From: Phnomibacter ginsenosidimutans
Lineage (GTDB): Bacteria; Bacteroidota; Bacteroidia; Chitinophagales; Chitinophagaceae
Direction: 5' to 3'
DNA: 64,000 bases
NCBI RefSeq assembly: GCF_009740285.1
Contig: NZ_CP046566.1
Span: forward strand, 1,418,501-1,482,500
The notes under the pieces: model-generated
The model's database searches: none
Seen by the model: the letters and a program-made list of their open reading frames with translations, nothing else
Told to the model about the DNA's origin: nothing
Translations under genes and position numbers: made by a program
Shown: positions 1-64,000 of the stretch, piece after piece
How the letters are laid out: every line of letters starts with the position of its first letter
Numbering within the stretch: the first letter of the stretch is position 1

Positions 1-422
1 GACGCAATGAAATATTTAAAAATGTGCGTCTTAAAATCTTCTGTCTGCCAATAGAATTTTTTGAGGTTGTGGGTTAGTGTCAGACGTTGAATGAATGATG
101 GTTTTATAAAAAACCTGGTGTCGCCAAAGTGCTGTTTGAGGTCATTGGATTTAAGTTCATGTGTCAGTTTTGCGTTGCGATAGGCAAAGTCGGCTTTTGA
201 AAGTTTTTTGATAGCAAACGGGAATTGCGTGTCTTGGCTTAGTTCTCGTTTTACTTGTGGCACTTCTTTTCCTTGCATGATGTACAGGGCATATCGTTCA
301 GCGTCGCCCATAGGTTGCGGGAAAGAATAGGAAATGTCAACATGGGTAATGCGGTCTGAGTTGATAGTCACCGTGCCGACTTGTTTGAATTTGTCGTACC
401 CTTTATAAACAGGAATGGTCAT
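1..422 (-). CDS. Unknown protein, C-terminus beyond window edge
   Basis: The frame is open from 422 to the left edge with no stop, giving the first 140 residues (MTIPVYKGYDKF...) of a longer protein. The ATG at 420-422 is the only plausible start, because an in-frame TAG lies 15 bases upstream. No signal peptide or membrane segment is visible. The sequence is rich in Lys, Asp, Phe and Tyr and ends, as far as seen, in ...HIFKYFIA. I do not recognise the family. Transcription runs leftward away from a long non-coding stretch, so its promoter should lie in 423-1000. Confidence 0.6.
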   Translation of the reverse strand, partial: MTIPVYKGYDKFKQVGTVTINSDRITHVDISYSFPQPMGDAERYALYIMQGKEVPQVKRELSQDTQFPFAIKKLSKADFAYRNAKLTHELKSNDLKQHFGDTRFFIKPSFIQRLTLTHNLKKFYWQTEDFKTHIFKYFIA

Positions 423-1060
423 ATTAATAAGCAGCTATGAATTGGAACGTCATTGGTTGCATATAACGTCCCGCGGCTTTGCGACGTTCGCAGGATGTGG
501 TGCTGTATGAAGATAAGGCTGCTGGCGAATGTTGCAAAACCGCAGTTGCCTGCAGTGGCCAACCGTACTGCCAGGAAAATACCCGTCGGGCTATTTGTGC
601 CAATGGCTGATTGGCGAAGTCGACCAACGGGATCGGGGGAGGGAGCTACCGTATTTCTACGGGATTTACCGAAGCCACCGGCTCAGGTATTGACAATGTC
701 AATGCCAGCCTTTAGCTTCGCCTAAGCTGCTGAAGCGATTCGCTTCGAAAACGCCGGTTTTCAGCAAATCTCATTTGCGCAGCTTAACCGGCAAAATCCA
801 TTGCCCCATTTTGCCTCCCGTAAATCAGCTGAAATACACCCCCGATTTTCCGGCAAACGGAGTAAGCCATTGCGGCGCAACACGTAAATATATGATACTA
901 TTTCAAAAAACGCCTAATGAAACATTATTGATTATCAATGTTATAGCGTTATACATTTTGTATTGTTATTAGTACAATACACCCGGTTATACATGTTGTA
1001 TTGTTGACGTTACAATCCTTCTTTAGTTTTTGTTCATCACCCATCAACATCGCTTCCCCA
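423..1060. other. Long intergenic stretch without a convincing gene
   Basis: About 640 bases lie between the start of the left-edge gene and the 3' end of the cyclophilin gene. Open frames here (for example 453-725) have no domain-like composition. The part near 465-500 (ATAACGTCCCGCGGC, then GCGACGTTCGC) resembles GC-rich intergenic repeat debris, and 29,880-29,960 has a similar look. A short hairpin GAAGCGATTCGCTTC is present near 734-748. From about 880 the DNA becomes very A/T-rich and contains the direct repeat annotated separately. Confidence 0.5.
948..1005. repeat. 20-bp near-identical direct repeat in A/T-rich DNA
   Basis: Two 20-base copies, GTTATACATTTTGTATTGTT (948-967) and GTTATACATGTTGTATTGTT (986-1005), differ at one base and start 38 bases apart. 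Between them GTATTGT (960-966) and ACAATAC (974-980) form an inverted repeat with a seven-base loop, and the second copy offers another GTATTGT. This spacing of repeated half-sites is compatible with a regulator binding array, but no adjacent start codon on the plus strand fits a target gene. Confidence 0.5.
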
Positions 1061-1657
1061 TCACTTCCGCCGCACCGTTATAATATCCACCTGCGGCGTG
1101 AAGTACTGGTTCTCTTCGGGGCGGCGGTATATTTTTTGTACCACATCCATGCCCTTGGTTACCTGTCCAAATACGGCATAGCCCTGGCCATCGCCGTTGT
1201 TGTCGCCGCCAAAGTCAAAGCCCGGTTGGTCGCCAATGCAAATAAAGAATTCGGTGTTGGCGGTGCCGGTATCTTGCCGGGCCAGCGAGAGAGCCCCGTT
1301 GATATGCCGCAGCCCTGTTTGCTGCGTGTTTTCATGGGGTATGCCTTTCAGGTATTCCCGTTTGTTGCCCGTGCCCCACAGGCCGCCCTGTATCAGTTCG
1401 GCAGGGGCGCTACCCATGGGTTGATTGTCCTGGTTGAGGATGCGGTAAAAACTGCTGCGTTGGTAAAACCCGGAATCGACAAACCGTAGAAATGCCGCTA
1501 CGCTTTGCGGCGCTTTGTCGGGGTACAGTTCGGCTTCAATATCGCCGTATTGTGTTTCAATCACAATGCGGGGATGGCCGTCTTTTTCTTCATTGCTTGA
1601 TGGGCCACATTGGGCCCACAGCACACTCATACAAACCAAAACAATCCATTGTTTCAT
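1061..1657 (-). CDS. Peptidylprolyl isomerase, cyclophilin type, lipoprotein
   Basis: Cyclophilin-family prolyl cis-trans isomerase, probably a membrane-anchored periplasmic folding catalyst. The chosen ATG (1655-1657) gives 198 residues starting MKQWIVLVCMSVLWAQC, a signal peptide with a lipobox ending in Cys17. A longer frame to 1720 has no such leader. The cyclophilin core follows: IVIETQYGDIEAELYPDKAP, then HINGALSLARQ and TANTEFFICIGDQPG, and YAVFGQVTKGMDVV near the end. These match the substrate-pocket blocks of the family. It is transcribed divergently from the GH20 gene. The exact substrate is unknown. Confidence 0.9.
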   Translation of the reverse strand: MKQWIVLVCMSVLWAQCGPSSNEEKDGHPRIVIETQYGDIEAELYPDKAPQSVAAFLRFVDSGFYQRSSFYRILNQDNQPMGSAPAELIQGGLWGTGNKREYLKGIPHENTQQTGLRHINGALSLARQDTGTANTEFFICIGDQPGFDFGGDNNGDGQGYAVFGQVTKGMDVVQKIYRRPEENQYFTPQVDIITVRRK

Positions 1658-2048
1658 ACCCGCAATGTACAGCAGGATGTATTCCATTAAAAGAGGGTTA
1701 ATGGAGGGAATTTTATTCAATAACCCGTAGTGCTTCTGTTAACGCCAAGAACAGCTGTTTTTTTGAATGCTTCACTCAACTAATGGGTTCTGATAGCGGC
1801 ATTGTCACTTTCTTTTTCTTGAAAAAAGAAAGTAACCAAAGAATCCCGATAGCTATCGGGATTGCCTTGCCAACGCCTCCCTCTGTGTTATTTGTCTTGA
1901 ATTACTTACTGGATTTAATGCTTGTCCGCCTGTTTTTTTAATTACAAACATCACACTAGTTAATAAAAAACATTATCAATCGATCCGCCATTGGCTGCAA
2001 AAGCCAATCAACTATCTTGCCCCTTCCCGAATTTAAAATTGCCCATAC
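1658..2048. other. Divergent intergenic region
   Basis: 390 bases between the divergently transcribed cyclophilin and GH20 genes. It holds the two-hairpin repeat at 1807-1863 and otherwise A/T-rich DNA before the GH20 start, including a T8 run at 1933-1940. I see no gene and no clear TAnnTTTG promoter box. Confidence 0.6.
1807..1863. repeat. Double-palindrome intergenic repeat element
   Basis: The first part is a perfect hairpin: ACTTTCTTTTT (1807-1817), a five-base loop, then AAAAAGAAAGT (1823-1833). After AACCAAAG comes a perfect palindrome with core ATCCCGATAGCTATCGGGAT (1843-1862), extended by one base pair on each side. The combination AAAAAGAAAGTAACCAAAG plus a GATAGCTATC palindrome is one I recall from intergenic repeats in Bacteroidota genomes. 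It could act as a transcription terminator-like structure or be a non-autonomous repeat. Confidence 0.65.
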
Positions 2049-3959
2049 ATGAAAAAACTGATGATGTTGCTGGCACTGGCAACAGGCATAGGACAAGCCA
2101 TCGCCCAGCAAAGCAGGGTAGCCATTATTCCGCAACCGGTTTCGGTGAAAGAAAATCCCGGTAGCTACCTGTTGCCCAAACAAATTGTGGTAGATGCACC
2201 CAACATGGCGTCGCTGCAATACACGCAAAAATGGTTGCAGCACAAACTCACTACCGCTACGGGTTACACCATGCTGTTTACACAAGGCAAACCTGCTACC
2301 GCCAGCATTGTGCTGCAGCAGTTGCAGCCGGCCAATGCTACTTTGGGCAAGGAAGGTTATGAACTGGAAGTAAACCAAAAACAAATCATCATCAAAGCCA
2401 ATGAGGCCGCCGGTTTTTACTACGGCGTACAAAGTTTGGTGCAGTTGTTTCCCAAAGAAATTGAAGCGAAGCAAGTGCAGAAAAACGTACAGTGGACCGC
2501 ACCCTGCGCCAACATTACAGACTATCCCCGCTTTGCCTGGCGTGGATTGATGTTTGATGTGTCCCGTCACTTTTTTACCAAGCAGGAGGTGAAAGATTAC
2601 ATCGATCAGATGGCCCGGTATAAGTTCAATGTGTTTCACTGGCACCTCACCGACGACGAAGGCTGGCGCCTCGAAATCAAAGGCCTGCCCAAGCTCACAT
2701 CAGTAGGGGCCTGGCGGGTGCCCAAAGAGGGTTACTTCGGCGATATGAGCAAGCCCGAACCCAACGAGCCCAAAACCTATGGCGGCTTTTACACGCAGGA
2801 AGATGTGAAGGAAATTATTGCCTATGCCAAAGAACGTTTCGTGAATATTTTACCCGAAATAGATGTGCCCGGCCATAGCCTGGCGGCCATTGCTTCGTAT
2901 CCCGAACTGAGCTGCACACCCGGTGCCGAAAACTATGTGGTACGTAGTGGCGAAAAAATCATGAACTGGTTGGGCGACGGTAAGTTTACCGCCATTGTAG
3001 ACAATGCGCTGTGCCCTGCCAACGAAAAAGTGTACACGTTTTTAGATCAGGTGTTTGGCGAAGTAGCGGCCCTGTTTCCTTTCGATTACATCCACATTGG
3101 TGGCGATGAATGTGCTCATAATTTCTGGGAGAAAAACGAGCAGATTCTGGCCCTCATGAAAAAGGAAAACCTGAAAGACATGCACGAACTGCAAAGCTAT
3201 TTTACCAAGCGGGTTACTGGCATTATCACGGCCAAAGGCAAGAAGGTGATTGGCTGGGATGAAATACTCGAAGGCGGTCTGGTAGACGGTGCTGCCGTAA
3301 TGAGCTGGCGTGGCGAAAAAGGCGGCATTGAAGCAGCCAAGCTGAAGCACGAAGTGGTAATGAGCCCCACTACTTACAGCTATATCGATTACATGCAGGG
3401 CGATGTGGCCATTGAGCCACGGGTGTATGCTACGCTGCGGTTGAACAAAGCGTATCAGTTCAACCCCGTACCTGCCGGTGTGGATGCACAATACATCAAG
3501 GGTGGACAGGCCAACCTGTGGACAGAGCAGGTGTACAACATGCGTCATGCACAATACATGACCTGGCCCCGGGCTTTTGCCACCATCGAAAGTGTGTGGA
3601 CGCCTGTGGAGCAAAAGAACTGGTCGAACTTTGCCGGCCGTGTCGAAAAACATTTCGAACGACTGGATGTGCGTCAGATTAAATACGCCCCCAGCGTGTA
3701 CGAACCCAGCTTTACTGCCCGCCTGGATGCCGACGGTCAGTTGTGGGTAGAAATGCAAACGGAACTGGACAACATCAAAGTGCACTACACGTTTGACAAT
3801 TCCTTCCCCGATCAGTTTTATCCTGCCTATACCACGGCAGTAAAAGTGCCGAAAGATGCGGTGCAACTAAAGGTGATGAGCTACCGCGGCGATACACCGA
3901 AGGGAAGATTGATGACCATTTCGGTAGAAGAACTGAAGAAAAGAGCGGGTAAAAAATAA
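2049..3959 (+). CDS. Beta-N-acetylhexosaminidase, GH20
   Basis: Exo-acting hexosaminidase that removes terminal GlcNAc or GalNAc from chitin- or glycan-derived oligosaccharides, acting in the periplasm or at the cell surface. It has 636 residues. A signal peptide (MKKLMMLLALATGIGQAIAQ) is followed by a GH20b-type N-terminal domain (about 25-150) and a TIM-barrel catalytic domain (about 155-510). FHWHLTDDEGWRLEIK is the family substrate-binding block, and HIGGDE contains the catalytic Asp353-Glu354 pair of the substrate-assisted mechanism. The C-terminal 90 residues resemble the chitobiase C-terminal beta domain (HYTFDNSFP...). It is a single gene with its own terminator, not part of a SusCD locus here. 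Confidence 0.95.
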   Translation: MKKLMMLLALATGIGQAIAQQSRVAIIPQPVSVKENPGSYLLPKQIVVDAPNMASLQYTQKWLQHKLTTATGYTMLFTQGKPATASIVLQQLQPANATLGKEGYELEVNQKQIIIKANEAAGFYYGVQSLVQLFPKEIEAKQVQKNVQWTAPCANITDYPRFAWRGLMFDVSRHFFTKQEVKDYIDQMARYKFNVFHWHLTDDEGWRLEIKGLPKLTSVGAWRVPKEGYFGDMSKPEPNEPKTYGGFYTQEDVKEIIAYAKERFVNILPEIDVPGHSLAAIASYPELSCTPGAENYVVRSGEKIMNWLGDGKFTAIVDNALCPANEKVYTFLDQVFGEVAALFPFDYIHIGGDECAHNFWEKNEQILALMKKENLKDMHELQSYFTKRVTGIITAKGKKVIGWDEILEGGLVDGAAVMSWRGEKGGIEAAKLKHEVVMSPTTYSYIDYMQGDVAIEPRVYATLRLNKAYQFNPVPAGVDAQYIKGGQANLWTEQVYNMRHAQYMTWPRAFATIESVWTPVEQKNWSNFAGRVEKHFERLDVRQIKYAPSVYEPSFTARLDADGQLWVEMQTELDNIKVHYTFDNSFPDQFYPAYTTAVKVPKDAVQLKVMSYRGDTPKGRLMTISVEELKKRAGKK

Positions 3960-3973
3960 ACCCGCAGCCATAC

Positions 3974-4006
3974 AAAAAATCCTGCTGAATTCGGCAGGAT
4001 TTTTTT
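3974..4006 (+). terminator. Rho-independent terminator of the GH20 gene
   Basis: AAAAAATCCTGC (3974-3985) pairs with GCAGGATTTTTT (3994-4005) around an eight-base loop, starting 14 bases after the GH20 stop. It has an A-rich upstream arm and a T-rich tail, so it may work in both directions. Confidence 0.85.
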
Positions 4007-4049
4007 GTGCCACTCACCCTATGTTTGCGCCCCTTTTTTGTGTGAACAC

Positions 4050-6931
4050 ATGGCCAGTCAACCTCAAACTGTTTCTGTAAAAACCGTGCTGCTGCTACAG
4101 CCCATGCGGCTATTGCACCGGCATCCGGTATTGCAATTGTTGCAGGTGAGCAAGAAAGACAATGGCATGGTAGAAATGGAAGAGCTGCCCGTGATGCAGG
4201 CCATTGTGACGCAGCACCTCAAAGGGCTGGATGCGGAGGCCCGCAAGGCGCTGATGATGGTGAGTGAATCGGCCTTGCAAAAAGAAAAACTGCTGATTGA
4301 AAAGCGGTTTGAGTTGCAACGCACTGCTACCGACTGGGCGGCTTTTTACGACAAAGCCATGGCCCGTTATTTTTTGCAGGTGCTGGGTCAGCTCAAGCAA
4401 TATGGACAACAGCTATCGTGGTACCACCGGCTGCCGCATGGTGCTACCAATAAAATCGTTACGGCACCTTGTGTGTACCATCCCTTTGCCGTGATGTTAT
4501 CGTTTTGCATAACTGTACAAAACGATATACCACAAATTGATGTTTGGGTAGAAAAAGGAAAGGAAAAAACATCGCTCAATGATTATCGGCGGTTTTATTT
4601 TTTACTGGAAAAAGACCACCAGTATTTGCACCTGCCGCTGCGTTGCTACGAGTTGTTGGAATGGCTGGATGAACATACCTGGGATGAACAAACCATGCCG
4701 GCTATCGATTATGCCCGTGCTGTGGCCAATCATATTCGCCAGCAGGGTTTTGAGGTACAGGCCGATGCATTGGAAGATGCCGTCGCCATTACCACTGCGC
4801 CTGCCCGCCGGGTGTTGCTCAGCGAACTCAACAATGCTTTTTTGATGCTTACGCCACAGTTTGTATATGAAGACTGTGTGATAGAAGGGGCGTACGAACC
4901 CATTACCAAATACAAACAAGATGAGGTAACGCTGCACATTCACCGGGATGAAACAGGGGAGCAATCGCTGGTGCAATTTTTACAAGGCTTGCATCCCAAC
5001 TTCAGCCGCCAATACAACGGGTACTACTACCTCAGCTTTGCCGATGCGCAAAAGAAAGGCTGGTTTCTGAAAGTCTATCATCAGCTGCTGGATGCGGACA
5101 TTGAACTGCGGGGCATGGATTTGCTCAGGCATTTTAAATATGCGCCTTACAAACCCGAAACAAAATTGCAGATACTGCAAGAGCTGGTAGATGTGTTGCA
5201 GGTGAGCATGCAGGTGAGTTTTGGAAAAGAAAAATTCCATTGTCCGATTTGCAAAAAATGTTGCTCAACGGACAAAAAGCAGTGATGCTGAAAGATGGTA
5301 GCCTCGGTGTATTGGGCGAAGAATGGTTGCGCCAATACGCAGGCATGGTAAAGCATAGCCGGGTGAATGGCGATCAGCTGCAAGTGCCCCGCTGGTTGGC
5401 CATGAGCCTGGATGCTACCGATGATAACGCACTGCAATTGACGCAGGTGCTGCCAGAGCAGTGGTGGCAACAATGGACGCAGTGGCAGCGGCAGGAAGAT
5501 GCGTTGTATGCATTGCCGCAAACCTTGCAGGTACAAGCATTGCGACCGTATCAGCAGAAAGGATATGAATGGTTGCGGCTGCTGGCCGAAGCTGGTGGCA
5601 GCGGTTGCCTGGCCGATGATATGGGCTTGGGAAAAACATTGCAGACCATTGCCTTTTTGGCGCATCGTTTTGAGCAAGACAGCACCGCTCGTTTTTTAGT
5701 GGTATGCCCCGCCTCGCTGATGTACAACTGGCAGCAGGAGTTGGAAAAGTTTGCGCCGGTATTGCGCAGCATCGCTTATCATGGAGCACAACGCAAAGCC
5801 GATTGGATAACAGATGAACAGTATCAGGTACTCATTACCAGCTATGGTACGCTGCGGCAGGATATAGAACAGTTTGCTGCTGTAACGTTCAATACAGTGG
5901 TGGTAGACGAAAGTCATTACATTAAAAATCCGGTGGCACAAATTACCCGTGCCATTACACAACTGCAGGCGCCGTTTCGCATTGCGCTGAGCGGCACACC
6001 GGTCATGAATGGAACGGTTGATTTGTATGCACAGCTCAATTTTTTGTTGCCGGGCATGTTGGGTAGCAAGGAATTTTTCCGAAGAGAATATGCGTATCCC
6101 ATAGAGCAACAAAAGGATGAAGAGAAGGCGGCTGCGTTGCAAAAAATGATTGCACCATTTATTCTGCGTCGCACCAAAGAACAGGTGGCTGCAGATTTGC
6201 CGGAGAAAACAGAATCGATACTATGGTGCCACATGGGGCATGATCAACGCATGGCGTACGAATCGTTGAAAGATGAAATACGCGGTAGTGTGTTGTTGGA
6301 AATAGAACAAAAAGGATTGCAGGCTGGCAAGCTATCGGTGTTGGCAGGCTTAACCAAATTGCGGCAGCTGTGCAATAGTCCGGTGCTGGTAAAAGATGCC
6401 AATCTGTTTTGTGAAGACAGCATCAAAACCGATGTGTTGATGGAAGAGTTGAAACAAATCATTCCGCAGCACAAGGCGCTGGTGTTTTCACAATTCACGG
6501 GCATGCTCGATGTGTTGGAGCAAGCTTTGATGCAGCATCGCATTGTTTTCAGCAGGATAGATGGCAGTACACCTGCACAAAAACGGCAGGAGTTAGTGAA
6601 TGTATTTCAATCAACAGATACCGATGCTTCGGTGATGTTGATTAGTTTGAAAGCAGGCAATGCCGGCTTGAATTTAACGGCGGCTGATTATGTGTTTCTC
6701 GTGGATCCGTGGTGGAATGCAGCGGTAGAAAATCAAGCGATTGACAGAACGCATCGCATTGGGCAAACGCAGCCCGTATTTGCGTACCGTATGATTTGTA
6801 AGCATACAGTAGAAGAAAAAATATTGCAATTGAAAGACCGGAAAAAGAAATTAGCCGAGTCATTAATTACTACAGAAGATGGCCTGATGCAAGAGTTGAG
6901 CATTGAAGATGTGGCCTTTTTGTTTCAGTAA
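4050..6931 (+). CDS. SNF2-family DNA helicase/ATPase (frameshifted)
   Basis: Swi2/Snf2-type DNA translocase. Two frames make one protein of about 960 residues. The first part (4050 to about 5236) is an N-terminal domain without a name I can give. The second part holds the helicase core: motif I LADDMGLGKT, motif II VVVDESHYIKN, motif III ALSGTPV, and motif VI AIDRTHRIGQTQPV. The frames join if one C is restored at TTCC (5235-5238), giving EKFPLSDLQ in place of EKFHCPICKK. I therefore annotate one gene with a one-base deletion. The ATG at 4050 is preferred over the in-frame one at 4005, which overlaps the preceding terminator. A real disruption would leave the helicase core without its N-terminal domain. 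Confidence 0.85.
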
Positions 6932-6955
6932 ACTGTCATGTAATTGTCCGGATGA

Positions 6956-6980
6956 TGCCCTTTTTACTGTAAAAAGGGCA
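6956..6980. terminator. Hairpin terminator after the SNF2 gene
   Basis: TGCCCTTTTTA (6956-6966) and TAAAAAGGGCA (6970-6980) are perfect 11-bp arms around a three-base loop, 25 bases after the SNF2 stop. The U-run lies inside the stem, as in compact bidirectional terminators. Confidence 0.75.
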
Positions 6981-7302
6981 TTAACATTTTCGTAATTTAC
7001 CGTTGGGCATGATGTAGATGTGTAGCTGAAACTCAATGCTGGAAAGGGTTTCAGGGAGTGGTGGGCGGTTTAGGCGTCATGCAGCAAAGCAAAATCGGGT
7101 TGTGGTACGGAAAAAATGCGTTCTATGTTTGCATTGTCAATTGATACACACACCAACCCAATCCAGATGCATGGAACGCCGTACACAAAAACACACATGC
7201 ACGTTTAAGTGACGGTTTCAACTCTTCGATTGTTAGCCGAATGAAATGAAGAAGCAGATGGATCGAGACAGATTTATTAAACCATTAAAAATCGCAAGAG
7301 TT
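6981..7302. other. Long 5' leader region upstream of a small secreted protein
   Basis: 320 bases with no credible gene. It contains a promoter-like pair near 7100-7131 that would leave a leader of about 160 bases before the ATG at 7303. I see no recognisable riboswitch, but the length leaves room for post-transcriptional control. Confidence 0.4.
7100..7131 (+). promoter_or_regulatory. Candidate Bacteroidota promoter
   Basis: TATGTTTG (7124-7131) matches the Bacteroidota -7 consensus TAnnTTTG, with TTG at 7100-7102 placed 21 bases upstream in the -33 position. It would serve the small secreted protein at 7303. Confidence 0.35.
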
Positions 7303-7707
7303 ATGAAAAAGTACACGTTTATTATCGCAATCGCAGCCATGGTAATGGCTATGCTTCCTGCCGGCGAAACATTTGCCCGCAAAGCAAACACCCGTAAAAC
7401 TGAAAACCAGAACGCTGGAAATATCGTTGTTCGTCACTACGGTTCAGACGACCGCTTCATTTACCTGCAGGTTCAACTGCAGCAAAACAATGACAAGCCC
7501 GCTGTATTCCGCATTGCCGACGAAATGGGAGAGTTGTTGTTCGTTGATCGTATCAGCAGCAAGAACCACACTGTAACCGTTAAGTTCCGTCCTGAAGAAT
7601 TGGAGCGTATCGAATTGGAACTGACAACTGCAGAAGGTGTGTTCCGTAAGAAACTCGCCGTTCAGGTAAAAACATTTTCTGCCGCCGTGGTAGAAGAAGT
7701 GAAGTAA
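7303..7707 (+). CDS. Small secreted protein of unknown function
   Basis: 134 residues from the ATG at 7303. The upstream in-frame ATG at 7246 would put 19 charged residues before the leader, so 7303 is preferred. MKKYTFIIAIAAMVMAMLP then AGETFA is a clear signal peptide. The mature part alternates hydrophobic and polar residues (FIYLQVQLQQN, AVFRIADEMGELLFVDRIS, VTVKFRPEELERIELEL), suggesting a single beta-sandwich domain with a regulatory-domain-like fold. It is followed by its own terminator. The function is not recognised. Confidence 0.75.
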   Translation: MKKYTFIIAIAAMVMAMLPAGETFARKANTRKTENQNAGNIVVRHYGSDDRFIYLQVQLQQNNDKPAVFRIADEMGELLFVDRISSKNHTVTVKFRPEELERIELELTTAEGVFRKKLAVQVKTFSAAVVEEVK

Positions 7708-7736
7708 GATTCTACAAACAGAAACAAGCAATCAAC

Positions 7737-7775
7737 AATCGGTGCCTGTATTTTACAGGTGCCGATTTTGCTTTT
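7737..7775. terminator. Bidirectional terminator between convergent genes
   Basis: AATCGGTGCCTGTA (7737-7750) pairs with TACAGGTGCCGATT (7754-7767) using two G-U wobbles and a TTT loop, and is followed by TTGCTTTT. It sits between the small secreted gene and the convergent hydrolase gene and overlaps the stop of the latter. Confidence 0.75.
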
Positions 7776-8433
7776 ATCCTTTCACCAGGCTGTCTAGTAT
7801 TGCATTGATGTATTGGCTTACTTCATCAGCCCTGTTCCATATCATAAAATGGCCGGCATCATTGAGCCAGTAATTGGCTTGCACTCTTTTGGGCAACAGC
7901 AATTTGTCGGCCCGTCCATGAATGTGCATGATGTTGTGTGCAGGTGTTTGTGCCTGCCATGTCAGAATCATATTGACAGCCCGTTTCACAAATAGATGAT
8001 GCGTGTCTTTCAGCATCATTTGTTTGATGTACGGATCTTCCGCCTTGCTTTGCGTATCAAAAATGTATTTGTTGAGGCTGCTGAATTGCGTCACCATCCA
8101 ATAGGGAATGATTTTATGCAGTCGTAATTTGCCTGCTGTACGCATCCATGCGGGTAGTTCTTGTTTGCATTTGCAACTACTGATGATGATGGTTTGCTGC
8201 ACTGGCATGATGCGACTGATTTCTGTAGCCAGCATGCCGCCAAATGACACGCCCAATAAGATAGGTTGTGGATGTTGGATTTGAGCAGCCAGTCGTGCTG
8301 CATATTGCGGAAGTGTTTCTCCTGCATCCGGCATCGTCCATTCTATGGGATGCAAGATTGCATTGTGCAATTGCAACTGTTGAAAAATGCGAAAATCGGC
8401 GCCCAGCCCACTGATACAATACACATGATGCAT
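7774..8433 (-). CDS. Alpha/beta hydrolase
   Basis: A 219-residue alpha/beta-hydrolase-fold protein. The nucleophile elbow LLGVSFGGM contains the GxSxG serine. HIHGRADKLLLP supplies the likely acidic residue, and LNDAGHFMIW the catalytic His, in the usual order. MHHVYCISGLGADFRIF at the N-terminus gives the first strand and a GLGAD oxyanion-like turn. The start at 8433 is chosen over 8472 because the fold begins immediately after it. There is no signal peptide, so it is probably cytoplasmic. The substrate cannot be told from sequence. Confidence 0.85.
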   Translation of the reverse strand: MHHVYCISGLGADFRIFQQLQLHNAILHPIEWTMPDAGETLPQYAARLAAQIQHPQPILLGVSFGGMLATEISRIMPVQQTIIISSCKCKQELPAWMRTAGKLRLHKIIPYWMVTQFSSLNKYIFDTQSKAEDPYIKQMMLKDTHHLFVKRAVNMILTWQAQTPAHNIMHIHGRADKLLLPKRVQANYWLNDAGHFMIWNRADEVSQYINAILDSLVKG

Positions 8434-8496
8434 ACCTGATATTACCTTGCTGATTGCATAAAGGTAAATCAAGCATGCATCAGAAATTATTGTTGG

Positions 8497-8928
8497 TTAA
8501 TGGGATGATGACGATGTAGAATCAGCTACGACTGTTCCACCAGTATTGGCACTTCCTGGAAACATACCGCCGCAATTCCAGGCCATCCCATCCATGGCTT
8601 GCCAGTAGCTGAGCCAGTAGTCCTGTACATCAACAGTCATCAAATATCCTTCGGTTCTGTTGTACACGGTTTTTACACCCCAGCTACTAAAATTGCCATA
8701 CAAAGTGGTACCCATAAATGGTGCAGAGCCACCCCACATGCGGAGCAATGCATACCCTCGGTTCGTTTCTATGACAAAGCTGCTACAGCCAAAATCGCTG
8801 GCAACCACTATGCCTTTTTCTTTGCGCAACCAGTCACTTTCATCTACTGGCGGACGAACAATGGGTTGTTTGCTGCAAGCAGTTAATAACAGCAGCAGGG
8901 GCGTGGCGATGAGTAGTAGTCGTTTCAT
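8497..8928 (-). CDS. Lipoprotein of unknown function
   Basis: 143 residues from the ATG at 8928. MKRLLLIATPLLLLLTAC is a lipoprotein signal with the lipid-attached Cys at position 18. The mature domain has KGIVVASDFGCSSFVIET, then RGYALLRMWGGSAPFMGTTL, an all-beta-looking stretch, and ends in a Ser-rich tail. I do not recognise a named family. Neighbours on the same strand (hydrolase, ABC ATPase) are separated by gaps of more than 60 bases, so co-transcription is uncertain. Confidence 0.7.
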   Translation of the reverse strand: MKRLLLIATPLLLLLTACSKQPIVRPPVDESDWLRKEKGIVVASDFGCSSFVIETNRGYALLRMWGGSAPFMGTTLYGNFSSWGVKTVYNRTEGYLMTVDVQDYWLSYWQAMDGMAWNCGGMFPGSANTGGTVVADSTSSSSH

Positions 8929-9063
8929 AACGATTGCTTTAGTATGCCTGTATGACGGAGCACCAAAGCTTTCAGTACGCAACGTGAGGTTAAAGATTTC
9001 TGAGTGTTCTGTTAAGGAAAGGTTAGACTGTTAAAGTACAGCCAGCCTAAATGCTAAAAGGCA

Positions 9064-10038
9064 TCAGCGATGTTGTAGCTGCACGTAGATTGTTTGCCCA
9101 ACCATTACAGCCTGTTGCATGGTTCTGCAAAATAGCCGATGTCCTTGTACATGAATACCGAGCAAAAGGGTAGGGCCTTCAAATGCAATGGTTTCAATTT
9201 GTGCTTGCAGCAAATGTGGCGCAGGCTCAAGGCTTATCTGCCATTGTTCGGGCCTGCTGATGTGCATGTGTTGTGTAACCACGTTTGAAAAATATGGAAA
9301 CCAACTTTGTATTTGTGCAACCGGTATTTCGTTGAATACGCCAAACAAACCTGCTGCATAATTGGAAACGGGATGATGGTATATCTCTCTTGCGGATCCT
9401 TGCTGAATGACCATTCCGTGTTGCATAATCCAAATCTCATCTGCCCAGCTCAGCATGTCAGTCGTATCATGCGAAATCATGATGATGCCAATATTCAACG
9501 TGGCTTGCAGGTTGGCCACAATGCGGCGCATCGATTGCTTGTGCAGGGTGTCCAAATTTGAAAAGGGCTCATCGAGCAACAGTAGTTTAGGTTGGGTGGT
9601 AAGGATTTTTGCCAGTGCTATCCGTTGTCTTTCACCACCCGATAAGCCGCTGTTGGTTTTGCGCTGCAACAGGTGGTCTATTTCACAAAGCCGGTAGAGT
9701 TGCAGTTGCTCCTCAGCATTGAGTTCGCTGCCATAATCCAGCAAATCGGCTACGATGTAGTTATTGCGCAATTCAAAATGCTGGCTCAGGTAAGCAATGC
9801 CTTTGTGACCTGGCAACAGTTGATCGTTGGGGCCCAAAATTCGTTCGCCATTGAAAATGATTTCGCCGCCATCGGGTTGCACATGGCCGGCTATCATTTT
9901 GAGCAGTGAGCTTTTACCAGAGCCCGTTTCGCCGGCAATGGCCAGCCGGCAACCATTGTGCAGGTTGAAACTGGTGGGTGCCACTACCTGCTGGCTGCCA
10001 TAGCTTTTACTTACTTGTTTTGCTTCCAGAAAATTCAT
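9064..10038 (-). CDS. ABC transporter ATP-binding protein, solitary
   Basis: 324 residues. The ATPase domain has Walker A GETGSGKSS, signature LSGGERQR, Walker B KLLLLDEP and H-loop ISHDTTD. A C-terminal domain of about 100 residues (AQIETIAFEGPTLLLGIHV) resembles the TOBE-like tail of PotA/CysA/ModC-type importer ATPases. MNFLEAKQVSKSYG at 10038 is chosen as the start; the frame extends to 10086 without domain content. No permease or binding-protein gene lies nearby, so the partner must be elsewhere. The substrate is unknown. Confidence 0.85.
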   Translation of the reverse strand: MNFLEAKQVSKSYGSQQVVAPTSFNLHNGCRLAIAGETGSGKSSLLKMIAGHVQPDGGEIIFNGERILGPNDQLLPGHKGIAYLSQHFELRNNYIVADLLDYGSELNAEEQLQLYRLCEIDHLLQRKTNSGLSGGERQRIALAKILTTQPKLLLLDEPFSNLDTLHKQSMRRIVANLQATLNIGIIMISHDTTDMLSWADEIWIMQHGMVIQQGSAREIYHHPVSNYAAGLFGVFNEIPVAQIQSWFPYFSNVVTQHMHISRPEQWQISLEPAPHLLQAQIETIAFEGPTLLLGIHVQGHRLFCRTMQQAVMVGQTIYVQLQHR

Positions 10039-10119
10039 ACAGGCTTCGAAAGTAGGCATTGTTGTTACGCAAACCTGTTGCTGCAAAACACCTCATTGGT
10101 AGATGAAATGCGTATAATA

Positions 10120-10152
10120 AAAATCCCGCCACCAAAATGGTAGCGGGATTTT
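10120..10152 (-). terminator. Terminator downstream of aconitase
   Basis: AAAATCCCGC(C)ACCA and TGGTAGCGGGATTTT pair around an AAA loop, with one bulged base. On the minus strand it follows the aconitase stop (10,186) by about 35 bases and ends in a T-run. Confidence 0.8.
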
Positions 10153-10185
10153 ATATTGTATCAACTTCCAGTCTTTCTGACTTGT

Positions 10186-12450
10186 TTACGCACCAAACTG
10201 CTTACGGATGATGTTCAGTGCCGCACCGGCCTTGAACCACTCAATCTGCTGCTCGTTGTACGTGTGGTTTACGCTGATTTCATCTTTGCTGCCATCGGCA
10301 TGGTTCAGTACCAGAGTCAATGGTTTGCCGGGCGCAAATTCAGTGAGGCCAACAATGTCAATGCTGTCGTCTTCCTGAATTTTTTCGTAGTCAGCTTTAT
10401 CGGCAAAAGTGAGAGCCAGCATACCCTGCTTTTTCAGGTTGGTTTCGTGAATGCGGGCAAAGCTTTTTACCAGCACGGCACGTACACCGAGGTGGCGAGG
10501 CTCCATAGCGGCGTGTTCACGAGAAGAACCTTCGCCATAGTTTTCGTCGCCCACTACAATACTGCCAATGCCGGCGGCTTTGTAAGCACGTTGTGTAGCA
10601 GGTACCGGGCCGTATTCGCCTGTCAGTTGGTTTTTAATGTTGTCTGTTTTTTCATTGAAGAAGTTGACCGCACCAATCAGCATGTTGTTGCTGATGTTGT
10701 CGAGGTGACCGCGGAACTTCAGCCATGGGCCGGCCATACTGATGTGGTCGGTGGTACATTTGCCTTTGGCTTTGATGAGGAGCTTCAGTCCTTTCAGGTC
10801 GGTACCTTCCCAAGCTGGGAATGGATCGAGCAGTTGCAAACGCTTGCTGGTGGGTTCTACAATTACGTTTACACCGCTGCCATCTTCGGCAGGTGCCTGA
10901 TAACCGGCATCTTCCACTGCAAATCCACGTACAGGCAACTCATAGCCACTGGGTGGGTCGAGTTTTACCTGCTCACCTTTTTCGTTGGTGAGGGTATCGG
11001 TAATGGGGTTGAAAGTAAGGTCGCCGGCAATCGCCAGGGCTGTTACCAACTCTGGGCTGGCCACAAATGCCATGGTGTTGGGGTTGCCATCGGCACGTTT
11101 GGCAAAGTTGCGGTTGAAGCTGTGCACAATGGTGTTGCGCTCCTGCTTTTCGGCACCCATGCGTTCCCACATACCAATGCAGGGACCGCAGGCGTTGGCA
11201 AATACCGTAGCACCAATTTGGGCAAACGTATCGAGGAAACCATCTCTTTCGATGGTGTAGCGAACCTGCTCAGAACCGGGGGTAATGGTAAATTCTGCTT
11301 TTGTTTTCAAGCCTTTTTCGGCTACCTGCTTGGCCAGGCTTACAGCACGGCTGATGTCTTCGTAAGAAGAGTTGGTACAGCTACCAATCAAACCCACTTC
11401 TACTTTGGTAGGCCAGTTGTTGGCGGCCGCTACTTCCTTCATTTTGCTGATAGGCGTAGCCAAATCGGGCGTGAAAGGTCCGTTCAGGTGCGGCTCCAGT
11501 TCGCTCAGGTTTATTTCAATTACCTGATCGAAATACTGCTCGGGGTTAGCATACACTTCGGGGTCGGCAGTCAGGTGCTCGGCAATGCCATCCGCCAGTT
11601 CGGCTACTGCTTCGCGGCCGGTAGCTTTCAGGTAGCGGCTCATGCTTTCGTCGTAGCCGAAAGTTGAAGTGGTGGCACCAATTTCGGCACCCATGTTACA
11701 AATGGTTCCTTTACCGGTACAGCTCATGGCCACGGCACCTTCACCAAAATATTCTACCACAGCACCAGTTCCGCCTTTTACGGTGAGGATACCGGCTACT
11801 TTCAAAATCACATCTTTAGGAGCGGTCCAACCGTTGAGCTTGCCTGTCAGTTTTACACCAATGAGCTTAGGCATTTTCAGTTCCCAGGGCAGGCCGGCCA
11901 TCACGTCGCAGGCATCGGCACCGCCTACACCAATGGCAATCATGCCAAGGCCACCTGCATTTACCGTGTGGCTATCGGTACCAATCATCATACCACCGGG
12001 GAATGCGTAGTTTTCCAACACCACCTGGTGAATGATACCGGCGCCGGGCTTCCAGAAGCCAATGCCATATTTATTAGAAACAGAAGCGAGGAAATCGTAC
12101 ACTTCTTTGCTTTCGTTTACCGCACGTTCGAGGTCTACCTTGCTGTTGTCTTTGGCCACAATCAGGTGGTCGCAGTGTACGGTGCTGGGCACGGCTACCT
12201 TGGCACGACCGGCCTGCATAAACTGGAGCAGCGCCATTTGGGCGGTGGCATCCTGCATGGCTACACGGTCCGGTGCAAAATCTACGTAGTCTTTGCCACG
12301 GGCAAAAGCAGCGGTAGCATCGCCCTGCGTCAGGTGGGCATACAAAATCTTTTCAGTGAGCGTAAGCGGACGGCCAACGGCTTTGCGGGCTGCGGCCACA
12401 CGACCGGGAAACCGTTCGTACACCGCTTTGATCATGGAGAGATCGAACAT
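10186..12450 (-). CDS. acn: Aconitate hydratase
   Basis: Aconitase interconverts citrate and isocitrate in the TCA cycle through a [4Fe-4S] cluster. It has 754 residues, the size of the mitochondrial-type enzyme rather than the longer AcnA or AcnB. The three cluster ligands are visible: Cys358 in [10 protein letters not shown], and Cys421 and Cys424 in [32 protein letters not shown] is the family active-site block, and the swivel domain (from about 560) carries [18 protein letters not shown]. It is a single gene with its own terminator, divergent from the pspC pair. Confidence 0.97.
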
Positions 12451-12700
12451 AGCGTATTAATTGAAAGTTTGATGATTTACTCTTTTGTAAAAGTGCTGCG
12501 AATTTACGAACCGAAGGCATACAGCCCGATACGAAAATCAAGGCTTTGCAAGCTTTTTCAACCTTTTGTGGGTTACATTGTTAATGAGATGCATATTCTA
12601 TAACATATGGTTGTAAAATGCAGAAAACCTGCATTTTTGCGGCCCCGAACCAACACAATATTTCACTTACCTCACAAAGGCAACTTCAAAACTAACCTCT
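12451..12700. other. Divergent promoter region of aconitase and pspC-like gene
   Basis: 250 bases. It contains ATAACATATGGTTGTA at 12,600-12,615 (a motif repeated at 17,805) and a small hairpin AAATGCAG...CTGCATTT just after it, ending in a T-run that could also be a promoter element (CATTTTTG). No gene is visible. Confidence 0.5.
12600..12615. promoter_or_regulatory. Shared ATAACATATGGTT motif, copy 1
   Basis: ATAACATATGGTTGTA lies in the divergent region about 85 bases before the pspC-like gene. It differs by one base from 17,805-17,820, which lies in the next divergent promoter region. ATAAC and GTTAT/GTTGT flank an ATATG core, so it is roughly dyad-symmetric. Confidence 0.35.
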
Positions 12701-12934
12701 ATGAAAGCGCAAATGGAAAACGTACGCCAAACCATTGAATACAATGTATTCGGGGTTTGTACTTATTTGGGCGAACGCTTCAACATAGCCACTTCCCGCA
12801 TTCGCCTGTATTTCATTTACCTCTCTTTTCTCACATTTGGCAGCCCGCTGATTATTTATCTGTTTGTGGCATTTTGGATGAATGTGAAGCGCTACATTTT
12901 TTACAGCAAGCGAAATCCACTTTGGTATAAGTAA
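12701..12934 (+). CDS. PspC-like small membrane protein (copy 1)
   Basis: 77 residues with the PspC-domain pattern: an N-terminal NVFGVCTYLGERFNIATSRIR segment, then one strongly hydrophobic helix (LYFIYLSFLTFGSPLIIYLF), then a short basic tail. PspC proteins belong to the phage-shock/envelope-stress system and sit in the inner membrane. No pspA-like gene is nearby. The next gene is a close paralogue, so the pair arose by tandem duplication. Confidence 0.8.
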   Translation: MKAQMENVRQTIEYNVFGVCTYLGERFNIATSRIRLYFIYLSFLTFGSPLIIYLFVAFWMNVKRYIFYSKRNPLWYK

Positions 12935-13052
12935 AAGATAGCGGCTGCTCCTCCTTTTGTTCCTTCGGTTTGTTGTACAAACTCAGCGTTAATTATGGGT
13001 TTGGTTCAACGCATTTGCACTACCTTGCCCCTACGCAAAAAATCAAAACGAT

Positions 13053-13274
13053 ATGAACAAGCTTCGTTCGTTGGTGGAGTACAACCTGTTTGGGGTATGC
13101 AGTTATCTGGGTGAAAAATTCAATATCGCCTCTTCCAAAATCCGGTTGTATTTTATTTACCTGTCGTTTCTCACATTTGGCAGTCCGGTCATCTTTTATT
13201 TCTTTCTGGTATTTTGGATGAATATGCGGCGCTACATGCAAAACATGAAACGCAATCCGCTGTGGAATGCCTGA
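13053..13274 (+). CDS. PspC-like small membrane protein (copy 2)
   Basis: 73 residues, closely similar to the gene just upstream over its whole length (NLFGVCSYLGEKFNIASSKI, then LYFIYLSFLTFGSPV, ending in MKRNPLWNA against SKRNPLWYK). The same membrane helix is present. The 118-base gap between the two genes holds TACCTTGC at 13,021-13,028, a near match to the -7 promoter box, so the second copy may have its own promoter. It is followed by a strong terminator. Confidence 0.8.
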   Translation: MNKLRSLVEYNLFGVCSYLGEKFNIASSKIRLYFIYLSFLTFGSPVIFYFFLVFWMNMRRYMQNMKRNPLWNA

Positions 13275-13297
13275 TACACAACGCAGGTTCGTACAAC

Positions 13298-13333
13298 AAA
13301 AGAGCCGCTCCCAACCGGGGCGGCTCTTTTCAT
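13298..13333. terminator. Bidirectional terminator
   Basis: AAAAGAGCCG (13,298-13,307) pairs with CGGCTCTTTT (13,321-13,330). It lies between the second pspC-like gene and the convergent NlpC/P60 gene, whose stop begins at 13,334. Confidence 0.85.
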
Positions 13334-13990
13334 TTAGCCAACAAAACGGCCCCAAACTGTATCGGGACGGTTAAATATCTGCGGCCCCGTTTCCTGAATT
13401 GAGTCGTTGAAATGTCGATCATTGCCCGAGCTGCAATGAATCACTTTGTCCATTTGACCGTTGCTCACTTTCGATACCAGCCCTACATGGCCAATGGCGC
13501 CCCCGGCTCCAAATACTACAATACAGCCCGGCTCCGGGGTATTGATGCGTTCAAAAATGCCGGCGCTGCTGTTGATGTCGGCCACCATACTGTCTGTGTA
13601 AATCCAACCACCATGCCGGCCGTAAAACGGAATGTTGGATTTGCGGGAAAGGCCTAAAATCCAACACACAAAACCACTGCAATCGCATTGCTTATTGGCA
13701 TTGCTGGGCAGGGCCGCATTGGGGTTCATGCCACCGGCGCCGAGCTTGTAGCGTATTCCTTTGTTGATGGCCGTTTTGGCACGGGCTATCAGCTCCGATT
13801 GTTTGGTGTTGACAACTTCAATTTCTGGCTCGGGCACGTCTTCTACATTGGGTATGTAAATGAGCTGCCCCACAAAAATTTTGGAAGGATTGGTAATGCT
13901 GCTGTTGAACGACAGGAGCAATTCCATCGGCAGGCCATACTGTCGGGCAATTTTAGACAGGGTGTCGCCGGATTTTACTTTGTGGTACAT
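13334..13990 (-). CDS. LysM and NlpC/P60 domain peptidoglycan hydrolase
   Basis: 218 residues. An N-terminal LysM domain (YHKVKSGDTLSKIARQYGLP to about residue 50) should bind peptidoglycan. The C-terminal NlpC/P60 papain-like domain has the catalytic Cys in CDCSGFVCW and the His in GAIGHVGLVSK; a third polar residue may lie in the VIHCSSG stretch. This suggests a D-Glu/diaminopimelate endopeptidase. The start at 13,990 begins directly at LysM; the frame runs to 14,077 without an apparent export signal, so how the protein leaves the cytoplasm is unclear. Confidence 0.85.
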   Translation of the reverse strand: MYHKVKSGDTLSKIARQYGLPMELLLSFNSSITNPSKIFVGQLIYIPNVEDVPEPEIEVVNTKQSELIARAKTAINKGIRYKLGAGGMNPNAALPSNANKQCDCSGFVCWILGLSRKSNIPFYGRHGGWIYTDSMVADINSSAGIFERINTPEPGCIVVFGAGGAIGHVGLVSKVSNGQMDKVIHCSSGNDRHFNDSIQETGPQIFNRPDTVWGRFVG

Positions 13991-14091
13991 GTGTGCAATG
14001 ATTTTGATGTGAGTAAATGGAGATTTCGTTTTGGTTAATGTACAACGATGCCATGGGCCATGCAAGCGTAAATACACCTAACACTACAAAA

Positions 14092-14121
14092 AAAGCCTGC
14101 GGCCATTACAGCCACAGGCTA
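14092..14121 (-). terminator. Terminator of the OmpA-like gene
   Basis: AGCCTG(C)GGC and GCC(A)CAGGCT form an imperfect stem 22 bases beyond the OmpA-like stop. On the minus strand it is followed by a run of seven or more T. Confidence 0.7.
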
Positions 14122-14142
14122 CAGTGAGCAACAACAGTTGCA

Positions 14143-15324
14143 TTATTGTTTCACAATTTCTACGCGGCGGTTGGTGGCTCTACCTTCTGGTGTATCGTTG
14201 CTGCCAATAGGCTTTGTTTGGCCGTATCCTTTGGCGGTGAGTCTGGCAGCATCAATGCCCATGTCTATCATTTTTTGGCGAACAGCATTGGCACGGGCTT
14301 CACTCAGTTGCATGTTGGCTTCAGCGCTACTGCCTGCTTCGGCGCTGGTGTGGCCGGCTATTTCAAATTTGATAGCGGGGTCATCTTTCATCAGCTTTAC
14401 CAGGTTGTTGATTTCGCCCATGCTTTCGGGTAGCAAAACTGGAGAGGCCCGTTCAAACAAAATGCCCCTGGCGATGTACACATTGTTGGTCGTAATTTGC
14501 TTGGCAGGACTTTTGCCACCGGCCAATATGCGGAAGTTTTTAATGAGCACAGGTGCATCATAATCACCATCAATATTGAAGCGCAGCGATGACGGATTGG
14601 CAAACTCAATTTGCGCATTCAAGATGCGGTATTGATTGATGTACACTTTAACGCTCTTTTCATTTACGCTGATGGCAATGTGCTTCCAGTCTTTGAGCAC
14701 GGCGTTTTCTTTATCGGCCCGAAAGTCGTATGGCCACTGGCCTTGCGCCTGATTGAAAGAGGCTTCGGCATTGGCCCAAATTTTAATGGGGTATTGTTCA
14801 AACTGGCCACCATCCTGGTTTTTATCCATAGATGCGTTGGATAAAAACAACGTAACTGCACGGCCATATTGCCAGGCATAATTCACATACTTGATATCGA
14901 ACTCAATGGTAAACCGTTTGGGTAGGTAGCTGGGAAGTTTCATGCGGGGGCGGAGCGTGGTGCCTTGTCTTGCGGCAATCATCATTTCGCCATCGGCATC
15001 GGTTATTTCTGCACGGCCCTTGTCGAGTATCCAACGGCTGGGTATTTCGTTGGCTTCTTCATTGCTCAAGTCATCATTAAAAAGCACCGAATCGCCGGGT
15101 ACAAAATCGTAGGCTGCATAGGCACCCAGGTTGGTGGTTTTGCCATTGCCAGCAGCAGGCATTTCCGCAGTGGGGGTATTGCCGGCTGGCTTATCGCCAT
15201 TGATGATCTTGTCAGCGGTTTTATCTACTTCTTTTTTCACTTTGTCGCCCAGCTTTTTAATGAGCTGTGCAGGTACGGCCTGTGCCAGTAAAAAACCGGC
15301 CACAATGAGCAGTGCTTTTTTCAT
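14143..15324 (-). CDS. OmpA-family outer membrane protein
   Basis: 393 residues from the ATG at 15,324, where MKKALLIVAGFLLAQAVPAQ gives a signal peptide. The longer frame to 15,468 is not a leader. The middle region (about 70-270) reads as a concanavalin-like beta domain (FTIEFDIKYVNYAWQYGRAV, WKHIAISVNEKSVKVYINQ). The C-terminal OmpA-like domain (about 290-393) has FEIAGHTSAEAGSS, SEARANAVRQKMIDMGID and GYGQTKPIGSNDTPEGRATN, the peptidoglycan-binding core. It likely anchors the outer membrane to the cell wall. Confidence 0.9.
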   Translation of the reverse strand: MKKALLIVAGFLLAQAVPAQLIKKLGDKVKKEVDKTADKIINGDKPAGNTPTAEMPAAGNGKTTNLGAYAAYDFVPGDSVLFNDDLSNEEANEIPSRWILDKGRAEITDADGEMMIAARQGTTLRPRMKLPSYLPKRFTIEFDIKYVNYAWQYGRAVTLFLSNASMDKNQDGGQFEQYPIKIWANAEASFNQAQGQWPYDFRADKENAVLKDWKHIAISVNEKSVKVYINQYRILNAQIEFANPSSLRFNIDGDYDAPVLIKNFRILAGGKSPAKQITTNNVYIARGILFERASPVLLPESMGEINNLVKLMKDDPAIKFEIAGHTSAEAGSSAEANMQLSEARANAVRQKMIDMGIDAARLTAKGYGQTKPIGSNDTPEGRATNRRVEIVKQ

Positions 15325-15425
15325 GGGGTTGAAATTGAAGGGTGGAAAATGGTATCCATTTTTCCTTACAAATAAGCAACAGAAAATGGCCGCAGGGCAT
15401 CCCCCAAAACAGGGAAATAACCAAA

Positions 15426-15458
15426 ACAAAAAAAAGGCTGCACCAGTGGTACAGCCTC
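15426..15458 (-). terminator. Terminator of the acyl-CoA dehydrogenase gene
   Basis: On the minus strand AGGCTG pairs with CAGCCT within a longer imperfect stem (AGGCTGTACCACTGGTGCAG then CCT) and runs into nine T. It starts 22 bases after the stop at 15,480. Confidence 0.8.
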
Positions 15459-15479
15459 TATGAAACATGAATTGAATGC

Positions 15480-16661
15480 TTAGTTGAAAGCGTTGAGCCC
15501 GGTTACATCCAAACCAGTGATGAGCAGGTGAATGTCGTGGGTGCCTTCGTAAGTGATGACACTTTCGAGGTTCATAATGTGACGCATGATAGGATACTCG
15601 CCGGTAATGCCCATGCCGCCCAGCATTTGGCGGGCATCGCTGGCCACCTGCTTGGCTATTTCACAACTGTTGCGCTTGGCCATGCTGATTTGGGCAGGCG
15701 TAGCACGGTTTTCATTCATGAGCACACCCAATCGCCATACCAGCAATTGTGCCTTGGTGATTTCGGTAATCATTTCGGCCAGCTTCTTTTGCTGCAATTG
15801 GAAACCACCAATGGGTCGGTCGAACTGAATGCGTTCTTTGCTGTAGCGCAGCGCAGTATCGTAGCAATCCATGGCAGCGCCAATGGTGCCCCAGGCGATG
15901 CCGTAACGGGCTTTGTTGAGACAGCTCAACGGTCCTTTCATGCCTTGTACATTGGGCAAAATATTTTCTTTCGGCACTTTTACATTATCGAAAACAAGCT
16001 CACCAGTAGCACTGGCCCGCAGGCTCCATTTGTTGTGCGTAGTCGGGGTGGTAAAGCCTTCCATGCCACGCTCCACAATGACGCCTCGCACAATGCCCGC
16101 TTCATCTTTGGCCCATACCACAGCCACTTGTGCAAAGGGCGCATTGCTGATCCACATTTTGGCACCATTCAAAATCACATGATCGCCGGCATCTTTGATA
16201 TTGGTAAGCATGCCAGCAGGGTTGCTGCCGTGGTTGGGTTCGGTGAGGCCGAAGCAACCCAGCCATTCGCCACTGGCCAGTTTGGGCAGGTATTTCATGC
16301 GCTGTTCTTCGCTGCCAAATGCATGAATAGGATACATGACCAACGAGCCTTGTACAGATGCGGTGCTGCGTACGCCACTGTCGCCACGTTCCAGCTCCTG
16401 CATCATCAATCCGTAACTGATATAGTCGAGGCCGCCGCCGCCATATTGCTCAGGAACGGTGGGGCCAAAGCAACCCAGTTCGCCCAGCTGACGCACAATC
16501 TGCTGCGGAAATTCTGACCGCTGCGCATACTCTTCAATGATGGGTGAAATTTCTTTTTTTACATAGGTCCGCACGGTGTCGCGGATCATCAGGTGTTCTT
16601 CAGTCAGCAGTTCATCCAGCAGGTAATAATCCGGACTTTGAAAGAGGTCTTGCTGCGGCAT
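15480..16661 (-). CDS. Acyl-CoA dehydrogenase, glutaryl-CoA dehydrogenase type
   Basis: FAD flavoenzyme of 393 residues. It contains the acyl-CoA dehydrogenase blocks CFGLTEPNHGSNP (flavin/substrate loop), KMWISNAP, ERIQFDRPIGGFQLQQ, and QMLGGMGITGEYPIMRHIMN. TYEGTHDIHLLITG near the C-terminus carries the likely catalytic base Glu372. STASVQGSLVMYPI and the terminal block resemble glutaryl-CoA dehydrogenase, which oxidises and decarboxylates glutaryl-CoA to crotonyl-CoA in lysine/tryptophan breakdown. No other genes of that pathway are adjacent. A perfect -7 box lies just upstream. Confidence 0.88.
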   Translation of the reverse strand: MPQQDLFQSPDYYLLDELLTEEHLMIRDTVRTYVKKEISPIIEEYAQRSEFPQQIVRQLGELGCFGPTVPEQYGGGGLDYISYGLMMQELERGDSGVRSTASVQGSLVMYPIHAFGSEEQRMKYLPKLASGEWLGCFGLTEPNHGSNPAGMLTNIKDAGDHVILNGAKMWISNAPFAQVAVVWAKDEAGIVRGVIVERGMEGFTTPTTHNKWSLRASATGELVFDNVKVPKENILPNVQGMKGPLSCLNKARYGIAWGTIGAAMDCYDTALRYSKERIQFDRPIGGFQLQQKKLAEMITEITKAQLLVWRLGVLMNENRATPAQISMAKRNSCEIAKQVASDARQMLGGMGITGEYPIMRHIMNLESVITYEGTHDIHLLITGLDVTGLNAFN

Positions 16662-16686
16662 AATCGTTGTTTTTTATTGAGAGTGG

Positions 16687-16694
16687 CAAAGGTA
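16687..16694 (-). promoter_or_regulatory. -7 promoter box of acyl-CoA dehydrogenase
   Basis: TACCTTTG on the minus strand (plus strand CAAAGGTA) matches TAnnTTTG exactly, 26-33 bases upstream of the ATG, leaving a short leader. No good -33 TTTG is seen at the expected distance. Confidence 0.5.
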
Positions 16695-16784
16695 AGGGAT
16701 GCGGGCAGAGGCACGTCACGGAATGAGTGAAGGCATCATAAATAACAGGCAATGGATGGTAACTGTTGGGGAGGGTGTTCTTTC

Positions 16785-16925
16785 AATGTATAATGTGGAA
16801 TAAGGAATAAGAAATAAGAAAAAAGGAAGTAGCATTAACCACAAACAATAAACTACAAACCACAAACCCAAAACAACAAACAAGGCACTTCCAAACTTGT
16901 AAACCTGCAAACTTACCAACCTCCC
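16785..16925. repeat. A-rich, G-poor word-run repeat, copy 1
   Basis: The plus strand reads GGAATAAGGAATAAGAAAT..., then ACAAACCACAAACCCAAAAC..., then CTTGTAAACCTGCAAACTTA. It is built of short words repeated with small changes and has almost no G in the middle part. The same three-part order of words occurs, inverted, at 45,840-45,935 and 47,130-47,219. No gene is visible across 16,695-16,929. Confidence 0.6.
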
Positions 16926-16929
16926 AACA

Positions 16930-17724
16930 TCAGTTCCTTCTTCCTTCCAGCGAAGGATTCTGCACACCCAATAGGTAAATTTCTACGCCGGGTGGCAGCA
17001 GGCCCTGGTCTTTTTTGTAACACTGCTGGATGTAATAGCCGAGTTCCAGTTCGTTTACAATGGCCAAAAAATCATAAGGTGGGCGGTACTTAAACATGAA
17101 GCGTTTTACGGCAGCATCATCTGTCATACCCGTTACTTTTTTTACAAAGCTCCGGTTGAAGCGATAGTCGATGTATTTATCCTGCTCTTCTTGTATGAGG
17201 CGGTTTTGCAGGCTCAGCAATTGCCTGTTGCGTCGAAACCGAAACAGGTTGATGATATCATTGGGATCCATACCCACACCGCCATTAGCTACATTAATAT
17301 TGCGCAGCGGGTTGGGTTTTTGGTAGTTGAAATATTTGGCATAATCCCGACGGTTGGCCAGCGAATCCATCTTGTAGTTTTTGGCATACACCGTTACAGG
17401 CGGCAGGTTGTTGGTTTGCACATGCAGGGCCATATTAAACTGCTCTGTGTCTTGAATGGTAGAAACGGGGTATTTGCCGGTGACTTTGTTTTGGTAAGAA
17501 AAGAAAACGGAGTCTGTAGCCCGTACCCAGATTTTGTAATGGCCCAAAGTGTCTGTCATGGTGGCCTGGCCGTTGGTAGCCATTACAGTAACCGATTCCA
17601 TGGGGTTGCGGCGGGTAATATCGTACACGGTACCTTTTACCTGCACCAATGGCTGTTGCCCCAACACCGTTGCCGAAATCAGCAACAATATTGTTTGCAA
17701 CCATAGTTTTTTGAGCACAGCCAT
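16930..17724 (-). CDS. Secreted protein with carboxypeptidase-regulatory-like domain
   Basis: 264 residues. MAVLKKLWLQTILLLISATV then LGQ is a signal peptide. Residues about 25-110 form a CarboxypepD_reg-like beta-sandwich (VQVKGTVYDITRRNPMESVT, then TDTLGHYKIWVRATDSVFFS), common at the start of Bacteroidota envelope proteins. The remainder is helical and basic (NIINLFRFRRNRQLLSLQNR) and has no name I can give. It is divergent from the type I exporter operon, but a functional link is only a guess. Confidence 0.75.
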   Translation of the reverse strand: MAVLKKLWLQTILLLISATVLGQQPLVQVKGTVYDITRRNPMESVTVMATNGQATMTDTLGHYKIWVRATDSVFFSYQNKVTGKYPVSTIQDTEQFNMALHVQTNNLPPVTVYAKNYKMDSLANRRDYAKYFNYQKPNPLRNINVANGGVGMDPNDIINLFRFRRNRQLLSLQNRLIQEEQDKYIDYRFNRSFVKKVTGMTDDAAVKRFMFKYRPPYDFLAIVNELELGYYIQQCYKKDQGLLPPGVEIYLLGVQNPSLEGRRN

Positions 17725-17955
17725 GTGCCGAAGATAAGTTGCGGCCTTTTACGCCAAACAGATGCCATAATTTTAACGAAATGCCATGAGCCACAGGGGG
17801 TTGCATAACATATGGTTATATAACCTTAATCATTGGCTAAAAGCATGATGCTCATGGTGATGGGGAAAGCTGACAAATATCTTTGCCGCCTTCCAACCTT
17901 TTACCTGTGCAAGGGTTTTATTTGCAAATCACACAAAAAATGAACAAAACTTACT
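17725..17955. promoter_or_regulatory. Divergent promoter region of the exporter operon
   Basis: It holds the second copy of the ATAACATATGGTT motif (17,805-17,820) and TATCTTTG at 17,878-17,885, an exact TAnnTTTG match on the plus strand, 71 bases before the ABC gene. No clear -33 box is seen. Confidence 0.45.
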
Positions 17956-19626
17956 ATGGCCATTGATACCCAACAAGCTGTGTTGCAACGTTCCATTTTC
18001 CGGCTTTTCCGGATTATCCGGCTGGAGCGTCGCGAAATTTCGGCCATTTATTTCTACGCCATTTTGTTTGGCCTGCTGCAGCTTACGTTGCCACTGGGCA
18101 TTCAAAGCATCATCAACTTTGTGTTGGCTGGCAGCTTTAGTACGTCCATGATTATCTTGATTGGAGCGGTCGTAACAGGCGTATTATTCACCGGCATATT
18201 GCAGGTGAACCAAATGAAGCTGAATGAAAAAATTCAGCAAAACCTTTTTGCACAGTACACGTTCGAATTTGCGCACCGCATTCCCAAGGTAGACATGAAG
18301 AGCGTGGATGGCTACTACATGCCCGAACTGGTGAATCGTTTTTTTGATGTGATTTCATTGCAAAAAGGATTGAGCAAATTGTTGCTCGATTTGCCAGTGG
18401 CAATGATTCAAATTGTGTTTGGGTTAATCCTGCTTTCTTTTTACAATGCTGTTTTTATCGTATTTGGTTTGCTGCTGTTGGTAATTTTGTTTCTCATTAT
18501 TCGCTACTCCAGTGCCCGGGGCCTTGCCACCAGCATTGAAGAAAGCGATTACAAATACGGCGTTGCCAGTTGGTTGCAGGAAATAGCAAGGGTGATGAAG
18601 TCCATCAAGTTTTCCCGCAATACAGGCATCCACATTACCAAAACCGATGAACTGGTGAGTGGGTATCTCGAAGCCCGTACCAGCCACTTCAAAATATTGT
18701 TGCTGCAATACTGGTCACTCATTTTGTTTAAAGTACTCATTACACTGGCCATGCTGGTAGTGGGCGGCTTTTTGCTGATCGATCAGGAATTGAACGTAGG
18801 CCAATTTGTGGCGGCAGAAATCGTAATCATCACTGTGTTGGCCAGCATCGAAAAATTCATCATCAGCCTCGATAAAGTGTATGATGTGCTGACCTCGGTA
18901 GAAAAGCTGGGCAAAGTGATTGACAAGCCACTCGAAGTATCGGGCAACATGCCATTGGATACGACCGAAGGCATCAGCATTGAAACGAGAGATTTGTCAT
19001 TTGCCTACAACAAAGACCAGGTGATTTTGAAACATGTGGACATGCGCATACCTGCCGGCAAGCTGGTGTGTATTGCCGGACCGGAAGGTTCAGGCAAAAG
19101 CACGTTGCTCAGATTGCTGACAGGTTCGTTTAGTGAGTTCGATGGCAAAATTCTGATCAATGGTTTGCCCATTGGCAACTACAGTCTTGATTCGCTGCGC
19201 AATGCCACAGGCATTTACTTTAGCCAGCAAGAAATTTTTGAAGGCACGTTGTGGGAAAATGTATCGCTGGGCAACTGTGCGTACACGCCGCAGGAAATGA
19301 TTCGCCTCGCAGAAAAAATTGGCTTGGGCAATTTCATTGCGGAGCAACCCAAAGGTTTTGAAACCTACATAGATCCAACAGGACGCAGGCTGAGCAAAAC
19401 CACCACGCAACGCATTTTGTTTTTGCGGGCTTTGGCGGGTAAACCCAAACTGCTGCTGCTGGAAGAACCTTGGGAGGGCATGGATGACAGTTCCAAAATT
19501 TCCATGATTCGTTTCTTGCAACAAGACCTTAGAGATTGTACCATCGTAGTAGCTGCATCGGACCCTGAATTGATGCATACTGCCGACATCGTTTATAATA
19601 TTCAACCGGTAAATCCTCAATTGTAA
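17956..19626 (+). CDS. ABC transporter of type I secretion, degenerate ATPase domain
   Basis: 556-residue half-transporter with a membrane domain (about 27-330, several helices) and a nucleotide-binding domain (about 345-556). Walker A GPEGSGKST (375-383) is intact. The signature, normally LSGGQ, is LSKTTTQR (479-486). Walker B is LLLLEEP, with Glu503 at the Mg-binding Asp position, and the H-loop His is replaced (VVAASDPEL). It lacks the N-terminal C39 peptidase. With the HlyD and TolC genes that follow (gaps of 5 and 37 bases) it forms a tripartite exporter like LapBEC. The degenerate motifs suggest weak hydrolysis or a regulatory role. The cargo is unknown. Confidence 0.88.
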   Translation: MAIDTQQAVLQRSIFRLFRIIRLERREISAIYFYAILFGLLQLTLPLGIQSIINFVLAGSFSTSMIILIGAVVTGVLFTGILQVNQMKLNEKIQQNLFAQYTFEFAHRIPKVDMKSVDGYYMPELVNRFFDVISLQKGLSKLLLDLPVAMIQIVFGLILLSFYNAVFIVFGLLLLVILFLIIRYSSARGLATSIEESDYKYGVASWLQEIARVMKSIKFSRNTGIHITKTDELVSGYLEARTSHFKILLLQYWSLILFKVLITLAMLVVGGFLLIDQELNVGQFVAAEIVIITVLASIEKFIISLDKVYDVLTSVEKLGKVIDKPLEVSGNMPLDTTEGISIETRDLSFAYNKDQVILKHVDMRIPAGKLVCIAGPEGSGKSTLLRLLTGSFSEFDGKILINGLPIGNYSLDSLRNATGIYFSQQEIFEGTLWENVSLGNCAYTPQEMIRLAEKIGLGNFIAEQPKGFETYIDPTGRRLSKTTTQRILFLRALAGKPKLLLLEEPWEGMDDSSKISMIRFLQQDLRDCTIVVAASDPELMHTADIVYNIQPVNPQL

Positions 19627-19631
19627 AAGTT

Positions 19632-20987
19632 ATGCGCATTGAACACGTAACAGGCACCATTGGCGAAAGGCTTCCGGTAGATGTGAAGGCCCTGGATTTG
19701 GTGTATGAAAAAGACCGCAAACGCTACATGCAAAAATGGGTGTGGGTGTTGCTGGCCGTCATAGTGGTGTTTTTGTTTTTGCCCTGGACGCAAAATATCC
19801 GTTCTACAGGTTTTGTAACCACGGTCAATCAAGACGACAGACCACAAGAACTCAATAGCCAGATTCCCGGCAAAATCATTAAGTGGTATGTAAAAGAAGG
19901 CGACTTTGTACAAGCCGGCGACACTATTGTACAGCTGGGTGAAATCAAAGACGATTACCTCGATCCGAATTTGATTCCGAAAACGCAGGAGCAAATTGCT
20001 CAAAACGAAAACAAGGCCCGCTTTTACGAAGGCAAGGCCGCTACCTCGCAGCAGCAAATGCAGTACCTGCTGGAGCAACGGGATTTGAAAATGGCTTCGC
20101 TGGATAACAAACGCATTCAGATAGAACGCAAGATTCAGGCAAAGCAGCTGGAAGTGCAAGCGGCGAAAGTAGATGAGCAGCAAGCCAGAGAACAGCTCGA
20201 ACGTGCCAAAACCATGCTGGAAAAAGAAGCCATCAGCAAGTTCGATTTTGAAAGACGCAATGCCACTTTTCAAAAAGCGTTGGCGGCGGTTACCGATAAG
20301 CAAAATGAACTCGATAACCTGCGGCAAGATTTATTGATTAACAAACTCGACATCAGTAACGCTACACAGGAGTATGCAGAAAAAATAGCCAAGGCACAAG
20401 GTGATCAGTTTGCCAGCAGTGGTGCGGTGGCAGAAGCCAAAGAAAAAGTGGCTTCGCTCAGCATCAAAAAGCAAAACATTGAGCAGCGTTCCGGTTATTA
20501 CTTTTTGGTGGCGCCACAAAGCGGACAGGTCATCAAAGCCATGAAAGCAGGTATCAATGAGATTGTAAAAGAAGGCGAGAAGATTGTAGAGATAGTACCG
20601 CAGGATATTGATTATGCTGTTGAATTGTTTGTGAGCCCCATGGATTTGCCACTGGTTGACATAGGTCAGAAAGTCCGTTTTATGTTCGATGGTTTTCCGG
20701 CCATTGTATTTAGCGGATGGCCTGCTGCCAGCTATGGTACTTATGGCGGTAAAGTGATTGCGGTAGAAAGCAACCGCAGCATCAACGGTAAGTTTCGCAT
20801 ACTGGTAGCCGAAGACAGTACCGACCGCCACTGGCCGCCGGGCTTGCGGTTGGGCTCTGGTGCATCGGGGTTTGCTTTGCTGAAAGATGTGCCCGTTTGG
20901 TACGAGTTGTGGCGAAACATCAACGGCTTCCCGCCAGAATTTTACAAGCTGGATAAGCCCGCTGCCAAAGGCGATAAAAAAGAATAA
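19632..20987 (+). CDS. HlyD-family membrane fusion protein
   Basis: 451 residues. One transmembrane helix (about 33-51, WVWVLLAVIVVFLFLPW) is followed by the split lipoyl/barrel-sandwich half KIIKWYVKEGDFVQAGDTIV. A long coiled coil comes next (about 120-290, rich in Gln, Lys and Glu), then the returning half (YFLVAPQSGQVIKAMKAG) and a beta-barrel. It bridges the ABC protein and the outer-membrane channel across the periplasm. It begins 5 bases after the ABC stop, so the two are surely co-transcribed. Confidence 0.9.
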   Translation: MRIEHVTGTIGERLPVDVKALDLVYEKDRKRYMQKWVWVLLAVIVVFLFLPWTQNIRSTGFVTTVNQDDRPQELNSQIPGKIIKWYVKEGDFVQAGDTIVQLGEIKDDYLDPNLIPKTQEQIAQNENKARFYEGKAATSQQQMQYLLEQRDLKMASLDNKRIQIERKIQAKQLEVQAAKVDEQQAREQLERAKTMLEKEAISKFDFERRNATFQKALAAVTDKQNELDNLRQDLLINKLDISNATQEYAEKIAKAQGDQFASSGAVAEAKEKVASLSIKKQNIEQRSGYYFLVAPQSGQVIKAMKAGINEIVKEGEKIVEIVPQDIDYAVELFVSPMDLPLVDIGQKVRFMFDGFPAIVFSGWPAASYGTYGGKVIAVESNRSINGKFRILVAEDSTDRHWPPGLRLGSGASGFALLKDVPVWYELWRNINGFPPEFYKLDKPAAKGDKKE

Positions 20988-21024
20988 CGAATACAGATTG
21001 GTGAATTACGCACAAGCACACTGC

Positions 21025-22432
21025 ATGAAAAGATTTGGTTGGATATTGGCTGTATGCATCAGCATGGTTGCACCAGTGGCAGCGCAAGATTCGCTGGCCA
21101 TACTGGGGCCTGTGCAATACCTCGATTTAGTGCGGCAATATCACCCCGTGGTAAAGCAGGCCGGCCTGATGGTAAACAACGCCGAAGCGCAGCTATTGGC
21201 CAGCCGCGGCCTCTTTGATCCGGCGGTTTATTTTACCAACGATCAGAAAACCTTTGATGGTAAAAACTATTACAACTACAACCACACCACACTGAAAGTG
21301 CCCACCTGGATGGGCATTGAGCTGATGGCGGGATTGGAAAATAACGGTGGCGAATTTACGAACCGTGAAGTATCGCTGGGGCAAACGAGCTATGCGGGCA
21401 TCAGCATACCGCTGGCTAAAAACCTGCTGATGGACCGCCGCAGAGCGGGCCTGGCGCAAGCCAAATTGTTTGTGCAGCAAAGCAAGGCCGAACAATTGCT
21501 CATGGTGAACGATGTACTTTTTGAAGCCATGGAAGCTTATTGGTATTGGGTAGCGCAATATCAGGTGTACCGCATTTTGACCAACGCTTGTTACTATCAA
21601 TACCAAACGCTACGAAACATTGCGCATTACCGTGGAGCAAGGCGACAGGCCCGGCATTGATAGTACTGAAGCATTGACACAACTGCTGACGTTTCAGGCA
21701 GCACAGGCCAATGCTTACAACGAATTTTTGAAAGCCGGTTTTGAACTCAGCAATTACCTGTGGACGCAGGACATGCAACCGGCCGTGTTGCCAGCATCAG
21801 TTGTACCTGCGGTAAATACTGATGAAACCGATCCGTACAAAATGCAATTCAAACCGCTGAATGAATTGCTGGATGTGGCTGGTACGAACCATCCCAAACT
21901 GCAAACCTTTCAGTTTAAACTGGATGCATTGGAAATAGAACGGCAGTTGAAATTGCAGAGCTTGTTGCCAGCGGTAAATTTGAAGTATAACATCTTATCG
22001 AAAGGCTATCAGGTGTGGGATAGTTTTGATGCGGCCACTTTGCAAAACAATTACAAGTTTGGTTTGGAAGTGGGCATCCCATTGTTTCTGCGGCAGGGCA
22101 GGGGCGATTACCGTTCGGCAAAACTGAAAATACAAGCAACAGAAGTAGACCGCAGTGCTACGCAATTGGGCATTGCCAACAAGGTAAAACAGTACTACAA
22201 CGAAATGCTGAACCTGCTGCAACAACTGCGTTTGCAGGAGCAGGCCTTACAGGCGTATCAAAAAGTGTTTGAGGTAGAACTCATGAAATTTGAGTTGGGC
22301 GAAAGCACCCTGTTTTTACTCAACAGCCGAGAAAACAAAGTGCTGGAAAGCCGCCAGAAAGTGGCCGAATTAAAAGCGAAATACTTCAAGAGTTTGTATG
22401 CGGTAGAATGGGCCGCCGGTATCCTGCGTTAA
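21025..22432 (+). CDS. TolC-family outer membrane channel (frameshifted)
   Basis: Outer-membrane efflux channel of the same operon, about 468 residues when the frames are joined. MKRFGWILAVCISMVAPVAA at 21,025 is the signal peptide. The first frame ends with NACYYQYQTL..., the second continues with VTINTKRYETLRITVEQGDR. Removing one T at 21,588-21,589 restores a continuous helix, so I annotate a one-base insertion. Long amphipathic helices rich in Gln, Leu and Ala and paired repeats (EAQLLASRG, ELKAKYFKSLYAVEWAAG) fit TolC. It overlaps the convergent SirB1-like gene by 4 bases. Confidence 0.85.
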
Positions 22433-23355
22433 TCTTCTTCCTCCACATCGCTGCGCTGTTGGGCAGCAGCATCTGCTTGTGCAGCAATGGCTGCCAGTGC
22501 CAGCAGCTCCTTGCGTTTGTAACCTTCTGCTTCATTGTCGAAGCAATTGGCAAACTGTTCCAGCAACAGTTGAATAATCTGCCGGTTGCTGCGGGGTTTA
22601 AAATACGAAGCTGTAGATGTAACGCCGATGCGTTTGAAGTACAGCTCAATGTCTTTTAGCTGAAAGCCAATGCCACTGTTGGGGTCGATGTAGAACTTAA
22701 TGGTATCGGCAGGATGGGTGAGTTCAAAATCATTTTCAAACAATACCTGGTGCGAAAACCAGCCCAGCACAAATTGGCGGGGGATATTGATGGCCCGAAC
22801 GGGCAAATCGAGTTGCTCTGCGAGTATGAGGTATAAAATGCCATTGGTAATGGAATTGCCCTTTTTGCTTTCCACTACTTTGTGAATCATGTAATCGTTG
22901 GGCTGCGTGTACACCAGTTCGCCGCCTTTCATTTTGTAAAAATTGTAGAGAATGCTCTCCACAATTTTGATTTGTTCCAGCGGGGTAAGGTAGCTGTTCA
23001 TTTCCAGCCAGATGTTGCGGCGCATCCGTTCAATTTCCTGAATGGTTTGCACACTTTGCAACTCGGGGTATTGATATTTGGCTACCAAAAAAGCGCCATA
23101 GAGCAAATCGCTTTCGCCATTGGCCCAGTTGGTAAACTCTTGTGCCAGGTTGCTGTAATGAATGCGGTGAATGATAAGTTCAATCCGCTCCTGCAATGCA
23201 TCGTCCGGCGATTGCTCCCAATACGTTTCCAGATTCGGAATCACACTTTGCCCGTAGCTGAGCAGCTTTTCTTCTACCGATACCAATACTTCCGTATCCG
23301 TATCATCCAGCAGTTGGAGCAGCGCATTTATTTCACGTTCACGGGCAGAATACAT
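22429..23355 (-). CDS. SirB1/transglutaminase-like family protein
   Basis: 308 residues with no signal peptide. The N-terminal part (about 1-110) is helical. The central block KKGNSITNGILYLILAEQLD followed by LPVRAINIPRQFVLGW resembles the SirB1 'Transglut_core2' domain, in which the canonical catalytic Cys is often absent, and none is seen in this block. SirB1-like proteins are widespread and poorly characterised. The C-terminus is Ala-, Gln- and acid-rich. The start at 23,355 is the first ATG of the frame. Confidence 0.75.
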   Translation of the reverse strand: MYSAREREINALLQLLDDTDTEVLVSVEEKLLSYGQSVIPNLETYWEQSPDDALQERIELIIHRIHYSNLAQEFTNWANGESDLLYGAFLVAKYQYPELQSVQTIQEIERMRRNIWLEMNSYLTPLEQIKIVESILYNFYKMKGGELVYTQPNDYMIHKVVESKKGNSITNGILYLILAEQLDLPVRAINIPRQFVLGWFSHQVLFENDFELTHPADTIKFYIDPNSGIGFQLKDIELYFKRIGVTSTASYFKPRSNRQIIQLLLEQFANCFDNEAEGYKRKELLALAAIAAQADAAAQQRSDVEEED

Positions 23356-23455
23356 ACTGTCGCAGGTTGGTAAGCGTTTGGCAGTTTAAAATTGCCCGCC
23401 AGCCAGCGGCAGTCCAAATCTGTTTTTACACATGGGCTGCATTTAGCCCGAATGC

Positions 23456-25095
23456 TTATTTGGGTTGCAGCATTTCTACAATGGGTTCGCCAATGCAGCC
23501 GCTCGGCATTTGTATTTGCAGCATGGCCGCTACGGTAGCGCTGATGTCGGTCATGTGCGTGGTGCGGTTGGTGCGGCCCGGCGTTACGCCCCAGCCCATA
23601 AATACGCAAGGGATATGGGCATCGTATGGATTCCAGCTGCCGTGTGTAGTACCTGTAGCACCACCATAAAAGAAGCCGGCTTTCAACACCACTTCAATAT
23701 CGCCACTCAGCTTGGGGTTGTACACGTTGGCAAAACGTTCTTTCATTTGGGCAGGCATCACCGCTTCATCCATTTCTGTAAATGAAAAGGCGTTGAGTAC
23801 ATGCGGCAATTTTTTCAACTCGGCAATAATGAAGTTGCTGATTTCTTCAGCATCTTTTCCTGCAGAATCGATGCGGTTGTGGTTGAGGTAAATTTGGTAA
23901 TTGCTGAAATTGCGGATGGCCCCGTTAATGCCAAATTTTTCTGCCACTTTCTTGTTGATGTCAACCGTGTTGCTCGACAAAGTCTTTACATCAATTTTAT
24001 GCTTCGCCAAAAAGGCAGGCACATGAGCCACACCATGATCGGCTGTAATAAAGAAGGTATAATTGCCGGCACCTACTTCTTTATCTAAAAAGGCGAAGAA
24101 GGCAGCCAGTTCACGGTCGAGTCGCAGGTAAGTATCTTCAATTTCTACAGAGTTAGGACCGTATTGGTGGCCTACATAATCGGGGCTCGATAGGCTTACG
24201 GCCAGCAAATCAGTAATGTCATCCTTGCCCAACTGTTCTGCTTTCAATGCTGTTTTGGCAAATTCCAATGTGAGGGTATTGCCATAAGGTGTACCCCGAA
24301 CGGCGCCATAGTTTTTACCTATATGCTGACGCAGGCTGTGCGGAAAAACCGGTGCAGCTTCACCCGCATTTTTGCCTTCGTAAGGCACGTTGTCGTCGTC
24401 GCTGAGTTTGTAGGTGTCAATGGGGTACAGCGTTTTCCAATCGTTGCTGTACAAGCTTGTCTACCAGTTTCTTGTTGTTGAACTGTTGCACCCAATCAGG
24501 CAGGGTATTCATGTAGTAAGTACTGCTGACAAAAGCACCGTTGGCACCTTCGTACCAATAAGCAGTACCGGTGTGGCCTGCAGGCAAAATAGCACCGCGG
24601 TCTTTGATGGCCACGCCTACCACTTTCGATTGAAAATTGGTCGCCAAGCGCAGCTCATCGCTGATGGTGGTAACCCACAAATTCCGGGGCGACATGGGCT
24701 CCGATTTTTCTACGCCGCCTACAATTTTCACATTGTCATCTTCCACGCAATACACTTCCTTGCCTGTCTGCGGATCGAACCATTCATTGCTCACAATGCC
24801 GTTGATGGCAGGCACCGAACCGGTGTACACACTGGCGTGGCCCGCAGCTTGTTACAGTAAGTGCATAAGGAATCATGGTGTTTTCAGCAGAAAAGCCTTG
24901 CTGCAACAAACGCTTAAAACCACCATCGCCGTAGCGGTTGGCGTAGCGGTACAAAAAGTCCCAACGCATTTGGTCTACCACCATGCCTACTACCAGCTTG
25001 GGCTTTTTGGGAGCCGTTGCTTTTTTGGGCGCTTGTGCTATGCCGGCCAGTGCCAGCAGCGATACCAATGCAAAAAGGGAAAAACGTTTCGTCAT
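23456..25095 (-). CDS. PafA-like alkaline phosphatase (two frameshifts)
   Basis: Secreted phosphomonoesterase of about 546 residues, split into three frames. MTKRFSLFALVSLLALAGIA is the signal peptide. Removing one C from CCC at 24,841-24,843 restores YALTVTSCGHASVYTGS, with the Thr nucleophile, and removing one base near 24,454-24,456 joins KLVDK to LYSNDWKTLYPID. All PafA landmarks are present: Asp in VVDQM, Asn in NGIVSNEW, the Lys/Arg pair in AIKDRGAI, Asp and His in SPDYVGHQYG, Asp-His in TADHGVAH, and His in TTHGS. The Lys/Arg pair marks phosphomonoesterases of this group. A promoter box lies directly upstream. Confidence 0.88.
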
Positions 25096-25117
25096 GACCT
25101 TGCTGTTTTAAGAAGGG

Positions 25118-25146
25118 CAAATGTACAGCCCCACAACAGCCGCCAA
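25118..25146 (-). promoter_or_regulatory. Promoter of the PafA-like gene
   Basis: On the minus strand TACATTTG (25,125-25,118) matches TAnnTTTG, and TTG at 25,146-25,144 lies 18 bases upstream. The predicted start of transcription falls about 15-20 bases before the ATG at 25,095. Confidence 0.5.
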
Positions 25147-25176
25147 TTGATAAATTTTTATGAACAAACGGCGCCG

Positions 25177-26079
25177 CTATCCAAACAAATCGATGGCCGT
25201 GCGGAAGGTGTTGCAATGTGCTTCTACAATGTGTTTGATATCGGGGCTATAGCCGCCACCCATGGCAATGCAACAGGGAATGCCTTGCTGCTTGCAGGCC
25301 TGCAACACAATGGTATCCCGCTGTTGGCAGCCGGCCATGCTCAGGTTGAGCTTGCCAAATTTGTCGGTGCTTAGTACATCTACACCGCTCAGGTAAAAAA
25401 TAAAGTCGGGTTGTAGGCGGTGCAGCAATGCTTGCAAATGTTGCTGCAACAGTTGCAGGTAATCATCATCACCAATGCCATCGGGCAGGGGCACATCCAA
25501 ATCGCTTTGTTCTTTGATAAAAGGATAGTTGTGACTGCCGTGCATGCTAAATGTAAACACCCGTGGCTCTTGTGCAAAAATGCTGGCGGTGCCATTGCCT
25601 TGGTGTACATCCGGATCTACAATGAGTATTTGTTTTGCCAGTTGGTGATGCAGTAAATAATTGGCTGCAATGGCCATATCGTTGAGCAGGCAAAAGCCTT
25701 CGCCACGGTTGGCAAATGCATGGTGGGTGCCACCGGCTACATTGAGCGCCACGCCATGCTGCATGGCCAGCAACGCACAATCAATGGTGCCTTGTGCAAT
25801 CATGATTTCCCGCTGCACCAGCTGCGCCGACAGCGGAAAACCAATGCGACGGATATGCGATGGCGTAAGGGCCAGCTGCTCCAGGTCGTGCCAGTAGCCG
25901 GCATCATGCGTCAGCAAAATGATGTCTTCGGTGCAAGCTGCCGGCGAAAATATTTGTGCCGGCGAAATGCTGCCTTCGTGCAGCAGCTGCGCCGGTATGA
26001 GCTCATACTTAAGCATGGGAAACCGGTGCCCCTCGGGCAGCGGATGCGCATAAATGGGATCGTAAGCAATGTGTACCAT
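25177..26079 (-). CDS. Histone-deacetylase-like metallo-deacetylase
   Basis: 301 residues from the ATG at 26,079, with MVHIAYDPIYAHPLPEGH at the N-terminus as usual for the family. The active-site His pair is in NVAGGTHHAF (His119-His120). The zinc ligands are Asp157 and His159 in IVDPDVHQGNGT, and the Asp in YLSGVDVLSTDKFG. Bacterial members act on acetylated polyamines, lysines or small amines, and this one cannot be assigned. It starts 4 bases after the stop of the PdeM-like gene, so the two are co-transcribed. Confidence 0.9.
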   Translation of the reverse strand: MVHIAYDPIYAHPLPEGHRFPMLKYELIPAQLLHEGSISPAQIFSPAACTEDIILLTHDAGYWHDLEQLALTPSHIRRIGFPLSAQLVQREIMIAQGTIDCALLAMQHGVALNVAGGTHHAFANRGEGFCLLNDMAIAANYLLHHQLAKQILIVDPDVHQGNGTASIFAQEPRVFTFSMHGSHNYPFIKEQSDLDVPLPDGIGDDDYLQLLQQHLQALLHRLQPDFIFYLSGVDVLSTDKFGKLNLSMAGCQQRDTIVLQACKQQGIPCCIAMGGGYSPDIKHIVEAHCNTFRTAIDLFG

Positions 26080-26083
26080 GGCA

Positions 26084-26721
26084 CTACAAGGGAATAACTT
26101 GCTGGTTGGCAATGGCAAAAACAACGTCTTGCTTTTTTGGTTGAATGGGATGGGTGCCGGTAAACACACCAAAGGCGGGCAAAATGCATTGCTGAGGCGC
26201 AAAATAAAAACAAGGCACCCGCAGGCTTTGTCTTCCTGTACCCATCAGCCGAATGCCCGGATGAATGTGGCCGCAGATGATGGGTAGCTCTTGTTGTCCG
26301 TCTGCTGGTTCGTGCACAAATCGGAGTCCGTTTTCCTGCCACTCGTTGCAGCAGTCGATGTTGGTTTGGGTGTACCAGTCTTGGGGCAGCACATCGTGGT
26401 TGCCTTTTACCAGCAGTATGTGCAGCTGCGCTACATCTTGCCGCCAGCGGGCAAACCATTCATGTTCTTTGTTGGCATGGCTGTGAAAAAATCGCCCACT
26501 ACCAGCAGCCGCTGCGGCTTGAAATGTTGCAGCAGGGCAAACAACCGCATCAGGTCTTGCTTCAGTACTTCTTGCGGCACGGCAATGCCATGCTTGCGAA
26601 AATGGCCGCTTTTGCCCAGGTGCAAATCGCTGGCAATGAGGGTTTGGGTGTCTTCCCAAAACATCACTTTATCGCCATGCAGCCAAAAGCGTTGATTGTG
26701 CCAAATCTGTTGCCTTACCAT
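26084..26721 (-). CDS. pdeM: Ligase-associated metallophosphoesterase PdeM (frameshifted)
   Basis: Calcineurin-like phosphoesterase of about 212 residues. Metal-binding motifs appear in order: SDLHLGKSGHFRKHG, VVGDFF, LVKGNHDVLP and IICGHIHPGI. The first and last three lie in two frames that join if one base is added to the A6 run at 26,486-26,491, giving GDFFHSHANKEHEWFARW. PdeM belongs to the ligase-associated set with the ATP-dependent ligase, exonuclease and Lhr-like helicase; those three genes lie at 32-38 kb, so here pdeM is separated from them. It is followed at 4 bases by the HDAC-like gene. Confidence 0.85.
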
Positions 26722-26775
26722 CGGGGCGCAAAGAAACGGAATTGGAAATGAGGAATGCGAAGTGAGAACGGATTA

Positions 26776-27792
26776 TCAAATCCATTCGCTGTGTACTTTT
26801 TGCAAGGGCGAATACCAGTTGATATATTGTACCAACCGTGGAAGGTTGGCTGTATTCGGACTGCTGCTGTGCGGCAACAAATGATTCCAGATGATGCAAT
26901 CACCGGCGTTGGCCGCAATCGGCTTCTTTTCGAAAGCGGATAAATCGGCTGTTCGTGGGTGGCAATTGTTGGGCAAATTGGTCAACCAGTTTGCAATGAT
27001 GTGGTGAAAAGAAGGAACCACCGTCAACGCTCCTTGGTGAGCGGCGGTATCGGTTAAATACAAAATGCCTTGTGTGCCAAAGGGAATTGGTTGCGCCAAA
27101 CTTACATCCCAGTGCAGGCCAATGCCGCGATAACGAAAGCTGCCTGTTTCAGGAGGATTAAAGCCACATTTATCTGTGGTAACTACGAGCCCTTTTTGGC
27201 CCCATAGTTGCTCAAATGCTTTTCTGATTTTGGGCGCATTCCTGTTTTTATCGATGGCAGGATGCCGGTATAGCGGTACCATAATGCCTTGCACTGTATC
27301 GGCATTGTGGTACCACGTGTCGCTGTCGTTTTCATCCATGTTCAGATACTCCCAAATAGCCTGCCGGGCGGCGGCACAATCTGCTTGCGGAATGGCATTC
27401 CGCACAATCACGTAGCCGTATGTATGCCAAAATTGTATGTCCGCTACTGTGAGCACTTCTTGTTCGTCATCACTTGTAGCATAACTGTTGCCGTTTACCA
27501 ATTGATTGCATTGCTGAATTTTCTCGGGGTTGATGCTGCCGCCCGATTGTTGTAGCACCCATTGCTCAAAGGCTTCAAAGCTGGGGCGATGGCTGTATAA
27601 AAATTGGTAGGTAGGCAAGAGGCCCAAACCCAGCAGGTCAATCAGTGAACTGTCCAGCTCTTGCTCCTGCGCATATTGCGGATTGGTTTGCAGGCCAAGC
27701 AGGACTTTGCCCCACAATCTTTTCAAATGGTAAATGCCGGTGCTGCCGGTGTCCAAACGATCGGCTACTGCAATGGGGGAAGTTTCTTTCAT
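26776..27792 (-). CDS. Phytanoyl-CoA dioxygenase (PhyH) family protein
   Basis: 338 residues from the ATG at 27,792. This is an Fe(II)/2-oxoglutarate oxygenase fold. The HxD iron ligands are in GLHWDVS (His227, Asp229), the distal His is in NHLLPHSSSPN, and the following Arg in LPRLVQYI would bind 2-oxoglutarate. The N-terminal 130 residues are helical and unassigned. FWHTYGYVIVRNAIPQADC is the usual start of the PhyH domain. There is no signal peptide. The substrate is unknown, and such enzymes hydroxylate lipids, amino acids or secondary metabolites. Confidence 0.85.
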   Translation of the reverse strand: MKETSPIAVADRLDTGSTGIYHLKRLWGKVLLGLQTNPQYAQEQELDSSLIDLLGLGLLPTYQFLYSHRPSFEAFEQWVLQQSGGSINPEKIQQCNQLVNGNSYATSDDEQEVLTVADIQFWHTYGYVIVRNAIPQADCAAARQAIWEYLNMDENDSDTWYHNADTVQGIMVPLYRHPAIDKNRNAPKIRKAFEQLWGQKGLVVTTDKCGFNPPETGSFRYRGIGLHWDVSLAQPIPFGTQGILYLTDTAAHQGALTVVPSFHHIIANWLTNLPNNCHPRTADLSAFEKKPIAANAGDCIIWNHLLPHSSSPNTANLPRLVQYINWYSPLQKVHSEWI

Positions 27793-27964
27793 GTGGAGGG
27801 GGTGGGTACAATGCCTGCAAATAAACAATCAAAAAATCTTGTGGCGGCAGAAGTGTGTTTACTGCTGCAAGTGTGCTGCGAAGCAGGTCGTTGGTGCCAG
27901 TGTCAGTTGCCCATTGTATCGGGCATTACTGCCAGCATGCCAGCACCTATAAAAGAGAAGAAAA

Positions 27965-28189
27965 TCACAATGCTATTGGCTGGCCGTTGATGGTCACACG
28001 GTTTTCTGAAATCTCCAGCAACTGTGGTTGATTGGTTGTGGATACCTTTTCTAACAGCGGTTTGTAGAGCTGGGTTAGAAAAACCTGCGGCGAAGGATAC
28101 AAGTGATGAATTTCCGGATGATTGTCGTAGTACGCTTTGGTTAAAGGTACTCCTTGATAGGTGGTCACAACGCTGATAGTTGGGTACAT
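27965..28189 (-). CDS. Small hypothetical protein
   Basis: 74 residues (MYPTISVVTTYQGVPLTKAY...NRVTINGQPIAL). The composition is protein-like, with alternating strands, and the frame is closed by an ordinary stop. It has no signal peptide, membrane helix or recognised motif. It stands alone between the PhyH gene and the A/T-rich block. Confidence 0.45.
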   Translation of the reverse strand: MYPTISVVTTYQGVPLTKAYYDNHPEIHHLYPSPQVFLTQLYKPLLEKVSTTNQPQLLEISENRVTINGQPIAL

Positions 28190-28314
28190 TATCTGTAAAG
28201 TTTAGGTAGTGGTTTTTCGTTTTCCATCCGGACACAGTCCGGCGGGATTGTAAAGTCACAAGTGGCCCGCTGGTGCGGAACACTTGCGCCAGAGGGCTTT
28301 GTGCTTGGGTCTGT

Positions 28315-29858
28315 CTACACAGGAAAGCCTGCTTCCTTAAGTTCATTTAACTCATGTTCCGTGAATTTACCTTTTATTCTATTCATTTGTCGTGGACTTT
28401 CTCTTTTACGTTTTACCCAATGGTGTAATTTGATTGGCTCTCCATTTGTCAAAGTGATAGGAAACCATCGGCCTTCACTTTTTCTGTATGCTTTCCATTC
28501 AGCAGTTCTATCAACAGTGCCAGGATGCATCTTTCCCCAAACTGGCTTTTCGTGAAAATGAAATTCCCAAGCAAATTCAATGTCCTTAATTGTCTTATCG
28601 TCTAGCTTCTCCTTTTTTTTGATGTGCTTGAAAAATCTTGTTCTCCAATCCAATTTATTTGGATTTTCAGCTTTATACAAATCTTCAATTAATCTTGCTA
28701 TTACGTTTTCAACTGTTCTACTTGTATTAGCATAATCAAAACCTGTTTCTTCAATTCTTTTTCTTATGTCAAGTTTCTTGCCTTTTTTGTTTGCTTGTGA
28801 AATTCCAATTAACCAAGTCCCAAGCTTTTTGCCTTTGTAAGTGTATGATTGATTTTGTACTATTTTTTCGTTGTTAGCTATTGCGTCTTTCAACAGTTCA
28901 AGCCATTCTTGTACTATTAATTCTTCCCTTAATTTGTGGCCGTCTCCAAAATAAAATCCGACTGCTGTTAATTTGTCAATATGTTCTTGTGGCATTTTCA
29001 GTTCTGGATGCTTGTACAGGAGTTTTTGCTTAATGTACCAAGCATGTAAAACATGGTCTGCGTAATCTCTTTTAACTGTAAATGTTCCAAACTCTTCCTT
29101 GTATGCTTTAAGCCGTTCAAACATGTAGTCCCATTTTTGCAAATAGGCATCAGTAATCGTCAGGACATGGTTCTTATATTTCTTTCGGGGTTTGTTATCT
29201 GTAATTTCAAGGTTTCCTAATTCCCCAATTTCAGGTAGCTTAACTTTTTTGTTTCTTTTCCGTTCGGATTAACAGTATAGTTTACTTGATACTCAAAATT
29301 TTCAGTCGGTATTAAGCCATCTGCAAATAGTTTGTCAATATGTGCTTGTGTTACAAATTCAAGGTTAGGGTCAGAAAAATCAAGGAGAGGAGAAAAATAA
29401 TCTTTGAGTTGATTTAAAACTTTCATTCCAGCACTGTCTTGATTACTGAAATCAAGTAATAATGAACATTCTACATTGTAGAATAAACCTGTCTTGGTTA
29501 AATTGGAAGAGCCAGTAATAATTCTATTCTTAGCCCCTTCAAATAGGTAAACCTTTGGGTGATAAATAAAAATGTCAGAGTTGTAGATATAGGTTGAAAC
29601 TCCTAATTCAAGCAATAGTTCTAATGCTTCTTTTGATGTTATAAACTCGTTGCGTCCTACGAAGAATGTAATTTTCCGATTTTCAGAAATTGCTTGCTGA
29701 ATAAAAGGTTTTAACTCTAAAATACCTGGCTTGCGAATGAAAGCTACAAAAACTGTTATGTCCGTGAAAACAGGATTTTTAATAGACGAGCAAATGTAGT
29801 TGCCACAAGTTTCATTGTCGTCCTCATGAATACCGTGTCCTATAAATTCAACTATCAT
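28315..29858 (-). CDS. PLD-like nuclease fused to helicase-associated domains (frameshifted)
   Basis: About 514 residues when two frames are joined by adding one T to the T6 run at 29,245-29,250; the read-through is KETKKVKLPEIGELGNLEIT. The N-terminal part (about 1-180) is a phospholipase D-like domain with one HKD motif: His100 and Lys102 in IYHPKVYLF and the GSSN motif at 116-119. The C-terminal part has three stretches resembling helicase-associated (HA) domains, e.g. KLGTWLIGIS...LDIRKRIEETGFDY, each starting with a Trp and ending in GF. In relatives a DEAD-type helicase is normally part of such proteins; here none is present. The gene is clearly more A/T-rich than its surroundings, a sign of transfer. 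A defence or mobile-element role is inference. Confidence 0.7.
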
Positions 29859-30041
29859 TGTCTGTTAGTAGGGGGCGTTTAGAATAACGTACAACGTAAA
29901 GGGCTTGCTGCTGTGGCGGCATTCATTGAACGTCTGCCCGTAACCGCTGCACCGTTTTATTTAATTGTTGAAGATAAGACTTAAAAGCCTGGCTTTATTT
30001 GTCATGCTGAAACTGCTGTTGATGATTGCAAATAGCCGAAG
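29859..30041. other. Intergenic region with repeat-like GC-rich segment
   Basis: The A/T-rich flanks enclose a GC-richer segment near 29,885-29,955 (GTACAACGTAAAGGGCTTGC, then TGTGGCGGCATTC). It differs from the DNA on both sides and loosely resembles 465-500. It may be the scar or edge of an acquired block. No gene is seen. Confidence 0.3.
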
Positions 30042-30710
30042 TTACAGCTGTCGCCCCGCCATAGCGGCAAACCCATTGTTGTGCGAATTCATGGTACTCC
30101 TAATAGATTCGATTTTACTCGAGATTGTCGAAGCGAAGCCATATGCGTTCCAGCTAAAATAATCGGTTAACTCATAGTCCTTTCTCTTGTATGAATTGTC
30201 GGCTCCTTTAGTAACGACAACAAGAAAATTTCTTTTGTTTCTGCCAATTGGTTTTGTCAAGATTGCTGTCAGAGTAATGTCCGTCCAAGAAATTAACTGT
30301 TCATCGTCAAATCGAATCCCAGTGCCGTTTAGACTTATTTTTCTGTCGGACTTTTGCATTGTCCTCCAATAAATTGTCAAATGAATTACTAGTCCCGCAA
30401 TGCATAGCAAAAGCACAGCCGACAAAATTTTAATCATGCCCATTAAAACTAGCCCGACAAACGGCCACAACAGAATAATACCAAAGAAACCTTTCACTGG
30501 CCTTGGATGAAACTCGAAGTCAGTTACATCATCTGTTCTTTTAAGCCCTGGAAAATTGTTGGTCTGTTCTAGAATAAAAGATGGTCCCAAAAACTTTTCA
30601 ATTTTAGATTCTTTTAATTCTTCTTGTTCCTTAAGCCATTTGTAAGATTCATTCAAGGATAGTATCGTTTTAGTTTCGCACAACTCAAAAATAGACGACA
30701 CTCGCCACAT
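30042..30710 (-). CDS. Membrane protein of unknown function
   Basis: 222 residues. Two adjacent membrane helices (about 76-117: FFGIILLWPFVGLVLMGMIK, then ILSAVLLLCIAGLVIHLTIY) separate a polar N-terminal part from a C-terminal domain with alternating strands (ISLNGTGIRFDDEQLISWTD, RNFLVVVTKGADNSY) that resembles a bacterial PH-like domain. The family is not recognised. It shares the A/T-rich composition of the neighbouring PLD-HA gene and the same direction. Confidence 0.65.
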   Translation of the reverse strand: MWRVSSIFELCETKTILSLNESYKWLKEQEELKESKIEKFLGPSFILEQTNNFPGLKRTDDVTDFEFHPRPVKGFFGIILLWPFVGLVLMGMIKILSAVLLLCIAGLVIHLTIYWRTMQKSDRKISLNGTGIRFDDEQLISWTDITLTAILTKPIGRNKRNFLVVVTKGADNSYKRKDYELTDYFSWNAYGFASTISSKIESIRSTMNSHNNGFAAMAGRQL

Positions 30711-30858
30711 TTTCTACATTGATAATCAATCTTTTTTTTTAAGTCAATCCACATTGTCTGTATTGTTCAAACCGATTGAATGTTCGTTGATAATAATCAT
30801 GATGTGCAGGCTTGATACTTCTTTCTTGCCCTAACTTCATCCTTCCCAATTCCACCCC

Positions 30859-32214
30859 ATGCGTCGTTTCTTTAACATACTGTTTCGGGTCGTTATCACG
30901 GTGTTGGTATTGCTGCTGCTGGCGGTGCCCTTTGTGGTGCGGCGGGTAGATCGTACGCCGTACGCCCAAACCGATTGGTACCGGCACATGATGCAGCGCC
31001 TCGATAGCCTGGCGGCTACGCATCCGCCGCCCGTAGCCGATACCGTGCTGCGGGTGGGCTATGCCAAGGTAAACATTACGCCCAACCATGCCGTACCTAC
31101 GGCGGGCTATGGCAAGCGGGAGGGCAGGCCCGTGCTGCAGGTGCACGATAGCTTGTTTGTACGCACACTGTGGTTGCAGCAGGGCAATACCAAGGCCGCC
31201 ATCGTGAGTGCCGACTTGCTCATTATTCCTCCTGAGGTGACGCAACAGGTGAAGGCACGGTTGTCCGCCGCCGGTATTGAGTGGAACAATGTATTCATCG
31301 GTGCCACGCATACGCACAACAGCATGGGTGGCTGGGGTAAAAACTATATTGGTGAGTTGTTTGCAGGTACGTACAATCAGGAGTTGGTGAACAATCTGGC
31401 GGCGCAAATTATTCAGAGCATGGCACTGGCAGCCAGGCATGCCACTGGGGCACAGTTGGTATACGAAGAACGGCAGGCACCCCAACTGGTGCGCAACCGG
31501 GTGCTGGGCGATTCGGCGCCAGAGTACCATGTGTTGCATTCGCTGCATGCCTTGTTGCATAGTGGCGAGACCGTGTCACTACACAGTTTTGCGGCCCATG
31601 CCACCACCTTGAGTGATTCGGTGATGCAGCTCAGCCGCGATTATCCCGGTGCTTTGCTGGCACAGCTGGAGCAACAGCAACGTTTTGCCATGTACATGGC
31701 AGGTGCGGTGGGCAGCATGGGGCCGGTGGAGCCCGATGGCAGCGATTGGCAACAACTTTCATACATGGCCAATGGTTTGGCCGATACATTGCAGCATGGT
31801 GCTTTCAAAAAGTCGGTTCCACTCGGCGATGTGCTGTGGCCGGTAACACTGCCGCTAGAGCTACGGGAGCCGCAGTGGCGGTTCACGCAAAACTGGTGTT
31901 TCAGGCATTGGTTGTGGAGCCGCTTGTATGGCGATTATCCGGCTGAAGTTAAAGCGCTGAAAATAGGCGACCTCTTACTGGTGGGCATGCCCTGCGATTT
32001 TGGTGGCGAACTGATGGCGCCGCTGCAAGCCTATGCACAGCAAAATGGCAAGCACCTGATGGTGACCAGTTTCAACGGTGGTTATTGCGGCTACATTACC
32101 CCCGACAACCGCTACGATGCCGAAGGCTACGAAACAAGGGTGATGAACTGGTTTGGCCCGGGCAATGGGGCGTATTTCAGCGAAGTAATTCGCCGTTTGT
32201 TGGACATTATGTAA
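30859..32214 (+). CDS. Neutral/alkaline ceramidase-like protein
   Basis: 451 residues. An N-terminal hydrophobic segment (FFNILFRVVITVLVLLLLAV) is a signal anchor. The rest resembles the N-terminal catalytic domain of neutral/alkaline non-lysosomal ceramidases: LRVGYAKVNITPNH, then TAGYGKREG, and GATHTHNSMGGWG with His residues that would bind zinc. FAAHATTLS offers another likely ligand. Related enzymes hydrolyse the amide bond of ceramides; many Bacteroidota make sphingolipids, but substrate use here is not shown. It converges on the helicase gene with only 29 bases between the stops. Confidence 0.75.
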   Translation: MRRFFNILFRVVITVLVLLLLAVPFVVRRVDRTPYAQTDWYRHMMQRLDSLAATHPPPVADTVLRVGYAKVNITPNHAVPTAGYGKREGRPVLQVHDSLFVRTLWLQQGNTKAAIVSADLLIIPPEVTQQVKARLSAAGIEWNNVFIGATHTHNSMGGWGKNYIGELFAGTYNQELVNNLAAQIIQSMALAARHATGAQLVYEERQAPQLVRNRVLGDSAPEYHVLHSLHALLHSGETVSLHSFAAHATTLSDSVMQLSRDYPGALLAQLEQQQRFAMYMAGAVGSMGPVEPDGSDWQQLSYMANGLADTLQHGAFKKSVPLGDVLWPVTLPLELREPQWRFTQNWCFRHWLWSRLYGDYPAEVKALKIGDLLLVGMPCDFGGELMAPLQAYAQQNGKHLMVTSFNGGYCGYITPDNRYDAEGYETRVMNWFGPGNGAYFSEVIRRLLDIM

Positions 32215-32243
32215 ACAGCACGTACACAGATTGCTGACAATAG

Positions 32244-35200
32244 TCAGGCGTTGAGTGCCGCTGCCATTTTGCGGATGCGTTCTTCCAGATTTTCGGAAGA
32301 CAGATTGTTGCGGTTGAGTCCGTCGGCAATAATGGGGAAAGAGAGTGGAGTAAACTTCTCCGGCCAGCGAATGATGATATCATGTTGCTGAATGCGCTGC
32401 AAGGCTTGTCGTAGCCGCACTTCTTCCATTTGTTGTTCGTACACTTCCTGATAGGCCTGCCGCAGCAGCAGGTTGTCGGGGTCAAAATCTTTAAACACTT
32501 TAAAAATCAGCGATGCTGATGCCTGCAGGTGCCGGGCTTTTTTTTGCTCACCGGGCATGCCCTGAAAAATGAGACCGCCAATCACGGCAATGTCTCTGAA
32601 TTTGCGCATGGCCATTTCTACATGGTTGGCGCTTTGCTGCATGGCCAAAAACAAATCTTCGGTGCTGAATAACGCATGCACATTGCTGTCGTCTACCGGT
32701 ATGGGTTTGTCGCTCAGCAGTTCAAAGCCATAATCATTCATGGCAATGGAAAAAGTAATGGGCATACTGCGGCTGATGCGGTAGGCCAGAATGGCACTCA
32801 TGGCTTCGTGTACGGCCCGACCTTCAAAGGGATACACCAGCAGGTGAAAGCCTTCTTTGCTTTCGTGGTGCTCTATCAGCAGCTCGTTGTTGCGGGGAAT
32901 GTGGGAGAGTTGGGATTGTAATTCGAAGAGGGGGATGAGGGCCTGGAGTTCGGGGGAAGTTTCTGCCTTTGCCCTCCTCTCCACCGGAGAGGGGCTGGGG
33001 TTGAGCAAATCATTGTCTTGTATTGCCCCCCTCTCCACCGGAGAGGGGCTGGGGGTGAGGCCGTTCTTCAAATGCTGTCCCTCATGTCTATTCCCCACAT
33101 ACTCCCTCCACCATTCCGGTCTTGCTTTTTGCAGTCTTTCCTGAATAGTCGCTACACTATCTATTGCTGCTAACCTGTTCCTGATTTTTTCTAAAACGGT
33201 AATTTGATTTTTTTCAATCTCACTGTTCCAGAATCGCATGATGCCGTAGCCATGTTCCGATAAGTGGCAGGCCCTGAAAAAATCTGCTTTGGCGTTGTCC
33301 GGGTCTCTATGCACTGAACCATCTAATTCAATGATGAGTTTTTTCTCGAGGCAAACAAAATCAGGAATGAAGAACAATACAGGGTGCTGTCTTCTGAATT
33401 TGTATCCATCCAGTTTTCTATTGCGCAGGTTTTGCCACAGTAGTTTTTCTGCAACGGTGGGCTCTTTGCGCATTTCTTTTGCATGCTTGAGCAGGGTAGG
33501 CCATTGCTCGGGGCTGGTGGTCATGTAGCCTGGTCTAGTCTTCTCTTCATTTGACCTCACCTCTTGCCCCTCTCCAAGGGAGAGGGGTAGAAGCGATTGC
33601 TTTTCAATCAATGACGCAGCCTCCCCAATCGTCCTTCTCAACACCATGCCCAAATTAGCAGTCAGGCTCATGCGGCCGCCCATCCAGCTGGGTACAATGG
33701 CTTTTTTCTTGCTGCTTTTGCGCACCATCACGGTCATGTCTTTCAGCTGTACCAGTTCGAGGTTGCGACCGGCCAGTGTAAACACATCGCCGGGGTCCAG
33801 CCGGCTGATAAACCATTCTTCAATATGACCCACATAGCCGCCGGTTACAAACTTTACCTTCATCATGGCATCGCTTACAATGGTGCCAATGTTCATGCGG
33901 TGGCGCAGTGCCAGTCTTCTGCTGGTTATTTTGTACACGCCTTCTATCACTTCCACTTTGCGGTACTCATCGTATTGCTGCAGGGCCTTGCCGCCTTCGG
34001 TAATGTGTAGCAATACCTGCCACCATTCCTCTTCCGTCATGGTTTGAAAGCACCAGGTACTTTGTACCATGGGCAGTATGTGCTCCGGCCGAAAGCCATC
34101 GCCTACGGCCAGCGTACACAAAAACTGACACAGCACATCAAAGCACAAAGCCAGCGGATCCTTGCTTTCCATTTCGCCATCCTCAATGGCGGTTTTGAGT
34201 GCCGCTGCCTCCACCAGTTCCAAGGCATGTGTGGGCAAAAAATACACGTTGCTCACTTCACCGGGTTGATGACCAGCCCGGCCAGCCCGCTGCAAAAAAC
34301 GAGACACACCTTTGGGTGAACCCACTTGTATCACCGTATCTACCGGACGAAAATCAACACCCAAATCGAGGCTGGCCGTGGCAACTACAGCTTTAAGTGT
34401 ATGGGTATGCAAAGCTTCTTCCACCCATAGGCGTAGCTCTTGTTCAATGCTGCCGTGGTGCAGTGCTATGGCTCCTGCCAACTGAGGGGCTACATCGAGC
34501 AGGGTTTGGTACCACCGCTCCGCCATCCCTCTTGTATTGATGAAGATGAGAGTGGTGTTGCTTCGCTCAATAATGGGCACCACTTTTTCAGCCAGCTTAA
34601 TGCCGAGGTGTCCAGCCCAGGGATATTTTTCAATCTCATCAGGAATGATGCTGTGCACGGCAATGTCTTTGCGCATTTGTGCTTTCACAATCACACCGGG
34701 TTGCTGCAAGGGGCGCAACAACACTTCACGGGCTTCATCGAGGTTGCCGATGGTGGCGGAGATACCCCAGAGTAATGGTTGATGGTTGCTGGTTGGTAGT
34801 TGGTAGGAGCCCTCACCCCCGCCTCTCCCTAAAGGGCGAGGAGCCAGGAATGTATCGTCTTTGTATTGCTGCAGGTGGCCGGCGGCGTATTGGCCTTGCA
34901 GGTAGGCAATGGCTAATTCAACTTGTACGCCACGTTTGCTGCCGAGCAGTTCATGCCATTCATCAACGGCTATTACTTTGAGATTGGTAAAAAGGATAGA
35001 TGGCCCTTCATGGCCAGTAGCAATTGCAGGCTTTCGGGGGTGATGATGAGCACTTCCGGCATTTGCTTTTTTTGCCGTGCTCTTTCGCTGGTCTCGGTGT
35101 CGCCATTGCGGATGCCTACCTGCCAGGGCAGACCAATGTCGGAGATAGCTTCCTGCATGGCACGACCCAAATCTTTGGCCAATGCCCGCAGTGGTGTAAT

Positions 35201-35461
35201 CCACAGCAATTGCAGTCCGTTGTTTTTTTGTTGCTGCCAATTGGTAGGATGCGCATCAATAAACTGAATGATGCTGCCGAGAAAAACAGAAAAGGTTTTA
35301 CCACAACCCGTTGGTGCATTAACGATACCGCTGTCGCCCCGCAGCATGTGTGCCCATGTTTCTTCTTGAAAGGCAAAGGGGGATAATGCTTTCCCCGCCA
35401 ACCATTGAGTGATGATGGCGGTGCCGGGGGAAGGCGTGATATGTGGCTGTTGGTTTTTCAC
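32244..35461 (-). CDS. Ligase-associated Lhr-like DEXH helicase with inserted DUF559 domain
   Basis: DNA repair helicase of about 1072 residues, longer than the roughly 820 usual for the group. Walker A is PTGCGKT (50-56) and motif II is VDEWHELLG. SATIGNLDEA and QRAGRAGHQPGEVS are helicase motifs III and VI. ASLDLGVDFRPVD is also typical. The two frames join if one A is added to the A5 run at 34,989-34,993. Two in-frame additions explain the excess length: about 25 residues at 34,776-34,855 and about 210 residues at 32,955-33,600 carrying a DUF559 nuclease-like domain. The conserved C-terminal part resumes at SPELQALIPLFELQSQL. It lies 27 bases beyond the ligase stop, in the same operon. Confidence 0.85.
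32972..33000. repeat. GGAGAGG palindrome, copy 1
   Basis: CCTCTCC ACC GGAGAGG at 32,976-32,992, followed by GGCTGGGG. It is inside the helicase reading frame (minus-strand peptide PSPSPVERR) and about 54 bases from copy 2 in the same orientation. Confidence 0.8.
33025..33060. repeat. GGAGAGG palindrome, copy 2 (inner arm of the DUF559 element)
   Basis: CCTCTCC ACC GGAGAGG at 33,030-33,046 followed by GGCTGGGGGTGAGG. On the minus strand the order is CCTCACCCCCAGCCCCTCTC(C). It encodes LTPSPSPVERG in the helicase frame. Confidence 0.8.
33555..33592. repeat. GGAGAGG palindrome, copy 3 (opposite arm of the DUF559 element)
   Basis: CCTCACCTCTTGCCCCTCTC(C) then AAG GGAGAGG, 33,555-33,585. It is inverted relative to copy 2, so the tails with CCTCACC point toward each other across the DUF559 region. 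On the minus strand it encodes LLPLSLGEGQEVRS. Confidence 0.8.
34776..34855. repeat. Solo palindrome plus word-run inserted in the helicase frame
   Basis: A GGTTGATGGTTGCTGGTTGG word-run (34,777-34,807) is followed by CCCTCACCCCCGCCTCTCCC and a degenerate partner arm (34,810-34,845). In the helicase frame it adds about 25 residues (LAPRPLGRGGGEGSYQLPTS) just before the conserved LLWGISATIGN, where relatives run on directly. Confidence 0.6.
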
Positions 35462-35488
35462 GAATAAGCTTGGTCAAATGTAGCGGCA

Positions 35489-37120
35489 TTATTTGCTGCT
35501 GCTGTTGCCATACTGCTGCAACAATTGTTTCAAATCATCGAGGGTATTGATTTCTGAAGCTGGTTTGTCTTTGCGCCAGCGGTTGATGCGGGGAAAACGC
35601 AGTGCCACACCGCTTTTGTGCCGGTTGCTGGCGGCAATGCCTTCAAAAGCAATTTCAAAAACGAGTTCTGGTTTTACGGTTCTCACTGGGCCAAACTTTT
35701 CAATGGCATGTTTTTTTACAAAGGCATCCACTTCGGCAAATTCTTTATCAGTAAGGCCGCTGTAAGCTTTGGTGAATGATACCAGTTTATCTCCATCTCT
35801 TACAGCAAAAGTGTAATCGGTGTAGAGATTGCTCCGGCGGCCGTGGCCTTTTTGCGCATAAATCATCACGGCATCAATGGTGAGCGGCTCTATTTTCCAT
35901 TTCCACCAATCGCCTACTTTGCGGCCCGTTTGGTACACACTGTTGCAGCGCTTCAGCATCAGACCTTCTGCCTTTTGGTCGCGGCTGTAGCGGCGTTGTT
36001 CGGTGAGTGATGTCCAGTCGTCTGCTGTTACAACGGGTGACATAAACAAGCCCGGGAGCGGATGTTCTTGCAATAGTTTTTCCAGCAAGGCACGTCTTTC
36101 ACTGAGCGGCGTTTGGCGAATATCTTCACCTTTCCATTCCAGCAAATCGTAGGCAATAAAACCCACTGGTGATTGTTGCAATAATTTTTTCGATACTATT
36201 TTACGGTTGATACGTGTTTGCAGTTGTGCAAATGGACCAATGTGTTCGGGAATGCTGTTGGCATTGGGTTGTAAGGCTACTATTTCACCATCCAGCACAG
36301 TGCCGGCAGGCAATTTTTTTTCCCAGCCATGAAACTCCGGCAAATGATCGGTGAGCAATTCTTCGCCTCGGCTCCAGATGTACAAGGCATCCCGCACAAT
36401 CACTTGCCCACGGATGCCGTCCCATTTCCATTCGGCCTGCCAATCGGTAATGGGGCCAAGGCTTTCAGGTTCCTCTCCTAAAGGATACGCCAGGTAAAAC
36501 GGATACGGTTTGCTGCTGTCGGCAGTGGTATCGCCGCTGAGTACCAGCTCCGCAAAAGAGGTATTTGATGGATCCCAGTTGCCGCTGATGCGATGGGCCA
36601 AAACGGATGCATCAATGCCCGTGGCTTTTTGCAACGCATTCACCATGGTTTGCTGGCTTACGCCAATGCGAAAACCACCGGTGATGAGTTTGTTGAACAC
36701 AAAGCAAGCATCAAAATCCATTTGCTGCCAATGCTGAAGGATAAACGCTTTTCGGGTTTCTTCATCTGTTTTTTGCAGCGATATGAAAGAAGCAATGAGC
36801 TGTGATAAGCTGGGTAACGCATGTTGTATTGCTGCTGTGTTTTTTTGCGTCGCCAGCAACGCAATGGTTTCTGCCAGATCGCCCACGGTATGGTAGCATT
36901 CTTCAAACAGCCAGGCAGGTGTTTGTGTGAGTTCAATGCAGCAATCGGTAAGTATGCGGGTGTTGACAAAACGCTTGGGCCTGCGTCCGCTGAATATGGC
37001 AATGGTCCATACTTTATCGGCGTCATCGGCAGTTTGGAAGTACTGCAACAATGCCTGCAACTTCTCGTTGGTTTTGGTGCTGCTGCCCACTTCCTGTACC
37101 AGTTGTGCAAATGCTTTCAT
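35489..37120 (-). CDS. ATP-dependent DNA ligase
   Basis: 543 residues. The adenylated lysine is Lys232 in AEWKWDGIRGQ (motif I, KxDGxR). Motif III is in GFIAYDLLEWKGEDI, motif IV in KAEGLMLKRCNS, and motif V in WWKWKIEPLTIDAVMIYAQ. The N-terminal 200 residues are the helical DNA-binding domain, and an OB domain ends the protein. It seals nicks using ATP and is the namesake of the ligase-associated repair set. Its ATG overlaps the exonuclease stop by 4 bases, so the two are translationally coupled. Confidence 0.95.
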   Translation of the reverse strand: MKAFAQLVQEVGSSTKTNEKLQALLQYFQTADDADKVWTIAIFSGRRPKRFVNTRILTDCCIELTQTPAWLFEECYHTVGDLAETIALLATQKNTAAIQHALPSLSQLIASFISLQKTDEETRKAFILQHWQQMDFDACFVFNKLITGGFRIGVSQQTMVNALQKATGIDASVLAHRISGNWDPSNTSFAELVLSGDTTADSSKPYPFYLAYPLGEEPESLGPITDWQAEWKWDGIRGQVIVRDALYIWSRGEELLTDHLPEFHGWEKKLPAGTVLDGEIVALQPNANSIPEHIGPFAQLQTRINRKIVSKKLLQQSPVGFIAYDLLEWKGEDIRQTPLSERRALLEKLLQEHPLPGLFMSPVVTADDWTSLTEQRRYSRDQKAEGLMLKRCNSVYQTGRKVGDWWKWKIEPLTIDAVMIYAQKGHGRRSNLYTDYTFAVRDGDKLVSFTKAYSGLTDKEFAEVDAFVKKHAIEKFGPVRTVKPELVFEIAFEGIAASNRHKSGVALRFPRINRWRKDKPASEINTLDDLKQLLQQYGNSSSK

Positions 37121-38136
37121 GCGGCACCTCCTGTTGTTTCAGTGGCATCTTCTTCGCCGCCGTATTGCGTTTGCACGGCTTCGCTCCAGGTGTTTTTTTC
37201 TTCCCGCAGGTAGCGGCTAAAGCTGTCGGTAAATCCGTGGGTGCTGTACACTTTTTCAGCACCGCACAATTGCACCGCTTGCAGCAGCGACGGCCAATCT
37301 GCATGATCGCTGAGTACAAAACCGGCATCCGAATTGTTGCGGCGTTTGTTGCCCCGCACCTGCATCCAACCGCTGCAGTTGGCATCGCGGTAGCGGCCTG
37401 CTTTTTTCAGCCATGCAGAACCCGCAGCACTGGGTGGCGCAATCACAATCTGTCCTTCAATATCCGCTTTGTTGGTATCTGCTGTAATGCGGTGGCATTC
37501 GGGCAATACAATGCCATCGGCTTGCAATGCTTCATTGGCATTGGCAATGGCACCATGTAACCAAATGCGCAAGCCTGTTGCCGCCAGGGCCCGTTGTATA
37601 CGTTGCGCTTTACCCAGCGAATACGCATAAAAAACGGACGTGTATTGCTGCTGATGATTATGTGCTACCCATGCACACATCTCGTTGTACACTTGCTGTT
37701 GCGGTTGCCATTGGTAAATGGGCAGACCAAACGTGCATTCTGTAACCATGTGGGTGCAGGCCACGGGGTGCCAGGCAGTGCTCAGGCCATCATCTTCCAG
37801 TTTGTAATCGCCGGTGATGAGCCATGTTTCGCCATGCGCTGCTACACGCACCATGCTGCTGCCCACAATATGCCCTGCGGGAAACAAGGTGAGCTCTACA
37901 TCGTGTATGCGCATTGGTTCTTCCCACCCAATGGTTTGCAGGGCAATGTCTTGCCCGAGGCGCTGGCGCAGCATGCCTTTGCTGAGGTGATGGCTGAGGT
38001 AGCGGGCCGAACCCCAACGGGCATGGTCGCTGTGGGCATGCGTAATAACTGCCCTTTGCACCGGCCGCCACGGGTCGATGTAAAAATCGCCGGCGGGGCA
38101 GTACAAACCTTTATCGGTAAATTGAATGAGCGACAT
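37117..38136 (-). CDS. Ligase-associated exonuclease, metallo-beta-lactamase fold
   Basis: 339 residues from the ATG at 38,136; the frame extends to 38,187 without domain content. The metal motif is ITHAHSDHARWG (His33, His35, Asp37, His38), with more ligands in LITGDYKLEDDG and FVLSDHADW, and THGF near the end. This pattern places it with SNM1/Pso2-like and CPSF-type nucleases of the beta-lactamase fold. It is the first gene of the exonuclease-ligase-helicase operon, which likely repairs double-strand ends or crosslinks; the exact lesion is not established. Confidence 0.9.
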   Translation of the reverse strand: MSLIQFTDKGLYCPAGDFYIDPWRPVQRAVITHAHSDHARWGSARYLSHHLSKGMLRQRLGQDIALQTIGWEEPMRIHDVELTLFPAGHIVGSSMVRVAAHGETWLITGDYKLEDDGLSTAWHPVACTHMVTECTFGLPIYQWQPQQQVYNEMCAWVAHNHQQQYTSVFYAYSLGKAQRIQRALAATGLRIWLHGAIANANEALQADGIVLPECHRITADTNKADIEGQIVIAPPSAAGSAWLKKAGRYRDANCSGWMQVRGNKRRNNSDAGFVLSDHADWPSLLQAVQLCGAEKVYSTHGFTDSFSRYLREEKNTWSEAVQTQYGGEEDATETTGGAA

Positions 38137-38255
38137 GCCGTGTTCACTTGTTGTTTCGAAGAAAGCGCATAAAACAACAGCGAACAAAGCAAATTGTTAG
38201 GACTGGGGTAGGGTCGTTTTTTGGGGAGAAATATCTGAAGTAGTTTGAAAAGAGG

Positions 38256-38501
38256 TCAGGCTATCCCCCGCAGATTATTGTTGTAGAGATAACGGTAATA
38301 TAGGTTTTGCTTGCTGGGAATGAGCCAGCCTTCCTGGCGCATCCACATGCCGGTTTGCACCAGTGCATCGGCCTCAGCTCCGGAAAAATAATCTCGTACG
38401 GAAAACATGGCATCGTTGGGATGCGTTTCGTAGAGCATGGCCATTTTCAAGGTGGCTTCCTGCAAAATATCGGCAGCAGTCATCAGTTCCATATCCAGCA
38501 T
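38256..38501 (-). CDS. Small hypothetical protein
   Basis: 81 residues from the ATG at 38,501 (MLDMELMTAADILQEATLKM...). The frame runs upstream to 38,627, but that extension is Cys/Arg-rich and looks non-coding. The protein is acidic and probably helical, with MAMLYETHPNDAMFSVRDYF in the middle. It has no signal peptide and no family I recognise. Confidence 0.5.
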   Translation of the reverse strand: MLDMELMTAADILQEATLKMAMLYETHPNDAMFSVRDYFSGAEADALVQTGMWMRQEGWLIPSKQNLYYRYLYNNNLRGIA

Positions 38502-38681
38502 TTTACTGATTAAAAATTGGGTGATTCTAAGTTCTTGCAGCGTAGCGAAACAGGACCTGCACAGTTTTGCACGGGTAGTGCATACCATCGTTTGGTGTCT
38601 GCTCTGCCTGCATAAAGGTTTCTGCAAAAAGCGCAGTAACTTACCACAGCAACGATTTGTTTACGCATCAATCAGCTTGTT

Positions 38682-39107
38682 ATGCAACAATCTACTCCAT
38701 TGTACCCCTGCTTGTGGTTTGATGGCAATGCCCGAACTGCCGTACAGTTTTACTGCGAAGTTTTTGATGGCGACATCATTTCAGAAAATCCCGTGGTGCT
38801 GATATTCCGCATTCGGGGCCAGCAATACATGGCGCTGAATGGCGGTCCGCAATATCAGTTTACGCCGGCCATTTCTTTAGTGGTCTCCTGCGATACCCAG
38901 GATGAGATTGATTTGTATTGGGAGATGCTGGGCTACAAAGGCCATTACCAACCATGCGGCTGGCTGACGGATCAGTTTGGCGTTTCGTGGCAAGTGGTGC
39001 CCAAGGTATTGCCAACGCTCATGAACAATCCGCAGCGTGGCACAGCAGTGCTGCAGGCATTGCTGAAAATGCAAAAGATTGACATTGCTGCATTGGAGAA
39101 TGCTTAG
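38682..39107 (+). CDS. VOC-family (PhnB/glyoxalase-like) protein
   Basis: 141 residues with the PhnB-type vicinal-oxygen-chelate fold: LYPCLWFDGNARTAVQFYCE at the N-terminus, FRIRGQQYMALNGGPQYQFT in the middle, and GWLTDQFGVSWQVVPKVL near the end. These blocks are typical of the group once called 3-demethylubiquinone methyltransferase-like. Members are small cytoplasmic proteins of mostly unknown function; some are resistance or isomerase enzymes. Confidence 0.85.
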   Translation: MQQSTPLYPCLWFDGNARTAVQFYCEVFDGDIISENPVVLIFRIRGQQYMALNGGPQYQFTPAISLVVSCDTQDEIDLYWEMLGYKGHYQPCGWLTDQFGVSWQVVPKVLPTLMNNPQRGTAVLQALLKMQKIDIAALENA

Positions 39108-39244
39108 CTGCATATTGGCTATTTTACAATGCTTACAACCATTCATCACATTGTATGGTTTCGCTCTATTATTCTTCTGGTATCACGGTGCATAGCCTGT
39201 ACATTTGTTAGGATGCAGCATACGAAAAATTACCTTCCGCTTTT

Positions 39245-42200
39245 ATGAAGCAGGGCCATGCATTTCAGCTCCGGATCAGCTGCTTACTTGCTGTGAGTAT
39301 GCTTTGTACCATCATAGGATTGGCGCAGCCGGTGATACAGTCTTTTGCACCCCTTACAGCCGCCAGTGGCAGTACACTCATCATTTCAGGTAGTGGCTTT
39401 TCTTCTGTTGCAGGAAATAACGTGGTTCAGTTTGGTGCAGTAAGAGCTACGGTTCAATCGGCTACAACCACGAGTTTGCAAGTAATTGTACCCGCGGGTG
39501 CTACCTACCAGCCCATTACAGTAAACAGCAATGGGCTGACAGCACAATCTTCCCGGTATTTTTTACCGGCTTTTACACCAATGCAACCTTTGGCATTATC
39601 CAGTTTTGGATTGGCGCAAACATTGGAAACGGATTATTATCCCAGAGAAGTATTGCTGCATGATTTGAATTTGGATAACAAACCCGAGGTGTTGGTATTG
39701 CGCTATTTGCCCAATAATTATTCACCCAGTCATGTATTGCCGTATCTCAACAATAGCAATGATTCTGCCATTATGCTGCAAGCGGCAGGTAGTTTTTTTG
39801 CCGGCACGTTTGCGTCCGATATGAAACTGGCCGATATAGATGGTGATGGATTACAGGATGTGATTACTTCCAGTATTGTGCCCAATGAAATTTCGGTATT
39901 GCGCAATACGAGTACTTCATCGAGTATTGGTTTTGCCACCCGATTTTTTATTAGTAAAAATGATGCGGCTTTTCATATTGCTGTAGCCGATGTGGATGGA
40001 GATGGCAAACCAGATATTGTGGGGAGCAATACGTTGGCAGGTACTATTTCTATGTACAGAAATACCAGTGCCGTTGGCAGCGTTTCATTTGCAGCTGCTA
40101 TAGAAATGCCAGTGGCCGCCATGCCAAGAACGATTGTACTGCAAGATGTAAACAACGACCGTAAACCCGATTTACTGATGGTAGATGAGGCTAACAAACG
40201 GGTGGTTGTTTTTCGAAACCAAAGTACGGTTGGTAATATTCATTTGACGCAACAGGTAGCATTGAATAGCCCCGATGGTTTATTGCCCCAATACCTGTGC
40301 GTGGCAGATTTGAATGTTGATGGTAATACCGATGTGTTGTTTAGTACCATCAATGATTTTTATACGCAAGGAAATATATACGCATGGAGGGGCGATGGCA
40401 ACTGGAGTTTTGTCAATGACGGTGCATTGCCCAAAGCATCTGCTGTGAGTGCCTTTTACAAACCTTCGGTAGCCGATATGGATGCTGATGGCAAACCAGA
40501 TATTGCGGTGGGCAGGCAAGGTAGTTTTGATGTAGAAACATTTCGTAACACTGGTACTACAGGGTCAGTACTCAGTTTTGCCAGTGCCTCGGTGATGTAT
40601 ACAGGTTCTGCCTCAACTTTGGCTTTGGGTGATGTAAATAATGATGGATCACCAGACATGATTACTGGTTCTACTTTGGGCAGTGCTTCGCAAGTATTTC
40701 GCAACAAAACGGGTAAAACCAGCATCACCAATGTGTCGCCTGCAGAAGCTGGATATGGTGCTACCGTTCGCATCAGTGGCCGCAATTTTACAGGCACCAA
40801 TAGTGTACGGTTTGCCGGCATAAATGCCTTGTCGTTTGTGGTTGAATCAGATACCAGCATTGTTGCTACAGTTGGCCATGCAGCTACTGGTGCGGTAAGC
40901 GTTACTGCAACCGCAGGAATTGATGCATGGCAAACCTTTACCTACAACAATGCGCCGCAGATTGATTCTTTTGCACCAGCCATGGCTGCTTCGGGAGATA
41001 CGGTATTGATATATGGCCGTAACTTTTACAGTACGCATACGGTACAGTTTGGCGAGGTGAATGCAACCTGGTTTGAAGTGGTGCATGCAGGGCTCATGAA
41101 AGCCATTCCTGCAACTGGCAATCATGGCTACGTGAGTGTACAAAACAGTTCGGGTTTTTACAGAAAAGACGGGTTTGTTTTTTTACGCAAGCCAGTGCTG
41201 CAAAGCTTTAATCCGGCATCGGGCTACAAAGGCCAATGGTTGTATTTGTATGGACAACATTTGGCATTGCCCGGCATATTACCCACGGTATCCATTGGTG
41301 GAGTTGTTTGTCCGCAGGTAAGCAGCAGCAATGATTATACGCAATTGATGGTCGTGCTAGCATCCGTTCAAAGCGGTGATATAATTGTACAGCATCCGGG
41401 TGGTGCCGACACGCTGCACGGATTTGTGTTTATTCCTGCACCCGATATTATTGCGGCCTCGCCGATGGCAGCTTCTCCAACAGATACCATTCGAATTTCG
41501 GGCAGGTATTTCAGTGATGTAACGCAAGTAAAATTGGGCGATTCATCAGCCGCATGGTTTCGGGTGCTCAATGATAGCATGATTGTGGCAGTGGTGGGCC
41601 ATGGCAAAACCGGCCCAATTACAGTAACCAAATTTTCAGGCAGCGATACCTTGAGTGGATTTGTGTTTGTGCCCTTTCCTGCTCCGCAAATCATGCAATC
41701 AACACCAAACACGGGTACAGCTGGTACAAAAGTGCTGCTCACCGGACATTATCTCTGGGGAATCAAATCCATACAACTTGGAGGAAAAGAAGTAGTGAAT
41801 TTTCAAAACCCTCATCCCGATTCAGTATGGCTTTGGGCGCCGGTTGACGCATCGGGTGGTATACGCATTGAAACTTACTATGGAGTGGTGCTGCTACAAC
41901 CCGGATTTATCAGACAGCTACCACCGATATTTACCGGTTTTTCACCAGCTGCTGCATCGCCGGGTGATGTGCTTGTACTGCAAGGAAATGGATTTGGCAA
42001 CAATGCATCTGCAGTTCAGGTTTGGTTTGGGCCGGTAAAAGCGAATATTGTTCAAATCAATAATCAACAACTAACGGTGCAAGTGCCATACTCGGCTGGG
42101 TATGATAAAATAACAGTGGTAGTACAATCTTTATCAGCAATAAGTGACCGTTATTTTCAGCCTTTGCATTTGCCAACCGCTGGTTTGCCGCTACGTAATA

Positions 42201-43727
42201 ACTCTTTTGTACGCAGTGGAACAGATGTTTCTGGTGGCATTGCTTACGACAGGCAATCCATAGCGGTGGACTTGAACAATGATGGCAAACCTGATTTGGC
42301 TACTTTATCAAGTTACAATGGATTGATGCTGTATCGCAATACCAGTGAAGCCGGAAGTGTGTTGTGGAGTGATGCCATCATGACGGGCATTGGTGGCGCC
42401 AGCAGCATGGAGGCCGCTGATGTGGATGGCGATGGTATGCAAGACATTGTATTGTTTGGTGGCGGAGGAGTAGTGCGTAACATTTCCACTATGGCTTCAA
42501 TCGCTACATCTTTTGTTCCTGTGGGTATCAATGCGACTGATAAGCTGGCCGATATGAATGCAGACGGAAAACCGGATTTGCTGCGGATTGGCGGGGCCAA
42601 TATTGTTCAGATACAGTTTAATACCAGTACGCCGGGCGACATCCGTTTTAGTGAAGTAGTAAATATTACTACTGCCAATAATCTGCCCTTTACCTGGTTG
42701 GCCAATGCCGCAGATATTGATATGGATGGCGCCATAGATTTAATAGGTGTTGGTGGCAACTATCTGCATGTGATTCGCAATACAGGAAACAGTAACCTGC
42801 CTGCATTTACGAGCCTGCATCAGAGCTATCGTTTCAATGGCGCCTCCGCTTCCTATTATTATCCGGAGGCAGTTACGCTGGCAGATTTGAATGCAGACGG
42901 AAAACCGGAAATGCTGGTGCAGCACAACACGTACAGTACAGCCAGTTTTGGTATTCATGAAAATCTATCAACACCGGGTAATATGTTGCTGGGTGACGTG
43001 CAGGTGATGACGAATGCACCAACAGACAAAACCGTACAGTCTGGTGATTTTAATGGCGATGGCAAGCCTGACCTGCTGATTGGCAGTGGCCCATGGTTGT
43101 ATGTATATCAAAATCTTTCTACTTCGTCAACTGTTGTATTGGGCAACAGAGCTGCGCTACAATATGTAGCTGATGCTGCTTGCATTGCAGATATAGATGG
43201 CGATGGCAAACAAGATATTGCCACGCATTCCAACGGTTGGATTGTGCTGCGCAACCGCATGGGCGAAACGCAAACCTTGAGTATGTGTGTAGAAGGGAAT
43301 GTTACCATTCCTGCTAATGTAACAGGTAGTAGCTATCAATGGCAAATGAATTTGGGTAGTGGTTTTGCCAATGTGCAAAATGATGCTCATATAAATGGCG
43401 TGACTACCGCAACGCTTCAGCTCAGCAATGTGCCGGGCAATTGGCTGAACCGACAGGTTAGATGTATGATTGACAATGGCGCCGTATACAGCGAACCACA
43501 ACAACTGAATTTTACGAATAACTGGACGGGCAGTCAAAACCAACAATGGCATACACCTGCTAATTGGAACTGCAGGGATAGTGCCAGATGAATATACTTC
43601 CGTTGCCATTCCCGCAGGCAAAACGGTGCTGGTGAGTGCCAATGCCACGTGCAGGTATTTGTGGCAAGAAAGTTTTAGTGTATTGCGTGTACTGCCCGGC
43701 GTTCAGTTAAACATTTTGCAGCGATAA
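39245..43727 (+). CDS. Giant secreted protein with IPT/TIG and FG-GAP repeats (frameshifted)
   Basis: About 1494 residues. An N-terminal signal peptide (from MKQGHAFQLR, hydrophobic core LLAVSMLCTIIGLAQ) precedes seven TIG/IPT Ig-like repeats, recognised by 'PxIxSFxPxxAxxGxxVxIxGxxF'. Two blocks of FG-GAP/VCBS repeats (about 120-490 and 1000-1345) show calcium-loop words such as DVDGDGKPD and DLNNDGKPD. The frame stops at 43,591, but removing one base at 43,574 continues it as GIVPDEYTSVAIPAGKTVLV to a stop at 43,725. It has no T9SS sorting domain at the end. It is likely a surface or extracellular beta-propeller/adhesin; the ligand is unknown. Confidence 0.8.
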
Positions 43728-43762
43728 TGACATTGTAGCTGTAAACCGAAACCACCGTTGTA

Positions 43763-44573
43763 ATGAGCAAAAAAACGAAGGCTATTGTCAGGTCTATTCT
43801 TTTTTGCAGCTACTTTACGCTTGCTGCTCATGTTGTTTTCGATGGGTAAGCAGCTGTTTCCGGCTTCGGCAGAAAGGTGGGCTTATGGTTTGTTGGGTAC
43901 AGCAGCTGGCTTGGTAACAACGCTTGTATTTGTACAAATAGATAAACTGCGGTTTGCTGATGTGGGGTTGCAGTGGCGGAAAATAACACTGCTGCATTTT
44001 GCACAAGGTGTAATGATAGGCGTATTGGTAATGGGCAGCATGGCGGCCATGGTGTTTGTATTGGGTGGCCTACACCTGCAATGGAATACTAATGCCACGG
44101 TATTGGGTTCGCTGCTAGCTATTTTGCCGTTGATTCCGCTGGCATTGATGGAGGAAATTGGCTTTAGAGGATATGCTTTGCAACGACTACAAAAAGCAGT
44201 AGGCATCAGAAGTGCTATTTGGATAACGGCGTTGTTGTTTGGGGTGTATCATTTGCTGAATGGATGGAGCTGGCAGGCGGCTATGTTGGGAACTACCATT
44301 TGGGGATTGCTGTTTGCATGGGCGGCTTGTAAGCAACAAGGCGTTGCCATGAGTACGGGTATTCATTTTGCTGCCAACATGACGACGAGTTTGTATACCG
44401 ATACAACACCAACTTTTCAATTGTGGCAGATACAAATGGCCAATGGCAGTAGCATGCAAACCTATCAGCAAACATGGCTGACCGAATGGCTGCCGCATGT
44501 GGCATTGTTGCTGCTGAGTATTTGGTTGATAGAAAGATTGGTGAAGCAGCAATCAAAGTTGAGAGATGCATAA
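43763..44573 (+). CDS. CPBP-family intramembrane metalloprotease (probable frameshift)
   Basis: About 270 residues with several membrane helices. The CPBP/Rce1 motifs are present: MEEIGFRGYALQ (EExxxR), LLFGVYHLLNG (FxxxH) and IHFAANMTT (HxxxN/D). An ATG at 43,763 (MSKKTKAIVRSILF) is in a different frame from the core; adding one T to the T6 run at 43,800-43,805 joins them as RSILFFAATLRLLL. Without this the only starts are a TTG at 43,785 or an internal ATG. Members cleave prenylated or membrane substrates or act in bacteriocin immunity; the role here is unknown. Confidence 0.8.
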
Positions 44574-44711
44574 TGCTGATGGGCTGCGGTGGGTGGAGGC
44601 CACGCTGCAGGCGTGGGTACGCAGCGCAGCGAAGTACCGGAGCGAAGCGGAGCCGGAACACGCCGGACTGCTGCTACATGCACGATTGCTGACAGCCCCA
44701 ATACAAAAACG
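44574..44711. other. GC-rich, AGCGAAGC-containing intergenic segment
   Basis: The stretch near 44,600-44,680 (GGCCACGCTGCAGGCGTGGG, then CGCAGCGCAGCGAAGTACCG, then GAGCGAAGCGGAGCCGG) is much more GC-rich than its neighbours and repeats AGCGAAG words. It lies between the convergent CPBP and ABC permease genes. It could be a terminator-like or repeat sequence. No gene is seen. Confidence 0.4.
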
Positions 44712-45824
44712 TTATGCTCTTTTTCGATAATTGAGGATGGCCCATACATTGAGCACCACCGCAAATATGGCCATGATGCCGAGGTGGCGACTGATATCGG
44801 TAAACCCGCTGCCTTTGAGGACCAGCATCCGCATGACATCAATGAAATAAGAAACCGGATTGAAACGGGTAATGACTTGTGCCCAGTGGGGCATACTATC
44901 GATAGGTGTGTATAAGCCGCCGAGCAAAATGAAAATCATCATGAGGAAAAAGGCGATGAGCATGGCTTGCTGCTGTGTGTGGGCATAGGTGCTTATGAGC
45001 AGGCCGAGGCCCAACACAGCCATCATGTACACGGCGGCAAATGCATAGAGCAAGGGCAGACTGCCGACGGGTACAATACCATACGCTACCCGGGCAATGA
45101 TGAGGCCAAGACTGAGCGATACCATACCCAATACCCAAAAAGGGATGAGCTTGCCGAGGATGAAATATTGCTTGCGGACGGGTGTAACGTTGATTTGTTC
45201 GATGGTGCCGATTTCTTTTTCCCGAACGATATTGAGGGCCGTGAGAAATGCACCTACCATGGTGAGCAAAATGGCGAGGATGCCGGGCACCATGAATTTT
45301 TGATAACTCATACGCACATTGAACCAGTTGGAATTAGTAGTGAGTATTTGCGGCTGCTGGCTGTGCCGCGGCAATTGCAACCAATGCTGCCTTATGTCGG
45401 TATTAAACTGCCGGATGATGGTATTGAGATAACCTGCGCCAATGTTGGCCTTGGTGCCATTGACTGCATTCACACTCATGTGTAGAGGCGCTTCGTTTTC
45501 CCGTATCAGTGTGCGTTCGAAATGTTGGGGTATGTCGAGAATAATATCTGCTTCATCGGTTTCAATATAGGAAAGCGCCTGTGTGTAAGAGGCTGGCATG
45601 GCCACGAGTTTGAAATAACCGGAAGCGGCAATTTGCCGGGTGAGTTGGCGGCTGTAGGTGCTGTGGTCGTGGTCTACCACTGCAATGTTTACATTCTTCA
45701 CTTCGTAATCGGCCGCCAATGGCATCACTACCAACTGAATGATGGGCATGATGAAGATCATCCGCAGGATGGCCGGGTCGCGGAAGATTTGGCGGAATTC
45801 TTTTTCGATGAGGAAGCGGAGCAT
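44712..45824 (-). CDS. ABC-2 type permease, YbhR/YhhJ-like (second of pair)
   Basis: 370 residues. One N-terminal helix (MIFIMPIIQLVVMPL) is followed by a large periplasmic domain and a cluster of five helices, as in ABC-2 exporters. VREKEIGTIEQINVTPVRKQ is the hallmark cytoplasmic loop of YhhJ/YbhR-type drug exporters. It is the last gene of the exporter operon. Confidence 0.88.
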   Translation of the reverse strand: MLRFLIEKEFRQIFRDPAILRMIFIMPIIQLVVMPLAADYEVKNVNIAVVDHDHSTYSRQLTRQIAASGYFKLVAMPASYTQALSYIETDEADIILDIPQHFERTLIRENEAPLHMSVNAVNGTKANIGAGYLNTIIRQFNTDIRQHWLQLPRHSQQPQILTTNSNWFNVRMSYQKFMVPGILAILLTMVGAFLTALNIVREKEIGTIEQINVTPVRKQYFILGKLIPFWVLGMVSLSLGLIIARVAYGIVPVGSLPLLYAFAAVYMMAVLGLGLLISTYAHTQQQAMLIAFFLMMIFILLGGLYTPIDSMPHWAQVITRFNPVSYFIDVMRMLVLKGSGFTDISRHLGIMAIFAVVLNVWAILNYRKRA

Positions 45825-45839
45825 GGGGGGAGAGTTGAT

Positions 45840-45935
45840 TAGTTTACGAGTTCACGTGTTTACGGATTTGTTTAGCGTTTGTTGATTTTGGATTGTGGTT
45901 CTTTGTATTCCTGCTTTCTTATTTTTTATTCCTTA
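45840..45935. repeat. A-rich, G-poor word-run repeat, copy 2
   Basis: On the minus strand it reads GGAATAAGGAATAAAAAATA..., then ACAAAGAACCACAATCC..., then CAACAAACGC and a GTAAACACGTGAACTCGTAA tail. The same word order as 16,785-16,925, but inverted. It fills the gap between the two permease genes. Confidence 0.6.
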
Positions 45936-47069
45936 TTCCAAACGAATCTTAAACTTCCTTGCAGTTAATGCAATCAGGCCAACAGTCATGCCGGTAAGGA
46001 TGAGCATTTCTTTCCAGATGGCGGCAATGCCCAGTCCTTTGATCATGATGCTTTTGACAATAATGAAATACCACTTGGCTGGTATGATGTTGCTCATGAC
46101 CTGTAACGGTATGGGCATGTTTTCGATGGGGAACATGAAACCACTCAACATGAGTGTGGGGAGGAACATGCCCACCAATGAGATGAGCATGGCTATTTGT
46201 TGCGATGCTGTGAGGGTGCTGATGAGCAAACCCAACGACAAGGCGGTGATGGTAAAGAGCATGCTGGTGGCCAGCAATAAACCAAGGCTGCCGGCAATGG
46301 GTAAGTCGAGTGCAAATACACTGAGCAATAAGATGGTGCCAATGTTGACCATACTGAGCAATAAATACGGAATGGCTTTGGCAATGATGATGAGAATGGG
46401 TCGCAACGGAGACGCCAGCAAAATTTCCATGGTGCCATTTTCTTTTTCCCGTACTACGGAAATGGAAGTCATCATGGTACTGACGAGCAATAAAATCATG
46501 GCCATGACACCGGGTACAAAATTGTACGCCCCTTTCAACTGTGGGTTGTAGAGCATCCGCATGCTGCTGTTGATGTTGTATGGCAGTTTGCTGCCCAGCA
46601 ATGCTTGTTGTTCATCGCCAATAATGGCATTGGCATAGTTGGTGACTGTTGTAGCCACGTTGGGGTCGGAAGCATCGGCTATGATTTGAATGGTTGCTTG
46701 TCCGCCATGCTGCAGGTTGTATTCAAACTGTGTGGGAAAAATCAACGCCATTTTGATTTTGCCTTCTTTAAAGGCTGATTCAATTTGCTGTGGCGATTGC
46801 AGTTCCTGTTCAATATCGAAATACTGGCTGGCAGCAAAGCGTTGGGTAATGCGCAGGCTGCTGGCATCTTTCGAAGGATCGAGGATAGCGATTTTGGCAT
46901 TCTTTACTTCGTTGGTGAGTGCAAAGCCAAACAACGTGATTTGCACCACGGGCATGCCAAACAAAATGAACAATGTTCGCTTGTCTCTCCAGATGTGGAG
47001 AAACTCTTTTTTACAAATGAGAGGAATTGAGCGAACATGGTTCTTTTTAGTTTTAAATACAGCGTTCAC
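45933..47069 (-). CDS. ABC-2 type permease, YbhS/YhhJ-like (first of pair)
   Basis: 378 residues with the same layout as the gene that follows: a helix near 30-50, an extracellular domain, then five helices from about 190. VREKENGTMEILLASPLRPI is the conserved loop. Together the two permeases form a heterodimer, as in YbhS/YbhR. Its start is separated from the ATPase gene upstream by about 150 bases of word-run DNA, which is unusual inside an operon. Confidence 0.88.
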   Translation of the reverse strand: MNAVFKTKKNHVRSIPLICKKEFLHIWRDKRTLFILFGMPVVQITLFGFALTNEVKNAKIAILDPSKDASSLRITQRFAASQYFDIEQELQSPQQIESAFKEGKIKMALIFPTQFEYNLQHGGQATIQIIADASDPNVATTVTNYANAIIGDEQQALLGSKLPYNINSSMRMLYNPQLKGAYNFVPGVMAMILLLVSTMMTSISVVREKENGTMEILLASPLRPILIIIAKAIPYLLLSMVNIGTILLLSVFALDLPIAGSLGLLLATSMLFTITALSLGLLISTLTASQQIAMLISLVGMFLPTLMLSGFMFPIENMPIPLQVMSNIIPAKWYFIIVKSIMIKGLGIAAIWKEMLILTGMTVGLIALTARKFKIRLE

Positions 47070-47129
47070 GAGTTGCTGCTGCCTTGATCTTGCCGAAGGT
47101 GTGTTTGAAGATTTATTGTTACAGCGGTC

Positions 47130-47219
47130 ACAAGTTTTTACTGTTTGTTGTTTTTGGTTTGTTGTTCTCGGTTTGTAAACTTTCTTATTCCTTATTTTCT
47201 GTTTTTTATTCCTTATTCA
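47130..47219. repeat. A-rich, G-poor word-run repeat, copy 3
   Basis: The minus strand reads GAATAAGGAATAAAAAACAG..., AATAAGGAATAAGAAAG, then TTTACAAACCGAGAACAACA, CAAACCAAAAACAACAAAC. It starts right after the ATPase stop (47,220) and is the best match to copies 1 and 2. Confidence 0.65.
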
Positions 47220-47971
47220 CTAATCGCCACTGCGCTTCGCCTTTCTGGCCAGTTGCAAAAACACTTCTTCCATATCTTGGGCATGAAACTGTTGTCTTAG
47301 TTGTGCAGGCGTATCCATCGCTTCGATTTTGCCATCTACCATAATGCATACGCGGTTGCAATACTCTGCTTCATCCATGTAGTGTGGTTACAAATACGGT
47401 GGTGCCTGCATTGGCAGCCCGGTAAATCATTTCCCAAAACTCTCTGCGGGTAATGGGGTCAACACCGCCGGTAGGTTCATCTAAAAACACCAGTGGCGGG
47501 TTGTGAAAAATGGCCACGCTAAAGGCAAGCTTTTGCTTCCAACCGAGGGGTAATGTTTTTACCAGACTGTTGAGTTCGTGTTGTAAATGAAGTTCCTCTA
47601 CAATGGCGGCGGTTTTCTGTTTGATGGCAGCTGAGCTCATTCCATAAATTCCACCATAGAGGCGCATGTTTTCCCGTACCGTGAGGTCTTCGTACAAGCT
47701 AAACTTCTGGCTCATGTAGCCAATGTTGCGCTTCGATCATTTCCGATTGGGTTCGCACATCAAAACCTGCTACGCTGGCTTCGCCGGAAGTAGGAGAGAG
47801 CAGGCCGCAGAACATGCGCATGGCTGTACTTTTACCCGCACCATTGGCGCCAAGGAATCCAAAGATTTCACCCTTGTGAACATCTAAGCTTATTGCATCC
47901 ACAGCCGTGAAATCGCCAAAGGTTTTGGTGAGCTTGTTGGCCGTGATGATATGTGAATTGGTATCAATCAT
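47220..47971 (-). CDS. ABC transporter ATPase, second-domain YbhF type (two frameshifts)
   Basis: About 250 residues. Walker A is GANGAGKST and Walker B LVFLDEPTGGVDP. The signature is LPLGWKQKLAFS rather than LSGGQ, a form known from the second ABC half of YbhF/RbbA, which fits its place as the partner of the following ATPase. Frames join on removing one C at 47,734 (SEMIKRNIGYMSQKFSLYED) and adding two bases in the AC repeat near 47,381-47,387 (VFVTTHYMDEAEYCNRVCIM). The true stop is then at 47,220. It overlaps the upstream ATPase gene by 8 bases. Confidence 0.85.
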
Positions 47972-48894
47972 GGGGTTGGTTCATGAGGTGCATAAACACG
48001 TCTTCGATATTAGCGGTGATACGTTGGATGTTGATTTGCTCGTGGCCTAATTGCTGTAAGTATTGTTGCAGTGCTTCTTCCGATTGCCAGGTATCAGAAG
48101 CAGTGATGTGATAGGTTTCGCCAAAAGGGAAAACAGTCTCAATGCCGTTGTAATCTCTCAGGTGCTGGAGCAGCGTGTACATGCTGCCGGCCTTCACCGA
48201 CCATAGCGGTTGTGTGTAAGAATGAATGATATCAGCTGGAGGATTGATCTCGTAAAAAACGACCGTCTTGCATGAGGGCTACACGGTCGCACAACGCTGC
48301 TTCATCCATATAAGGTGTGGCCACTAAAATGCTGAGGCCCTCTTGCTTTAGGTGTTGCAGCATTTGCCAAAACTCTTTGCGGCTTACCACATCTACACCC
48401 GTGGTTGGCTCATCCAAAAACAGCACTTCGGGTTTGTGAATGAGGGCACAACTCAACGCCAGCTTTTGTTTCATACCACCGCTGAGCTTACCAGCCTTGC
48501 GGTCTTTAAAAGGTGCAATCTGTTCGTAAATGTCTTTGATGAGGTGATAGTTCGCTTCGATGCTGGTATTGAAAATGCTGGCAAAAAAATCGAGGTTTTC
48601 CTGCACCGATAAATCCTGGTATAAAGAAAACCGCCCGGGCATGTAGCCAATTTTTTGTCTGATTTTTTTGAAGTCTTTTACGACATCCAAACCCGCTACA
48701 GATGCTGTGCCTTTGGTGGGCAACAGCAAAGTAGTGAGGATACGAATCAGCGAAGTTTTACCCGCACCATCCGGGCCAATGAGGCCAAACAGTTCGCCGG
48801 ATTTTACCTGCAGCGATACATCCTGCAATGCTGACACCACGGCCTTGCCGTTTTGGTAGTCTTTGCTGATGTTATGTGCGGTGATGCTGTACAT
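47964..48894 (-). CDS. ABC transporter ATPase, first-domain YbhF type (frameshifted)
   Basis: About 310 residues. Walker A is GPDGAGKTS, the signature is KLSGGMKQKLALS, and Walker B is VLFLDEPTTGVDV. The frame ends early at 48,232, but removing one A from the A6 run at 48,254-48,259 continues it as DGRFYEINPPADIIHSYTQP and on to the C-terminal part ending at 47,964. In E. coli YbhF both ATPase halves are fused; here they are separate overlapping genes. It energises export by the two permeases. Confidence 0.85.
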
Positions 48895-49048
48895 GTTTTA
48901 TGCTTAATGCTGAAAGCGAAAGGCTGAAGGCTTGTGCGTTTGTTGTTTTTTGTTTGTGGTTGTAGGGATGGAGAAATGGTTTTTCACTCTTACTGGTTGT
49001 TTTTTCCAGCACCTACTACCTGACTACTAATTACTAATTACACCTGCA
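48895..49048. repeat. Word-run intergenic DNA, copy 4 (diverged)
   Basis: The minus strand has AAAACAACAAACGCACAAGC, then AGCCTTTCGCTTTCAGCATT, and further up GTAATTAGTAATTAGTAGTC with AGGTAGTAGG. It shares the ACAACAAAC words with the other A-rich copies but mixes in new ones. It interrupts the operon between the fusion protein and the first ATPase. No gene is seen. Confidence 0.5.
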
Positions 49049-49981
49049 TTACCAGTCCACTTCTCCATACTGTCCAATTTTCAAATAACCATCGTTCGGT
49101 ACCAATACTTTGATAGCATACACGAGGTTAGCACGTTCGTCTTTGGTTTGGATGGTTTTGGGTGTGAACTCTGCTTTGTCTGCAATCCAGATGATAGCGC
49201 CGCTGTAGGTTTTATAGTTCTTCTTGCCATCGTCTACCAAAACTTTTACCTGCTGGCCGAGTTTGATTTGACTCAGTTGGTCGCCGGTGATGTAGGCTCT
49301 TAGTTGCAAATTGCTTAGGTCAGCAATTTTGTACAAGGCTTTGCCGGCACCTACTACTTCGCCGGCGTTGGCATATTTCAGCAATACCGTTCCGTTAATC
49401 GGGTTGATGACATTGCTGCGATTGATTTGATCGGCTATGATGTCAGCTCTTTTCGTAAGCGGTGCTTGCTCACTCAAAATGCTTCTGTTAGCAGTACCCA
49501 CGGTGCTTTGCTGCACATTCATTTGCTGGCGGGTGACCAGCATTTGTTGTTGCAGCACATTGATTTGCGCCACAATATCATCCAGCTGCTTGGGTGTGGC
49601 CGCGTCTGCTTTTACCAATGCTTCAAAGCGACGTTTTTCTTTTTCCAACGTGGCCATTTGTGCTTGCTGCACCTGCAATTGCTCTTGCAGCAATTTGAGT
49701 TGTGGTTGTACATCGTTGGTTTTTTGTTGCAATGCATTAGCACTCGCTTCAATCTGTGCTTTTTGCAGTGCCAGATTACCAGCATCAATTTTTACCACTA
49801 CGCTGTCTTGTGCAATTGTTTGGCCTTCTTCAATGGGCATCCACAATATTTTGCCGGCTACTTCGGCTGATACAATGACTTCATCGGCTTCAAAAGTACC
49901 GGTGGCATCGTATGCCGGACCTTTGTTGCCGCAGGCTTGCAAGAGCCCTGCTGCGGCTATAAGTAGGGTGAGTTTTTTCAT
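49049..49981 (-). CDS. HlyD/YbhG-family membrane fusion protein, lipoprotein
   Basis: 310 residues. MKKLTLLIAAAGLLQAC is a lipoprotein signal (Cys17). The barrel-sandwich halves are VIVSAEVAGKILWMPIEEGQ and VINPINGTVLLKYANAGEVV, separated by a long Gln-rich coiled coil (about 75-190). The C-terminal beta-barrel has LRAYITGDQLSQIKLGQQV. It links the inner-membrane ABC complex to TolC. It follows the TolC gene by 6 bases. Confidence 0.9.
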   Translation of the reverse strand: MKKLTLLIAAAGLLQACGNKGPAYDATGTFEADEVIVSAEVAGKILWMPIEEGQTIAQDSVVVKIDAGNLALQKAQIEASANALQQKTNDVQPQLKLLQEQLQVQQAQMATLEKEKRRFEALVKADAATPKQLDDIVAQINVLQQQMLVTRQQMNVQQSTVGTANRSILSEQAPLTKRADIIADQINRSNVINPINGTVLLKYANAGEVVGAGKALYKIADLSNLQLRAYITGDQLSQIKLGQQVKVLVDDGKKNYKTYSGAIIWIADKAEFTPKTIQTKDERANLVYAIKVLVPNDGYLKIGQYGEVDW

Positions 49982-49987
49982 GTTGAT

Positions 49988-51259
49988 TTATTTTCCTGCG
50001 GTGGTAGAATAGTTGAGTAATGCCTGTACCAATTGCAATTGATGCAGTGCCAATGCTTGCCGTGCCTGGTCTTCTGCATTCACTTCGCGGAGGTAATCGC
50101 TGGCAGTGATAACGCCGTTTTCCAATTGTGCTTTTGCGGCTTCTTTTACCTGTTTTTTCAATGCAATGATTTGGTTATCGGTACCAATGAGTGCCTGCAA
50201 TTTGCTGATTGCCGACTGCTGTTGGCGCAATTGAGCCGTGGTTTGTTGCATAAAGTTTTCCTGCTGTGCCTGTATGTCTTTGCGGTTGATGGCCGCTTGA
50301 ATTTTGTCGTTGTTCTTGTTGTAAAAATTGCTGAGGTTCCAACTCAAACGAATACCTGTTGTGGCAAATGGCGCAAATTCATTTTTCAGCATGTTCAAAC
50401 CCGGGCGGCCATAACCGGCATTGGCAAAAGCACTGATGCGGGGCTGCAGTTTGTTGGTAACGGTCGTAGCTTGCAGCTGATACAAACTGTCTTGCAGTTG
50501 GTAGAGTTGCAACTCCGGCCGGCTGATGTCGTTGGCACTCACCATAGCTGGAACTTCTGGGGCTTCCAGCACAGCATCGGCTGCTATTGTTTGTCCGGTG
50601 TACAATGCCAACACACTCAACAAGCCTTCACGGTCGTTTTGTAATTCAATGCGGCGTTGTTGGGCTTTCAGTTGTTCTGCCTCCATCAGTGCCAGGTTGG
50701 AGCGAAAGGCAGTGCCATATTCCACCTGCGCTTTTACTTTGGCTATGCCCGCTGCTATGTCTTTAAACAAAATGTTGAGCTGCTGTTGCTGCTCATCTAT
50801 CAGCAAAACATTCAGGTAGAGGTTGTTGATGCGTTCTTTTAATTGCTGTAATGCCACATTTACTTCTTCTTCCCGCAACAGTTGCTGCAAGTGCGTCATT
50901 TCTTTTTGCCTGCGATTGATGCCGCCGTCGTATATCAGTTGATTCACATCCAGTGTAGCCCGGTACTGATCTTTACTCAGCGGGTCTATTTTAGGGAAAC
51001 CCGGAATATTACCCACTTGCAAGGCCGTTACATCGGATTGCCAGCTGGCTTGCGCATTTACACTGAGTTGTGGCAAAAAGTTATTATTGAGATTAGCCGT
51101 TTGCGTTTTGGCCGTTTCTGCCGCCAATGCTTTGCGTTTCAACAAGGGCAATTGTGCCGCTGCCTGCTGCTGTACTTGCGGTAGTGTAAGCCGATGCTGT
51201 GCGTGGCTCCACCAAGGCCAGCAACAGAGTATTACTAAATAGGGCAGAAGTGTTTTCAT
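49988..51259 (-). CDS. TolC-family outer membrane efflux protein
   Basis: 423 residues. A signal peptide (ends LPYLVILCCWPWWSHAQ) precedes two repeats of long amphipathic helices rich in Gln, Leu and Ala. DVNQLIYDGGINRRQKEM and IRLSWNLSNFYNKNNDK are the beta-strand/loop segments typical of TolC. It is the outer-membrane channel of the YbhGFSR-like system and begins 3 bases beyond the tetR stop. Confidence 0.9.
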   Translation of the reverse strand: MKTLLPYLVILCCWPWWSHAQHRLTLPQVQQQAAAQLPLLKRKALAAETAKTQTANLNNNFLPQLSVNAQASWQSDVTALQVGNIPGFPKIDPLSKDQYRATLDVNQLIYDGGINRRQKEMTHLQQLLREEEVNVALQQLKERINNLYLNVLLIDEQQQQLNILFKDIAAGIAKVKAQVEYGTAFRSNLALMEAEQLKAQQRRIELQNDREGLLSVLALYTGQTIAADAVLEAPEVPAMVSANDISRPELQLYQLQDSLYQLQATTVTNKLQPRISAFANAGYGRPGLNMLKNEFAPFATTGIRLSWNLSNFYNKNNDKIQAAINRKDIQAQQENFMQQTTAQLRQQQSAISKLQALIGTDNQIIALKKQVKEAAKAQLENGVITASDYLREVNAEDQARQALALHQLQLVQALLNYSTTAGK

Positions 51260-51262
51260 CCA

Positions 51263-51883
51263 TTATGGTTTTATGGCTTGAATGATGAACTGGCTGACAG
51301 CCGTTTTGCGTTCTTGAAGCAGTTGTATAAATGCAGCATCATTTACATGCATCATGCGTTGCAGCATGGGCCGGGCTACAAAAGGAAACACACAAAGACT
51401 CATCACATTCATCATGAGTTGGCGAGGGTCAATGGGGCGAATGATGCCTTGCTGTGCGGCCACTGCAAACTGCTGCGCAATTACTTGAATATTGCCCGCC
51501 ATTTCCGGCCGGATGTATGTATTGAAAAACTCATCGGGGTTGCGGTGTATTTCGCTGAGCACAAACACCGGAATGAAGGGGTGCTCCATCACAATGGAAA
51601 TATAGGCTTCGGTAAAGCGTTCAATTTTTTCGAACACAGAACCGGGTTGCTGAAAAATATCTGCCAACTCGGGCAGCAGCTTGCCAAAAGATTCCTTGAA
51701 AATCACTTCGAACAACTTCTCCTTACTCCTGAAATAATAGTGCAACAGGGCTTTGTTGATGCCAGCTTCATCGGCTATTTCCTGCATGCGGGCACCGGCA
51801 AACCCCTTGCGGATAAAGACATTGCGGGCTGCTGTCAGTATTTTTTGTTCTGCGTTTTCTATCGCTGTTTCAGTATTACCCAC
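51263..51883 (-). CDS. TetR-family transcriptional regulator
   Basis: 207 residues from a GTG at 51,883 (VGNTETAIENAEQK). The frame reaches an ATG at 52,024, but that would run through the palindrome at 51,887-51,905 and into the GNAT gene, so GTG is preferred. The HTH is in ILTAARNVFIRKGFAGARMQ followed by EIADEAGINKALLHYYFRSK. It heads the operon and probably represses it, as CecR does for the ybhGFSR operon in E. coli. The ligand domain (about 60-207) gives no clue to the inducer. Confidence 0.88.
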   Translation of the reverse strand: MGNTETAIENAEQKILTAARNVFIRKGFAGARMQEIADEAGINKALLHYYFRSKEKLFEVIFKESFGKLLPELADIFQQPGSVFEKIERFTEAYISIVMEHPFIPVFVLSEIHRNPDEFFNTYIRPEMAGNIQVIAQQFAVAAQQGIIRPIDPRQLMMNVMSLCVFPFVARPMLQRMMHVNDAAFIQLLQERKTAVSQFIIQAIKP

Positions 51884-51886
51884 TTG

Positions 51887-51905
51887 GTTTAACCGTTTGG
51901 TTAAA
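51887..51905. promoter_or_regulatory. Candidate TetR operator
   Basis: TTTAACC (51,888-51,894) and GGTTAAA (51,899-51,905) form a perfect dyad around GTTT, just upstream of the tetR GTG. The size and position suit autorepression by the adjacent regulator. Confidence 0.6.
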
Positions 51906-51959
51906 TGCAAAGAAAAGGAATCTTCATTTACTTGGAGCAATTTTTTTATAAGGCTTGGA

Positions 51960-52424
51960 TTATAGGGGCTGGGAGATGGATTTGCTGAAGCAAACACTGT
52001 TGGCAACACCCGCATACTGCCCATAGTTGGATGTTAATTGATAGCCGCATTTCTTGTATAGGGCAATGGCTTCTGGCTGACGGGTACCTGTTTCTAACAC
52101 TGCTTGCTGATACCCGAGGCTCGAAGCCCATTGTTCCAAAGCCTGCAATACTTGGGCTGCCACACCTTTGCCTCGCATGGCAGGTTTGGTGTACATCCGT
52201 TTTATTTCCACTGTATCTGCATCAAAGGGTTTGAAGGCGCCGCAGGCTACAGGTTCTTCATTTTCATACAATACAATAGCATGTCGTATGTGGCTGATAC
52301 CATTGAATTGGGCGTAGAAGCTATGTTCTTCGCCGTCTCTTTCCGCCAGCTCTGCATCGAGCAGTTGTACAAGGGCGATGAAATCGGGAAGGCCGCTGTC
52401 TGTATGTAGTATTTGATAAGCCAT
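51960..52424 (-). CDS. GNAT-family N-acetyltransferase
   Basis: 154 residues from the ATG at 52,424 (MAYQILHTDSGLPDF). Motif A for acetyl-CoA binding is TVEIKRMYTKPAMRGKGVAA followed by QVLQALEQWA. AIALYKKCGYQ is the C-terminal GNAT block. The open frame extends upstream through the repeats to 52,637, but that part translates repeat sequence and is not included. A copy of the groEL terminator lies 11 bases before the ATG. Substrate unknown. Confidence 0.88.
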   Translation of the reverse strand: MAYQILHTDSGLPDFIALVQLLDAELAERDGEEHSFYAQFNGISHIRHAIVLYENEEPVACGAFKPFDADTVEIKRMYTKPAMRGKGVAAQVLQALEQWASSLGYQQAVLETGTRQPEAIALYKKCGYQLTSNYGQYAGVANSVCFSKSISQPL

Positions 52425-52434
52425 CGGGGCAATA

Positions 52435-52472
52435 TAAAAAGAAACCCCGTCTGCATTTGCAAACGGGGTTTG
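52435..52472 (-). terminator. Duplicate of the groEL terminator
   Basis: AACCCCGT (52,443-52,450) pairs with ACGGGGTT (52,463-52,470). On the minus strand it is followed by TTTCTTTTT. It is a near-identical copy of the stem at 52,755-52,792, 320 bases away, and lies immediately before the GNAT gene. Confidence 0.7.
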
Positions 52473-52754
52473 TGTAGAAGGAGGCTGTTGGCTCCGGTCT
52501 TCTGACTTTCCCGACTTTACCTCTCCCGGCCTCTCCAAAGGAGAGGGGACGTAGGGTGGGCGGTTGCTTTTTTGTCTCCGGACTCTAAACTTTCGGACTT
52601 TCCATCTTCCGGACTTTACCTCACCCGGCCTCTCCAAAGGAGAGGGGACGTAGAGTGGGTGGTTGCCTTTGCTCTCCAGACTCCAGACTTTCGGACTTTC
52701 CGTCTTCAGGACTTTCCGACTTCCCCGACTTTCGGTCTTCCCGTCTCTCGAGTG
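52473..52754. repeat. GACTTTC word-run region with two GGAGAGG palindromes
   Basis: Words like GGACTTTCCGTCTTC and CGACTTTC recur, with about ten GACTTT occurrences between 52,500 and 52,850. Two GGAGAGG palindromes (CCTCTCC AAA GGAGAGG at 52,530-52,546 and 52,629-52,645) are each followed by GACGTAGnGTGGGnGGTTGC, so about 60 bases are duplicated. No gene is present; the GNAT frame remains open through it by chance or by design. Confidence 0.7.
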
Positions 52755-52792
52755 AAAAAAGAAACCCCGTCTGCCATTGCAAACGGGGTTTG
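52755..52792 (-). terminator. groEL terminator
   Basis: AAACCCCGT (52,762-52,770) pairs with ACGGGGTTT (52,783-52,791). On the minus strand it lies 50 bases beyond the groEL stop and is followed by TTTCTTTTTT. Confidence 0.85.
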
Positions 52793-52841
52793 TATTGAAG
52801 AGAGGCTTTCGGTCTTTCGGACTTTCCGTCTCCCGACTTTC

Positions 52842-54587
<1,746 letters not shown>

Positions 54588-54875
54588 TTAAACGATGGCC
54601 AGAATGTCGCTTTCACGCATGATGAGGTAGTCGGCACCTTCAATGCTGATTTCAGTACCGGCATATTTGCCATACAATACGGTATCACCAGCTTTTACGG
54701 TTACGGGCTCATCTTTTTTGCCAGGACCAGCGGCTACTACTGTGCCACGCTGAGGTTTTTCTTTGGCTGTATCGGGGATGATGATGCCGCCGGCAGTTTT
54801 TTCTTCCGCTGCAGCGGGCTTTACAATTACCCTGTCATGCAGGGGAGTCACCGACAGTTTTTTCTCTTTGGCCAT
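54588..54875 (-). CDS. groES: Co-chaperonin GroES
   Basis: 95 residues. The mobile loop that contacts GroEL is [19 protein letters not shown], and LHDRVIVKP precedes it, with [20 protein letters not shown] at the C-terminus. It is the cap of the GroEL chamber and starts the groESL operon. Confidence 0.98.
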
Positions 54876-54925
54876 AAAACGTATTGTTTTAGTGTTTTAA
54901 ATGAATGAGTTATGTGCTGGCCTAT

Positions 54926-54942
54926 CTGCCATAATTGTGCCA
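54926..54942 (-). promoter_or_regulatory. Sigma-54-like promoter candidate for groES
   Basis: The minus strand reads TGGCACAATTATGGCAG. It fits the -24/-12 consensus TGGCAC-N5-TTGC at every position but one and has the correct spacing, about 50 bases before the groES ATG. The same bases are also part of an inverted repeat GTGCCA-N11-TGGCAC (54,937-54,959). No CIRCE element was found. The match may be chance. Confidence 0.3.
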
Positions 54943-55063
54943 TGGGCGGCAACTGGCACTTGTTAAAGCCATTTTTGCAGATTGGTACGTATATCTGCTG
55001 TCATGTGGCGGATATTCTGTACAATTTTTCAGCAGGAATTGCCAAAAAGACATTCATCAGGTG

Positions 55064-55082
55064 AACTTGGCGGGGCCAAGTT
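55064..55082. promoter_or_regulatory. Hairpin upstream of the large secreted protein
   Basis: AACTTGGC and GCCAAGTT are perfect 8-bp arms around GGG, 28 bases before the ATG at 55,111. It could be an operator or a 5' mRNA stem. Confidence 0.4.
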
Positions 55083-55110
55083 TTGTATGTTAGCAACCCA
55101 ATAAAGTAAT

Positions 55111-58100
55111 ATGATCAAATTTACACCTTACTTATTGTTAGTGGCCGGTCTTGCAGGCTCAGGTATGCATGCCTTTCAGGCCTATCAAAATGCCGCAGCC
55201 GAAGACAATCAACACACCAAAACACTCAAGGAACTCAAACGCGAAGCCAAGCAGGATGGCATTGACAGAGCCATTGCCTGGGATTATGAGCTTACCCGGG
55301 AGCCCGGTACCGGTAGGGTGCCGGTAGAAAAATTGCTGGAGGTCCGTAAACTCCGCGACCAGATTATTGCCACAAAAAAAATCAATCCGCTGGCACCTGT
55401 TACAGGTATTACCTGGGTAGAAAGGGGGCCAAACAATGTGGGTGGCCGCAGCAGGGTAGCCTGGTTTGATTTGGGCGACGTAGCCAATGGCTACAAAAAG
55501 TATGGGCCGGCTCAGTTGGTGGCGGTTTGTGGTATACCACCGACATTACGGCAGCCTCACCTACATGGATAAAAGTGAACGACTTTTTTGACAATATAGC
55601 CGTTACCTCATTTGCACAAAATGCCAGCAATCCAGCTGTAATGTACTTCGGTACCGGAGAAGGTTGGTTTAATGGCGATGCCATTGAAGGTTTGGGCATT
55701 TGGAAAAGTACCAATGGCGGTACCACCTGGACCCGCCTGACCAGTACCGGCAATTTTGCCTATGTGCAAGATTTGCAATTGGACAATTCCGGCAACTTAT
55801 ATGCCTCTCTACGCAACCGCACTGTCACACAGGCGGTGGGCATTCAAAAATCAGTGGATGGCGGAGCCAGTTGGACGCAGGTATTAGGCGCTCCGGTGCA
55901 GGGGCCCAATAGTCGTGGCGCCGATCTGGAGCTGGCTGCCAATGGCGATATGTATGCCAGCATTGGTTTTTTTGCCACCGGCAGGGTTTATCGCAGTGCA
56001 CAATCCATCCATGGTATCAATACCGGAAATGTGGGTACTTGGGAAGATATTACACCAGACCCAAGTACCAATGTAGTACCGATTGCATCGGCCACAGATG
56101 CGTATGACCGTATAGAACTGGCGGTATCGCCCAGCAGCAGCAATTTGCTATATGCCATTTTTGAAGGAAACGGCACTCAGAATGCCGCTTACATTAAGCA
56201 GTATGATGCCAATACCAACACCTGGACCAGTAAGAGTGTGCCTACCATTATTGACCAGGGCAGCAACTCGAATTTTACCCGTGGCCAAGCCTGGTACGAT
56301 TTGATTGCGGCAGTAGATCCGCTCAACAGCAACAGCCTCTACATTGGCGGGGTTGATGCGCTGCGTTCGGACAATGCCGGCTCTAGCTGGAGTCAAAAAA
56401 CAACCTGGAGCTTGTTTGCAGCAACCGGATATACAACTGCACAAAATGTTCACGCCGACCACCATGCACTTACCTATGCACCCGGCAGCAGTAGTCGTAT
56501 GGTATTGGGTACAGATGGCGGTATAGATTACACTGCCGATGCTGACAATACCACGGTAGGTGTATTCCCCACATTTGCCCGCAAAAACACCGGCTATAAC
56601 GTAACGCAATTTTATGCTGTGGCAAATCACCCTACTAATCCGAATTTTTTTTTGGCAGGGGCGCAGGACAACGGTAGTCATCGCTTTACTGCAGCTGGTA
56701 TGAACAGCACAACACAGGTAACTGGCGGTGATGGGGCTTTCTGTCATATCGATCAGAATGAGCCAAACATCATGATTACCTCTTACGTGTATAATAACTA
56801 CTATGTATCTACCAACGGAGGCACTTCATTTTCCAATCGTTTTAAAGCCAATACCGGAGGTTTTATTAATCCAACGGATTATGATGATTATGCCAATATT
56901 CTTTATGGTGGCAACTCTGCCGGCACCTATTTCAGGTATTTAAACCCAGCTACAGATGGCGCAACAAATAATGTAGCTGTAAGCAATTTCGGTAGTGGTA
57001 GTGTTACTCATGTAAGTGTGTCGCCTAGTATTAGTAACCGCGTATACTTTGGCACCAATAATGGAAGAGTGGTGGCAGTAGACGCTGCCAATACTGGTAC
57101 ATCCAAAACAGGTACGCTGGTTTGGAACTCTGGTATTGCCGGTTCTGTCTCTTGTATAGCAATTGACCCTTCTAATGAGCAACATATGCTCGTTACATTT
57201 AGCAACTATGGTGTAAACAGTGTGTGGGAAACCAACAATGGCGGGGCTTCATGGACTTCTGTAGAAGGCAATTTGCCAGATATGCCAGTACGTTGGGCCG
57301 TATTTGATCCCCGCAACAGTGATCATGCATTGCTGGCAACAGAAATGGGCGTGTGGAGTACAGATAATTTGAATGGAACATCTACCGCCTGGGATCCTAC
57401 GAATACGGGACTAGCCAATGTACGGGTAAACATGTTGCAATATACTCATGGCACAGGTGTGCTTTCTGCAGCCACACATGGCCGCGGTTTGTATACAGCT
57501 CAAGTGCCTGCCCGCACTACACCAGATGTAAATTTTCAGTTTGCAAAAGCTGTAATGACTGAGGCAACAACGGGTTTTGCTGATTGTAGATCATATACAG
57601 ATTACACTGTTTTTTTAACCATATCTAAAGCACCTGTAGGCGATGCAAACGTAACTGTACAAGTGGGTGCAGGTACTACAGCCACAGAAGGTCAGGATTT
57701 TCAAATTTCGACCAACGGAAGCTTTGCAACACCGAGTAAAAACACTGTTTTTCTAAGTGGTTCTTCGTCCTCCAAAGCCATTACAGTGCGGGTGTTTAAT
57801 GATGCTCAAATTGAAGGAGAAGAAGTTATTAATCTCACTTATAGCTTGTCTGGCAGTACAGATGCAGCTACAGGCTTGTCTGCTCAAACTGTAAGTATAG
57901 TTATACCAGATGATGATGCGTTACCATCAGCAGGTGGCATCACCACTGTAACTGCTGGCATATACGAAGCCACATTTACTCAGCCATTCCGAGGTGATTT
58001 TACAGATGCTAAAACACAAATGATTTATACCGCAGCAGAGTTGAGAGCATTGGGCTTGGGGGCTGGAACCATTACTCAATTAGGATTTGAAATCACCGCT

Positions 58101-59588
58101 AAGAATTCGTTAGGGGCATATGAAAATTTCAGGTTGTCAATGAAACAGGTCAGCCTGGAAAGTTTCAATGGTAACGTGGCATTGCAAACAGGCTTGACTA
58201 CCGTTTTTAGTACCCCTAATTATTACAGTCAGGCAGGCATCAATGATTTTATGCTGCAAACACCATTTGCATGGGATGGGGTGAGTAACATTTTGGTTGA
58301 AATGTGTTTTGATAATGATTTGGCCAACCCGGCTGCCGGTGGTGGAGCCGATCCAGTTAAAACTGAAATCACTTCTACCAGCAATGATGCATCACCGGCT
58401 ATAATGGCTATTTGGAAAAGAGAAAATGGCAACAGTTGTGATGGATTAACCAGCTCGGGTACCTTGTACACAGGCGCCGGAACCAGTTACTATCGTCCGG
58501 TGATGCGCTTCAGAGGTGCATCCAGCGGATCTGTAAATATTGCAGCCGCAGTAAACACCAACAATACCTACTATTTTGGACCATTTGCTGATATCTATAT
58601 CTACAACAGCACAGGTTCAGAAATTATGGCCCGTTTGCGCAACCTGTCGGCACACGATTACGGTTGTACTGTGGTAAACATCGACCGTGCAGGTACTACC
58701 AGCAAAGCCTTCTGGAACAATACTACGGCCAACCATCTTTTCGATAAAACATTTACAGTAACACCAACCAACAACAACGCATCAGGTAGTTATGAAATCA
58801 CTTTGTACTACACAGATGCCGAAGTACAAGGCTGGCAAACTGCTACCGGCCAAAGCTGGAACAGTAGCATGATGGTGAAAACAACTTCGCCCATCAGCAG
58901 CTACACCGCAGGCAGTGTACCGGTAAATCAGGTTGAAGTAAACGCATCACCGGTGCGGGGCACATTTGGTACGGGCCGCACTATTATGGCGCAGTTCAAT
59001 ACCGGTTTCTCCGGCTTTGGTGTAGGCGTGCCAGATGCAACTTTACCAGTTACCTGGTTGGATGTACAGGCCAAGGGCAACAGCGATCACAACCTCATTA
59101 GCTGGACTGTGGGCAGTGAGCAAAACAACAATCGTTTTGATGTACAAATCAGCAGGGATGGCAATAGCTACACTACAATGGGCAGTATTCGTAGCCGTGG
59201 CAATACCAACAGCAGCCGGGTGTACAACTTCAAGCACATCAAGCCGCAAGCGGGTATCAACTACTACCGCATTTTGCAGGTAGATGCCGATGGCAAGAGC
59301 AGTATGAGTAAAGTGGTTTCTGTACGCAGCACCGCTACCAGCAATGCCCGTCCGTTTGTATTCCCAACGGTGGCTACCAGCAGCATCACCCTCAACATGG
59401 GCGAACTGGTAACCAAGCCCGTACAGTGGGAGCTGTTTAGCAGCGATATGCGCCTGATGAAGCGCAGTGCCAGCATCAGCAATTTTGTACAAACAGGCAT
59501 AGACGTAAGCACTTTGCCTGCCGGTACTTACTTCTTGCGCATCAATAAAGATGGTAAACAAGAATCGCTGAAATTTGTGAAACAATAA
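55111..59588 (+). CDS. Large T9SS-secreted BNR/Calx-beta protein (frameshifted)
   Basis: About 1492 residues when frames are joined by adding one G after 55,500 (KKVWAGSVGGGLWYTTDITA). A signal peptide at the N-terminus precedes a beta-propeller of BNR/Asp-box repeats (GLGIWKSTNGGTTWTRL, SVDGGASWTQV, ETNNGGASWTSVEG) as in sialidases and VPS10-like proteins. A Calx-beta domain (about 790-920: ATEGQDFQIS, IEGEEVINLTYS) and further beta domains follow. The last 75 residues are a type IX secretion sorting domain (FPTVATSSITLNM, LPAGTYFLRI, ESLKFVKQ). It is likely surface-bound or released; the substrate is unknown. Confidence 0.85.
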
Positions 59589-59608
59589 TTACAGCATCGG
59601 CTGTTGTC

Positions 59609-59639
59609 AGGGCCGCTCCGCAAGGGGCGGCCCTTTTTA
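59609..59639 (+). terminator. Terminator of the T9SS protein gene
   Basis: AGGGCCGC-T-CC and GG-G-GCGGCCCT pair around GCAA, 20 bases after the stop, followed by TTTTTAT. Confidence 0.85.
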
Positions 59640-59719
59640 TGAAATGCCAAACGGTCGTTAAACCACCGCTGCTTCCGCCTCCGTTCTGATTCTGCTTAGG
59701 GGTTTCGGCTGCCAACCAT

Positions 59720-59727
59720 TACCTTTG
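59720..59727 (+). promoter_or_regulatory. -7 promoter box of nusB
   Basis: TACCTTTG matches TAnnTTTG exactly, 25 bases before the nusB ATG. The region about 20 bases further upstream (GGGGTTTCGG) is only a weak -33 match. Confidence 0.5.
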
Positions 59728-59751
59728 CCCGCCTTCAAAAAAGTTCTTTAT

Positions 59752-60729
59752 ATGATAAGCAGGCGAAATATCAGGGTGAAAGTGATGCAGTGCTTGTATG
59801 CGTTGCGTACAGGTAATGAGTTGCCTTTCCCTTCCAAAGTGTTTCAAAACAGCAAGAAGCCGGTTACACCGGCGGCCAGCGAAAGCACGGCCGAAAAATT
59901 GCTCCGTCGTCAGTTCGATTACAGCATTTCATTGTTCATTTATCAGGTTTGGTTTTTAACCGAAGTGGCCCGCTATGCCGAAACCGATGCCCGCAACCGT
60001 GCGGCCAAGCATTTGCCTACGGCCGAAGATTTATCTGTGCCTGTAAAAATTGCCGGCAACGAATTGTTGTGGCGCATTTTGGAAAGCAGTTTTTACAAAG
60101 ACGGGGTAGAACAGTACCAGCCTTCGATGATTGAAGAAAGCCAGGAGTGGATTAAAAAAACCTACAACCTGCTTACGCAAAGCACCCCTTATGCGGTGTA
60201 CAACAGTGCTGAAGGCCGGGAGAAAAAATCAGAAAAGGAAATTCTTGAATTCATTTACAACGATTTGATGCTGGCCAACGAAGATTGGGTAAGCTTTATT
60301 GAAGAGTTGTACACCAATTGGGATGATGATGCCGAAATGTTGCAACTGCTGATGCTGCATTATTTGCAAAAGCCCGGTGTGTTTCAGTTGAAGGAAATGA
60401 TTGGTCAGGAAAAGTTTGTTTTTGCCTGCCAACTGCTGGATGCCGCTGAAAAAAAGAAAACGGTGCTCGACGAATGGATTACTCCCAAACTGCGCAACTG
60501 GGACGCCGATCGTTTGGCACAATTAGATATGATTTTGCTGGAGCTGGGCGTAGCAGAGTTTCTGTTTTTTGAAACCATTCCGCCAAAAGTTACCATCAAC
60601 GAATACATTGATTTGGCAAAAGCGTACAGCACCAACCAGAGTGGCCAGTTTGTAAATGGTATTCTCGATAACATTCGCAAAGAGCTGGAGGCCGCAGGAA
60701 AAATGGAAAAAGTAGCCTTTAAAAAATAG
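59752..60729 (+). CDS. nusB: Transcription antitermination factor NusB
   Basis: 325 residues from the ATG at 59,752 (MISRRNIRVKVMQCLYALRT). This is the long Bacteroidota form, with the NusB core in the C-terminal third: LLELGVAEFLFFETIPPKVT and INEYIDLAKAYSTNQSGQFV, then NGILDNIRKELEA. NusB binds boxA RNA with NusE/S10 and supports rRNA transcription. The next gene begins 55 bases later in the same direction, with yajC after it. Confidence 0.93.
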   Translation: MISRRNIRVKVMQCLYALRTGNELPFPSKVFQNSKKPVTPAASESTAEKLLRRQFDYSISLFIYQVWFLTEVARYAETDARNRAAKHLPTAEDLSVPVKIAGNELLWRILESSFYKDGVEQYQPSMIEESQEWIKKTYNLLTQSTPYAVYNSAEGREKKSEKEILEFIYNDLMLANEDWVSFIEELYTNWDDDAEMLQLLMLHYLQKPGVFQLKEMIGQEKFVFACQLLDAAEKKKTVLDEWITPKLRNWDADRLAQLDMILLELGVAEFLFFETIPPKVTINEYIDLAKAYSTNQSGQFVNGILDNIRKELEAAGKMEKVAFKK

Positions 60730-60784
60730 TAGGAAATTGTTGCTGAATGGCGCAATTTGCAGCGGTTCAAGTCAAGCTGTTACC

Positions 60785-61279
60785 ATGAACATGAAAATTA
60801 TTTTACTGGCCGCATTATCGGTAAGTTTTGTAGCCTGTCTGTCGGAAGCAGACACCAAAGTGCCTGCAGAAGGCGGCATTGACCGTGCAACTGTGCTCAA
60901 TGATTCGGCCAATTATACCAGCATTCAGTGGCTGGATTCCATACAGGATATGGGCAAAATTCGGGAAGGACAAAAGTTGGAAGTTACTTTCCGCATGAAA
61001 AACACCGGCACCAAACCATTGATTGTACAAAGCGTAAATGCCAGCTGCGGTTGCACCGTTCCTTCAAAACCAGAAGAACCTGTAATGCCCGGAGCCGAAG
61101 CTTCTGTAAAAGCAGTGTTTGATAGCCAGGGACGCAGTGGAGTAAATCATAAAACCATTACTGTCGTTACCAATACTGTAGGCACTCAAAGCCATGTGTT
61201 GGAGTTTAATGTAGAAGTGATTGGCAGCACAGAAGGACCTAAGGCCAGTACGCCGCAGCCGGTGAAGCCTGGTATTTAA
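60785..61279 (+). CDS. DUF1573 lipoprotein
   Basis: 164 residues starting MNMKIILLAALSVSFVAC, a lipoprotein signal. The mature part is a single Ig-like DUF1573 domain: DMGKIREGQKLEVTFRMKNT and SVNASCGCTVPSKPEEPVMP, with the family CGCT motif, then KTITVVTNTVGTQSHVLEF. DUF1573 proteins are common beta-sandwich periplasmic or surface proteins in Bacteroidota. The start could also be the ATG at 60,791. The same cluster, nusB-DUF1573-yajC, is one I recall from other Bacteroidota. Confidence 0.88.
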   Translation: MNMKIILLAALSVSFVACLSEADTKVPAEGGIDRATVLNDSANYTSIQWLDSIQDMGKIREGQKLEVTFRMKNTGTKPLIVQSVNASCGCTVPSKPEEPVMPGAEASVKAVFDSQGRSGVNHKTITVVTNTVGTQSHVLEFNVEVIGSTEGPKASTPQPVKPGI

Positions 61280-61313
61280 ATCGTAATTTTTTATAACCAA
61301 ATAAGCAACAATA

Positions 61314-61646
61314 ATGAGTCAGTTTTTAGTACTGCTGGCAGCACCCGGTGGCAAAAGCAGTGGTTTCGAATTTATCTTTTTGGGCATGATGATTTTGGTG
61401 TTCTGGTTGTTCATGATCAGACCACAAGCCAAGAAGGCCAAAGAGCAAAAGAAGTTTGTAGAGAACCTGCAAAAGGGTGATAAAATTGTAACCATCGCTG
61501 GTATCCACGGCACCATCAACAAAGTAAATGAAGATGGAACCCTGCAGCTGGAAGTAAGCCCCGGCAGCTACATCAAAATCGAAAAAAGTGCATTGAGTAT
61601 GGAGTGGACTGCTAACGTAAACAAGCAGCCTGCCCCTGCAAAATAA
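61314..61646 (+). CDS. yajC: Preprotein translocase subunit YajC
   Basis: 110 residues. One membrane helix (about 18-37: FEFIFLGMMILVFWLFMIRP) is followed by the diagnostic RPQAKKAKEQKKFVENLQKG and a small beta domain (DKIVTIAGIHGTINKVNEDG). It is a SecDF-associated subunit in the inner membrane. It follows the DUF1573 gene by 34 bases. Confidence 0.95.
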   Translation: MSQFLVLLAAPGGKSSGFEFIFLGMMILVFWLFMIRPQAKKAKEQKKFVENLQKGDKIVTIAGIHGTINKVNEDGTLQLEVSPGSYIKIEKSALSMEWTANVNKQPAPAK

Positions 61647-61670
61647 GCAGCAGTCGATAGCCTTATTTAC

Positions 61671-61704
61671 AAACCCTGCCATTACAATGGCAGGGTTTGT
61701 TATT
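61671..61704 (+). terminator. Terminator after yajC
   Basis: AAACCCTGCCATT and AATGGCAGGGTTT form a perfect 13-bp stem with a two-base loop, 24 bases after the yajC stop, followed by GTTATTATT. Confidence 0.8.
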
Positions 61705-61727
61705 ATTGTGCGGCCAAATTAAATGCC

Positions 61728-62120
61728 ATGAAAAAACTCCGCTGGATAGTACCCGTCGCCGTTTGTTTAATGCTCATGAGTTTCGGTTTGTTTGAACCAC
61801 TCAAAGGCACGTGGAGCAACAAAAATGGACAAACCATACGTTTCACGAAGGGCAACCAGTGCGAATGGATTTTGAACATGGAAGGCCGCAGCGATACTTT
61901 TCGCATTACCTATCATTACGAAAAAACAGGCAAGACTTCTGGCATACTCGATTTGGGCCCCTTCGACCGTGGTTTTTTGAAAGGAAAAACACTCTACGGT
62001 ATTATAGAATGGAGTAAAAAGAAAGACAGTTTTCAGTACGATGCCGAACCGGGCAAATCAGAAAAAGTACGCCCCAAAACCATGAACCCCGATCAGGTAC
62101 AAGTGTACAGCCGCCAATAG
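61728..62120 (+). CDS. Small secreted protein of unknown function
   Basis: 130 residues. MKKLRWIVPVAVCLMLMSFG is a signal peptide or anchor. The mature part has GTWSNKNGQTIRFTKGNQCE and WILNMEGRSDTFRITYHYEK, alternating strands as in lipocalin-like barrels, and ends in a basic Lys/Pro-rich tail. The family is not recognised. It lies between yajC and the OstA-like gene on the same strand. Confidence 0.75.
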   Translation: MKKLRWIVPVAVCLMLMSFGLFEPLKGTWSNKNGQTIRFTKGNQCEWILNMEGRSDTFRITYHYEKTGKTSGILDLGPFDRGFLKGKTLYGIIEWSKKKDSFQYDAEPGKSEKVRPKTMNPDQVQVYSRQ

Positions 62121-62184
62121 CCGGGGTGGTTTAACATTGTTGCAGCGCAGGCTTGCACAACATTCTGTTTCTTTGACCACTTTT

Positions 62185-63791
62185 ATGCGTTATCTGTTTA
62201 TCAGTTGTTTATGGTTGTTGTCGGTAGCTGGTTGGGCACAGGGTACTGTGGCACCACCAACAGACAGCACCCGCAGGTTGGAAATCATCAAAGCCCAGCG
62301 ATACAATTTTGAAAAAGTAGATTCACTCACCCGCTTGTTGTCGCTGGCAGGCAATGTGCAACTGCGGCAGGAGGGTACCTTGTTTTACGCCGACAGTGCC
62401 GTGCTCAATGAAGTAACCAATGTGATTGAAGCATTCGGCAACATTCACATCAATGATGGCGATTCACTGCATACTTACAGCAAGTACCTCCGCTACAAAG
62501 GCAATGAAAAGCATGCATACCTAAAAACCAATGTGCGGCTGGTTGACAACAAAGGTTCTGTTCTTACCACCAATGAGCTGAACTACGACATGAACCTTGG
62601 TATTGCCGATTACAAATCGGGTGGCAAAGTGCTGAACAAAAAAACAGTACTCACCAGCAAGAATGCCAAATATTATGAAGCCACAAAAGATGTGGTGTTT
62701 TCGAAAGAAGTGGTGCTGAAAGACCCGGAGTACAACATGGCTACCGATTCATTGCAGTACAACTCCCGTACAGAAGTGGCCACGTTTATTGCGCCAACCA
62801 CCATCATCAACGGCAAGCGAAAAATATACACCAGCAGCGGCTATTACGATTTAAAAAACAACAAAGCGGTGTTTGGCAAACGCCCTGTGATTGAAGACAG
62901 TACCTATACCATCGTAAGCGATGACATGGCTTTTGATGACAAAGAAGGTTTGGGACAGTTTAATGGCAATGTGGTGTACAGAGATACAGCCAGCGGTGTG
63001 GCGGTGTTGAGCAATCAGTTGTTTGCCAACAAGAAGAATTCTTCTTTTTAGCTACGCAAATGCCGTTGTTGATTTTGAAACAAGATCAGGATTCTGTTTT
63101 CATCACTGCAGATACGTTATTCAGTGGTAAAATCACCACACAACTCAATCGGAGCATTCCCATTATCATAGACACAGCAGGCAAAAACTATATTGCACCC
63201 GACCTAAATGGAAAGGACAGCAGCATGAATCGCTTTTTTGAAGCCTGGCATCATGTTCGCATTTTTTCCGACTCGGTGCAGGCCGTGGCAGACAGTATGT
63301 TTTATGCCGGCACAGATTCAGCATTCCGCTTGTTTACCGGACCCATTGTTTGGGCCAATGAAAGCCAGATTACAGCAGATACGATGTATCTCTTTACCAA
63401 GAACAAAAAGGCCGACAGGCTCTTTGCATACTTCAACGGATTTGTGATCAACAGGGTGCAGGGCGAAGCCTACAATCAGGTAAAAGGCAATACGATTAAT
63501 GCATTGTTTACTGAGGGAAACATTAGTTATGTACGTACCAAAGGCCGTGCTGAAAGTGTGTACTATGCATTGGACGACTATGATAAGTTTGTAGGCATGA
63601 ACAAAAGCACTGCCGATGCCATCGATATGTTTTTTGAAAACAAAAAGGCAAAACGGGTGAAGTTCATCAATGATTTGAAAGGAACAACTTACCCGATAAG
63701 GCAAATACCTCCGGGCGAAAACCGGCTGAAAGGTTTCAACTGGCAAGACCAAAAGCGACCAAAAAGCTTTGCAGAATTGCTCGGCCGCTAA
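62185..63791 (+). CDS. OstA/LptA-like protein (frameshifted)
   Basis: About 535 residues when joined by adding one T to the T5 run at 63,045-63,049 (NKKNSSFLATQMPLLILKQD). MRYLFISCLWLLSVAGWAQ is the signal peptide at 62,185. The body is a long series of beta-strand repeats as in LptA/LptD-N (OstA): RLLSLAGNVQLRQEGTLFYA and DSAVLNEVTNVIEAFGNIHI, repeated with AFGNxH or FNGNVVY turns. It probably carries lipopolysaccharide across the periplasm. The C-terminal part (PPGENRLKGFNWQDQKRPKS) is typical of the Bacteroidota form. Confidence 0.87.
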
Positions 63792-63838
63792 GGATGCTTT
63801 ATTTTGACAAAGCAATTTGTAGCAGCTAAATTATTCTT

Positions 63839-64000
63839 ATGCCCATTCTTTTTCTGAAGAGAAGATTTATAACCTACCTGCAAGAGTTCATTCATGATAG
63901 CCGGGCTATCGGTATCATCTTGCTGGTAAATACTGTGTTGGCGTTGCTGCTGGCCAATTCGCCATGGGGCAATGCTTTCATTGGAGCCATTACTACCGAG
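63839..64000 (+). CDS. nhaA: Na+/H+ antiporter NhaA, start only
   Basis: The first 54 residues (MPILFLKRRFITYLQEFIHD...) run off the right edge. SRAIGIILLVNTVLALLLAN followed by SPWGNAF is the first helix and the conserved 'ANSPW' of NhaA. It would exchange protons for sodium at the inner membrane. The rest lies outside the window. Confidence 0.75.
   Translation, partial: MPILFLKRRFITYLQEFIHDSRAIGIILLVNTVLALLLANSPWGNAFIGAITTE

Follow-up and report, generated by a model that had tools for sequence, protein, structure and literature searches.

A DUF559 nuclease gene with paired hairpin ends, inserted in frame in a repair helicase gene, as a probable mobile element

A 64,000-nucleotide stretch of the Phnomibacter ginsenosidimutans genome (hereafter the window) carries on its minus strand a ligase-associated, Lhr-like helicase gene that is interrupted in frame by a DUF559 nuclease gene. 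We consider it probable (about 0.78), from sequence comparison, that this insert is a mobile, unspliced, in-frame nuclease element, composed of the DUF559 gene and two hairpin ends that bound it. On our best reading, such an element would consist of a Vsr/EDxHD-type PD-(D/E)XK nuclease gene and two usually inverted, C-rich hairpins with a tail, and would persist in one of two settings: intergenic DNA, where it has a short frame to itself, or a linker of a conserved enzyme, where it is in frame with the host. A first-pass annotation of the same DNA had already proposed a small mobile unit that preserves the reading frame, and this proposal is supported by the occurrence of empty and filled alleles, by the paired hairpins and by the many host genes described below.

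The host helicase gene and its insert

The window lies in a single-contig genome of 4.37 Mb. The minus-strand repair cluster contains an ATP-dependent ligase (35489-37120) and the Lhr-like helicase; a metallo-beta-lactamase match in the same cluster (37117-38187) is weak and falls below its cut-off. The main open frame of the helicase (32244-35240, minus strand, 998 aa) contains WH_Lhr, Helicase_C, DUF559 and DEAD_assoc modules, with DUF559 flanked by WH_Lhr (residues 351-515) and DEAD_assoc (residues 781-967). Compared with the genomes G002 and G006 of the same genus, the window helicase has one base fewer at ~34980-35006, near a T run, which places its DEAD part in another frame. Consequently, the first ~78 codons of the 998-aa frame, which precede the frameshift, do not read in the helicase frame, and the 5' part of the gene, which includes the DEAD domain, is split off at 34973-35461 on the minus strand (assigned by its open frame, family scan and genome comparison). 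The frameshift may be either a real mutation or a sequence error, and because of it the window copy of the element may be located in a dying gene. The region had originally been described as stop-free and in frame with the helicase; this is true of the insert, but the helicase itself is frameshifted upstream. Elsewhere in the window, two adjoining minus-strand frames (28315-29858) appear helicase-associated- and phospholipase-D-like, by eye only.

The family scan places DUF559 (PF04480) at residues 585-690 of the 998-aa frame, with an E-value of 3.7e-33 and 114 bits (cut-off 20.6). The entire insert, between the host sequences ...MVLRRTIGEAASLIEKQ and SPELQALIPLF..., occupies approximately 32958-33596 on the minus strand, i.e., 639 nt or 213 codons with no stop; its bounds are derived from orthologues without the insert and its ends are approximate. 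In these orthologues, LRxT... is nearly directly joined to ...ELxxLxPLF. Only DUF559 and, below its own cut-off, MTES_1575 were matched in the family scan of the insert, and no transposase family was matched in the window helicase protein.

The end on the N-terminal side of the host protein (33555-33587, minus strand) has its hairpin outermost (33567-33587) and a CCTCACC tail directed inward. That on the C-terminal side (33028-33060, plus strand) likewise has an outermost hairpin (33028-33048) and an inward tail (33049-33060), and a tandem second copy of this end, with its hairpin at 32974-32994, is located 54 nt further out (32974-33005, plus strand). All of these were defined by hairpin and repeat analysis. 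The tails are of the GGTGAGG type, each pointing toward the nuclease, and the inverted arms including tails (33028-33060 and 33555-33587) are 33 nt in length and 82% complementary; read by eye, the end sequences are CTGGGGGTGAGG and CCTCACCTCTTG. With three or fewer mismatches, CCCCTCTCCNNNGGAGAGGGG matches the window at five places, of which three fall within this element; 100 shuffles of the window give no match. Between the ends are the nuclease domain (33168-33488, minus strand), assigned by family scan, alignments, a model and fold matches, and, ahead of it, a leader peptide region (33489-33554, minus strand; GYMTTSPEQWPTLL), recognised by frame comparison, which by eye resembles that of many in-frame elements. 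The first-pass annotation had recognised a DUF559 domain between inverted palindromes, as the PF04480 match and the two outer hairpins confirm, and had given the 21-nt arms as identical at 18 of 21 positions, the same value as obtained on recomputation. Its span for the element included these hairpins and the nuclease, but the insert is wider and the tandem hairpin had been omitted.

The same helicase gene contains a second, hairpin-only in-frame insert (FLAPRPLGRGGGEGS) at 34806-34850 on the minus strand, with approximate ends. By comparison with the same-genus genomes, it is present in G000 and G002 and absent from G006 and G003.

Among 30 helicase loci, including that of the window genome, 4 are filled, 11 are empty and 15 were not parsed by the motif. 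The filled loci (the window genome, G002, G003 and G006) all belong to one genus. Helicase matches in the other relatives listed skip query residues ~540-760, and their frames are ~756-877 aa unless cut by a contig end. The initial claim that relatives lack the domain is therefore valid for most of those seen, as in the 11 empty loci, but three genomes of the same genus share the insert.

The nuclease domain

The catalytic-type residues of the domain (RRQ, D, E.DG..H) are invariant or nearly so in sets of 24 and 50 sequences that include the window copy, and the RRQ...D...E.D...H positions are among the 12 invariant columns in the 24 sequences. The dN/dS values are 0.06-0.14 in close pairs (0.09 and 0.11 for the window copy versus those of loci L082 and L084, respectively) and reach 0.40 in distant, saturated pairs. 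As judged from these ratios, DUF559 is under purifying selection in close pairs.

An AF2 model of window positions 33111-33512 has a mean pLDDT of 87. Its best PDB matches are 3hrl (TM 0.89) and the homing endonuclease I-Bth0305I (3r3p, TM 0.78), both by target length, with Vsr further down the list. A model of a LeuRS with its insert, built with ten sequences, reached a mean pLDDT of 57.8 and was set aside. From the modelled fold, the DUF559 of the element is probably a DNA-cutting enzyme. I-Bth0305I is encoded by a phage group I intron, and YcjD is presumably a relative of DUF559. According to the accessible part of one report, a Caulobacter DUF559 protein (VsrA) is responsible for an SOS response in cells without a cytosine methyltransferase (PMC12907096).

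Hairpin ends as part of the element

A C-rich hairpin with its tail flanks 65 of 111 DUF559 loci on both sides, at a distance of no more than 300 bases, compared to 1 of 1680 control windows drawn from the same loci (9 of 120 loci near contig ends were dropped), under a hairpin rule that was loosened twice after inspection of the data, as arms of at least 7 missed the Flavobacteriia ends with their 5-base arms. Under longer-arm rules the enrichment was 30-fold and 18-fold. The question raised in the first-pass annotation, whether the palindromes are tied to DUF559 elsewhere, is thus answered affirmatively. An end unit on any side accompanies 89 of the 111 loci versus 25 of the 1680 control windows, and 22 loci have none on either side by the rule used. 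Among the 65 both-sided loci, 38 have outward-facing tails and 14 inward-facing ones, in 7 both tails face in one direction, and 6 are undecided, such that the inward orientation of the window element is a minority form.

In a set of 165 elements, from which matches below 40 bits and duplicate sequences were dropped, 109 have hairpins on both sides and 56 do not. The left end and the reverse-complemented right end have a similarity of 0.452 within an element as opposed to 0.221 between elements (0 of 5000 permutations, n=109), and, for elements at different sites, end similarity increases with nuclease identity (r 0.39, 0 of 1000 permutations); the permutation tests ignore relatedness, several loci being orthologues and two (L082 and L145) representing one place twice. 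Identical hairpins are present at both ends of 20 of the 109 elements, versus 0.8%.

Every codon phase is represented among the ends: across 78 labelled elements, the distribution over the three phases is 34/29/15 for the left end and 28/40/10 for the right. The proportion of end units that are stop-free in all three frames (82 of 218) is in modest excess over that of control 40-mers (404 of 2199). Since the ends are paired within the element and read in all codon phases, they are, on this sequence evidence, kept as DNA rather than as peptide.

Host genes and distribution

DUF559 was detected in 25 of 59 relatives and in 222 of 392 genomes of the same phylum; by hand count, approximately 50 of the ~150 DUF559 entries listed for the latter are in frames of at least 300 aa. 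The scan of named genomes contributed 80 loci, kept from at least 580 confirmed ones. Among the 120 loci from relatives and named genomes, 78 have at least 110 further residues on one side of the domain, and a few of these (e.g., L096 and L111) resemble ordinary C-terminal domains. In-frame cases were catalogued via open frames, and "in frame" is therefore partly so by construction.

The hosts identified by family scan include LeuRS, MetH, AroC, MetRS, RecG, UvrC, PriA, HisF and IleRS. Further hosts identified in this manner are a UvrD-like protein, a B12-dependent CoA mutase with MeaB (IcmF-like), adenine deaminase, CinA and UroD, as well as a SpoU methylase, HPPK, a class I synthetase, HsdR and M23; TruB and another IcmF site were recognised by eye. 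One LeuRS host contains two DUF559 modules (TIGR00396, 904 bits, cut-off 548) and is the sole listed LeuRS gene of its genome. In genomes G022, G016 and G035, the insert-bearing LeuRS is the only match to the N-terminal LeuRS profile among the matches listed. The LeuRS of G035 (L087) shows a multiplied unit, in which DUF559 is flanked on either side by several hairpins and by recurring blocks of peptide. In another LeuRS (L293 of G058, 1120 aa), a different long in-frame insert, EndoU/barnase-like by eye only, occupies the DUF559 site. All four HisF cases have an N-terminal nuclease, and in one of them, L205, the left end contains stops, so it is not translated there.

In-frame DUF559 occurs mostly in Bacteroidota and also in Proteobacteria, named strains included. 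Two alphaproteobacterial copies are in PriA (L157 by family scan and L180 by clustering), and that of the gammaproteobacterium Stagnimonas aquatica (L177) is in MetH. A Chloroflexi record (L173) contains DUF559 in a 1133-aa frame. The records of named strains, namely Mucilaginibacter sp. OK268 (L147), Stagnimonas aquatica, Flavobacterium cucumis (L167) and Leeuwenhoekiella parthenopeia (L182), present the same arrangement, and an assembly artefact was ruled out on these grounds.

The intergenic class, in short frames, comprises 56 of the 165 elements. When compared with the known in-frame host proteins, none of the short-frame elements has matches on both sides except L189, whose matches are to a second DUF559 copy, and a few have a match on a single side. 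In the 12 short-frame loci that were printed with their flanks, the left and right frames look by eye like different genes. No gene-breaking copy was seen, as judged against the listed in-frame host proteins only, which is expected if such copies are lost. Both kinds of location envisaged for further copies, in varied host genes and between genes, were thus found.

Copies and solo hairpins in the same genome

The P. ginsenosidimutans genome contains two DUF559 in total. The second (L113, C1:150400-158700) is free-standing, lies between trpE and trpG and is flanked by direct repeats of the hairpin. Free-standing copies at trpE/trpG are also present in G002 and G003 (L101 and L102), where the two nearest ends are inverted. 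The hairpin core CCTCTCCNNNGGAGAGG occurs at 14 sites in the genome, 3 of them within the window element. Hairpins with the same core are found in the window at 52528-52548 and 52627-52647, 99 bases apart, both genomic DUF559 being elsewhere. The LeuRS gene of this genome (L295, C1:3652500-3658000) has, by eye, a short hairpin-like in-frame insert (SLYSPTGGQGAYICG) just before KMSKS.

Gain, loss and remnants

The nuclease tree shows no fewer than 38 switches of host-site label among its 103 labelled rows, with the 'short' (56) and 'other' (7) rows left uncounted; 87 of the 162 inner branches are weakly supported, and L197, which bears the label LeuRS_A, belongs to a different class I synthetase. 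Copies at MetH site 1 of Flavobacterium (L167 and L171) and at MetH site 3 of genomes G501 and G470 form one clade (98, starred). In the latter two genomes, MetH site 1 is empty, and a unit with 74-79% identity is present at another MetH site.

Of 81 Flavobacterium genomes, 76 have a match, and site 1 is occupied in 9 MetH genes. It is empty in three genomes whose host sequence is 92-98% identical to the F. cucumis MetH gene; these carry instead a linker such as IEASKDGKSSSAGK. In a host tree of 32 loci, taken by match rank from the 76 genomes, filled and empty states switch at least 8 times. The filled MetH genes have their host linker partly replaced. The LeuRS A and MetH 1 sites recur, and some of the presences may therefore reflect old vertical inheritance followed by losses.

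The 61 Mucilaginibacter genomes yielded 20 helicase loci, of which 4 hold the full element, one (L312) both ends without the nuclease, one (L311) the right end alone, and 14 neither end. The linker concerned is the site of the hairpin-only insert of the window, and Mucilaginibacter sp. OK268 has a full element in this equivalent position. At the same linker, four other loci (L315, L316, L320 and L324) are longer and repeat-like by eye. On account of these longer linkers in other Mucilaginibacter species, the Lhr linker may be a general landing place.

Alignment of orthologues had been put forward in the first-pass annotation as a means of defining the insertion ends and any target duplication; it provided the bounds of the insert, but a target duplication was not evident by eye in Flavobacterium or Mucilaginibacter, where the junctions differ between species. 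The opposing case that it had envisaged, in which all orthologues carry the domain and an empty allele does not exist, is at variance with the 11 empty alleles in 30 helicase loci and with the filled and empty close sisters.

Alternative explanations and a possible mechanism

In principle, the hairpins could be the mobile part, REP- or RPE-like and moved by other means, spreading independently in frame, with DUF559 as a passenger trapped between two copies or as a later inserter. Such a view would accommodate the hairpin-only in-frame copies (in the window helicase, before KMSKS in the LeuRS of the same genome and in the LeuRS of G022), the 14 hairpin sites versus only two DUF559, and the minority status of the tails-inward form; intragenic REPs are known in repair and tRNA-synthetase genes, as the accessible text of one paper describes (PMC3733652). 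We nevertheless deem it unlikely, as the two ends of one element match each other and track the nuclease, and the two-ended, nuclease-free remnant L312 is found at a site where sisters hold the full unit and so looks like decay rather than a precursor. Ordinary domain accretion, wherein a Vsr-like nuclease was fused to a repair helicase and kept for a host function, would agree with the purifying selection on DUF559, with the number of DNA repair proteins among the hosts (Lhr, RecG, UvrC, PriA and UvrD/AddA-like) and with the in vivo effect of Caulobacter VsrA, in so far as the available text reports it (PMC12907096). It is very improbable, since the same unit resides in LeuRS, MetRS, IleRS, MetH, AroC, HisF and IcmF, in which a role for a nuclease is not evident, close sister species are without the unit, and the hairpin ends, whichever frame they are read in, are conserved at the DNA level. 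A simple domain fusion was rejected in view of the unrelated hosts and empty close sisters.

A third possibility is that intein splicing, intron splicing or translational bypassing eliminates the insert and leaves a normal mature host protein. The location of the insert in essential enzymes, for instance in the sole LeuRS gene listed for each of G022, G016 and G035, might suggest this, and the hairpins could shape the mRNA. We give this very little credence: the protein scans list no intein or intron family, and the catalogued inserts maintain an open frame continuous with that of the host, as removal would not need (although they were found by open frames). The short-frame elements, apart from L189, do not have halves of a known host gene on both sides, and flanks vary among the elements. 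An intein was rejected, with no intein family among the families listed for 23 proteins (for two of them, the first 25 families), in line with the earlier observation that intein splice motifs are lacking.

For the preferred reading, a mobile nuclease element retained in the protein, we envisage the following course. The nuclease, which would be the driver of insertion, would nick or cut the empty allele or hairpin sequences, or DNA close to these, and repair of the break would copy the unit in, either in a homing-like manner or by homing into resident solo hairpins. Selection would favour in-frame landings in linkers, and out-of-frame landings in genes would be lost. In-frame copies would be translated through and retained as an unspliced internal domain of the host protein, with the host gene supplying promoter, start and stop, such that the element would not easily be lost. 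Eventually, the unit would decay to hairpin scars.

We are inclined to regard the element as representing a new class of bacterial mobile element: a paired-hairpin lineage of Vsr-type nucleases specialised for conserved, often essential enzymes, with ends readable in multiple frames, no start or stop of its own in those locations, a permanent existence as an internal domain, and hairpin scars that become protein. Mobile DNA that is not removed by splicing would be expected to be kept out of genes; the element seems to have solved this by being tolerable as protein, and it sits in genes that a cell can hardly lose. If correct, this would account for the odd DUF559 domains in synthetases, methionine synthase and helicases, and would plausibly indicate what drives at least one kind of palindrome found in frame in bacterial genes. 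The inserts would also serve as a natural experiment in the incorporation of large insertions into folded enzymes, and the question of what moves intragenic palindromes would become testable.

Comparison with known systems

Inteins with homing endonucleases place a nuclease in frame in conserved essential enzymes, with a patchy distribution and recurrent sites. The DUF559 element is similar in all of these respects, but no splicing domain was found in it, its DNA hairpins are read in three frames, and it is situated in linkers. I-Bth0305I, an EDxHD/Vsr-like homing endonuclease, and the DUF559 protein 3hrl share the same nuclease fold, and, as is characteristic of homing elements, close relatives differ here in whether a given site is occupied or empty. 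A LAGLIDADG homing endonuclease can be fused in frame to the fungal mitochondrial rps3 gene (PMC7902536), likewise a homing endonuclease within a host protein gene; that case involves another nuclease family and a single organellar gene, and paired hairpin ends are not described in the available portion of that report.

The accessible text of the PD-(D/E)XK superfamily paper that names YcjD (PMC1189080) has no word beginning with 'palindrom', and in titles and the opening lines of abstracts, mostly from outside subscription journals and bioRxiv preprints, no work on DUF559 with palindromes or mobility was found. Within this part of the literature, mostly non-subscription, we found no prior description of a nuclease unit, bounded by paired hairpins, that recurs in frame in numerous conserved enzymes.

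Rickettsia palindromic elements (RPE), of ~150 bp, are inserted in frame in unrelated genes and translated within the protein, according to the accessible part of their description (PMC10969869). Palindromic in-frame insertion in genes is thus common to RPE and the DUF559 element. RPE are short and have a conserved RPE peptide, whereas the window element is 639 nt in length and has a nuclease, and ends of its kind occur in three codon phases. The same portion of that description names no nuclease, in contrast to the present element, in which the nuclease lies between paired ends in several phyla.

REPtrons consist of tagged hairpins, often close and opposite, that flank a RAYT gene (PMC3733652, in the text available). 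Like the DUF559 element, they thus combine tagged hairpins with a dedicated DNA-processing enzyme, and intragenic copies are reported there in repair and tRNA-synthetase genes. The RAYT is an HUH tyrosine transposase, whereas the enzyme here is a PD-(D/E)XK Vsr-like nuclease and the whole unit is in frame. The REPtron tag is GTAG or CGTC; the ends of the window element, by eye without such a tag, bear instead a GGTGAGG-like tail.
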